A program made the translations under genes and the position numbers. From Atopobium deltae (GTDB lineage: Bacteria > Actinomycetota > Coriobacteriia > Coriobacteriales > Atopobiaceae): a stretch of 40,634 nt of DNA. Each line of letters opens with the position of its first letter. The stretch's first letter is position 1. Positions 1-40,634 of the stretch are shown piece by piece. The notes below the pieces were generated by a model, which had not been told where the DNA came from, made no database searches, and saw nothing but the letters and a program-made list of their open reading frames with translations. Location: positions 1-40,634 of the forward strand of contig NZ_KQ959489.1 of NCBI RefSeq assembly GCF_001552785.1, in the 5' to 3' direction.

Positions 1-2
1 CG

Positions 3-209
3 AAGCCTGTACTTTTCCAGGACACCACCAACATTTTCTTCTCAAAAGAGCCCGAGGCCGAGTTTGTGGACGAGGGCGGCGCTCACACTTCACAGCAGGT
101 AGAGTTTAAGCCTGTTCAGGGCATCATTAAAAAGGCTCACGTTACCGTTCGCATGAGCAAAGAGGTTCAGTGGGCCGACGAAGACGCTATTTTGTTCTGC
201 TTTTTGTGA
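3..209 (+). pseudogene. Truncated HK97-type phage major capsid protein (remnant, enters from left edge)
   Basis: An open frame enters from the window edge and ends at a TGA at 207-209 (68 codons visible). It reads KPVLFQDTTNIFF, then AEFVDEGGAHTSQQVEFKPV, then KKAHVTVRMSKEVQWADEDA. The pattern of an E-G-x segment, F-x-P-V, K-x-x-V-T-V-R-x-S and EVxWADED is typical of HK97-fold capsid proteins of actinobacterial phages (family knowledge). Family members normally continue for well over a hundred residues after WADED, but here the frame stops within six residues (ILFCFL), so the gene is truncated. It is probably a prophage remnant. The N-terminus lies outside the window, so full length cannot be judged. 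Confidence 0.6.
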
Positions 210-340
210 CCCAACAAAAACTCAACAGATAAAACACGCAGCTAGGCGCATATGTTAACTTATGATCATTACGGATCACAAAGCGATATATTAAATATAT
301 AAAACCGCAGGTAAACGCCTTAATTCAAACCAAAAAATAC

Positions 341-432
341 TGGCGGAGGAGGAGGGATTCGAACCCTCGTACCCCTGCATAGGGGTAAACGGTTTTCGAG
401 ACCGCCGCATTCAACCACTCTGCCACCCCTCC
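341..432 (-). tRNA. tRNA-Ser (anticodon CGA)
   Basis: On the minus strand the sequence folds into a class II tRNA: acceptor stem starting GGAGGGG, anticodon loop CTCGAAA (anticodon CGA, reads UCG), a long variable arm built on ACCCCTATGCAGGGGT, T-arm with GGTTCGAATCC, discriminator G and an encoded CCA (341-343). The long variable arm and anticodon identify tRNA-Ser. Its 3' end faces the capsid remnant at the left edge, the usual orientation for phage integration at a tRNA. Confidence 0.95.
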
Positions 433-442
433 ACAGGGTGAA

Positions 443-463
443 ACGGCGCCTATGTGGCGCCGT
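443..463. other. Perfect hairpin between the two tRNA-Ser genes
   Basis: ACGGCGCC (443-450) pairs with GGCGCCGT (456-463) over an 8-bp GC-rich stem with a 5-nt loop. On the minus strand it lies just 3' of tRNA-Ser(GGA) and is followed by only three T residues, so it may be a weak terminator or an RNA-processing structure within a tRNA-Ser tandem transcript. Confidence 0.45.
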
Positions 464-471
464 GAATATAC

Positions 472-562
472 TGGCGGAGAGTCGGGGATTTGAACCCCGG
501 AGACGCTTTCGGCGCCTACACGATTTCCAATCGTGCTCCTTCAGCCGCTCGGACAACTCTCC
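472..562 (-). tRNA. tRNA-Ser (anticodon GGA)
   Basis: The minus strand reads GGAGAGTTGTCCGAGCGG at the 5' end. The anticodon arm is CACGA-TTGGAAA-TCGTG (anticodon GGA, reads UCC/UCU), followed by a long variable arm (GGCGCCGAAAGCGTC), a T-arm with GGTTCAAATCC and an encoded CCA at 472-474. The class II fold with this anticodon is tRNA-Ser. It is in tandem with tRNA-Ser(CGA), 39 nt apart. Confidence 0.95.
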
Positions 563-580
563 AATGAAAACGCATCGGAT

Positions 581-586
581 ATTATA
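581..586 (-). promoter_or_regulatory. Candidate -10 box for the tRNA-Ser pair
   Basis: The minus strand carries a perfect TATAAT at 586-581, 18 nt upstream of the 5' end of tRNA-Ser(GGA). At a suitable spacing the -35 is only a weak TTCATT. Position relative to the tRNA supports a real promoter; the -35 does not help. Confidence 0.45.
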
Positions 587-681
587 TCGTATTTTTCACC
601 GAAATGAAAAGAGCTTCTCGTATCTTCTATATTATCTACGGGTACTATGGTGAGAGCAAAAACGTTTTTTGGGGAGATGCT

Positions 682-1356
682 GTGCTGCAAATACCAATTT
701 GGCTGGACTTGGCGGCCGTGATTATCGGAGCGGTTTCGGGACTCTGGGCTGCTCAAGAGCGCAAATTAGATCTTATCGGCCACATTGGCTTAAGCTTTTT
801 GGGTGGCCTGGGCGGTGGGTTGTTACGTGACGCTGCTATGCAGGTCGGCAGCGTATATATGTTGCAATCTCCATATCCCATTCCCATCGTGCTGATGGTC
901 GGGGTTATGGGCTTTTGCTTTCCGCAGATCATTCGGCAGCATCCAAACTTGCTGGAGTGGCTCGACATTTTATCGGTTGGTCTGTTTGTGGTGGCGGGAA
1001 CTGATAAGGCCATGGTATACCGCCTCTACCCTATGGCATGCCTGCTGATGGGAATTTTTACTGGGGTTGGTGGCGGTATGCTGCGGGACATCTTTTTGGG
1101 CGATACCCCGCGCATCTTCCAACGATCCAACTTTTATGCAACAGCAGCAACTGGCGGGGCGCTTGCGTACTTTTTGCTCGTAGGCGGCCTGTGGGTCAAT
1201 CAAAATATTGCAGCGGTTATCAGCGTGGCAACTACCATCGGCTTACGTCGGGCTTCTCTGCATTACAACGTGTTGTCTCCCGCAGAGCTTGATCTTACAC
1301 CGCTTGTCAAAAACGCAGGCAAAAAGATCACACGCTACGTGCGCCGTAAGAAATAG
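682..1356 (+). CDS. TRIC / UPF0126 family membrane channel protein
   Basis: The protein is a multi-pass membrane protein with two homologous halves, each carrying the family signature: GGLGGGLLRDAA in the first half and GVGGGMLRDIFLG in the second. This internal duplication with a Gly-rich G-G-x-x-R-D motif is characteristic of the bacterial TRIC cation channel family (former UPF0126, YvgT/YicG). An open frame extends up to an ATG at 604. The GTG at 682 is preferred because GGGGAG lies 5 nt before it and because it yields 224 residues, the usual family size. The frame from 604 would add 26 residues that do not look like the family. It runs divergently from the tRNA-Ser pair and converges on typA. 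No clear terminator is seen in the 67 nt between them. Confidence 0.88.
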   Translation: MLQIPIWLDLAAVIIGAVSGLWAAQERKLDLIGHIGLSFLGGLGGGLLRDAAMQVGSVYMLQSPYPIPIVLMVGVMGFCFPQIIRQHPNLLEWLDILSVGLFVVAGTDKAMVYRLYPMACLLMGIFTGVGGGMLRDIFLGDTPRIFQRSNFYATAATGGALAYFLLVGGLWVNQNIAAVISVATTIGLRRASLHYNVLSPAELDLTPLVKNAGKKITRYVRRKK

Positions 1357-1423
1357 CGTGTAAGGCCGTCGTAAGAAGTTACCGGGAGAACACCAGTTCC
1401 ACGTCACCTGGCCGCCAGCCGCA

Positions 1424-3262
1424 CTACTTGTTGACAAGCCCCGAGCGAACGGCCCACTTTTTGCGATCCGTGGCATTAAGAATGCGCTTGCGCAGGCGAA
1501 TGTTCTTGGGCGTTACCTCAACAAGCTCGTCATCCATAATGTACTCAAGAGCTTCTTCAAGACTAAACGTGCGCGGAGGCGTGAGTTGCACCGCGATGTC
1601 AGCCGTAGCAGAGCGCTGGTTGCCCAACGATTTGGTGCGCGCAATATTAACAACCATGTCACCAGGGCGCGAACGCTCACCAACCAACATACCCTCATAG
1701 CATTCGGTGCCAGGCTCAACGAAGAGTTGGCCTCGCTCTTGCAGTGTGCCAAGTGCATACGCGACGGCCTTCTCAGTAGTCATAGAAATCATGGTGCCGT
1801 TTTGACGAGAGCCAATATCTCCTGCAAAGGGGCCATATTCCAAGAAGGTGTGATAAAAGATTGCCTCGCCGTGCGTCACGTTGAGCACGCGATTTTTGAG
1901 GCCCATAATGCCACGCGTGGGGATCTTAAACTCGAGCTGCGTGTGGGTCGAAGCGCTATCCATGTGCGTCATAATGCCGCCAGCATCACCAAACACCTCG
2001 ATAACCTTGCCCGAATACTCGGACGGTGCCTCCACTACCGCCTGCTCAATGGGCTCGAGCTTGTTGCCCTGCTCATCTTTTTTGAAGAGCACACGGGGGC
2101 GGCCGACCTGGAATTCATAGCCTTCTCGGCGCATGGTTTCCATAAGGACCGATAAGTGCAGGATGCCGCGGCCGGCCACTTCTACGCCGGTCTTATCGGG
2201 AAGCTCTTCGATGCGCATGGTCACGTTGTTTTCGCGCTCCTGCTCAAGACGTGCTTTGAGCTGGCGACCTCCTACAATGTCGCCATCGCGACCAACCAAA
2301 GGCGAGGTAGATGGCTCAAATACTACGGCGAGGGTCGGTGGATCAATTTCGATGGGATCAATTTCGACAGGATTTGTTGGATCGGTGTAAACGTCACCAA
2401 TGTCGGTAGCGTCAACACCGACGACCGCAGCAATGTCGCCCGCGGCAACCTCAGTGCATTCCTTGCGGCCAAGGTAGTCAAAGGTGAAGAGCTGCTTTAC
2501 CTGGCTCATAGCGCGCGAGCCATCATTTTTAACAACAAGAATTTTGTCCTGGGTATGAATCGTGCCCGAGTACACGCGCCCAATGCCAATACGTCCGACA
2601 TAAGCAGAGTGATCGATGGTCACGATCTGCATGCCGAGAGAAGCATCGGGGTCGCCGTGTGGGGCGGGCAACTCGTCAACGACCATGTCCAACAGCGGAT
2701 ACATTGTCGTGGTGGTGTCTTCAAGATTGCGGCGGGCAAAACCGTTGACCGCGGAGGCATATACCACGTGCTCCATCGAGAATTCCAACTGCTCGTCGGT
2801 GGCACCCAAATCCATCATCAGATCAAGACAGGCGTTAAGAGCCTCCTCTGGATGTGCTCCCTCGCGATCGATTTTGTTCACGACCACCATAATGGCAAGG
2901 CCAGCATCGATGGCATGGCGCAACACAAAACGCGTTTGGGGCATGGGACCCTCTGCAGCATCGACGAGCAGCAGCGCTGAGTCGGCCATCTTCAGAACGC
3001 GCTCGACCTCACCACCAAAATCGGCGTGGCCAGGCGTGTCAATAACATTAATTTTAACGCCTTTATACTCGATGGAAATGTTTTTGGAGAGGATGGTAAT
3101 GCCGCGCTCGCGCTCCTGATCGTTGGAATCCAGCACGCGGTCCTCGACGTGTTGATTATCGCGAAACGCATCCGTGGCGCGCAACAGCTTGTCGACCAGC
3201 GTGGTCTTACCGTGGTCAACATGGGCGATAATAGCAATATTTCGAATATGCTCTTGCAGCAT
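1424..3262 (-). CDS. typA: Ribosome-associated GTPase TypA/BipA
   Basis: A 612-residue translational GTPase of the TypA/BipA family, a ribosome-binding factor used in 50S assembly and stress adaptation. GTPase motifs are in order: AHVDHGKT (13-20), RGIT (53-56), DTPGH (75-79) and NKID (129-132). The protein then has the EF-Tu-like domain 2 and the BipA C-terminal region, with GGIMTHMDSASTHTQLEF and RGIMGLKNR typical of the family. Length equals the family norm. Start: ATG at 3262 with GAAGGTAG upstream. It is transcribed in the same direction as the unknown gene upstream but separated by 253 nt of T-rich repetitive leader, so it probably has its own promoter. Confidence 0.97.
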   Translation of the reverse strand: MLQEHIRNIAIIAHVDHGKTTLVDKLLRATDAFRDNQHVEDRVLDSNDQERERGITILSKNISIEYKGVKINVIDTPGHADFGGEVERVLKMADSALLLVDAAEGPMPQTRFVLRHAIDAGLAIMVVVNKIDREGAHPEEALNACLDLMMDLGATDEQLEFSMEHVVYASAVNGFARRNLEDTTTTMYPLLDMVVDELPAPHGDPDASLGMQIVTIDHSAYVGRIGIGRVYSGTIHTQDKILVVKNDGSRAMSQVKQLFTFDYLGRKECTEVAAGDIAAVVGVDATDIGDVYTDPTNPVEIDPIEIDPPTLAVVFEPSTSPLVGRDGDIVGGRQLKARLEQERENNVTMRIEELPDKTGVEVAGRGILHLSVLMETMRREGYEFQVGRPRVLFKKDEQGNKLEPIEQAVVEAPSEYSGKVIEVFGDAGGIMTHMDSASTHTQLEFKIPTRGIMGLKNRVLNVTHGEAIFYHTFLEYGPFAGDIGSRQNGTMISMTTEKAVAYALGTLQERGQLFVEPGTECYEGMLVGERSRPGDMVVNIARTKSLGNQRSATADIAVQLTPPRTFSLEEALEYIMDDELVEVTPKNIRLRKRILNATDRKKWAVRSGLVNK

Positions 3263-3289
3263 AACTACCTTCTCACTTTTACTTTGTTT

Positions 3290-3375
3290 TTCTCTTCTGT
3301 TTCGCGTTACTTCGTTTTTTTTGCTTTGCTTCGTTTTTTTTCACTTCGGTTTTTTGTTGTCACTTCGGTTTTGCA
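3290..3375. repeat. Degenerate T-rich repeats in the typA leader
   Basis: The 253-nt gap upstream of typA holds at least four imperfect copies of an ACTTCGGTTTT-like unit (around 3308, 3328, 3342 and 3361), each CTTCG followed by a run of four to eight T on the plus strand. On the typA-coding strand these are A-runs followed by CGAAG. No function is known; they could arise from slippage or act in the 5' leader. Confidence 0.45.
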
Positions 3376-3515
3376 CAGCAACTTTGCGTAGTGACTTTAC
3401 GTGGTAACTGAATGAGTGTAAAGAAAATCAAAAGGTTTGTGCGGATAAATCACTATAAACTGCAAAAACTGCAAGTTCTTGCAAGAGGTTGCTGACGATA
3501 AGACCTGTGATATAT

Positions 3516-4052
3516 CTACGACAAAAGCGATGGTATCTCGCCTGCAGGCTGCGGATCAGACCAGCAAAATGCTTCTTTTTGCCCAAACCCCTGCCATAAA
3601 ACGTAGGCCGAAAAAGCTCGCTTGCCTTTCTCGGCAAATTCGAGGATAAGGGCATCTTCGTAGGCGCTGTTGGCATCAGCGCTGGCAGACGTAATGCTGG
3701 CAGCAAGTGCATCAGACTCTTCGGGAACAACGGCGCCCATGTATACCAAAGCGTAACGCACTGGCGCGCTGACAAGCGGCTCGGTTAACTCCTCCGTCGA
3801 GGTGGTAGTCGCCAACGACGTTATATAGCTATGAGCCGCCTCCAAGCAAACCTCAATGCCATCGTCCGAAAACAACTGTGTAACACGATTTCCGTCCACA
3901 TCCTCAAGCGAAACGATAACGGGGATTTCTTTTTCTGCAGCAAGCGCATCGAGCGCGGACTCCAAAAGGTCGCACGAGAGCATGTCAAGCTCTGGCGATA
4001 CGGCTGGCACGGGGGCGCTGGACAGATCTTCTCTGTTGTTATTCTGATACAC
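3516..4052 (-). CDS. Unknown acidic cytoplasmic protein
   Basis: A 178-residue protein that I do not recognise. It starts at a GTG (4052) with AAGGAG upstream on the minus strand, which supports it as a real gene. The composition is acidic and Ala/Ser-rich, with no signal peptide or transmembrane segment. Two more structured parts are visible: IPVIVSLEDVDGNRVTQLF (about 43-61) and APVRYALVYMGAVV (about 96-109), separated by a Thr-rich linker. It ends with FSAYVLWQGFGQKEAFCWSD and a short tail. It lies upstream of typA in the same direction. Function unknown; perhaps a lineage-specific protein. Confidence 0.7.
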   Translation of the reverse strand: MYQNNNREDLSSAPVPAVSPELDMLSCDLLESALDALAAEKEIPVIVSLEDVDGNRVTQLFSDDGIEVCLEAAHSYITSLATTTSTEELTEPLVSAPVRYALVYMGAVVPEESDALAASITSASADANSAYEDALILEFAEKGKRAFSAYVLWQGFGQKEAFCWSDPQPAGEIPSLLS

Positions 4053-4376
4053 AAAAACTCCTTTTACTCGTGTTTATGATACAGCAATTCAAACAGCAAG
4101 GTGTGCAGACAAGCACACAGTAGTCGCACAGTGGTCGCACAGTGGTGGCGCGCAAACGCCACAAACGCTCAAAAAATGTGCCTTGTTTCCAAAAAATGTT
4201 TGCTTTGTCTTACTCATACAAAATGTCCTTGTTATTATATATGTATCGGTTTATACGCATAGGTTTTATCTGTTGCTTATGCCTATGAGTTCTCCCTGTC
4301 GCGTCAATGCCCCGTCAAGGGCCCTGTTATCGAGCGTCGGTCTTATCTATAAGCTTTTTCGAGAAAGGCATTGCTT
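4053..4376. other. Intergenic region with short direct repeats upstream of the CoA-disulfide reductase gene
   Basis: A 324-nt gap between divergent genes. It contains a perfect tandem of GTCGCACAGTG (4123-4133 and 4134-4144), a small hairpin GGCG..CGCC near 4147-4160, and AAAAAATGT twice, exactly 20 bp apart (4171 and 4191). A possible promoter is TTGTTA (4229-4234) - 17 nt - TATACG (4252-4257) reading toward the plus-strand gene. No gene is seen here. Confidence 0.4.
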
Positions 4377-6077
4377 ATGAAACTGGTTATTGTTGGAGGG
4401 GTTGCTGGTGGTGCGGCGTGTGCAACCCGCGCAAGACGCCTTGATGCCCACGCCAAAATTGTCGTCTTTGAGCGCGGAAAGCACGTTTCGTATTCAAATT
4501 GTGCGCTTCCCTATCATTTGAGCGATGTCATCCCCGACCATGAACAACTCATCTTTATGACCCCTAAGAGCTTTAAGCAACTCCACGATATTGACGTGCG
4601 CACACAATCCGAGGTTATTGCCATCAATCGCGAGGCAAAGACGGTGACCGTTAAAGATTTACAAACGAACACCACTTATGAGGAATCGTACGACAAGCTG
4701 CTGCTTTCTCCTGGCGCGAGTCCCCTTCGTCCGCGTTCCATTGAAGGCATTAACAATAACAACGTCTTTACCGTTCGCAGTGTTGAGGACATTTGCGCAC
4801 TTAAGCAGGCATGTGACGACCCGAGCGTAAAAACGGTATGCGTTGTCGGTGGCGGCTTTATTGGTCTTGAAGTTGTCGAGAATCTCGTCAAAGCTGGTAA
4901 AAAAACAACCCTTCTGCAGGGTGGCGAGCAAATTTTAGGACCCTTCGACATCGAGATGGCCCACATCGTTCATAAAGAACTTTTAGATAGGGGCGTTGAC
5001 CTGCGCACAAACACACGCTTATTTGCTATCGAGGACAGCTGCGTGCGTGTGACACATCATGAAGAAGAGCAGAGCATTCCTGCCGACATCGTGGTTATAG
5101 CAGTGGGCGTTGCCCCCGAGACTGCACTTGCGGCGCAAGCCGGGCTTGCCATTGGCAAGACGCGCGGGGTTCTCGTCGATGCAAACTATAGGACCTCTGA
5201 CCACGATATTTACGCAGTTGGCGATGTTATTGAATCGTACAATGCCATCACGCGCGAACCAGACCGCCTGGCTATGGCGGGCCCTGCCGTTAAACAGGGG
5301 CGGGCGGCGGCTGATCACATGTGCGGACTTTCGGCACACAACAAGGGCTTCATCGGCAGCTCGTGCATTCGCGTCTTTTCGCTTAGTGCGGCCTGTGTTG
5401 GCTTGTCTCAAAGTGCCGCAAAAGCAGCGGGTATTCCTTGTGATGCGGTGATGGTGTTCCCGACCGATACCGTTTCCATCATACCCAACAGTCATTTTAT
5501 GGTGATTAAGCTCATCTTTGAGGTGCCAACAGGCAAAATTATTGGCGCGCAGGCAATCGGTAAAAGCGACGCTACCAAACGCATTAACGTTATTGCGGCG
5601 GCGATGTCCTTTGGCGCGACCCTTAAAGACTTGTATGACCTCGAGCTTTGCTACGCCCCGGTCTTTAGCACGCCAAAAGATGCCGTTACCCAGGCGGCGA
5701 TGGTGGGAGAAAACATTTTGGAAGGGCGTTTTAAGCAGGTTTCCGTTACACAAGCGCGCGAACTGGTCGAGAAGGGCGCACACATCATCGACGTTCGTGG
5801 CGCAAAAGAGTTTGAGCGCGGTCATCTGAAGGGTGCTCACAACATTCCGTTGTGCGAGCTTCGCGATCGTATGGATGAAATTCCACGTGATGAGAAGGTC
5901 TACATCCACTGCCGCAGTGGTCAGCGCAGCTATTTTGCCATTTGCTTACTGCAAGATCATGGCTTCACCAACGTTTATAACATGAGTGGATCGTTCTTGG
6001 GCATCAGTTTGAGCGAGTACTACAAAGACGTAGCCGAGAAGCGCGATCCTATCGTGACTAATTACAACTTTAGCTAA
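4377..6077 (+). CDS. cdr: CoA-disulfide reductase with C-terminal rhodanese domain
   Basis: A flavoprotein of the single-cysteine pyridine-nucleotide-disulfide reductase group, expected to reduce CoA disulfide or persulfide with NAD(P)H for thiol redox balance. Seen in sequence: FAD-binding GGVAGGA near the N-terminus, redox motif SYSNCALPYH with a single Cys42, NAD(P)H-binding VVGGGFIGLE, and FAD-contacting IYAVGDV. A C-terminal rhodanese domain has active-site loop HCRSGQRS with Cys512. This two-domain layout and about 566-residue length match the CoADR-RHD subgroup. ATG 4377 is chosen because GAGAAAGG lies 8 nt upstream; a TTG at 4371 is too close to it. The gene is monocistronic and ends at a strong hairpin terminator. 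Confidence 0.93.
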   Translation: MKLVIVGGVAGGAACATRARRLDAHAKIVVFERGKHVSYSNCALPYHLSDVIPDHEQLIFMTPKSFKQLHDIDVRTQSEVIAINREAKTVTVKDLQTNTTYEESYDKLLLSPGASPLRPRSIEGINNNNVFTVRSVEDICALKQACDDPSVKTVCVVGGGFIGLEVVENLVKAGKKTTLLQGGEQILGPFDIEMAHIVHKELLDRGVDLRTNTRLFAIEDSCVRVTHHEEEQSIPADIVVIAVGVAPETALAAQAGLAIGKTRGVLVDANYRTSDHDIYAVGDVIESYNAITREPDRLAMAGPAVKQGRAAADHMCGLSAHNKGFIGSSCIRVFSLSAACVGLSQSAAKAAGIPCDAVMVFPTDTVSIIPNSHFMVIKLIFEVPTGKIIGAQAIGKSDATKRINVIAAAMSFGATLKDLYDLELCYAPVFSTPKDAVTQAAMVGENILEGRFKQVSVTQARELVEKGAHIIDVRGAKEFERGHLKGAHNIPLCELRDRMDEIPRDEKVYIHCRSGQRSYFAICLLQDHGFTNVYNMSGSFLGISLSEYYKDVAEKRDPIVTNYNFS

Positions 6078-6131
6078 AAAGCCTGTAGCAGAAAGCTTGT
6101 AATAAAAGCCCATCGCGCGTGGTGCAAACAA

Positions 6132-6160
6132 AAAAGCCAGGAGGCAACCCCTGGCTTTTA
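6132..6160. terminator. Bidirectional Rho-independent terminator
   Basis: AAAAGCCAGG (6132-6141) pairs with CCTGGCTTTT (6150-6159) over a perfect 10-bp stem and 8-nt loop. A-runs on the left and T-runs on the right let it stop the plus-strand reductase transcript and the minus-strand tRNA-Ile/tRNA-Ala transcript. Confidence 0.9.
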
Positions 6161-6167
6161 TCTTCTC

Positions 6168-6243
6168 TGGTGGAGACAATGGGGATCGAACCCACGACCT
6201 CAGGCTTGCAAAGCCCGCGCTCTCCCAGCTGAGCTATGTCCCC
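6168..6243 (-). tRNA. tRNA-Ala (anticodon TGC)
   Basis: The minus strand starts GGGGACATAGCTCAGCTGG, with anticodon loop TTTGCAA (anticodon TGC), T-arm GGTTCGATCC and an encoded CCA at 6168-6170. Length is 76 nt. It follows tRNA-Ile on the same strand; the Ile-Ala pair here is outside any rRNA operon. Confidence 0.96.
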
Positions 6244-6251
6244 GTGATAAC

Positions 6252-6284
6252 CACCTTAACGGCGACTCGGCTAGCGTTAAGGTG
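6252..6284. other. Perfect hairpin between tRNA-Ile and tRNA-Ala
   Basis: CACCTTAACG (6252-6261) pairs with CGTTAAGGTG (6275-6284), a 10-bp perfect stem with a 13-nt loop. No T-run follows on the minus strand, so it is unlikely to terminate. It may mark a processing site between the two tRNAs in one transcript. Confidence 0.5.
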
Positions 6285-6298
6285 ATTATTGATGGCAT

Positions 6299-6375
6299 TG
6301 GTGGGCCCGACAAGGCTCGAACTTGTGACCTCCCGGTTATCAGCCGGACGCTCTGACCAACTGAGCTACGGGCCC
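6299..6375 (-). tRNA. tRNA-Ile (anticodon GAT)
   Basis: The minus strand starts GGGCCCGTAGCTCAGTTGG, has anticodon loop CTGATAA (anticodon GAT), T-arm AGTTCGAGCC and an encoded CCA at 6299-6301. Length is 77 nt. It is the first gene of the tRNA-Ile/tRNA-Ala transcript. Confidence 0.96.
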
Positions 6376-6388
6376 AACGCATTAAAAA

Positions 6389-6417
6389 ATAATACGTCAG
6401 GTTATTTCTTTGGTCAA
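6389..6417 (-). promoter_or_regulatory. Sigma-70-type promoter of tRNA-Ile/tRNA-Ala
   Basis: On the minus strand TTGACC (6417-6412), a 17-nt spacer and TATTAT (6394-6389) lie 13 nt upstream of the tRNA-Ile 5' end. Both boxes match the consensus at five of six bases and the spacing is ideal. Confidence 0.82.
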
Positions 6418-6502
6418 CATAAATTTTTGTTATTTATCAAATGAATTGGGGTAACATATCTATCACACAACTTTATGTAATGAAAGAGGTGAAGCGTAGT
6501 AT

Positions 6503-7009
6503 ATGAGCATGATTCGTATGGATATCGAATCTATAGTCGTGGGAAATGGCCCGATGAGCTCGCTTGTTATCCTTCGGCCTCGTCATTCTTCGCTTAAAGA
6601 TGGACAAACGCAACTCCCTATTTGCATTGGTACCGCAGAAGCAGGCGCTATCGGCATGAGTTTAGAGAGCGTTCCGCATAATCGTCCTCTTACACACGAA
6701 CTCTTCAAAACCGCTCTTAAAACGCTTGGTGCAAAAATTACCAGCGTTTCCATTTATAAAGTTGAGGGAACAACCTTTTTTGCCTCCCTTCATCTTCTTA
6801 CGCCACAAAACGAACGCAAAGCTCTTGACTGCCGTCCTTCCGATGCAATTGCGCTTGCCCTACAAGCACATGCTCCTATTTTTGTCGACTCTGATGTGCT
6901 GGTAACCGCATCGTTCCCCGACTTTAAAGCCGTCAAAAAAGATGAGCAATCCCGTGAGCTTAAAAAGTTCCACACCTTTATTAACAGCGTGTCGCCCGAC
7001 GACTTTTAA
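6503..7009 (+). CDS. Bifunctional nuclease (BFN/DUF151) family protein
   Basis: A 168-residue single-domain protein of the BFN/DUF151 family, named after a plant nuclease with DNase and RNase activity; the bacterial role is poorly known. Family hallmarks are visible: LPICIGTAEAGAI near the N-terminus, RPLTHELF, and the strongly conserved CRPSDAIALALQAHAPIFV (about residues 113-131). The C-terminal part ends in a short lysine-rich tail. Start: ATG 6503 with AGAGGTG about 12 nt before it, rather far, so a nearby in-frame ATG (6509, 6518) is possible. It stops one base before the end of the convergent nuclease gene. Confidence 0.9.
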   Translation: MSMIRMDIESIVVGNGPMSSLVILRPRHSSLKDGQTQLPICIGTAEAGAIGMSLESVPHNRPLTHELFKTALKTLGAKITSVSIYKVEGTTFFASLHLLTPQNERKALDCRPSDAIALALQAHAPIFVDSDVLVTASFPDFKAVKKDEQSRELKKFHTFINSVSPDDF

Positions 7010-7010
7010 C

Positions 7011-7838
7011 TTACGCAACCCCAACATCTCCTGTCTGATAATCAATGCTAAAACCAGCAGCGGTGTTATACACTTCTAGTGATTCATTGATGCTCTTATC
7101 TGAACTTTGTGCCTGCACAAACACAGAGCGAGGAATCTGCTCGTCTTTGTAGTATGCGGGCGTCGCCACAAATTGCACTGTACCGTTGGGGTGTGCCGTG
7201 AGCCAATCGCGAATTTTGGTTTCGTGAAAAGCCATGCCGCCCTGTCCGTCGTTTGCACCAACATTTTGCATACGCGTCCCTGTAATGAGGTTTTCCAGAC
7301 GCTCCTGTCCACCAAGTGACTTTGCCAGCAGATGACTTCTGTTCCACATGCTCCCTTGGTAAGCTCGCCCATTATAAAGACGAATAATCACTCTGGGATT
7401 ATGTCGAGGCCAACCTGAGGGGTCGGGCATAATTTCGCGTGCGCGAACCTTTCCTCGCTGCATCATCTCATAATTTATGCAAGCGCGAACCTGCTGCGTT
7501 CTGCCCTGCTCATCCAGCTTGCTATACACAACTTCCCCAGCCTGCAACTGCTGTGTTATGGCTGCCTCACCTATTTTTCTTACATACTGAGGGCTTTGCT
7601 GTTGGCTATATATCGTCGGCCTGTAATCAATGATTGTCTTCCGAGAAGACCCTCCGCTCACAACTGCTAGCTGAAACGCTCCAGCTAGCAGTGTAAACGC
7701 AAGTAAACATCCCACGCTTGCTCGAATCAGATTGCGGGTTGAAGGGCGTGGGGCCAAACCTCTACTTGTGCTAATGGGTTGCACCATTTTAATGAGTTGC
7801 ACCATTTGTGTTTTATCAAGAGTGCGGAACTTGCTCAT
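7011..7838 (-). CDS. Secreted or membrane-anchored DNA/RNA non-specific endonuclease
   Basis: A 275-residue protein with one N-terminal hydrophobic segment (about residues 37-61, LIRASVGCLLAFTLLAGAFQ and onward) after a basic cytoplasmic stretch, then an endonuclease NS-type domain. The active-site stretch is MWNRSHLLAKSLGG (about 162-175), followed by ENLITGTRMQNVG and GGMAFHE, as in the streptococcal secreted or DNA-entry nucleases with the N-R-S-H motif (His as general base; family knowledge). It probably acts outside the membrane, either degrading DNA for nutrition or biofilm escape, or in uptake. Start: ATG 7838 follows an in-frame stop and lies 12 nt after AAGGAGGT. It is convergent with the BFN gene with a one-base gap. 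Confidence 0.88.
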   Translation of the reverse strand: MSKFRTLDKTQMVQLIKMVQPISTSRGLAPRPSTRNLIRASVGCLLAFTLLAGAFQLAVVSGGSSRKTIIDYRPTIYSQQQSPQYVRKIGEAAITQQLQAGEVVYSKLDEQGRTQQVRACINYEMMQRGKVRAREIMPDPSGWPRHNPRVIIRLYNGRAYQGSMWNRSHLLAKSLGGQERLENLITGTRMQNVGANDGQGGMAFHETKIRDWLTAHPNGTVQFVATPAYYKDEQIPRSVFVQAQSSDKSINESLEVYNTAAGFSIDYQTGDVGVA

Positions 7839-8167
7839 TTCTTGCTATTCACCTCCTTCAGACCTTAGTTTTACAGAGGCGTCTAGCACAATCCCAACAA
7901 CCAGCAACAGTTTCCAAACAGCTCTTATCAGCAGCACAATCTGCGGCACATAATCAGACTGCACCCGCTGGTGATCAAAAAAATGGTGCAGAGATGTTAC
8001 ATCTCTGCACCACCACAAACTTTATTGTCTAAAACCTCAAACCAGTCGACTACAATCGCTAGCACATTGCCACAGTCGAAGATTATTGCCGTAGTCATTG
8101 ACCGTTACCGCAATTATCGCAGTCAGCAGTCATTGCAGCGACACGACAACGTTGCAGCTACAAGACC
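7839..8167. other. 329-nt intergenic region between the nuclease gene and gyrA
   Basis: The nuclease ribosome-binding site (7851-7858, minus) and the gyrA terminator (7974-8012) lie here. The stretch 8050-8165, between the gyrA stop codon and its terminator, has loosely repeated CAGTCATTG and TTGCCG-like words (for example near 8094 and 8126) but no gene. Confidence 0.6.
7974..8012 (-). terminator. Rho-independent terminator of the gyrB-gyrA transcript
   Basis: TGGTGCAGAGATG (7984-7996) and CATCTCTGCACCA (8000-8012) form a perfect 13-bp stem with a 3-nt loop. On the minus strand the hairpin is followed by a run of seven T, so it ends transcription from gyrA about 155 nt after its stop codon. 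Confidence 0.9.
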
Positions 8168-11050
8168 CTACTCTTCATCGTCAAGGTCAGCAACAATTTG
8201 CTCGTCATCACCAATGTCGACGGGTTCTTCCTCAGCGGCGCCCTTCTCGCCAAGCGCAAAGAGATCAAAGGCCGCTTGTCCGTTGTTAGGCTTCTTGGCA
8301 GTAGGCTTTTTAGCGATCATACGAGCAACTGCAGTAACGCGGTCGGTGTCGCTCACATTCATCACCTTAACCCCCTGCGTCGAGCGGCCTAAACGGCTCA
8401 CATCGGAAGCCTTCACGCGAATGACAATCCCCTCTTCCGAAACGATAACCAACTCGTGTTGTGGGCCAACCACCTTCATACCAGCGAGTTCGCCCTTGCG
8501 TGCGGTCATCTGAATGGTGTACACACCCTGACCACCGCGGTTATGCACGGGATACTCGGAGATGAGCGTGCGCTTGCCGTAGCCCTTTTCGGTAATCACA
8601 AACAGATCACCCTGGCCGTTTGAGATCTCCATGCCCAGTACCTTGGCATCATTCTTCAGCGTTATACCACGCACGCCAGTCGTATCGCGACCCATGGCGC
8701 GAATCTGATCCTCGTCAAAAATGATCGCTTTACCGTCGGTCGAAACCAAAATGACCTTGCAACCAGCCTTTACGCGGCGCACGTCAATAAGCTCGTCATC
8801 GTTCTTAAGGTTAATAGCAATAATACCGTCGTGTCGCGTGCGGTCATAGGCACTCATGGCCGTCTTTTTGACCATACCCGAACGCGTTGCAAACATGAGG
8901 TGGTTGTCCTCGGGGAAGTCACGTGTGGTAATAACCGCCTTTAAGCACTCGCCTTCCACCAGCGGTAATAGGTTAACGATTGCCGAACCACGCGCGGTGC
9001 GAGATCCCAGCGGCAGCTCATGCACCTTTAGACGATACACTTTGCCTCGGTTCGTGAAGAACAGCACGTAATCGTGGGTGGAAGCAATAAAGAGGTGCTC
9101 CACAAAGTCGTCTTCCTTCAGCGAAAGCCCAGCAACGCCCTTTCCTCCGCGTTTTTGCGAACGGTAGGTCGCCACGGGGATGCGCTTCACATAGCCCGCA
9201 TGGGTAACGGTAACAACCATGTCTTCATCGGCGATAAGATCCTCAACATCAAGGTTGAGCGCTTCTTGCGTCGAAATGGTAGTGCGGCGGTCATCGCCGA
9301 ACTTCTCGACAATCTCTTGTAACTCCTCCTTGATGACCTGCAGAATCTTCTCCTCGTGAGCAAGCAAATCCTGATAGTACGCAATCTGCTGATACAGCTC
9401 TTCAATCTGACTTGCAAGCTCGTCGCGGGCCAGACCAGTCAGACGACGCAGGCGCATCTGCAAAATTGCTTCGCCCTGAATGTCATCGATGTCAAAACGC
9501 TCGTGCATGCGTTGCTTCGCTTCAGCATCGTCGCGCGAAGAACGAATGATGTGGACAATTTCGTCGATATTATCGACCGCGATGAGAAGACCTTCGAGGA
9601 TGTGCACGCGTTTCTGTGCTTTATCGAGGCGAAACTTCGTGCGGCGGGTCACCACGTCAATTTGGTGCTGGATGTAATAGTGCAGCATTTCGCGCAGGTT
9701 GAGTGTGCGGGGAACTCCGTCGACCAGCGCGATATCGATAACACCAAAGTTGGATTGCAACTGCGTGCGCTTATAGAGGTTGTTGAGCACGACCTGTGGA
9801 ACAGCGCCCTGCTTCAGATCAATAACAATGCGCATACCCTTGCGGTTTGACTCGTCACGCATATCAGCAATGCCGTCAATTTTTTTCTCATTGACAGCCT
9901 GCGCGATCTTCTCTTGCAAAAGGCCTTTGTTAACCTGGTACGGAATCTCGGTAATGACCAAGCGCTGGCGGCTTCCTTTGCCGACATTCTCGACATGGAC
10001 CTTAGAGCGAATGGTGATGGAACCGCGGCCCGTTTCGTACGCATCGCGAATCCCGTCGGTGCCCATAATAATGCCACCCGTCGGGAAGTCGGGACCGGGA
10101 AGCACCTTCATGAGCTCGTCGGTGGTGACGTCGGGGTTGTCGATCATGAGGTAGATGGCGTTTGCGACTTCGCGCAGGTTGTGGGGCGCGACATTCGTGG
10201 CCATACCAACCGCAATACCCGAGGAGCCATTGACTAAAAGGTTGGGAAAACGGGCGGGCAAAACTGCAGGCTCTGCCAGCGACTCATCATAGTTTGGCTG
10301 TGAATCAACCGTGTCCTCATTGAGTCCGGCGAGAAGTTCCATGGCGCCGCGGGTGAGGCGCGACTCGGTATAACGCATAGCTGCTGGGGGATCACCGTCG
10401 ATGGAACCGAAGTTACCATGGCCGTCGACCAGCGGAAAACGCATCGAAAAGTCCTGCGCCATGCGGACCATGGAGTCATAAATAGCGGCATCGCCATGGG
10501 GGTGATACTTACCCATAACTTCACCGACGGTCCATGCAGACTTTTTATGTGGTTTGTTGGGTGTAATGCCCGCCTCGTTCATAGCGTACAAAATGCGCCT
10601 GTGAACAGGCTTTAGGCCGTCGCGTACGTCAGGAAGGGCACGTGCAACAATAACGGACATGGAGTACTCAAGAAACGACTGTTTCATTTCGTTACTCATG
10701 TCGGTCGGTTTAATAGCACCACCGTGAATGTCCTCGAGGGTAATGCGCGTTCCCGCCTCGTCGCTAAGGGTATGAGAAAGGTCTGCCCCGCCACCAAGCG
10801 TCAGCTGGTTGGAAGACTCGTCTTCGTCATCGAGGCCATCGTCAAAGTCATCATCGCGGTCGCTATCGAGATCATCATCAAGATCACCGTCGACCTTCTC
10901 GTCATCACGCGTATCAAAATCGTCAGCATGATTGTCAGGGCGATCGTTTTCGTTGGTGCGATCATTAGTGCGAGCGTTGCGGTCGTCGCCATTGAAATCG
11001 CCAGGACGATTATTGAGGTTATCGCTGTGGTTGTTAATATCGTCTGCCAC
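8168..11050 (-). CDS. gyrA: DNA gyrase subunit A
   Basis: The breakage-reunion subunit of gyrase (960 residues). Core motifs: [14 protein letters not shown], quinolone-resistance-determining stretch [13 protein letters not shown] (180-192) and catalytic Tyr227 in AAMRYTESR. The C-terminal pinwheel domain has the GyrA-box as QKRGGKG, which marks gyrase rather than topoisomerase IV. The first 105 or so residues are an extension absent from E. coli GyrA: very rich in D, N and R up to about residue 80, then a better-structured segment ([17 protein letters not shown], 101-117). The tail is also acidic. The residue equivalent to E. coli Ser83 is Ala188. Start: GTG 11050 with AAAGGA upstream, 21 nt after the gyrB stop, so the two form an operon. 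Confidence 0.97.
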
Positions 11051-11071
11051 AATAATCCTTTCTTAAGATGC

Positions 11072-13027
11072 TTAAATATCGAGGAAACGCACGTCTTTTG
11101 CGTGAGTTTGAATGAAGTCTTTACGCTTTTCGACTTGTGTTCCCATGAGATCCGAAACAGCACGGTTGGCTGCTAAGGCATCTTCAATAGTGACGCGTAA
11201 CAAGATGCGGCTTGAGGGTTCCATCGTAGTGCTCCAGAGCTGCTCGGGGTCCATTTCACCCAAACCCTTGTAGCGCTGAACGGTGTATTTACTGGAATCC
11301 TCATACTGGCGCGCCTCAAGGGCAAGCTCGTCGTCGGTGTAAATATACTTACCGTTTTTGCGGCCCTTTGGCTTTATCTGGTAGAGCGGCGGTTGGGCCA
11401 CATAAATATATCCAGCGTCGATCATGGGCTTCATAAAGCGATAGAAGAAAGTAAGAAGCAAAATACGAATGTGTGCACCGTCAACATCAGCATCGGTCAT
11501 AATAACAATTTTATGATAGCGGGCCTTCGTAATGTCAAAATCGTCGCCAATACCCGTGCCAATTGCTGTGATAAGCGACTTAATGGTTTCGGACTCAAGA
11601 GCGCGATCCTTGTGCACACGCTCAACATTAAGAATCTTTCCGCGAAGGGGTAGCACTGCTTGAATCGCGCGGTCGCGAGCCATTTTTGCAGAACCACCTG
11701 CCGAGTCACCCTCAACAATAAAAAGCTCTGTTGAAGCGGCATCACGAACAGAGCAGTCCGCGAGCTTACCTGGCAGAGAAGAGCTTTCAAGCAGACCAGG
11801 TTTACGTGTCGCTATCCGAGCGCGTTGTGCTGCAAGGCGCCCGCGAGCAGCCTGAGTTGCTTTTTTAAGAATTTCTCTTGCTTGACGAGGGTGCTCTTCC
11901 AAATACTCCTCAAGCCCTGTAGACACAACTTGCTGTGTGAGGGTCCTTATATAGGAACTACCAAGCTTTGCTTTGGTTTGTCCTTCAAACTGGGGGTCGG
12001 GAAGTTTTACCGAGATAACTGCCGTAAGACCTTCTCGGATGTCATTACCTTCGAGCTTAGGATCTTTCGCTTTAAAAATTTTATTTTTGACACCATAGTC
12101 ATTAATAGCGTTGGTTAAAGCGCTGCGGAATCCCGTGAGGTGCATACCACCTTCTTCTGTAAAAATATCATTTGCAAAAGAAAGGGTCCTCTCGCTAAAA
12201 CCAGCATTCCACGTAAGTGCAACCTCAACTTCGCCCATCTGGGTGGTAGGAGCGTCAGGAGCCGACTTGCCGGTAATGTAAATAGGACGGCTGAGTCCAT
12301 CGAGCGCTTTTTTGCCTTCATCGAGGAATTTTACGAAGTCAACAATGCCACCTGCATAGCAAAAATCAACTCTGCGAGGAGTTAATTCGCGTTCGTCAAT
12401 AAGTACGATCTTAAGATTTTTATTGAGAAATGCGGTCTCTTGAAGACGATCTTTGAGTGTGTCGAAATCATAGGTCGTGGTTTCAAAAATTTCCTCATCG
12501 GGCCAGAAAGTAACAGTTGTTCCTGTGGTGGTTGTTTTCCCAATAACTTCCATTTTTTTGGTTGTTTTACCGCGGGCAAATTCCATCTTATACACTTTGC
12601 CATCGCGTTTTACTTCAGCTATAACCTTTTTAGAAAGCGCGTTGACAACCGAAATACCAACGCCATGAAGACCACCAGAAACTTTATACGCGTTATTATC
12701 AAACTTGCCACCAGCGTGGAGGATGGTTAAAACAACTTCAAGCGTCGGAATCTTTTTCTTTGGATGAGGTGCGACGGGAATACCACGACCATTGTCTTCT
12801 ACGGAAATAGAGTTGTCAGGATGAATGATGACTCTAATGGAGGTACAAAACCCTGCCATTGCCTCATCCACGGAGTTATCAACAATCTCCCACACAAGGT
12901 GATGAAGTCCTGAGGAAGATGTTGTACCAATATACATGCCAGGACGTTTACGGACGGCCTCAAGGCCTTCGAGTATTTGAATCTCGTTGGCACCGTATGC
13001 ATTTTTGTTTTCTTTTTTGTTGGCCAC
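11072..13027 (-). CDS. gyrB: DNA gyrase subunit B
   Basis: The ATPase subunit of gyrase. GHKL motifs EIVDNSVDEA (47-56) and the DNGRGIP loop, then GLHGVG, are present. The TOPRIM domain carries EGDSAGGSA, PLRGKILNVE and DADVDGAHI, and the C-terminus has the QRYKGLGEM motif. GTG 13027 is chosen: AAGGGG ends 6 nt upstream and the resulting 651 residues match the family. The frame stays open to 13084, but those 19 residues (MYTYSYMIDK and onward) look like translated leader. First gene of a gyrB-gyrA pair, with 166 nt separating it from dciA. Confidence 0.97.
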   Translation of the reverse strand: MANKKENKNAYGANEIQILEGLEAVRKRPGMYIGTTSSSGLHHLVWEIVDNSVDEAMAGFCTSIRVIIHPDNSISVEDNGRGIPVAPHPKKKIPTLEVVLTILHAGGKFDNNAYKVSGGLHGVGISVVNALSKKVIAEVKRDGKVYKMEFARGKTTKKMEVIGKTTTTGTTVTFWPDEEIFETTTYDFDTLKDRLQETAFLNKNLKIVLIDERELTPRRVDFCYAGGIVDFVKFLDEGKKALDGLSRPIYITGKSAPDAPTTQMGEVEVALTWNAGFSERTLSFANDIFTEEGGMHLTGFRSALTNAINDYGVKNKIFKAKDPKLEGNDIREGLTAVISVKLPDPQFEGQTKAKLGSSYIRTLTQQVVSTGLEEYLEEHPRQAREILKKATQAARGRLAAQRARIATRKPGLLESSSLPGKLADCSVRDAASTELFIVEGDSAGGSAKMARDRAIQAVLPLRGKILNVERVHKDRALESETIKSLITAIGTGIGDDFDITKARYHKIVIMTDADVDGAHIRILLLTFFYRFMKPMIDAGYIYVAQPPLYQIKPKGRKNGKYIYTDDELALEARQYEDSSKYTVQRYKGLGEMDPEQLWSTTMEPSSRILLRVTIEDALAANRAVSDLMGTQVEKRKDFIQTHAKDVRFLDI

Positions 13028-13193
13028 TACCCACCCCTTTATATCACTACAAGTTTTATCTATCATGTAGCTATACGTATACACAGTCTAAATTTTACTC
13101 TTTTCTTAAATACTGTCCATCCTGAAGTAAAAAAGACCATTGTTTTATTATTTTTATTGTTTGTAGGCGTTGAGGTGCGTTGTGAGCCTCTAT

Positions 13194-13826
13194 CTATGAC
13201 CTTGATGTATCGTTGGTCATTTCTCGTTTTAAAGAAGAAATAATCGCTTTATACACCTTTTCTTTAAGCTGCGTTGGAAGATTTTTTGTCAACTGATCCG
13301 CATGGTGAAGCTGCTCCTCCGTGGGCTCGAAATCAGTTACAATTTTTTGTATATTTTTGCTCTTTACTTCACTTTTATTAATCTTTTTAGGAATTTTTGA
13401 GAGCTTAAATTGAATGTCAGAAAGCATAAAGCCTGCGTGGGCCAAACGAACAAGATAAATTTCTTTGTTGGTTGTAAAGTCTTGCAGGATTGTATGTTTA
13501 TCGATGTAGACAATAAGTGTTGGATCAACGTTACTGCGCTCGTCTTTTTTAAGGAACAATCCACAGGTATGATTTTTTTCAAACGTTCCATTCACGCTAA
13601 ACCATGCCTTATAGGCTTGTTGAGTTTTTGAAAGGTTTTTAGCGAGTGACGAATCATAAAGATTATTAAGAACCTCTTTAAGAGAACTCTCAGAGGTTTT
13701 TTCGGCGGAGTTGTTTTTACTGATATAGATATCATTATTCACTACGGCAGCATTATTGTTTTTGGTATAAGCATTTCTACTCACTGCGTTGCGCGTCGTT
13801 ATATTATCTGTACGTTTATTCGCCAT
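13194..13826 (-). CDS. dciA: DciA-like protein (DUF721), probable replicative-helicase loader/operator
   Basis: A 210-residue protein with an Asn/Thr-rich, probably disordered N-terminus (first 45 residues), then a DUF721/DciA-type domain: KAWFSVNGTFEKNHTCGLFL, with the W...HT pattern, and a beta-rich LIVYIDKHTILQDFTTNKE followed by a helix reaching FMLSDIQFKLS. DciA proteins help place the DnaB helicase where no DnaC/DnaI exists (family knowledge). A basic C-terminal helix (KNLPTQLKEKVYKAIISSLK) follows. The start overlaps the recF stop by 11 bp, so the two are translationally coupled. Position between recF and gyrB is typical of actinobacteria. Divergence is high, hence moderate confidence in function. 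Confidence 0.78.
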   Translation of the reverse strand: MANKRTDNITTRNAVSRNAYTKNNNAAVVNNDIYISKNNSAEKTSESSLKEVLNNLYDSSLAKNLSKTQQAYKAWFSVNGTFEKNHTCGLFLKKDERSNVDPTLIVYIDKHTILQDFTTNKEIYLVRLAHAGFMLSDIQFKLSKIPKKINKSEVKSKNIQKIVTDFEPTEEQLHHADQLTKNLPTQLKEKVYKAIISSLKREMTNDTSRS

Positions 13827-14904
13827 AACGAATCACCTGCGCTGGATTAATTTGCTTACACATCTGTGGCTCGGCGTTGGTACTCGTAATAATCGTTTGT
13901 ACACCCCGACTAATGAAGTTTAAAAGGGCTTCTCGCCTATAGATATCTAGTTCACTCATAACGTCATCAAGGAGTAGCAGCGGTGTTGTTTTGATAAGAT
14001 TTTTTGTAACTTCAATCTCGGCCATTTTCCACGCGAGCACGATACTGCGCTGCTGGCCTTGTGATCCAAAGGTACGAGCAGGTTTATTATTAATGTAAAA
14101 ACAAATATCATCGCGATGAGGACCAACAAGCGTTTGTTGGCGTCTTTTATCTTCCTCATAGTTTTTCTCAAGAGCACTAAAAAATGCTTCCTGTATTTGC
14201 TCACGTGATAAAGAGAAAATATCTTCAGTAATGGTACTTTCGTACACAATATCAAGCGTCTCACTTTGAGCAAGTTCATGATAAATTTCTTTTACCTTTG
14301 GCATGAGCTGTGAGAATAGATTAAGACGGTGTTGTAACAGTGTCGCTCCCCCAAAAGCAAGTGACTCGTTCCAAGCATTTATAAGTGAATCACTACAATA
14401 TCCATCTTTTAATAAGGTATTGCGTTGTGTAACAGTACGCATATAGGTACGCACTACGTTATCATAGCCTTTATGTATATTACTACCAAATAAATCAAGC
14501 TCGTCGCGCCGCTCTTTTGCGGAGCCCTTAATCACTAAGAGATTATCTGGATAAAACAAAACCGATGGATATAGTCCAATAATGTCATGTTTCGTGCAAG
14601 GTTTTGTATTTTTTTGAAAGCTCTTTTTTGTTGGTGTCAGTAAGCAAAGAAGATCAACAACTCGTCCATCCCCTGTCACATGGCTTTGTATAAAGCTTGA
14701 AATTTCTTTATCGCCCAACAGATCACACAAGCGGGGATGGCGAAAAGAACTTCCTGTTGTAATAAGTTGAAGTGCTTCAATAGTATTCGTCTTACCAGTT
14801 GCGTTAGGACCAATAAGAAGGGTTATTCCTTTGTCAAAAACAAAGGTCTTCTCATTAAAATTCCTAAAATTGGTAAGACGAAGTGTTTCTATTGAAAGCC
14901 CCAC
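13816..14904 (-). CDS. recF: DNA replication and repair protein RecF
   Basis: An SMC-like ABC ATPase of 362 residues that helps load RecA at gaps. Visible motifs: Walker A GPNATGKT (32-39), the LTNFRNF N-terminal signature, GPHRDD, the ABC signature FGSQGQQRS and Walker B PLLLLDDVMSELD. The start is a GTG at 14904, three bases after the dnaN stop; GGATGTGAG in the end of dnaN serves as a weak ribosome-binding site. It overlaps dciA downstream, so dnaN-recF-dciA is one operon. Confidence 0.96.
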   Translation of the reverse strand: MGLSIETLRLTNFRNFNEKTFVFDKGITLLIGPNATGKTNTIEALQLITTGSSFRHPRLCDLLGDKEISSFIQSHVTGDGRVVDLLCLLTPTKKSFQKNTKPCTKHDIIGLYPSVLFYPDNLLVIKGSAKERRDELDLFGSNIHKGYDNVVRTYMRTVTQRNTLLKDGYCSDSLINAWNESLAFGGATLLQHRLNLFSQLMPKVKEIYHELAQSETLDIVYESTITEDIFSLSREQIQEAFFSALEKNYEEDKRRQQTLVGPHRDDICFYINNKPARTFGSQGQQRSIVLAWKMAEIEVTKNLIKTTPLLLLDDVMSELDIYRREALLNFISRGVQTIITSTNAEPQMCKQINPAQVIRYGE

Positions 14905-14907
14905 AAC

Positions 14908-16023
14908 TCACATCCTTACTGGCATGAGAAGGTATAGATAGTTAATGGTTCCCCAAGTCTTAAAGACAGCAGGCTGCATGGTTGCGTTGAGATCAAGCTG
15001 AATTTTGGTGTTGGGACCTATAGCACTCATGCAATCTTCGACATAACGATAGTTAAGCGCAATATCAAGAGAATTACCAGTAACATCCACCGAGAGCGCC
15101 TCAGTAGCTTTACTCATGTCAGAAGAGGTTGTTGAAAGAATAAACTGTTTTTTTTCTTGATCAATCCTGCATAATACTTTTGAAGTGTTGGAACTAATAG
15201 TTGTTACACGACGCAATGCTCCAGAAAAATCATCTGAAAGCATACTCACTGAGGTAGCACACGATGAAGGAATGAGATTTTTATAGGCTGGGAACTGACC
15301 TTCAATTTTGCGGGCAACGTAGGTTGTATCACCAAACATAAAGACAATCTGATTTTCGTTACTACCAATCGTAATGGTATTAGTGTCTGATGGAATTGAC
15401 AATACATCATGAAATACCATACCAGGTAAAATCATTGAAATTCCCTGGATAATAGCAGAGGTTTCTATATTAGTGTCGCAAACAGCAAGGCGGAATGAGT
15501 CAGTAGCAACCAAACGAATGACATTATTCTCGACCGTCATATAAATTCCCGAGAGAATGGGACGAGAAGTGTCTTTTGAGGTGACTTTGTAGACCTTCTC
15601 AACCATAGAAGAAAGCAAGGTTGCGGGCAGCTCCACCGTTTGGTCGAGTTGTACTTCAGGAAATGAAGGAAACTCATCTGGATTAAGTACAATAAGACTA
15701 AACTTCGAAAATGCACTTGTAATAAGGCAGGTACTACTTATTTCGTCAGTGGTAGTACTAAAGGTGATTGCCGTGTCACCAAGATGCTTAACAATGTTAT
15801 TGAGTGTTTTTCCAGATAAAACAATGCTTCCCTCTTCCTCAACATTTGCGGGCACCTTACAACGTACCGAGACAGTAAGGTCTGTTGATTGAAGTTCAAG
15901 CGTTCCATTTTGTGCTGAAAGGTAAATACCAGTAAGAATAGGAGTGGTTGCGTTAAAACTTATACCTTTACTCACAATAGAAAGTGCTTTTGCTAATGAA
16001 GCCTGTTGTATCGAGAAGATCAT
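14908..16023 (-). CDS. dnaN: DNA polymerase III beta clamp
   Basis: The 371-residue sliding clamp that tethers DNA polymerase III. It begins MIFSIQQASLAKALSIVSKG and has GIYLSAQNGTLELQSTDLTVSVRC, RPILSGIYM, TDSFRLAV and the usual C-terminal PVRM tail, all as expected across three clamp domains. ATG 16023 is preceded by AAAGGGA. It is the first gene of the dnaN-recF-dciA operon; the 298-nt gap to dnaA carries its leader. Confidence 0.97.
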   Translation of the reverse strand: MIFSIQQASLAKALSIVSKGISFNATTPILTGIYLSAQNGTLELQSTDLTVSVRCKVPANVEEEGSIVLSGKTLNNIVKHLGDTAITFSTTTDEISSTCLITSAFSKFSLIVLNPDEFPSFPEVQLDQTVELPATLLSSMVEKVYKVTSKDTSRPILSGIYMTVENNVIRLVATDSFRLAVCDTNIETSAIIQGISMILPGMVFHDVLSIPSDTNTITIGSNENQIVFMFGDTTYVARKIEGQFPAYKNLIPSSCATSVSMLSDDFSGALRRVTTISSNTSKVLCRIDQEKKQFILSTTSSDMSKATEALSVDVTGNSLDIALNYRYVEDCMSAIGPNTKIQLDLNATMQPAVFKTWGTINYLYLLMPVRM

Positions 16024-16321
16024 GCGAGATCCCTTTCTTTATTATTATGTATATATCTATAAAACTAACTATAGTAATAATAAGTTTAGTAGAAATGTTA
16101 AAAACTAAACACTTGCACAGGTTAAACGGACAAAAAAGTAACGATTTTTATAAAAAAGTTTTAAACACTCCTTGCAAACGTCCTGCGACAAAACATGTTT
16201 CATCACGATAGGGGTCCTTCTCAACAACGATTGAAAACTTTTAAACAAAGTTTTAAACACCAGTGTTGGAATGTGCTGGTAATCCAACATATTCATACAC
16301 ACCTTTATATAGTGATAAAGC
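16024..16321. other. dnaA-dnaN intergenic region with GTTTTAAACAC repeats
   Basis: An AT-rich 298-nt region. GTTTTAAACAC occurs at 16158-16168 and 16250-16260, with a third near copy CTTTTAAACA at 16238-16247. A near DnaA box TTATCCATT (16323-16331) overlaps the end of dnaA. In many bacteria this interval is part of oriC, but strict DnaA boxes are not seen here. Confidence 0.45.
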
Positions 16322-17914
16322 TTATCCATTAAGAATAGTATCCTTAATCTGAGAAATTTGATCATAAAGAAGTCTTGACTCTTTAATGTTCTTCTCGGTT
16401 TCGATAATGCTATAAGAGATAGTTGCATGAGACCTTCCTCCAAAACGCTTACCAATATCAGCAAGTGTGAGATCGGTCATCTCTCGCGCTAAATAGCAAC
16501 CGATTTGCCGCGGTCCCATGATTTCTTTTTTACGTGTCGAACCAACAAGGTCGCTATGGGAAATATGGAAGGCATCCTCAATAGCCTTAATAATTTGGTC
16601 AATCGTAACAATACGGTGGGTTGTACCAAACTTTTGGGTAGCTAACTTAATAATGTTTTCTCGCCTGAAGTCCTCGCCTTTTTGCTGGAGTTTTGTTGCT
16701 TCTAACAAACAACTTTGACAAAAACTTTCGATAACACGAATATTGGATCCTGCACGCTCTGCCATAAGTTGCAAACACTCATCTGACAAAACACCTTCAT
16801 ATCCAGGTAAGTTTTCGGATATAGCATCTTCTTTAGCGCGATTATAAAAATTTGTTATCAATGCAAGTTTAAGGTCATAGTCTGGTACTTTAATAGGACA
16901 TGCAAAGCCAGAATCCAAGCGAGAAACTAAGCGCTCATCAAAGTCAACATTACCAATTCCTAGCTGCGCTGGTGATTCGTCAGCCGCCAGAACAATTTGT
17001 TTCCCATGATCGACGAGGTAGTTAAAAAGGTCGAAGAAAAAGCCCACACTACCAGGTCCTTTAAGGAACTGAATATCATCAATAATAAGGATGTCTATAT
17101 CACGATAATTTCGGCGAAATGCCTCTTTTACCTCCGCAGAGGTATCGCTCATAGCGCGAACATATTCACTTACAAAGTCATGAGAGACACGATATACACA
17201 GAGCTTTTCTATCTTGTTTTGTACAATATAGTTTTGGATTGCCTTTAAAAGGTGAGTTTTTCCTAAACCGCTTCGTCCGTAAATAAAAAGAGGGTTGTAG
17301 TTTTTAACACCATCAGCTACGCACTTTGCCGCCTGCAGTGCAAGCATATTTTCTTCACCCGTAACAAAACGACTAAAAGTGAGTTTTGAATCATTTTCGG
17401 TCACATCATCAATTAAAGGATTGGCTGCCCGCCTTTCCTCAATAGATTTTTGTATACCAAGCATCTGTGTTGGTGTTTGTGTATCTATACCCTGTGTTGA
17501 CATACTTTGTTGAGAATATCTAAGCTGTTGTTGCTGTTCTTGTGGGGTAGCAACTCTTTGTTCTTGCGGCTGATGGTATTGTTGTTCTTGCGATAAAGAA
17601 AGAAGTTCTTCTTGAGATATAACTGACGATGTTTGAACTTTTGTTGTTGAACTTACATTGGCAGTAACAACAAACTTTATATCTTCATACGAGATTTGTT
17701 TTAGATAGTTTTCTATAAGGGGTGTTAGTTTTTCTATCTGTAAGCGAATAAAGCGTGATGGAGCACTTATATAAAGCTTATTGTCTTCAAGTGAATATGG
17801 TTTGCAGTTTTGAAGCATAGCATAGTGAGAAATTTTAATATCTTTATTCTCTCTCGTTAAATCTAAAACATCACTCCATAGTGCCAAAGCATCAGAAGTA
17901 AGAGAAGTATCCAT
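16322..17914 (-). CDS. dnaA: Chromosomal replication initiator DnaA
   Basis: The AAA+ initiator that melts the origin. Domain I is N-terminal (SDALALWSDVLDL). Domain II is a Gln-rich disordered linker (about 110-165, with runs of Q). The AAA+ core has Walker A YGRSGLGKTH and Walker B IDILIIDDIQFLKG. Domain IV carries the DnaA signature LADIGKRFGGRSHATI. Total about 530 residues. The start is ambiguous: ATG 17914 has GGTGGAG only 3 nt away, while GTG 17923 has GGAG at 6 nt, and TTG 17926 is also in frame; the difference is three to four residues. Its promoter region carries DnaA-box-like repeats, pointing to autoregulation. Confidence 0.96.
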   Translation of the reverse strand: MDTSLTSDALALWSDVLDLTRENKDIKISHYAMLQNCKPYSLEDNKLYISAPSRFIRLQIEKLTPLIENYLKQISYEDIKFVVTANVSSTTKVQTSSVISQEELLSLSQEQQYHQPQEQRVATPQEQQQQLRYSQQSMSTQGIDTQTPTQMLGIQKSIEERRAANPLIDDVTENDSKLTFSRFVTGEENMLALQAAKCVADGVKNYNPLFIYGRSGLGKTHLLKAIQNYIVQNKIEKLCVYRVSHDFVSEYVRAMSDTSAEVKEAFRRNYRDIDILIIDDIQFLKGPGSVGFFFDLFNYLVDHGKQIVLAADESPAQLGIGNVDFDERLVSRLDSGFACPIKVPDYDLKLALITNFYNRAKEDAISENLPGYEGVLSDECLQLMAERAGSNIRVIESFCQSCLLEATKLQQKGEDFRRENIIKLATQKFGTTHRIVTIDQIIKAIEDAFHISHSDLVGSTRKKEIMGPRQIGCYLAREMTDLTLADIGKRFGGRSHATISYSIIETEKNIKESRLLYDQISQIKDTILNG

Positions 17915-17930
17915 ATGCTCCACCAAAAGC

Positions 17931-17978
17931 TCCAGTAAAACGTAGAATCCAGTAAAATTTAAAAATCCAGTGAAATTC
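17931..17978. repeat. Three TCCAGTRAAA direct repeats in the dnaA leader
   Basis: TCCAGTAAAA (17931-17940), TCCAGTAAAATTT (17948-17960) and TCCAGTGAAATTC (17966-17978) recur every 17-18 bp. The region is AT-rich and lies directly between the dnaA start codon and the DnaA-box array. The copy nearest to dnaA contains its Shine-Dalgarno sequence on the minus strand. It may be part of the origin unwinding region or a translational control element. Confidence 0.6.
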
Positions 17979-17986
17979 AGAATTTT

Positions 17987-18056
17987 TGTTGAAAACTCAT
18001 TATAGCAAAGAGGAGCTTGTCGAAAACTTACTATTAAAAACCCATACTGTAGAAAA
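17987..18056 (-). promoter_or_regulatory. DnaA-box-like array (TTTTCNACA x3), candidate oriC part 1
   Basis: On the minus strand TTTTCAACA (17995-17987), TTTTCGACA (18026-18018) and TTTTCTACA (18056-18048) recur as direct repeats at 31- and 30-bp steps, three helical turns. Flanking bases are shared too: AAGTTTTC precedes the second and third. They differ from the E. coli consensus TTATNCACA at positions seen to vary in other lineages, and their even spacing next to dnaA supports DnaA binding. Confidence 0.65.
17999..18026 (-). promoter_or_regulatory. dnaA promoter with extended -10
   Basis: On the minus strand TGCTATAAT gives an extended -10 (TATAAT at 18004-17999, TG at 18007-18006). At 16-nt spacing the -35 would be TTTTCG (18026-18021), inside the second DnaA-box-like repeat; the first repeat lies just downstream at about the transcription start. 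DnaA binding here would block the promoter. Confidence 0.65.
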
Positions 18057-18159
18057 CTTATTCAACCTAGTGCTTGTAAGAAAAACCACTTTACCAAGCA
18101 CATTTACCAAGTATGTAGCAGACAAAACAAAGAGAAAAGGCAGGAAATAATAAACAAAG

Positions 18160-19122
18160 TTATGAAATATATGTTTTTCCTAATGCTGTTAACTTTCTTT
18201 TTTGGCCATATTTATACGTAATTCCCAACATATCGAGCTGTTTAAGTTCACGAGACCATGTTGGTTGAGAACCACCAAACGTCTCAACAAGCTCTTTACC
18301 GCCAATAAGTTCATAGGTAGAGAATAACGAGAGAATTTGTTGCCCACGACTACTTAACGTCAGGTCTGCAGAAGTTGCTTTCGACAGAGGCGCACGCCCC
18401 GCGTCGCGAGAACCTTTATCTAAAGATGTGTCAACATCGAGCGTACCAGTTGTAGGTACGTTTTGAGTAGATACTTGAGTGGCTACAGGAGCTTTTGTAG
18501 TGATAGAGGGAGTATTTGTAGCACCACTACTCACAACCGTGGCAGGTTCAGTAGTACTACTACTATGCGGCATGACTGCGCTCTTCTCGTCATCCAATGA
18601 CTTTGTCGAGATAGTAATAATAGTTCCCGATGAAATATTATCATGGATAGATAACGATCCACCTTTATCAAGCATATATTGTTGTGCAATAGGCAAACCA
18701 GATCCGACACCACGAATATAGTGTTTCATCTCGTCATTTGCCGAAGTAGTACCAAACTCAAGCGCCTTTTGTTTTTCTTTGATGCCAGGGCCCTGATCGC
18801 AAAAACGAATGGTATTACCGTTGTCCAAAATTGTGATGGTAGGCTCAATAAAAGCTGCATGAATGTAATTTTCAACAATTTCACGAATGATGGTAAAAGG
18901 GATGGTACCACCCTGTTCGTGAGATAGGCGCGTTACCTCCGCGGTTAATGACGATAAAAAATCACGGATATTATTTGGCTCAACAATAACAACGCGTGGG
19001 GTAACTGCAGGGTCGTCGTACACCGCAATCCTTGCAGGATAAGAAACCTGTGTATCCTTTGTAAATAAATTATGAGATTTTTTATCTTCTTCCTCGACAA
19101 AAGGAAAAAAATCACGCGGCAT
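18160..19122 (-). CDS. Origin-linked GHKL ATPase with C-terminal winged helix (unknown function)
   Basis: A 320-residue protein with a histidine-kinase-like ATPase domain: N-box REIVENYIHAAF (80-91), G1 box DQGPGI (109-114) and G2 box GVGSGLPIA (138-146). There is no dimerisation/phosphoacceptor His domain before it and no membrane segment. A Thr/Ser-rich linker (about 184-250) leads to a C-terminal winged-helix-like domain (about 259-320, RGQQILSLFSTYELIGGKEL, then TWSRELKQLDMLGI). ATG 19122 is preferred to the open frame's TTG at 19170 because AAAGGAG lies 6 nt upstream. It sits between dnaA and rpmH, flanked by DnaA-box-like sites. I do not know a named family; it could be a DNA-binding ATP switch tied to replication or growth state. 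Confidence 0.8.
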   Translation of the reverse strand: MPRDFFPFVEEEDKKSHNLFTKDTQVSYPARIAVYDDPAVTPRVVIVEPNNIRDFLSSLTAEVTRLSHEQGGTIPFTIIREIVENYIHAAFIEPTITILDNGNTIRFCDQGPGIKEKQKALEFGTTSANDEMKHYIRGVGSGLPIAQQYMLDKGGSLSIHDNISSGTIITISTKSLDDEKSAVMPHSSSTTEPATVVSSGATNTPSITTKAPVATQVSTQNVPTTGTLDVDTSLDKGSRDAGRAPLSKATSADLTLSSRGQQILSLFSTYELIGGKELVETFGGSQPTWSRELKQLDMLGITYKYGQKRKLTALGKTYIS

Positions 19123-19463
19123 ACCCAACTCCTTTATCGACAATCTTTCATCGAATGTTGAAAATTTCAAAAATTACTTTCAAGCAAAAGAAAGTTTTCA
19201 ACAGGTGATAAAAACTTGTCAATAACTGTATGAATTTACAGATAAACTCATGAAAGATAATAACATGTAACAAGAATATTTCAGACGATGAAAGAAAGAT
19301 TCCCTAGAATAGCGATAGTGTGAAAAATATTGTGAAAGATCTTTATACAAACATGTGAAAAGAACGCCAGAACAACTCTAGCATTGACAGAAACCTATGC
19401 TATTCCCTACAATTCTAAGGCTTGACAAAGAAATTTAATAACCTGCATTCCAGGAGGAATAAC
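19123..19463. promoter_or_regulatory. Divergent intergenic region with DnaA-box-like sites, candidate oriC part 2
   Basis: A 341-nt AT-rich gap between the minus-strand ATPase gene and plus-strand rpmH. It holds TGTTGAAAA (19156-19164) and its inverse TTTTCAACA (19195-19203), plus TGTGAAAAA (19319-19327), which fits the classical TTWTNCACA consensus on the other strand. Transcription of the replication and ribosomal blocks switches strand here, so the origin may span or include this gap. Confidence 0.5.
19384..19413 (+). promoter_or_regulatory. Promoter of the rpmH-rnpA-yidD-yidC-khpB operon
   Basis: TTGACA (19384-19389), an 18-nt spacer and TACAAT (19408-19413) precede rpmH. A second TTGACA (19422-19427) lacks a matching -10 at the right distance. 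Confidence 0.75.
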
Positions 19464-19598
19464 ATGAAGCGTACGTATCAACCAAACAAGCGTCGTCGTG
19501 CAAAAACGCATGGCTTCCGTGCTCGTATGGCTACAAAAGGCGGTCGCGACGTTTTGTCTCGTCGTCGTGCAAAAGGACGTAAGCGTCTTACGGTGTAA
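19464..19598 (+). CDS. rpmH: 50S ribosomal protein L34
   Basis: A 44-residue, highly basic ribosomal protein: it begins [18 protein letters not shown] and continues [20 protein letters not shown], the universal L34 sequence pattern. AGGAGG lies 6-7 nt before the ATG. First gene of the conserved rpmH-rnpA-yidD-yidC-jag operon running away from the origin. Confidence 0.98.
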
Positions 19599-19607
19599 GG
19601 CATTTCT

Positions 19608-19934
19608 ATGAAGACTATCAAATCCAAACAGGAGTTTGAGAGTGTCTTCATAACTGGTAAACGTGTAACAAATTCATTGGTACGTGTTACCTTTGTTAAG
19701 GAAGACAAAGATATTCCAACAAAAGTTGCATTTGTGGCAGCGAAAAGACTTGGTAATGCAGTTTTTCGCAACCGTTGTAAACGCGTTCTTCGAGAGGCCG
19801 CTCGTAGGAATATACTTCCTCGAGACGGTCTTTCTCTCATTTTCTTTGCAACACCAAAAACAGCCTATGCAACCTGTGATGAGATAGATGCGGCATTTAC
19901 CAGTATATATAAGAAACTTATTATACATGCATAA
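19608..19934 (+). CDS. rnpA: Ribonuclease P protein component
   Basis: A 108-residue basic protein that pairs with RnpB RNA to mature tRNA 5' ends. The RNR signature [22 protein letters not shown] is split here as [15 protein letters not shown] (46-60) and LREAARR (61-67). It starts at ATG 19608, 9 nt after rpmH, with AAGG at about 7 nt. Typical length and position. Confidence 0.97.
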
Positions 19935-19945
19935 TAAGGGATGTC

Positions 19946-20155
19946 ATGACACAGCTGGTTGCACAAAGTATTAAGCTTTATCAGAAGTGGATTTCTCCAC
20001 TTCTGCCTGATGCATGTATATACTCCCCCACTTGTTCCCAATATGCAGTAGAAGCAATACAAAAATATGGGTGCTTACGGGGTTTTTGGCTCATGCTTAA
20101 AAGAATTTTTCGTTGTCATCCTTTACATAAAGGTGGCTACGATCCGGTTCCTTAG
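19946..20155 (+). CDS. yidD: Membrane protein insertion efficiency factor YidD
   Basis: A 69-residue protein with the YidD pattern: [23 protein letters not shown], here read as [10 protein letters not shown] then [11 protein letters not shown], followed by [18 protein letters not shown] and a GGYDPVP end. It assists YidC-dependent insertion (family knowledge). ATG 19946 follows AAGGGATG. The segment encoding QKWISPLLP contains a perfect 9-bp inverted repeat (see separate entry). Confidence 0.96.
19983..20006. other. Inverted repeat within yidD
   Basis: CAGAAGTGG and CCACTTCTG form a perfect 9-bp stem with loop ATTTCT, within the codons for QKWISPLLP. Flanking ATC and GAT extend the pairing past a bulge. 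It could be an accident of the protein sequence or a structure that tunes yidD/yidC expression. Confidence 0.5.
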
Positions 20156-20188
20156 TTTTTAAACTAAGGCAGAGTACACGGAGGCTCT

Positions 20189-20947
20189 ATGTGGGGTTGG
20201 TTTACTGATTTTCTCTATCAGATACTAAAAGTTATTGCTGGATTCGTTGGGGACTGGGGTCTTGCAATTATTGTTTTAACCTTTATTATTCGTTTGATTT
20301 TAACTCCCCTTACCCTAAAATCAACGAAATCGTCTGCGCATATGCAGGCGTTGCAGCCTAAGCTAAAAGCAATTCAGGAACGATATGCAGATAATCCTCA
20401 GCGTATGAATGAGGAAATGCAAAGATTTTATTCCGAGAATAAATTTAACCCGCTCGGTGGCTGCTTGCCACTTTTACTTCAGATGCCGATCTTTTTTGCG
20501 CTCTTTTCAGTTCTTAAAGATATGCTTCCTGCTGAGGCACACTTCTACAATATTTTGAGTTCTTTGTCCGAGTCAGTTGGTGGTGCACTTGCTGCCAACG
20601 GTGTTTCTGGAGCAATGGTTTTTATCGTTCTTGACCTTCTCTTTGGTATTTTGAGTTTTGCTCCTATGTATCTCAATTCGATAACTTCCCCATCCGATCA
20701 GCGCTCTCAAACACTCGTCATGGGTTTAGTTATGGCCGTTATGATGGTTTGGTTTGGTTGGAATGTGCCAGTCGGTGTCTTGCTTTACTATGATACAAGT
20801 GCAGCCTGGGGTGTTATTCAGCAGTATTTCATCACCAATAAGGTAATGGAATCTATGCGCGAAAAAGAGGCCGCAAAAGCAGAGAAGACCGTCCAGGTTG
20901 ATATTGTGCGCAAAGAGAAGAAAGCTCGTCCCAAAAAGAAAAGCTAG
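20189..20947 (+). CDS. yidC: Membrane protein insertase YidC/Oxa1
   Basis: A 252-residue Oxa1-type insertase without the large periplasmic domain of Gram-negative YidC. It has five hydrophobic segments, beginning at about residues 23-43 (GLAIIVLTFIIRLILTPLTL), with Arg35 in the expected hydrophilic groove position. A charged cytoplasmic hairpin follows (KLKAIQERYADNPQRMNEEM), then GGCLPLLLQMPIFFALF. The tail is strongly basic (RKEKKARPKKKS), which in this family helps ribosome contact. GGAGG lies 5-6 nt before ATG 20189. Confidence 0.96.
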   Translation: MWGWFTDFLYQILKVIAGFVGDWGLAIIVLTFIIRLILTPLTLKSTKSSAHMQALQPKLKAIQERYADNPQRMNEEMQRFYSENKFNPLGGCLPLLLQMPIFFALFSVLKDMLPAEAHFYNILSSLSESVGGALAANGVSGAMVFIVLDLLFGILSFAPMYLNSITSPSDQRSQTLVMGLVMAVMMVWFGWNVPVGVLLYYDTSAAWGVIQQYFITNKVMESMREKEAAKAEKTVQVDIVRKEKKARPKKKS

Positions 20948-21035
20948 ACCTATACTGAAGGAAGAACAAGAAAAGAAATATTTCAGCCTTAATGTCTTTC
21001 AATAAACTTTAAGGAACAAATCAAGAGGAGATATT

Positions 21036-21581
21036 ATGCCTGATAACATCAGCGCAGGACAAGGAGAGATCAGCATCAACGATCTTTTACAGACGTATGA
21101 GAATGGTGAAGAGTTTACAAACGAACAAGTTGATGTTATTGCCGATATAGCCATTACCTCATTACGTGAGATTCTAGCTTGCTTTGGAGAAACCACCTGC
21201 AGCATTGATGAATATGACGGTGGAAGTGGCGAGCTTATCTTGGATATTTCTGGTGGTGACCTAGCCGTACTCATTGGAAGGCACGGCCGCGTGCTTGATT
21301 CCTTGCAGCTACTAGTCTCTTCTCTGCTCAGCAAAAAACTCGGTTTTCACTTCCCTATCGTGGTAGATATTGAAGGTTACAAAAATCGTAGAAAGCAAAA
21401 GGTTCAAGAGATTGCTTTAACGGCAGCTGCTCGCGCTAAAAGAACTGGACGTGTTCACCTAAGGCCAATGAGTGCTTATGAGAGAAGGCTTGTCCATCTT
21501 ACGCTGCTCAATGATGAACAAGTGGTTACTCATTCTGAAGGAGAAGATCTCGAAAGGCATGTCGTTATCACAAGGGTTTAG
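21036..21581 (+). CDS. jag: RNA-binding protein KhpB/Jag (KH-R3H)
   Basis: A 181-residue protein with a KH domain (loop GRHG at 81-84, preceded by LILDISGGDLAVLI) and an R3H domain (RPMSAYERRLVH, about 143-154). There is a short acidic N-terminal segment; the Jag-N domain found in many Firmicutes is not obvious. KhpB binds RNA and links to cell-wall and division control in Gram-positives. GAGGAG lies before ATG 21036. Last gene of the rpmH operon, followed by a strong terminator. Confidence 0.94.
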   Translation: MPDNISAGQGEISINDLLQTYENGEEFTNEQVDVIADIAITSLREILACFGETTCSIDEYDGGSGELILDISGGDLAVLIGRHGRVLDSLQLLVSSLLSKKLGFHFPIVVDIEGYKNRRKQKVQEIALTAAARAKRTGRVHLRPMSAYERRLVHLTLLNDEQVVTHSEGEDLERHVVITRV

Positions 21582-21670
21582 TCTGCGTCTTAATGACAGA
21601 GCGCCAACAGAACTATTGTTTTGTAAGCACTTTCTCGTAAATACTTTTCCTTTTGTTAAAAACATGATTA

Positions 21671-21700
21671 AATGAGGTGGTAGATGCCACCTCATTTTTA
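21671..21700 (+). terminator. Rho-independent terminator after khpB/jag
   Basis: AATGAGGTGG (21671-21680) and CCACCTCATT (21687-21696) form a perfect 10-bp stem with a 6-nt loop, followed by TTTTA. It closes the rpmH-to-jag operon. Confidence 0.93.
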
Positions 21701-21818
21701 TAGCTATTATGCCTCTAAAATGTGGTTACTATCTATAGGATATTGAGTGTGGGTCATTTAGCGAATTGTTCATTTATGCCAATTTCTTGTCATTCAAGAA
21801 CTTTTGTCAGGAGCATTT

Positions 21819-22553
21819 GTGAGAAGTATTAGCGAGAAGACTAACTATTTAACTACTCAAGCCTCTTTGTATGGAATTTTACTCTCAGAAGAGGAAGCTT
21901 CGCTGCTTTTAAAGCATCTTGCATTAGTTATTCAGAAAAATAAAGTCCTAAATCTTACGAGAATTACAAGTGATAAAGCGGGAATATTACTTCACATACT
22001 TGACTCTCTTTTAGTATATAAAGCTGCAGAAACCAATCTTATTAAATATCGTAATTTTCTTGATTTTGGTACTGGAGGGGGTTTTCCGGGTATTCCTCTC
22101 GCAATAAAATCTGAAGTAGAAGGCGTTTTAATAGATTCTGTTACCAAAAAAGTTGTAGCGGTAGAAGAGTTTCTTAAAACATTAGAGTTAGACTCAAGAA
22201 TTAAAACCTCTTCTGACCGTGTGGAAGTTTTTGCTGTAAAACACAAGAATGAGTATGATCTTGTGGTTGCCCGAGCCGTGGCACCATTGGCAACAATTAT
22301 TGAATACGCTACGCCTTTACTTTCGAAAAACGGGCATTTTATTGCTGCTAAAGCGAATATTTCGTCTCACGAATTAGATGCTGGTCTTAAAGCGGCTGAA
22401 TTCTGTGGGTTAGAATATGTTTCACGTGAAACATATGAACTTCCTGAAGGTTCTGGGCATCGAGAACTGTTTATATTTAAAAAAATAAAATCAGCGAAAG
22501 TAAAGTTACCTAGAAAAAATGGTCTTGCTAAAAACCAACCACTTTTTAGTTAG
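21819..22553 (+). CDS. rsmG: 16S rRNA (guanine-N7) methyltransferase RsmG
   Basis: A 244-residue SAM-dependent methyltransferase that makes m7G527 in 16S rRNA (E. coli numbering). The SAM motif is LDFGTGGGFPGIPLAI (81-96) and VVARAVAPL follows later. GTG 21819 is preferred over the TTG at 21804 because AGGAG lies 6 nt before it. The gene starts the rsmG-parA-parB group and carries a perfect parS palindrome inside its 3' third. The C-terminal 20 residues are lysine-rich. Confidence 0.93.
   Translation: MRSISEKTNYLTTQASLYGILLSEEEASLLLKHLALVIQKNKVLNLTRITSDKAGILLHILDSLLVYKAAETNLIKYRNFLDFGTGGGFPGIPLAIKSEVEGVLIDSVTKKVVAVEEFLKTLELDSRIKTSSDRVEVFAVKHKNEYDLVVARAVAPLATIIEYATPLLSKNGHFIAAKANISSHELDAGLKAAEFCGLEYVSRETYELPEGSGHRELFIFKKIKSAKVKLPRKNGLAKNQPLFS
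22415..22436. other. parS: parS centromere site inside rsmG
   Basis: A 22-bp perfect palindrome with core TGTTTCACGTGAAACA (22418-22433), one base from the Bacillus consensus TGTTCCACGTGAAACA. It lies in the coding sequence for YVSRETYE, so DNA and protein constraints overlap. Such sites load ParB next to the origin. Confidence 0.93.
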
Positions 22554-22594
22554 ATTCTAGTAAGATTAATGCCAGTTGCTCCCTAAAAATACAA

Positions 22595-22614
22595 GATGTT
22601 TCACGTGAAACATC
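22595..22614. other. parS: parS centromere site upstream of parA
   Basis: A 20-bp perfect palindrome, core TGTTTCACGTGAAACA (22597-22612), 42 nt before the parA start. Position in the parA leader may also allow ParB to affect transcription. Confidence 0.93.
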
Positions 22615-22655
22615 ATAAAAGTGCGGTATCCTTAGAGAGAAGAAAAGGAGGATGC

Positions 22656-23456
22656 ATGCAGTCTAGCGAAATCAAGCGTTTTAACGAAGAAAAAGACGCT
22701 AAAACTGTTGCAATAATTAACCAAAAAGGTGGAGTTGGTAAATCAACCACTGCAATTAATCTTTCCACTACGCTTGGTGAATCTAAGCGAAAGATATTGG
22801 TTGTCGATCTTGATCCGCAAGGAAACACAACAAGTGGCTTTGGAATCAACAAAGAAGAGCTTGAGACAGACATATATGATGTTTTGCTCAATGACTCCCC
22901 TATTGAAGAAAACATTATTCAAACAATTGAGCCGCAGGTCTTTTTAGTTCCTGCTACTATCCAACTTGCAGGCGCGGAAATCGATCTTGTTTCGCTTAAA
23001 AAAAGGGAGTTTTTGCTTAAAAACAAGATCGCAGCTATCAAAGATGATTTTGACCTCGTTTTGATTGATTGTCCTCCATCACTAGGACTACTCACTATTA
23101 ATGCTTTTGTTGCTTCAGACAGCCTGATAATCCCAATTCAATGTGAATACTATGCTTTAGAGGGCGTTACTAAGCTTCTAGAATCGATGGATATGGTGCG
23201 CCAGTCACTCAATCCAGATCTAGAGGTCCTTGGTGTTCTTATGACAATGTTTGATAAGCGCACTACGCTATCAAATCAAGTGGTTGAAGAAGTGAGAAAG
23301 TATTTTGGTCAAAAAGTATTTAAAACAGTTATACCTCGCAGTGTAAAAATTGCAGAAGCGCCAAGTCATGGATTACCCATTACTAAGTACTCGCGCTTTA
23401 ATAAAGCTGCGCTTGCCTATACAAAACTTGCAAAGGAAGTGATTCGTCGTGGCTAA
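22656..23456 (+). CDS. parA: Chromosome partitioning ATPase ParA/Soj
   Basis: A 266-residue deviant Walker ATPase that moves ParB-parS complexes. Motifs: KGGVGKST (24-31), DLDPQGN (51-57) and LIDCPPSLG. An open frame extends up to 22596, but its first codons are the parS palindrome itself (MFHVKH). ATG 22656, with AAGGAGG about 5 nt before it, is the start. It overlaps parB by 8 bp. Confidence 0.96.
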   Translation: MQSSEIKRFNEEKDAKTVAIINQKGGVGKSTTAINLSTTLGESKRKILVVDLDPQGNTTSGFGINKEELETDIYDVLLNDSPIEENIIQTIEPQVFLVPATIQLAGAEIDLVSLKKREFLLKNKIAAIKDDFDLVLIDCPPSLGLLTINAFVASDSLIIPIQCEYYALEGVTKLLESMDMVRQSLNPDLEVLGVLMTMFDKRTTLSNQVVEEVRKYFGQKVFKTVIPRSVKIAEAPSHGLPITKYSRFNKAALAYTKLAKEVIRRG

Positions 23457-24312
23457 AAAAGGTCTTGGAAGAGGATTAAATGCTTTAATTAGTGAGGCTA
23501 ACCACGAAGTTGGAGGTCTTAAGGCAGACTCAAGGCTTCCAATTCAATCAATAGTTCCTAATCCCAACCAACCGCGAAAAAAATTTGATCCCGAAGCGCT
23601 TACCGAACTTGCTGACTCTATTAAGCAGAATGGAATTTTACAACCAATACTAGTACGTAAAAAGCGGGATAAGTACGAAATCGTTGCTGGAGAAAGACGT
23701 TATCAGGCAGCGAAGCTTGCAAAACTTAAAGAGGTTCCTGTAGTCATTCGTGATGTAAGCGATGAGGAAATATTGCAGCTCGCGCTTATTGAAAATCTAC
23801 AAAGATCGAATCTCAATCCTATTGAGGAAGCGCAAGGCTATAAAGTTCTTATAAAGCAAAATAAGATGACACAAGAAGAGCTAGCTCAAGCACTCTCAAA
23901 GTCTCGTTCTGCTATTACTAATACTCTTCGCTTGCTTGATCTTCCTCAAGCGGTTCAACAGTATATGCTTGATGGGCTATTAACTGCTGGTCATGCTCGT
24001 GCAATCTTGGCGGTCCCTTCTGAAGAAAAGCGCGAAGCGCTTGCTAAAAAAGTTGTAGAAGAACAACTTTCGGTTCGTCAGACAGAAAATCTTGCACCAC
24101 TATTTTCTGTCGAAAAGATAGAGGTTTCCAAAAGAAAGGTTACACCTCAATCATTTAAACGAGTGGCACGACAGCTTCGACTCTTGTTTGATACCAATGT
24201 ACGAGTTAAGCAAGTAAGGGGAAAGAACAAGATTGAAATCGAGTTTAAAGATGAAGAGGACCTCCTTCGAATTCTAGAAACTATAAAAGAGACGAATGGG
24301 GATGCAGAGTAA
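23449..24312 (+). CDS. parB: Chromosome partitioning protein ParB
   Basis: A 287-residue CTP-dependent DNA clamp. The N-terminus GLGRGLNALI is the ParA-contacting stretch. The CTP-binding motif is GERRYQAA (81-88), and ENLQRSNLNPIEEA (115-128) and the helix-turn-helix after it (TQEELAQALSKSRSAITNTL) recognise parS. The C-terminal dimerisation domain is lysine-rich. GTG 23449 overlaps parA. Confidence 0.97.
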   Translation: MAKKGLGRGLNALISEANHEVGGLKADSRLPIQSIVPNPNQPRKKFDPEALTELADSIKQNGILQPILVRKKRDKYEIVAGERRYQAAKLAKLKEVPVVIRDVSDEEILQLALIENLQRSNLNPIEEAQGYKVLIKQNKMTQEELAQALSKSRSAITNTLRLLDLPQAVQQYMLDGLLTAGHARAILAVPSEEKREALAKKVVEEQLSVRQTENLAPLFSVEKIEVSKRKVTPQSFKRVARQLRLLFDTNVRVKQVRGKNKIEIEFKDEEDLLRILETIKETNGDAE

Positions 24313-24369
24313 GTAGAGGCAGCCATGGCCAGCGCAGAGTGGTGCAGAAAAAAGAAAAGGGCGTAGAAA

Positions 24370-24606
24370 ATGGGGAAGTGTAGAGGAAGAATAAAAAGAC
24401 TTGTTGTTTCCGCTGCTGTCGTTTATGTGACTTACATATTGTTGCCTGAGAAAGACAAAGAGAAAATTAAAACAGCAGCAAGAGAGCTTTTACAAAGAGC
24501 AGGAAGCGCTATGCAAGAGATTCAGAGAGTTTATAACAGACAAAACGAGCAAAGCATGCTTAAAGAGCAGCAGGAGCAAACACTGAGGCAGTGGGAATAT
24601 CTTTAG
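24370..24606 (+). CDS. Small single-pass membrane protein of unknown function
   Basis: A 78-residue protein with a basic N-terminus (GKCRGRIKR), one transmembrane segment (about 11-26, LVVSAAVVYVTYILLP) and a charged, probably helical C-terminal part (KDKEKIKTAARELLQRAGSA and onward, Gln/Glu-rich). It follows parB by 57 nt on the same strand. The upstream GGGCG is a weak ribosome-binding site. It is not a recognised family to me, although its build is like YtxH-type small proteins. A terminator follows. Confidence 0.6.
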   Translation: MGKCRGRIKRLVVSAAVVYVTYILLPEKDKEKIKTAARELLQRAGSAMQEIQRVYNRQNEQSMLKEQQEQTLRQWEYL

Positions 24607-24658
24607 CGGAATTTGGCGCTAAATCAACCAACCCAAATGTCAGGTGATTCCATATATC

Positions 24659-24698
24659 AAGGCCTGAATAGAACACATGTTTGTTTTTAGGCCTTTTT
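24659..24698 (+). terminator. Rho-independent terminator after the parAB group
   Basis: AAGGCCTGAA (24659-24668) pairs with TTTAGGCCTT (24686-24695), one G-U pair, with a 17-nt loop, followed by TTT. It ends the parA-parB-small protein transcript and lies between it and convergent rlmN. Confidence 0.75.
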
Positions 24699-24761
24699 AA
24701 TTATGTGCTTTGGAAGCGATACCAACACGCTTACGGATTCGTAATGGTATTTGTAATGGGT

Positions 24762-25814
24762 TTAGCCTTGAGCCTTACCCCTTGCTACAGATTTTTGTTT
24801 AAGCTGCCCACAAGCCGCATCTATATCAGAACCACGAGAGTTGCGGATAGTTGCCTCAACACCCACGCGAGCAAGTCTCTTAATAAACAGCTGCGCACGT
24901 TCGGGAGTCGAGGGTTTAAAGGGGGAGTCATCAATTTCATTTAGCATAATAAAGTTTACATGTACTAATGTACCTCGGGTAAAGTCACATAACGCTGAAA
25001 TTTCTTCATCAGTGTCGTTCACACCACCGATGAGTGCATATTCATAAGAGGGTCTTCGACCGGTCTTCTCGGCATAGTCTTGTAGTGCCTCTTTAAGTTG
25101 TGTGAGTTTAAACTGCTTGACACCAGGCATAAGCTCGTCACGCGTTTTTTGCACAGCTGAATGAAGAGAAACAGCAAGCGTAAATTGTTCAGGCTCAGTG
25201 GCAAATTTACGAATCATGGGAATAATTCCGCAGGTAGAAACTGTTAAATGTCGCGCCCCAATGCCAAGTCCATCCCGCGCGTTAAACAAACGCAGCGTGC
25301 GCAGCGTTTCTCGGTAGTTGGTAAATGGTTCACCTTGGCCCATAAAAACGATGTTCGACGCGCGCATGCCAAAATCATCGATGATGTATTGTGCCTGCTC
25401 ATAAATCTCATCAGCAGTGAGGGAACGAATGAGCCCCGATTTTCCCGTTGCACAAAATGAGCACCTCATGGCGCAGCCAGCCTGTGACGAAACGCAAATA
25501 GAAAGCTTGTCCGCTTTACTCAAGGAAGGCATACCCACACACTCAACCGTGGTCTTATCGGCCAGCTCAAGAAGGTATTTGCGGCTCCCGTCGGCGGATT
25601 GCTGCGTAACGATTGGTCGAGGGATATGAAGGTAAAAATTTTCTGCAAGGGTTTGGCGCAAGTTAAGGGGTAAATCACTCATGTCTTCAAACGATTTTGC
25701 ATGCTTTATCCACAACCATGAATAAATTTGGCTGGCACGAAACTTAGGCTGCCCTACACTAAGCACAAACGAAACAAGTTGTTCTTTAGAAAGCTGTTTA
25801 ATATTTTGCAGCAT
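24762..25814 (-). CDS. rlmN: Dual-specificity 23S rRNA/tRNA methyltransferase RlmN
   Basis: A 350-residue radical SAM enzyme that makes m2A2503 in 23S rRNA and m2A37 in tRNA. The radical SAM cluster is CAMRCSFC (Cys114, 118, 121), preceded by SSQAG. The C-terminal RNSRGSDIDAACGQL supplies the second catalytic Cys (Cys335). The open frame begins at 25895, but ATG 25814 (MLQNIKQL) has AAGGG 5-6 nt upstream and starts where the family starts. The extra 27 residues are translated leader. Confidence 0.95.
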   Translation of the reverse strand: MLQNIKQLSKEQLVSFVLSVGQPKFRASQIYSWLWIKHAKSFEDMSDLPLNLRQTLAENFYLHIPRPIVTQQSADGSRKYLLELADKTTVECVGMPSLSKADKLSICVSSQAGCAMRCSFCATGKSGLIRSLTADEIYEQAQYIIDDFGMRASNIVFMGQGEPFTNYRETLRTLRLFNARDGLGIGARHLTVSTCGIIPMIRKFATEPEQFTLAVSLHSAVQKTRDELMPGVKQFKLTQLKEALQDYAEKTGRRPSYEYALIGGVNDTDEEISALCDFTRGTLVHVNFIMLNEIDDSPFKPSTPERAQLFIKRLARVGVEATIRNSRGSDIDAACGQLKQKSVARGKAQG

Positions 25815-25876
25815 GCGAGCCCTTATCTGTAAGTTATATAAAAAGACGACAAAACGCTGACTTTTTTGCAAAAGCC

Positions 25877-25892
25877 GTACAAAGACTTGTAC
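25877..25892. promoter_or_regulatory. Inverted repeat in the rlmN-ddl divergent region
   Basis: GTACAA and TTGTAC flank a 4-nt spacer AGAC. The right arm may also act as a -35 (TTGTAC) for ddl, with a poor -10 (GATTAC) 17 nt downstream. Weak operator candidate. Confidence 0.3.
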
Positions 25893-25936
25893 CATTAGAG
25901 TCTAACGTAGATTACGTTGTGAACGAGGAGTTTATA

Positions 25937-26887
25937 ATGACCAACATTGATGTCACACATTGTAAAATTGCGCTTTTATCAGGGGGTTGGTCTGACGAAA
26001 GGGAGGTTGCCCTAGCAAGTGGGCGCGCATGCGAGAAGGCGCTTCGTGAGGCGGGATTTACCCAAGTTGATTTTATTGATGTGGCCCAAGATGGTATTTT
26101 AGCTAAGCTCGAGGCGGGCAAATATGACCTTGCTTTTATTGCTATGCACGGAAAGTTTGGTGAGGACGGCTGTATTCAGGGTCTTTGTGAGATTTTGCAC
26201 CTCCCGTATACATTTTCGGGTGTTTTGGCATCTGCGGTTGGCATGGAAAAGCAAATTGCCAAAACGCTTTACCATACCGTGGACATCCCTACGCCTGCAG
26301 GTGTTGAAGTTTCTGTCTCGCAAGAGCTGAATGAGGAATTTATTCAAAACATAGTAGAGACATATGGCCTTCCGCTGTTTGTAAAACCTGCGAGCAATGG
26401 TTCGAGCTACGGGGTTTCTCGAGTCACAAAAAAAGAGCAGCTTAAAGACGCTATTCTCTGCGCTCATAGGGGTGCCGACAAAGCCCTCGTTGAGCAGGCG
26501 ATTATCGGAACCGAAATCACAGTACCCGTCATTGGTAATAAGAACCCTCACGCACTGCCCGCTGTTGAAATTGTGACGGGTGCAGAGTTTTATAACAGTG
26601 AAGTGAAGTATGAGCCCTCCGAGCTTCACCATGTTATTCCAGCTCGTATTTCCGAGAAAGCCTATGCACTTGCACAGGAGTATGCGCAAAAAGCGCATGA
26701 GGTACTCGGCTGTCGTGGTGCATCCCGCAGTGACTTCATTGTTAATGCCGATGATGTGCCCGTGCTTCTCGAAACCAACGTCATTCCTGGCATGACCGAA
26801 AACTCTCTGCTTCCTGACTCGGCACGTTATGAGGGGATTGAGTTTTTCGAGCTATGCCGCAAATTTGTCGAGTTTGCTCTTGAATGA
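25937..26887 (+). CDS. ddl: D-alanine-D-alanine ligase
   Basis: A 316-residue ATP-grasp ligase that makes D-Ala-D-Ala for peptidoglycan. Seen: LLSGGWSDEREVALASG, MHGKFGEDG (about 70-78), LFVKPASNGSSYGVSRV, EQAIIGTEITVPV and, near the C-terminus, LLETNVIPGMTENSLLP. The EVKY stretch carries Tyr rather than the His of vancomycin-type D-Ala-D-Lac ligases, so D-Ala-D-Ala specificity is inferred. ATG 25937 has GAGGAG 7 nt upstream; GTG 25919 would add six residues. It overlaps the helicase gene by 4 bp (ATGA). Confidence 0.94.
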   Translation: MTNIDVTHCKIALLSGGWSDEREVALASGRACEKALREAGFTQVDFIDVAQDGILAKLEAGKYDLAFIAMHGKFGEDGCIQGLCEILHLPYTFSGVLASAVGMEKQIAKTLYHTVDIPTPAGVEVSVSQELNEEFIQNIVETYGLPLFVKPASNGSSYGVSRVTKKEQLKDAILCAHRGADKALVEQAIIGTEITVPVIGNKNPHALPAVEIVTGAEFYNSEVKYEPSELHHVIPARISEKAYALAQEYAQKAHEVLGCRGASRSDFIVNADDVPVLLETNVIPGMTENSLLPDSARYEGIEFFELCRKFVEFALE

Positions 26888-29800
26888 TGTTGGATGATTT
26901 TTTGTTGCCTGACACACCTCGGCAAATCGCAGAACAATATAAAACGCTTAAAGTCTTCGCGCAGGACCAAGATTTTGGTCTGCTCGAAGACAATTTTATC
27001 GTGCTCGACACTGAAACCACGGGCTTATCGTTTAAAACCTGTGAGCTTATCGAGATAGCTGCAGCTCGCATCGAACAGCGCAAGATTGTCGACAGGTTTT
27101 CGACCTTTGTGAACCCCACTAAACTTATTCCAGAAGAAATTACCAAGCTGACGCACATCACCAACGCTGACGTTTTTAATGCGCCTTCTAGCAGACAGGC
27201 GGTTAAGCAACTCACTGATTTTGTTGGTGGCATGCCCATTTTGGCGCATAATGCGCACTTTGACAGGACGTTTATAGAGCGCGTGAAAGGTGGTTGTTTT
27301 GTAAGTGACACCTGGATTGATACGCTTGCACTCAGTCGAATTGCCTTGCCGTGTCTTTCTTCGCATAAACTCGCTGATCTATCAGCGATGTTTGGGCACG
27401 ATAGAGTTTCTCACCGCGCCATGGATGACGTGGAAGCGCTTGCTGAACTTTGGCCCATAGTGCTTGCGGGACTTCGCCTGCTGGGGCCCGATCTTATGCG
27501 CTTTTTAGCGGACATGCATGAAGGGTATGACTGGCCTTTTCGGCCGATTTTCAGCTATCTCGCACGAGATAAGGTGGACGCGGGGTTTGATGTGTTGCAA
27601 CGCCGCCACCAGATCGTACAGCCCGATCGTTGGGTCCCGCAAGCGGGCGCGCAAGCAGCCGCTCAAGCATCGCCAACGCTCTTTCCCGTTTTAAAAGAGC
27701 AGATAGATGCCGTATTTAAGCCACAGGGGAGCATGGCGGGCATATACGAGAAGTACGAGTTTCGTCCCGAACAGCTTCGCATGGCGCAAGAAGTGCAAGA
27801 AGTTCAGCAGCATGGGGGAGTGAGCTGCATAGAGGCTGGCACGGGTGTTGGCAAATCCATGGCGTATCTTGTGCCTAGTGCCTTGTTTTCTATCAACAAC
27901 CAAACAGGCGTTGGTATTGCAACCAAGACAAATATACTGACAGATCAGCTGATGCACAAAGAGCTGCCTGTGCTTGCAAAACTTTTTGCCGAGAAGACCG
28001 TTGATGTTGCGGGGAGCATGCCTGCGTGCCACACACCCGCGGGAAGCTCGCCCGCAGGTGCTCCCGTAGGGAGTAAAGGCGCGAGTACAAGCACATCAAG
28101 CCGCGTTGCACCAAGTCGCACATCTGCAGGAGCTGCAGCAACACCGCATTTCAGCTATTGCGCGCTCAAAGGATTTGACCACTATCCGTGTTTGCAAAAG
28201 ATTATGCAGGCCGCAACCCAGCCGATCTTCTCGCCAGAAGAAGATAATGACCAAGTGGGAAGCCAAGAAGGACAGAAGCAAGAAAGCTCAGTAGCCGTAC
28301 AGGACTGCTTAACCGCACTTGCGGTAAGCCTTGCTTATGCTTGCCAGTGTCCAACGGGCGATATTGACAGGCTGGGAATTAGATGGAGTAATGTTCCCCG
28401 TTCTTTGATAACGAGTACTGCCGAAGGGTGCTTGCGCGCGCAGTGTCCCTTTTACCCACATGAATGTCTGGTTTTTGCCGCACGGAAGAAGGCGGCCACA
28501 TCCAACATTGTGGTGACAAACCATGCGCTTCTTTTATGCGGTGTCGATGCGGATGGTACGGTTTTGCCTCCGCTTGAGCATTGGATTATAGACGAGGCTC
28601 ATTCGTTTGAATCAGAGGCCCGCAAGCTCTGGGCACGCGAAATTTCGAGCGCTACCGTGCGAGCAACCTTTGAGCATATCGGCGGAGTTCGCACAGGTGC
28701 TCTTCATGCATTGTTGGTGCAAGCAGCCTCGTGTGAGGGAAGCACCCTTATCGCGGGCCTTCTCACAAAAGCAGCGTCGTTGTGTGCTCGAGCTTCGCTG
28801 CGCTGCAACGATCTTTTTTCCGAAATAGCAGGATTTTGCCAAGAACAGGCTCCGTCACGCGGTTTTTATGCGAATCAAAGCTATGATACTTCGGAAATTT
28901 GGATTAGTGACGAGTTGCGTGCAACGCCAGCGTGGGAAAAAATCCAAGTGACGGCAACCTGTACTATGCAAGCGCTTGAAGAAGCTGTCAAAAATATTAC
29001 CGAAGCCCAACAAAAAATCGCGGAGCAGATCACCAAGCCTGATGCGTTTTTGACAAGTGATATTCGAAGCCTGCGGGACCTTCTCGCTAGTCTTTCGCTG
29101 ATCATGAAAGAACAGAGCTCCGAGTACGTCTATTCCATACAGGTGAGAAGAACCGCGGGTAATAGCAGGCACTATGCGCTGCGCGCGGAAAAATTGGATA
29201 TCGGCGAGCAGCTGGCAAACAAGTGGCTTCCCCAGAACAAAAGTTGTGTCTTTACCTCGGCAACATTGACCGCCAATGGTGACTTTAAGCACTTCAATCA
29301 CGCTGTCGGCATTGATCGGCTGGATAGTCGGGGTCAGCTGGACCAGCAGGGTCAGCTGGACCAGTCATATCAACCAGATCAACCAGATCAACTGAACCAA
29401 CTCGAGGAAGTGCCCGTCAAGCACGCGTGCATTCCTTCAAGTTTTGATTACGAGCACAATATGCGCGTACTTGTGGCTCGCGATTTGCCGCTGGCTCAAA
29501 GCCCTGAATATATCGAAAAGCTCGCTGACATGCTCTATTCGGTGCATTGTGCCATGAAGGGCTCGGTGCTCAGCTTGTTTACTAACCGTCGCGATATGGA
29601 GGCTACATACAAGCTTTTGCAACCACGTCTTGCGCAGGCAGGCCTTTCGTTGGCAATGCAGCAAAAAACGACCAGTGCCCAACAGCTGCAAAGAAAATTT
29701 ATTGCCGAGAAGACCCTCTCATTGTTTGCGCTCAAATCTTTTTGGGAGGGCGTCGACGCAGCAGGGGATACCCTGCGCTGCGTGGTTATTGTAAAGTTGC

Positions 29801-30081
29801 CCTTCTCGAGCCCCAACGATCCACTTTCGAAACAGCGTGCTGCTCAAGACGATCGAACGTGGTGGAAGTACTCTCTGCCCGAGGCGATTATTTCAGTGAA
29901 GCAAGCGGCTGGTCGCCTTATTCGAAGTTCGAGCGACAAAGGTGTTTTGATTTTTGCCGACTCGCGTCTGCTTACCAAGCGCTATGGTTCTCAGTTCTTA
30001 TCGAGCCTTCCACAAAAAGAGTATGTCGCTCTCGAGGCACAATATATTGGGCGCTATATTGAATTGCTGCACATGTGGTAA
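26884..30081 (+). CDS. dinG: DEDDh exonuclease-DinG helicase fusion with Fe-S cysteines
   Basis: A 1065-residue protein. Residues about 35-200 form a DnaQ-like 3'-5' exonuclease: DTETTGL (first acidic motif), LAHNAHFD and HRAMDD (177-182). A DinG/XPD-type helicase follows: Walker A AGTGVGKS (about 316-323), DEAH (570-573), FWEGVD and AAGRLIRS. Between Walker A and DEAH lie four Cys in an Fe-S layout: KGFDHYPC, CLRAQC and PFYPHEC, close to E. coli DinG spacing. Two low-complexity insertions interrupt the helicase (Ala/Ser/Thr-rich about 380-415; QLDQ-type repeats about 815-838). ATGA overlap with ddl implies translational coupling. Likely role: unwinding and trimming damaged or R-loop DNA. Confidence 0.93.
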   Translation: MMLDDFLLPDTPRQIAEQYKTLKVFAQDQDFGLLEDNFIVLDTETTGLSFKTCELIEIAAARIEQRKIVDRFSTFVNPTKLIPEEITKLTHITNADVFNAPSSRQAVKQLTDFVGGMPILAHNAHFDRTFIERVKGGCFVSDTWIDTLALSRIALPCLSSHKLADLSAMFGHDRVSHRAMDDVEALAELWPIVLAGLRLLGPDLMRFLADMHEGYDWPFRPIFSYLARDKVDAGFDVLQRRHQIVQPDRWVPQAGAQAAAQASPTLFPVLKEQIDAVFKPQGSMAGIYEKYEFRPEQLRMAQEVQEVQQHGGVSCIEAGTGVGKSMAYLVPSALFSINNQTGVGIATKTNILTDQLMHKELPVLAKLFAEKTVDVAGSMPACHTPAGSSPAGAPVGSKGASTSTSSRVAPSRTSAGAAATPHFSYCALKGFDHYPCLQKIMQAATQPIFSPEEDNDQVGSQEGQKQESSVAVQDCLTALAVSLAYACQCPTGDIDRLGIRWSNVPRSLITSTAEGCLRAQCPFYPHECLVFAARKKAATSNIVVTNHALLLCGVDADGTVLPPLEHWIIDEAHSFESEARKLWAREISSATVRATFEHIGGVRTGALHALLVQAASCEGSTLIAGLLTKAASLCARASLRCNDLFSEIAGFCQEQAPSRGFYANQSYDTSEIWISDELRATPAWEKIQVTATCTMQALEEAVKNITEAQQKIAEQITKPDAFLTSDIRSLRDLLASLSLIMKEQSSEYVYSIQVRRTAGNSRHYALRAEKLDIGEQLANKWLPQNKSCVFTSATLTANGDFKHFNHAVGIDRLDSRGQLDQQGQLDQSYQPDQPDQLNQLEEVPVKHACIPSSFDYEHNMRVLVARDLPLAQSPEYIEKLADMLYSVHCAMKGSVLSLFTNRRDMEATYKLLQPRLAQAGLSLAMQQKTTSAQQLQRKFIAEKTLSLFALKSFWEGVDAAGDTLRCVVIVKLPFSSPNDPLSKQRAAQDDRTWWKYSLPEAIISVKQAAGRLIRSSSDKGVLIFADSRLLTKRYGSQFLSSLPQKEYVALEAQYIGRYIELLHMW
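29334..29400 (+). repeat. Short tandem repeats in dinG encoding QLDQ-like units
   Basis: Near-identical CAGCTGGACCAG units (about 29335 and 29353), then CAACCAGAT twice and CAACTGAACCAA, encode Gln/Leu/Asp/Pro-rich repeats (QLDQ, QPDQ, QLNQ). The tract is in frame and lies in the C-terminal helicase half. It is a likely hotspot for length variation. Confidence 0.7.
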
Positions 30082-30179
30082 GCGTCGAAGAGTGCGGATA
30101 GGCAGATAGGGTCTCTGCTGCGGATAGGGTTGCCGCAGATAAGGTCCGTTGTCCGCCGCTCGTCGAAGCACTCACAGGT
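30082..30179. repeat. Repeat-rich gap between convergent dinG and the WYL gene
   Basis: Within 51 bp there are four copies of GC(G/A)GATA(A/G)GG-like words (30094, 30102 shifted, 30120 and 30135), and CGTCGAAG occurs twice (30083 and 30161). No convincing Rho-independent terminator is seen for either of the two convergent genes. Confidence 0.5.
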
Positions 30180-32660
30180 CTACACTAAAGCCAGCGTTTG
30201 CCGCGCATATTGCAATACCTGCTCACACAATTCATCATCAGCAATATACAAACCCGCACCACATGCCGTGAGGTGTTGCATTAGCCAAAGGCTTTGATAG
30301 TTGGGAATGATGGCTTCGGTTATGACATCGTTTTGAGTATCGTTTCCCTTGTTTGTGCTGCTTAGATTCTTGCTAGCATGTTCGTTATTCGCATATCCGT
30401 TGATCTTATTGCCAGCCAAATCTTGAATTTGCTTTGGATGCCAAGGATACAGCGTCACGAGCTTACGATCAAAGAAAAGTACCCGCGCGGTTTTTGTGGG
30501 TGCCGTAAACGAAACGTTGGGCTTATTGCCCACACTAGTAAAATCTCTTAGCTGCTTTAGATACAGCATCGTTTTTGCAGCATCTTTTTGAGAAACACAA
30601 TCGCAGGATGCAACATCATGCATACGATCAAGCCTAAACCTGCGCTTTTGCATGCTTTGACAATCAAGAGCCCACAAATAGGTGTAGTCATTTTCCTTAA
30701 AAAGGTACCTCGGCAAAACAGTGTGCTGCTTTTTACGCGGCGAGGCGCTGCGCGCGTTCGCGTCTCCGCTGTTCGTGTCACCTATGTCACCTGCACCGTC
30801 CCTGCTGTTTATGTCACCTGCACCATTTGCGCCATCTGTACTGTAGTGGCCAGGTGTGTATGTAAATGTGAGGGCCTGCTCGCATCCTCGACCAGCATTA
30901 TTTGCGAGCACTACCTCAATGCAACTAAGAAGGGCGTCGGGTGTAGCAGAGGTTTTGCGAGAGGTAATGGTGCGCTCAACGTATTCTGGTGCAACCTCTT
31001 GATGGACAAAGCTTTTATCAACCGCCTGATACAGTGGGTGATCTCGAGAAACGTCTAAAAATTGCAGCGCCGCTACGAGCGCCGTGGTTTCACTTATGGT
31101 AAGACGAAGTGCCTTTGTGCCACTTGTCGCCGCGGGGTTTGCGGGACTCACCTGAATGGTGTTCTCGTCATCCGACAATGCAATAGGCAGAGAATTTGTT
31201 TCATCGGCGGCAAGCAGCAGAAGTTGATTCACAAGTTCCGCAGCATCGTCCAGCTCAAGACCGAACTCCTCGGCAACATCTTTCTTGCTATAGGGCTCTT
31301 TACTTTTTGCAAGCACGAGCCACAAAAGCTCGAGCGCTCGCAGATTTATCTGATTTTTATTGCCAGAGCTTCTCGAGAGTTTTCGTGTAAGCGTCGTGGT
31401 GTCGTCACTGTCTGCCGCGCTCGTGCTGGTGCTTGTACCACTGTTGACGCCTCCACTACTCGGCAAGTTCTTATCAAGAAATGCCATGCTCTCGCAGTGT
31501 TTTTTATAGGCCGCAAGCGCCTCATCGGCAGTTGTTGATGCCGAGAAGATCGTTTGCTCAAGAATATTTTTCCAGGCATCTACCAGCGGTTTTGGTTTTT
31601 GAGGGACAAAGCCCTCCTCAAGGGCCCACTGCGCCGCGTCGGTAAGCTGATTTGTGTTAACGGGCATGCGCAACAGTGCCTGCGTTGCCGCCAGATCCTG
31701 TGCCTGCGACGAGACCTGTGTTTGCAATGAGGTCTGCTCTTCAGCGGCAGGCTCGTCGGTAGAGAAATATCCGCGGCCTACGGGAATCTTTGAATAGTCG
31801 TTTTGGAGACGGTCAAGTGAAGGGTGAGGATAAAAAGTAGCTTCAACAAGATTTTGTCCAAGCTGGAATGGCAAAAAGAGATATTTTTTAACGGAAAAGG
31901 ACTCGGGAACCTCGTACGTCTCTTCTAATTTTTTGATAAAGAGGACACGGTCTTCTCGATAAACGCGAATCTGGTTGTACTGTAAGCCGAGCTCCTTACT
32001 ATACACGCATCCAACAAAATACGACTTTTTATTAAGCGAGAAAAGCCCCAAAATTGCGAGTGTTTTGTCACTGATTTTTCCTTGGGCATCGATATAGCTT
32101 ATTTGACAACAGCGGCGTTGAATAAAATAATCGCGCAGCTCAGAGCTTATACGCTTTTGTTTTTCAATCTCTTTTTGCTGCCTTTTTGTTTGCGCTTTTG
32201 TACCGCCCGGTGTGTCGCCTCTTGTATCAGTGCGAACGTCAATAATACTTGGAATATCGGCAGTGTTAAAAAACCCACTTATATTTGCAAGAGCAAGTCG
32301 TAGATCACGTTGATAGGGAAACGCCTCATCCTTACACAATGGTTCACATAAGGCGTCAAGTTTTGCGGCATTCTGAGCTGAAAAATAGTTCGTATTTGCA
32401 TAGGTACACTGGGCGTCCAGGGCATACACATCTCCGCCCAGCGGGTCAGAAAGTGTAAGAACGATGGTTCCACAAGCCTCAAGTGCTTCTCTATCTCGGT
32501 CAAATTGTCTATGAGCACTGTTGTCGTTTAAGTCAGGATAAATTGCATCTTTTATTTTTTTAAACGAAAGATTAGTTTGCGTATTTATAAAAAGAAGAGC
32601 AAGCGCTGCTCGACGTTCCAACACCCGGGAATTTTTATCTTCTTGCAATTCTTCCTGCAT
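30180..32660 (-). CDS. Fused double-WYL transcriptional regulator (PafBC-like)
   Basis: A protein of about 826 residues with two copies of an HTH-WYL layout. First half: N-terminal winged helix (RRAALALLFINTQTNLSFKK, about 15-65) and a WYL-like domain (QISYIDAQGK... RVYREDRVLFI, about 185-250). Second half: helix-turn-helix region (INLRALELLWLVLAKSKEPY, then SKKDVAEEFGL) and a second WYL-like domain (YLWALDCQSMQKRRFRLDRM), ending in a WCX-like tail. The linker is Ser/Thr/Asp-rich. PafBC proteins activate DNA-damage genes in actinobacteria, and fused forms exist (family knowledge). ATG 32660, with GAGGTGA about 6 nt before it, is chosen over GTG 32669. It converges on dinG. Confidence 0.82.
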   Translation of the reverse strand: MQEELQEDKNSRVLERRAALALLFINTQTNLSFKKIKDAIYPDLNDNSAHRQFDRDREALEACGTIVLTLSDPLGGDVYALDAQCTYANTNYFSAQNAAKLDALCEPLCKDEAFPYQRDLRLALANISGFFNTADIPSIIDVRTDTRGDTPGGTKAQTKRQQKEIEKQKRISSELRDYFIQRRCCQISYIDAQGKISDKTLAILGLFSLNKKSYFVGCVYSKELGLQYNQIRVYREDRVLFIKKLEETYEVPESFSVKKYLFLPFQLGQNLVEATFYPHPSLDRLQNDYSKIPVGRGYFSTDEPAAEEQTSLQTQVSSQAQDLAATQALLRMPVNTNQLTDAAQWALEEGFVPQKPKPLVDAWKNILEQTIFSASTTADEALAAYKKHCESMAFLDKNLPSSGGVNSGTSTSTSAADSDDTTTLTRKLSRSSGNKNQINLRALELLWLVLAKSKEPYSKKDVAEEFGLELDDAAELVNQLLLLAADETNSLPIALSDDENTIQVSPANPAATSGTKALRLTISETTALVAALQFLDVSRDHPLYQAVDKSFVHQEVAPEYVERTITSRKTSATPDALLSCIEVVLANNAGRGCEQALTFTYTPGHYSTDGANGAGDINSRDGAGDIGDTNSGDANARSASPRKKQHTVLPRYLFKENDYTYLWALDCQSMQKRRFRLDRMHDVASCDCVSQKDAAKTMLYLKQLRDFTSVGNKPNVSFTAPTKTARVLFFDRKLVTLYPWHPKQIQDLAGNKINGYANNEHASKNLSSTNKGNDTQNDVITEAIIPNYQSLWLMQHLTACGAGLYIADDELCEQVLQYARQTLALV

Positions 32661-33262
32661 AGGTATCACCTCGCTGCCGCTATTCTCTGATCACATCCCG
32701 TGAAGCTCAGAGAAGCTCGACTACCCTGTGGACCAACGCCTCAACTTGTGACTCAACGAAACGCCTCAAGCAATGTTTTAAAATGCGCTCCAAAAACATT
32801 GTCATGAGTGCTTAAAAAACTAAGCAAAATTAGTATACGTGTGGAGCTGGCGGCTGTGTAGCCATAAGCAGCCAAGAGTTGTAAAATTGCACGCATGTGG
32901 ATGTGGTATGCGGCCGTACTATGCGGCCGTACTATGCGGATCTGGTGCGCGGACGTGCTTGGTATTTTCAGGCGACCCATGCGCGTCCGAGGGTCTTTGG
33001 ATCTATTTTTATGACGTGCACACAAGATTTGCCACACAACCACGACTCGACACGCAATCACGATCCTTAAAAAACCCTATAAGAAATTCGCTTTTTTATA
33101 CAAAATCGTCCAAAAAAGCTTTTAAACGTAAAGAAAATATGATTAGCCTAAGCTAAATTATCTCAAAAACGATTATGCGACTGTGCAAATGCTGGCACAA
33201 AACGTATACTTTTACCAAGAGACCACAACTTTTTACAGGTTATGCATACAAAGGACGATAGC
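32661..33262. other. 602-nt divergent intergenic region (WYL regulator / M28-like protein)
   Basis: No gene is seen. Contents: direct repeats ACGCCTCAA (near 32730 and 32761), an inverted repeat CAATGTTTT (32771-32779) / AAAACATTG (32793-32801) upstream of the WYL gene, a 13-bp tandem repeat (32907-32940), and an AT-rich stretch before the plus-strand gene (33065-33180). Both divergent promoters must lie here, but no strong -35/-10 pair stands out. Confidence 0.6.
32907..32940. repeat. 13-bp tandem repeat
   Basis: TATGCGGCCGTAC is repeated exactly at 32907-32919 and 32920-32932, with a partial third copy (TATGCGGA) to 32940. Each unit contains the palindrome ACGGCCGT across the C-G core. Confidence 0.85.
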
Positions 33263-35854
33263 ATGGCGACTAGAACTCAAAAATATCTTGAGTACCTTGA
33301 TCAACAAAACCCCATTGCTCCAGCAAATAGTCAAGAAGAACTGCAAACGGCCCAAAGCATCGAAGCATTTTTTAAATCTCGCGGACTCGAAACGCAAGTG
33401 CAGGATGTAGATGCATCAACAGCGGCCCCTCGCATTCGCGCGATTTTGCAAATCATTATATGCATTGGTATGTTTGTGGCGCATTTTGGTGGTGCCGCGA
33501 TTTCCACACTCTTCATGCTCATCACCTTAGCTGCCGTCGTGCTTTTAGTGCTGGATACCCTTGGGAAAGATGTTTTGAGTCGCTGGACGCCTATTGCAAA
33601 AAGCCAAAATGTTATTGCAGTTCACAGAGCTTCTGGTCCTTTGGTCTCTAAGGGCAAACGCCCTATTGTTATCGTCGCTCATTATGACACGCCTTACGAA
33701 AACGTTTTATATCGCCTTCCTTTTGCCCGCGCACAAATGTATGTGCGCATAGCTGCGGTTTGGAGTATTCCGTTTATTGCTTTGTGTGTTATCTTCCAGC
33801 CCTTTGCTGCGCTGGGTGGTTTTCGTACGCTATTGTGGATTGTTGGGTTTATCGCAAGTCTTGCCCCCCTGTGTGTGGGAGTAGCAACCATAGCCGAGCA
33901 TTTTATGGGCTGCACGACAGGCGCTAATGACAACAAGTCCTCCATTGCGGCGTTGTTTGACATTGCAAGCACGGTTCGTCCTGCCGAAAATGAACAAGTT
34001 CCCGCCCAAGCATCTGACCAAGTCTCTGAGCAAGCTTCCGCTTTTGGCAATCAAGATGCTACTTCTGAAGCCTCATCGGTTCCGGCGTCAGACGACCATG
34101 CCGAGAATACCAATGTTGCTGACGAAACAACCGATCTTGCCACCAATGCTGCCGATAAAACCAACCAGCTCAAGCCGCTCGCCGAGCTCCAGTACGAGCA
34201 GGTTGTTGGGGTGCGCCATGGTGAAGAAGTTATCAGAAGCCTTGGCATGCTTTCTGAGGAGTGCGAACTGGAATATCTTGAACCTCGTCTCATAACGCCA
34301 ACCGCTGCTCCCGCCAGCCAAACACAGGAATTTGATCAAGCCAGTGATGATGTTACTAATGAAAGCGGTGAAGCGTGCGCGTCTTCATTTGGTCCTCGTG
34401 TTTTTGCACCATTGAGTGCTGTTGGACGTCGTGGGGGAGCAAGGGCTGCCCAAGGCGCCACAGAGCCAACAGACCAATTTGTTTCCTCGGTAAGGCACAC
34501 ACAGCGGCGGGTTCAGGGGTGGTTCAAAACAGCATCGCATGCCGCACACGATTTGTTTAATTATTTTTCAGCATCCCACGCCAAGCAGGATCATAATGCT
34601 GATCTAGAACAAGCAAAAGATGCTCCTTTCAACGAAAGTGTTTACAAAGAAAGCCAGCAACAGGCGAGCGCTGCCGTGCCCGCGGGCGCGCCAGCGCCCG
34701 AAGGATACACGTTTAAGGATGTTGTAGCCACATCAACCAAAGGCAACAAAAACTCTGTTGACGACAAGACTGCAGCAGTTTCTCAGGCAAGCAAGTTGCC
34801 CGATCTTTCGGATAACGAGCAGCTTAATTTAGCGCGCCGGGTTTCGCTATTTGATCTGCCAGATCCTTCAAAGGCTGAGGTAGATCCCTTAAGTCCTGAA
34901 GGGATTATTCACGAGCACCCGATGGTTGATGAGCGCACAGCAGCTGTGCAACAATCACGGAACACCTCAACGACTCCGACGACGTATGACCGCTCAAAGG
35001 TTCCCTCTGTGCAAAAGCTCGACGCAGATCCTCTGCAAGCGCCTGCATCGATGCCAGCACAGAAGAAGCTCCGTTTGTTTGGTAAGAAAAAACAGCAACA
35101 GGACTCCTTTGCAAACTTTTTGGGTGTCGATAATGACTTTGACGCCAAGGTTGATGGCGGCAAGATTGGAAGCTGGGACAACTTTGATTCAACGGATTCC
35201 ACGGATGCACTCAAGCAAGGGCGCGGACAGACTTCAAACCCCGAAAATTCTTGGAAAGGTGGTGCAACCATCAACTCCAAACTCCAGATTATTGATGGTG
35301 ACGCACCAGCCGCCACCAACGAATTTGCCCCCAGCGCTGCGACCAGCGTCGATCAAACCCCCTCTTCGGAAGATGTTCGGGATGCCGTTCTCGCTATGAC
35401 GGACGATAAGCTTACCTGCCACGACATTTGGTTTGTTGCACTTGGTGCTTCAGCACTTGACCGCGCAGGCATGCAATCATTCTTGCAAGATTTTCGTCGT
35501 ACCTGCCGAGGCTCCTTTGTCATCAACCTTGACAGCATCGGCGCAGGACAGCTTACTGTGCTTGGCCACGAGGGTGTCTATAACAAGCGCCGTGCAGATC
35601 GCCGTCTGACAAGAATGCTTATCAATGTTGCTAAAGATCTACACATCCCGCTTGAGAAGAGAAACCACGCGTGGACCGATACTGATGTAACTGCTGCTAT
35701 GAGATCATCGATGCGTTCTATTACGATCACTGGTCTTGACGAGAATGCTCTACCAGCGCTTTCTCACACTGCTGACGATGTGATAGATATGATTGATGTC
35801 AGTCAGATTAAAAACGTCTCAACGCTTATCTGTGAGTTGATCAGACGTTCTTAA
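33263..35854 (+). CDS. Membrane-anchored M28-like protein with a giant disordered insertion (probable pseudo-peptidase)
   Basis: An 863-residue protein. After a short N-terminal helix come hydrophobic segments (about 55-95 and 155-210) and M28 zinc-peptidase landmarks: AHYDTP (His140, Asp142), GANDNKSS (Asp223), NLDSIG (Asp757) and SHTADD (His835). Between Asp223 and the next core strand lie about 460 residues of low-complexity, acidic and Ala/Ser/Gln-rich sequence. The segment where M28 enzymes carry the catalytic Glu-Glu reads FVALGASALDRAG (Ser730-Ala731), so the general base and one zinc ligand are missing. It may bind rather than cleave. ATG 33263 follows AAAGGA at 7-8 nt; the open frame goes up to 33242. 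A strong terminator follows. Confidence 0.75.
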   Translation: MATRTQKYLEYLDQQNPIAPANSQEELQTAQSIEAFFKSRGLETQVQDVDASTAAPRIRAILQIIICIGMFVAHFGGAAISTLFMLITLAAVVLLVLDTLGKDVLSRWTPIAKSQNVIAVHRASGPLVSKGKRPIVIVAHYDTPYENVLYRLPFARAQMYVRIAAVWSIPFIALCVIFQPFAALGGFRTLLWIVGFIASLAPLCVGVATIAEHFMGCTTGANDNKSSIAALFDIASTVRPAENEQVPAQASDQVSEQASAFGNQDATSEASSVPASDDHAENTNVADETTDLATNAADKTNQLKPLAELQYEQVVGVRHGEEVIRSLGMLSEECELEYLEPRLITPTAAPASQTQEFDQASDDVTNESGEACASSFGPRVFAPLSAVGRRGGARAAQGATEPTDQFVSSVRHTQRRVQGWFKTASHAAHDLFNYFSASHAKQDHNADLEQAKDAPFNESVYKESQQQASAAVPAGAPAPEGYTFKDVVATSTKGNKNSVDDKTAAVSQASKLPDLSDNEQLNLARRVSLFDLPDPSKAEVDPLSPEGIIHEHPMVDERTAAVQQSRNTSTTPTTYDRSKVPSVQKLDADPLQAPASMPAQKKLRLFGKKKQQQDSFANFLGVDNDFDAKVDGGKIGSWDNFDSTDSTDALKQGRGQTSNPENSWKGGATINSKLQIIDGDAPAATNEFAPSAATSVDQTPSSEDVRDAVLAMTDDKLTCHDIWFVALGASALDRAGMQSFLQDFRRTCRGSFVINLDSIGAGQLTVLGHEGVYNKRRADRRLTRMLINVAKDLHIPLEKRNHAWTDTDVTAAMRSSMRSITITGLDENALPALSHTADDVIDMIDVSQIKNVSTLICELIRRS

Positions 35855-35918
35855 TGTCATAGGAAGTCCTGAAGTAGTCGAGGACCATGAGTGTCAGTAG
35901 TGAACTTGCTCGTGATTG

Positions 35919-35958
35919 CTAGTCTCCTCATTCAATAACGAAGAGGAGACTAGTTTTT
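35919..35958 (+). terminator. Rho-independent terminator after the M28-like gene
   Basis: CTAGTCTCCTC (35919-35929) and GAGGAGACTAG (35943-35953) form a perfect 11-bp stem with a 13-nt loop, followed by TTTTT. It ends the plus-strand transcript before the convergent surface-protein gene. Confidence 0.92.
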
Positions 35959-36023
35959 GTTTTTAAATCTCCGAGTTTTTAACTTTCAATCTTGGCTGCG
36001 CAAGCCAGTTATGTAGCCATCCT

Positions 36024-39000
36024 TTATTCCCTCAAGCGCTTTTTTATCCAGAGCAGTAGCATTCCTCCAACAGTAATGATTATTCCGCATCTAGCAAGCC
36101 TGAGCCTCAAGCCCATGCGAGATACCTGCAAATCAAAGGTTTTTGGTAGAGGGATTCTTGTCAGCGGAGGTGGTGCAGGCGATTCTGGTGGTTTAGGAGG
36201 CGGCGGCAACTTTGGCGCAGGTGGCTCGGGAGGCTTCGGTGGTTCTCGCGGCTCTGGAGGAGTTGTTGGTTCAGGCGGTTTTGGAGGTTCTGGCGAAGGC
36301 TCAGGAATACTAAACGATTGGTTCGCGTCTGTTTTATCGGCATGTTGTACGAGCTTAATCTCATGAAGATAGATTTTTTCAAAAGCAACAAGCTCGCGTG
36401 TATCTATTCGCTTGGGAAGCGTAAAACAAACGTCAACGGTTCCTTCGCCAGCTTCAGGCGTAAACGTGGTCCCAACGATAAGAGGCGTTTCTTTGGATGA
36501 AAAACAAAGCTCTCCTGCCTTTTTGTCGATAAGGGCCGACACGATATTATATGTTTTTCCAGGCAAAAGGCCTGTATAGGAAATGCGGTCTACTAACGTA
36601 AGAGGAAAGGTGTCAAAGCTTTTATCGCTCGTGCGCTTGTTAAAGAGCAGTGTTTGCAGCTTAGGCACAGGAATCGTTTGTTGTCCATTGCTGATATCAT
36701 TATGCGCTGCGATAAGCACATCGTTTGATAAAAGCTGTGCGGTGGCAACCAGTTTAACAATGTTGGGCGTGTTGGGAGCGCTGGCAGCGCTGGAAGTATT
36801 GGGCGCACCGGGCGCGCTAGCGCCAGACGCACTAGGTGTGTATGTATAGGTAAGCGCTACGGTCTTCTCGTCCTGATCTGCTTCAGCTGTAAAATTCTGA
36901 CTCGTTTGCTCTACAACATACGTTTTTCCAGAGGCGTCTACCCCAAGCAGAGAACCCTTTACGACATAGCTTTCGCCAGGTTTAAGTCCCGTAAGAACCA
37001 CCTCATCAACGAGCTTTGTAGGCTCCTGTACCGAGACAAGTTTTTCTTTTAGCTGTGCGTGAAGCAGGGTGGTTGTGATGTGAGGAAAATACACCGTTTG
37101 TTGCTTATTGTGAAGATCGTTGTGCTTCAAAAGCACGTTACCCTCAGCATCATACAACGTCACACACGAGACCACTTTACGAGGCAGTTGCTGGGTGTTA
37201 TGTATAACGTAATCTAGAGAAACCGTGCCCTTCTCGGCGGATGCGGTAAAGCTGTGCTTTTTGGTAAGGGGACCGCTTTCGTCCTGCACAAGCACGCCTG
37301 TTTTAGGGTTGTACAAGGAAGCTTCAAAAGTGTAGGCATCACCCTTCAGAAGTCCGCTATACGAAATGTCGTCTCGCAGCGTGATGGTTTTTGCTTGTTT
37401 GCAAAGATGGCTATTAGTGCTGGTGTTGAGTAGCTCTGTGCTCAGCTTCGGGTTTGGTTTTGCACGAAGTTTGATACCAAATTTAACGACCGCCACGCCC
37501 GACTGCGTTGTTACCTGAGGACCCACGAAACCCAAAACTACATAAGAGTTATCGCCTGCCTGTGTTTTAGCAAGGACGCGCACCGCGGCCGAACACCACA
37601 TATCCTTGCCAGGGTTCACTTTGTTTTTTGGTTGCTTAACATGCCCACAGAGCATGGGGAGAATTCCCGAACCATAGGCAGGATAATATGTGCTGTTGCT
37701 CGAAAGGCCACTAAAATCCCAGCTAGAATGCTTGGAATGAGCCTGCGGCAAAGCCAGCGCAAAAGTGATGTCGTGACGGATGGAAATCGCTTTTCCATGT
37801 GCTTCAGAAAGGTTTGCGAGCTGGCCCTTTACGGTATCCCAAGTTGCTCCCGACAAGAGCTTATCGATAAGGACGGCGGTCGATTGGTCGCCCCTAAAGC
37901 CAACTTGATTGTTGGTCCAGGCATACAAATAAGGGGCACATGCTTGAGAAAGGCTGACGAGGTTTTTATCGTCATAGGTCACGGTGGTTTTAAAGGTATA
38001 GAGGTCTCCGACTTTTAGTTTGTCAAAATCAACGGAATCAAACTTGCCCCATGGCCACATCGCTAGTTTTTCGTGATCCGAAATGAGTGCAAAGCCTTTA
38101 GGTGTGGCGGCAGCCTTGGCAGAAGCCCTCGCAAAGGCCTTCGTGGGAATCTCGATAAGACTGCGCGTGCGCAGCAGCAGTGTTTGCATAAATGAGCGAG
38201 GTTTAATTTCGACCGTAAGAGACGGTTGTGTTGCGGGGCAAAGCGTCAGGGAAAGTGTTCCTGCTTTTTTATCGTAAAAGGCCCCCGAGCTTGCATCCAA
38301 GACGTAAGGATTCGAGTTGTCTCCCAAGTAAACGGCTAAGTCGGAAAGATTGATCTGCGATGCCTGTGATGGATGAACAACGGGTATGGTTACGGTGGTG
38401 TCAAAGGCAGGTACTACAAGATTTTGCAATGGCTGTATGGGCGCAATGTCTGCACGCCTGCTGACTGTTCGTGCGCATACCAGCGTTTGAGTCATCTGCT
38501 GCGGCGTAACACGAAGCAATAACTGTGACTGCATGCCAAAGGCGATCTCTTGACCTGCATCGTTGGTAAAAAGACGTTTTGGAATATAGGCAATACCGCT
38601 GTCCTTATCAAAAATAATGTCCTTAATCAGCGTGCCACTTAAGTCATCCTTTGCAAAGATACAATCGCTCATCAACCCCGCGCGATTAAGCTTGGTGTTG
38701 TCGAGAAAAGCAACGAAGTAGTCGGCGGAGCCATGATATAGCTGCGCTACGGTTTCGAACTGGCCCATGATGGTTGAGCATGCTTGTGCTGGGTTGTTCC
38801 ATACCGAGTCAAGTGTTGCATCCGCGGAAGTTTTTGTGGCGTCAACCAGCGTATACTTAACGCTCATACGATGTCCTGAATCACGAAGCGCTAGGTTTTG
38901 CTGCGCGTTTGTAATACCTCCCAGCTTCGTGGCACACACGCCCGTACTCGCCGCCGCTGATGAGACAGCGCTTCGGGGGTTTTGCCCGCCATATGAGCCT

Positions 39001-39476
39001 CTTTGGGATGCGCTTCTTCGAGATGCTTCTCTGGCAAGCGTGCTTTGGGCAGCAGAAGCTCTGTCTTGCCAACCAGAAGACTTTACGTTCTGGCTTTGGT
39101 TTTGCCCGTAGAGAAGACCGACGTTTATTTTTGAGCGAAGATACGTTTTTGTATCAGGGTATGTATAAAGCTTTTGGTCCCGTGCTCGGTTATTAGTATT
39201 TTGTTCTTGCGAAGCCTGCTTGTGGGAGCTTGTTTGATCATGCGCATAAGCAAAGTTCTGCAAGGGAATTTTTTGCAAGAGGTCCATGCTATTAGTGGCC
39301 CATGTAGCCATGAGTAATGTACAAACTCCGAGCGCAAATGCGAAAAAGGGGAGTTTAGGTTGTTCGTGTTGCGAATGCGTATGCCCTGCGCTGCATAGTT
39401 GCCGCGTTCTTCTCACCCCTCGTACCCGTCGCCCAGCAGCCATGGCCCTACCTCGAATCCAAGACAAAGCGTTCAT
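36024..39476 (-). CDS. Large surface protein with TQ/VaFE-type repeats and degenerate sorting signal
   Basis: An 1150-residue secreted protein. The N-terminus has a long basic region, then a hydrophobic signal (about 43-62, FFAFALGVCTLLMATWA). A large, poorly recognised N-terminal part follows, with a few Cys. Three C-terminal Ig-like repeats (starting about 700, 825 and 960) each open with D-x-(I/V)-x-Y/L-(S/T)-G-L-x-x-G and close with an N/D..QQT or NQS motif, as in VaFE/TQ ester-bond domains; the last contains LVAFEKIYLHE. Then comes a Pro-rich stalk (PEPPKPPEP type) and a cell-wall sorting-like tail: LPKTFD (1110-1115), hydrophobic segment and KKRLRE. The motif has Phe where sortase substrates have Gly. 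ATG 39476 has AAGGAG 5 nt upstream. Likely an adhesin or pilus-like protein. Confidence 0.85.
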   Translation of the reverse strand: MNALSWIRGRAMAAGRRVRGVRRTRQLCSAGHTHSQHEQPKLPFFAFALGVCTLLMATWATNSMDLLQKIPLQNFAYAHDQTSSHKQASQEQNTNNRARDQKLYTYPDTKTYLRSKINVGLLYGQNQSQNVKSSGWQDRASAAQSTLAREASRRSASQRGSYGGQNPRSAVSSAAASTGVCATKLGGITNAQQNLALRDSGHRMSVKYTLVDATKTSADATLDSVWNNPAQACSTIMGQFETVAQLYHGSADYFVAFLDNTKLNRAGLMSDCIFAKDDLSGTLIKDIIFDKDSGIAYIPKRLFTNDAGQEIAFGMQSQLLLRVTPQQMTQTLVCARTVSRRADIAPIQPLQNLVVPAFDTTVTIPVVHPSQASQINLSDLAVYLGDNSNPYVLDASSGAFYDKKAGTLSLTLCPATQPSLTVEIKPRSFMQTLLLRTRSLIEIPTKAFARASAKAAATPKGFALISDHEKLAMWPWGKFDSVDFDKLKVGDLYTFKTTVTYDDKNLVSLSQACAPYLYAWTNNQVGFRGDQSTAVLIDKLLSGATWDTVKGQLANLSEAHGKAISIRHDITFALALPQAHSKHSSWDFSGLSSNSTYYPAYGSGILPMLCGHVKQPKNKVNPGKDMWCSAAVRVLAKTQAGDNSYVVLGFVGPQVTTQSGVAVVKFGIKLRAKPNPKLSTELLNTSTNSHLCKQAKTITLRDDISYSGLLKGDAYTFEASLYNPKTGVLVQDESGPLTKKHSFTASAEKGTVSLDYVIHNTQQLPRKVVSCVTLYDAEGNVLLKHNDLHNKQQTVYFPHITTTLLHAQLKEKLVSVQEPTKLVDEVVLTGLKPGESYVVKGSLLGVDASGKTYVVEQTSQNFTAEADQDEKTVALTYTYTPSASGASAPGAPNTSSAASAPNTPNIVKLVATAQLLSNDVLIAAHNDISNGQQTIPVPKLQTLLFNKRTSDKSFDTFPLTLVDRISYTGLLPGKTYNIVSALIDKKAGELCFSSKETPLIVGTTFTPEAGEGTVDVCFTLPKRIDTRELVAFEKIYLHEIKLVQHADKTDANQSFSIPEPSPEPPKPPEPTTPPEPREPPKPPEPPAPKLPPPPKPPESPAPPPLTRIPLPKTFDLQVSRMGLRLRLARCGIIITVGGMLLLWIKKRLRE

Positions 39477-39741
39477 GAGCACTCCTTACACCGTCATTAT
39501 TTTTATAAGGAGTTGTAGTCTATCGAGATCATCTAACACAGCTCTAACAAATATTTTCACGGTTGATGGAGTATGCACGTTGGGTTGCCAGTACTGGGCG
39601 ACGCCATTCCTAGCTGCGGCGGTACACCTGCTCGCCGCGGAACACGCCACCATTCGCATCCAGCACTTTTTGTGAAAGCTTGCGCCGTTTTGTTTGCTAT
39701 AAATAACCACTTTGCTATAGTTAAAAAGTCATACGTGTAAA
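39477..39741. other. Leader of the surface-protein gene and tRNA-Gly promoter region
   Basis: A 265-nt gap between the divergent surface-protein gene and tRNA-Gly. It contains the surface-gene ribosome-binding site and the tRNA promoter. A 28-codon start-less open stretch on the minus strand (about 39610-39696), with GGVFRGEQVYRRS before its stop, may be a coding relic; otherwise nothing is seen. Confidence 0.45.
39694..39721 (+). promoter_or_regulatory. Promoter of tRNA-Gly
   Basis: TTGCTA (39694-39699), a 16-nt spacer and TATAGT (39716-39721) lie 20 nt upstream of the tRNA 5' end. Confidence 0.6.
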
Positions 39742-39816
39742 GCGGGTATAGCCAAGTGGTAAGGCAACGGCTTCCCAAGCCGTCATGCGCGGGTTCGAAT
39801 CCCGTTGCCCGCTCCA
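39742..39816 (+). tRNA. tRNA-Gly (anticodon CCC)
   Basis: The sequence begins GCGGGTATAGCCAAGTGG, has anticodon loop CTTCCCAAG around the CCC anticodon, T-arm GGTTCGAATCC, acceptor end CCCGCTCCA with encoded CCA. Length is 75 nt. Confidence 0.96.
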
Positions 39817-40100
39817 GCACTCCAATATTTCCAACACTTCAATATTTCCAACACTTCAACTCGATCAAGCATCGCCGAGAGGCTTCAGCGAATTTTGCTA
39901 TCTTTACAGCTTGTGTACATATACATGATTTTTGTTGCCGTTCCACGAAAACTGTGGCAAAAACTGGACTTTTTCTGAGAATTTAATATAAATTTTAATA
40001 TATATGCATAAGGTATGCATAGTAAAGCGCATCATGCGTAACAAAGCGTATACAAGAGCGCTCTTCCACTTTAACGCCGCTAAAACAAGGGAGGGCCAGC
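39817..40100. other. Intergenic region after tRNA-Gly with a 17-bp tandem repeat
   Basis: CAATATTTCCAACACTT is repeated exactly at 39823-39839 and 39840-39856, just after the tRNA. Farther on is an inverted repeat TATGCATA-AGG-TATGCATA (about 40001-40019) in AT-rich sequence. No gene is seen before the ribosome-binding site at about 40088-40094. Confidence 0.5.
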
Positions 40101-40606
40101 GTGAATACAAAACCTAACGCAAATGTCCCATCATGCTTGGCGGCACTCCCTATATGTAGGAAAACTACAACGGAACGAGCCAGTATTGGTTAAGCGATTT
40201 CACGGGAACAGTCGAGGATAACGGCACGCATCTGGCCGAGTGCTACTCCAATAAGTACCTGGAGTTCAACACGCCCGTTAAAGCAGACGCCAATGCCGAG
40301 AAACTCGCGAAAGTGACCATCGCCCACAATAGTTCGGCGAAGCGTGGAGGCGGCATTGGTTCCAACGGAACGGTTAACTTCGGCATAAAGAACGTGGTTG
40401 AGCTCAAGGTCAAGAAGCTGTGGCGAGACAAAAACGCCACAAAGCGCCCCGAGTTTATCACCCTTGATGTGTATAGAGCACTTGCGACCACGCCCGATCA
40501 AAAAACGCTCATCGGCTATCAGTATATGCCCTCTAACCAGGCAGAACTCACCATTAAAGATCTGCCGAAGCAGGACAACAACGGAGTCGACTACGTTTAT
40601 ATGTGA
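40101..40606 (+). pseudogene. Broken surface protein: beta-helix end plus CnaB-like domain
   Basis: GGGAGG lies before a GTG at 40101 that begins MNTKPNANVPSCLAAL but stops after 30 codons. In a different frame, from about 40160 to the TGA at 40604-40606, the sequence reads SQYWLSDFTGTVEDN, then HNSSAKRGGGIGSNGTVNFG (the end of a GGGIG-type polymorphic beta-helix repeat), then ELKVKKLWRDKN, KRPEFITLDVYRA, and LTIKDLPKQDNNGVDYVY, a CnaB-type domain (K-x-W-x-D-x-N, K-R-P). The domain stops before its last strand. The signal peptide and the long repeat body expected of this class are missing, so an internal deletion with frameshift and a truncation are inferred. Confidence 0.65.
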
Positions 40607-40634
40607 GGAAGGGGTTTGAGTGTCGCAGTTGCTT

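Follow-up and report, generated by a model that had tools for sequence, protein, structure and literature searches.

The C-terminal and ATPase halves of the protein studied here each have known relatives. Domains with a Glu/Asn N box and complete G boxes are ATP-binding GHKL domains, usually hydrolysing ATP or acting as serine kinases, that dimerise or close on ATP. SpoIIAB and RsbW share with our protein this type of N box and the Bergerat fold (Z ~11 over 124 residues), and the sensor histidine kinases CpxA, EnvZ, PhoQ, and HK853 share the HATPase_c fold and the boxes of the ATP site (CpxA-type kinases also match at Z ~11). The winged helices of MarR, OhrR, and MepR have the same fold as residues 252-320 (Z ~12). 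Both parts are joined in DIP2311 of Corynebacterium diphtheriae, which we take to be a COG2865 protein combining an AlbA_2/Schlafen-like domain with HATPase and HTH domains. This structural-genomics entry (PDB 3lmm) has the closest architecture, an ATPase domain followed by a winged helix, as is the trait of COG2865-like proteins.

Two precedents concern the locus. The dciA gene, a conserved member of the dnaA-dnaN-recF-gyrB region, proved to encode a replication factor, the helicase operator (PMC5109545), and is thus an example of a conserved replication-locus gene turning out to have such a function; the protein itself is unrelated to ours, and dciA sits between recF and gyrB. The bipartite origins known from Clostridioides difficile and Bacillus (PMC7561715) have the layout that we find at the loci below.

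Domain structure of the protein

The window (the whole 40.6-kb stretch of DNA that was analysed) contains the gene between dnaA, on the same strand, and the divergent rpmH (Table 1). An AlphaFold2 (AF2) model of the product, built with 64 aligned sequences, has two confident domains, at residues ~28-174 and ~256-319, with a disordered linker between them. The first has pLDDT values mostly of 85-98, lower in the lid, and its residues 77-172 match HATPase_c in Pfam with E 1.2e-8, better than the cut-off. In each of two models, the ATPase domain is structurally closest to DIP2311 (Z 14.7 and 14.8, ~150 residues). A 257-aa relative is modelled with the same two domains and a short linker, and in Foldseek DIP2311 covers most of the length of this shorter model. 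In contrast to DIP2311, the window protein has no AlbA_2 match in Pfam and only ~27 residues preceding the ATPase domain, and the two are ~15% identical. The folds are thus already known, and their combination has one structural precedent, DIP2311, in which there is an extra domain.

Table 1. Features of the locus in window coordinates
Feature	Position	Strand	Details
GHKL-ATPase/winged-helix protein gene	18160..19122	-	320 aa; ATG 19122, AAAGGAG just 5'
rpmH	19464..19598	+	Divergent neighbour
dnaA	16322..17911	-	ATG 17911, GGTGGAG before it
GHKL (HATPase_c) domain	18601..19041	-	Residues 28-174; Pfam, AF2, and structural matches
N box, E81-x-x-E84-N85-x-x-H88	18859..18882	-	E81, N85, H88 invariant in both alignments
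G1 box, D109-Q-G-P-G113	18784..18798	-	D109, G111, G113 invariant
G2 box, G138-V-G-S-G142	18697..18711	-	All three glycines invariant
Disordered Ser/Thr-rich linker	18373..18573	-	Residues 184-250; pLDDT ~44-53; 36% Ser+Thr
Winged-helix domain	18166..18357	-	Residues 256-319 (structural alignment 252-320); pLDDT ~95; MarR/OhrR Z ~12
Predicted recognition helix	18229..18270	-	Residues 285-298; AF2 model and conservation
rpmH-side gap, putative oriC1	19123..19463		DnaA-box-like sites 19195-19203 (+), 19156-19164 (-), 19134-19142 (+)
Gap to dnaA	17912..18159		Three box-like TTTTC[TGA]ACA sites on one strand, 30-31 bp apart: 18048-18056, 18018-18026, 17987-17995
Extended -10, TGCTATAAT	17999-18007		In front of dnaA, flanked by the three box-like sites
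dnaA-dnaN gap, putative oriC2	16024..16321		TTTTTAACA at 16096-16104, beside a DnaA-trio-like run at ~16069-16092

Eleven residues (E81, N85, H88, D109, G111, G113, G124, G138, G140, G142, and G155) are invariant in an alignment of 34 diverse relatives that spans classes, and they remain so when 64 sequences are aligned. The domain carries all the marks of the GHKL (Bergerat) superfamily, namely the Mg-binding Asn of the N box, DxGxG, GxGxG, and the Bergerat fold, and as judged from these residues the ATP site is intact. E81 aligns with what we take to be the catalytic Glu of GyrB, MutL, and SpoIIAB. Unlike sensor histidine kinases, the window protein lacks a HisKA domain, a sensor, and a membrane part, and has Glu at N-box position 1. 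HisKA was not among the families listed in a Pfam scan of 64 family members, with HATPase_c the only match in the window protein; the AF2 model has no room for a DHp domain; and the highest hydropathy over 19 residues is 0.98, so that no membrane anchor is seen.

The likeness to SpoIIAB raises an alternative: Like RsbW and SpoIIAB, the protein could be an anti-sigma or partner-switching kinase, with a STAS protein or a sigma factor as its target. Besides the fold match (Z 11) and the Glu/Asn N box, the presence in the same genome of a stand-alone STAS protein without an adjoining kinase agrees with such a role. However, our protein differs from SpoIIAB and RsbW in its C-terminal winged helix; its gene is not among the PF13581 (HATPase_c_2, RsbW-type) matches of its own genome (G000) at E 0.01, whereas a separate STAS-HATPase_c_2 frame (G000:C1:11057-11785) does match this model; and no STAS or sigma gene adjoins, the neighbours being rpmH and dnaA. 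A further genome, G108, carries the gene, yet the sole STAS match there is part of a transporter-like frame. Weakened by the missing RsbW match, by the frame elsewhere, and by the lack of a stand-alone STAS match in G108, an anti-sigma role seems to us very unlikely. The stand-alone STAS protein of the window's genome (106 aa; L225:2672-2992, in G000:C5) is encoded beside tatA/tatC-like genes.

In the model, the C-terminal domain has the helix-turn-helix and wing of a MarR-like winged helix. Pfam winged-helix models match up to 58 of the 64 family members, the window protein by itself giving only a sub-threshold match, and the family profile aligns with solved structures of two kinds, histidine-kinase ATPase domains and, in separate matches, winged-helix proteins. 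Whereas MarR, OhrR, and MepR have dimerisation helices, the window protein has the winged helix only, joined to a GHKL ATPase. Most distant relatives have SxSTAYRDL in the recognition helix, and the window's own family has SxPTWSREL there; mean pairwise identity of this helix is 53%, compared with 42% for the whole winged helix, and in the aligned sequences it is conserved across phyla.

An earlier, sequence-only reading of this DNA had described an ATPase domain of the histidine-kinase/anti-sigma fold, a Thr/Ser-rich linker, and a C-terminal winged-helix-like domain, with neither a kinase module nor a membrane anchor. The two domains and the missing modules are borne out by the matches and models above. 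For the linker the description holds in part: It is disordered and rich in Ser and Thr in the window protein, but its length and composition differ among the family members in the alignment of 34. The same reading knew of no named family of this build at this locus, in agreement with our searches: Pfam, NCBIfam, and PHROG contain no model that names the protein as a whole, and the papers searched (subscription journals and preprints being outside coverage) hold no description of it. The protein family, its linkage to dnaA, and its spread appear undescribed in the searchable literature.

The first ten residues, MxRDFYPFVE (window 19093-19122), are kept in the window's own family and not outside it; this decapeptide is possibly a protein-binding peptide.

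Linkage to dnaA and layout of the origin

We inspected 155 loci, and in all 143 that show both genes, dnaA follows our gene directly and in the same orientation; the same placement recurs in all of the further loci L156-L185. The same gene is seen in the same place in at least three deep bacterial lineages. Conservation of the position next to dnaA, on which the sequence-only reading had staked its proposal, is thus found across Coriobacteriia and beyond, and its account of the neighbours, rpmH and dnaA, is likewise correct. Of 128 loci outside the window's own family, 73 have no more than 50 bp separating the gene from dnaA; within the family the distance is longer. Since this gap is so often short, the gene is usually the first of the dnaA operon, and we regard this as the normal arrangement, while in the window's own family a separate promoter may serve dnaA. 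In the window, dnaA has an alternative TTG start at 17926, giving a longer form, which we consider less likely.

In five Eggerthellaceae-type loci, all from MAGs (L146, L147, L151, L152, and L155), the gene and dnaA are flipped as a pair with respect to dnaN and/or rpmH, depending on which of the two can be seen, and there the DnaA-box cluster is still 5' of the gene. No relocated copy of the gene was seen in the loci inspected. This bears on the possibility that the protein regulates the transcription of a wider or unrelated set of genes, for example according to energy status, and merely shares the dnaA operon. A MarR-like winged helix would be compatible with such a regulon; the lack of relocated copies, and a position before dnaA kept over three phylum-level lineages, argue against it, and we think it improbable. 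In many loci parA and parB are a few kilobases away, as would suit a segregation or nucleoid protein working near the origin with ParAB. Since parAB adjoin dnaA in many bacteria, while the fixed partner of the gene is dnaA, and nothing was found that points to segregation in particular, we give this explanation almost no weight.

DnaA boxes are concentrated on both sides of the gene-dnaA pair. Counting TTATCCACA with up to one mismatch at loci outside the window's own family, we find 548 boxes in the rpmH-side gaps (14.6 expected) and 202 in the dnaA-dnaN gaps (6.0 expected); the stretch separating the gene from dnaA has few. Of 93 dnaA-dnaN gaps, 26 contain DnaA-trios (0.4 expected), and none of 155 rpmH-side gaps has any. 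With trios in the dnaA-dnaN gap and the gene between two box clusters, the origin looks bipartite, and the gene looks to be placed between its two halves. In the window, four of the six TTTTC[ACG]ACA sites fall within the three origin gaps (872 bp together), in accord with the earlier mention of DnaA-box-like sites on both sides of the gene, and the cumulative GC skew has a low plateau at ~9-20 kb.

This setting lends itself to another explanation, in which the protein acts on DnaA itself: The ATPase domain would contact DnaA, and the winged helix would tether the protein at the origin, so that DnaA assembly is promoted or blocked, with no role in transcription. The strict pairing with dnaA, joint inversion included, and the place of the gene between the two origin halves both fit. 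On the other hand, the conserved recognition helix speaks for a DNA target of the protein's own, and lineages without the gene retain dnaA. We consider such direct action unlikely; among the remaining rivals we would nevertheless place it first, followed by the broader regulon and then by the anti-sigma role.

The window's own family departs from other loci in its boxes. The common DnaA box is TTTTCAACA, and in the window gaps and in loci L001-L055 and L186-L204 the box is TTTTCAACA or TTTTCGACA instead of TTTTCCACA; domain IV of DnaA often has GRSHAT[IV], not GRDHTTV. Together, these changes are possibly a shift of DnaA specificity. We also considered whether the recognition helix, DnaA domain IV, and box type vary together; the pattern is suggestive in this family, but A-type boxes occur with ordinary DnaA too, and the idea was set aside. 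In about 22 of 41 loci of the family (L001-L054), two or three box-like sites ~29-38 bp apart lie between the gene and dnaA.

A search for operators by dyad counting, after masking of DnaA boxes, yielded mainly the rpmH promoter and A-rich words; the only other shared element was CCTTGAAAAC, in some Coriobacteriia. It is conserved 404-486 bp upstream of the gene in L056, L087, L088, L090, L091, L102, L108, L109, L126, and L127, and within the oriC1 leader it follows a TGcTAgAAT promoter at a distance of ~50 nt. We regard CCTTGAAAAC as a candidate operator or leader RNA element.

Between recF and gyrB, at the place of dciA, the window also contains an ORF of 210 aa (13194-13826). It has no Pfam match at E 0.01 and is probably a diverged DciA.

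Distribution, losses, and conservation

Matches were found in 162 of 170 good genomes of Coriobacteriia, of which four weak ones fell away when the search was repeated with an alignment, leaving ~158 that are real. The gene is not specific to this class. A phylum-wide sample of Actinomycetota has a match in 130 of 301 good genomes, most of the others being without; the phylum of "Armatimonadetes CSP1-3" has the gene in 38 of 43 genomes; and in Bacillota it is present in 15 of 17 genomes of one class, while the phylum to which this class belongs has it in 22 of 199. Nearly always there is a single strong match per genome.

Several lineages of Coriobacteriia have rpmH and dnaA adjacent, the rest of the locus being intact and only the gene absent (G192, G045, G055, G064, G161, and G095). 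Such clean loss indicates that the gene is dispensable there and not universally essential, and together with the many unmatched Actinomycetota it shows that initiation can do without it. Among 17 gene-negative draft genomes checked, dnaA was likewise not found in 10, so absence of the gene in those is uninformative.

Mean pairwise identity is 38.5% for this protein, 34.1% for DnaN, and 46.2% for DnaA (16 representatives), and 32.8% for RecF (10 sequences). The distances of the protein correlate with those of DnaN (r 0.63), a relationship consistent with vertical descent.

A possible regulator of dnaA

An ATP-binding GHKL domain with an attached winged helix is most simply read as a nucleotide-switched DNA-binding regulator, and the position at dnaA and the origin makes its own operon and the origin the likeliest target. 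We thus favour, with belief and doubt about evenly weighted, a dnaA-coupled, ATP-switched, dimeric DNA-binding regulator that acts at its own operon and at the origin. The GHKL domain would bind ATP and then dimerise or change shape, as in SpoIIAB or the ATPase domains of GyrB and MutL, and this would fix how far apart two winged helices stand. Binding of the protein within the operon leader/oriC1 would then tune transcription of the operon common to the gene and dnaA in step with the ATP state of the cell; perhaps DnaA assembly at the origin would be tuned by that state too.

Linkage to dnaA is no proof of control of dnaA. Nevertheless, on the evidence of sequences and models, the gene is a strong candidate for control of dnaA or of the start of replication. 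More tentatively, and with doubt outweighing belief, the protein may represent an undescribed ancestral kind of initiation regulator shared by several deep lineages: a GHKL ATP sensor joined to a winged helix, made together with DnaA, which would bind between the halves of a bipartite origin and, according to ATP state, gate the expression of dnaA or the loading of DnaA.

To our knowledge, how DnaA is regulated in most bacteria outside a few models is unknown. A single gene, kept before dnaA in Coriobacteriia (gut bacteria), in other classes of Actinomycetota, in the CSP1-3 phylum, and in some Bacillota, and encoding a protein conserved at least as much as DnaN, is a concrete candidate for such regulation, and the lineages that have lost it are natural controls.
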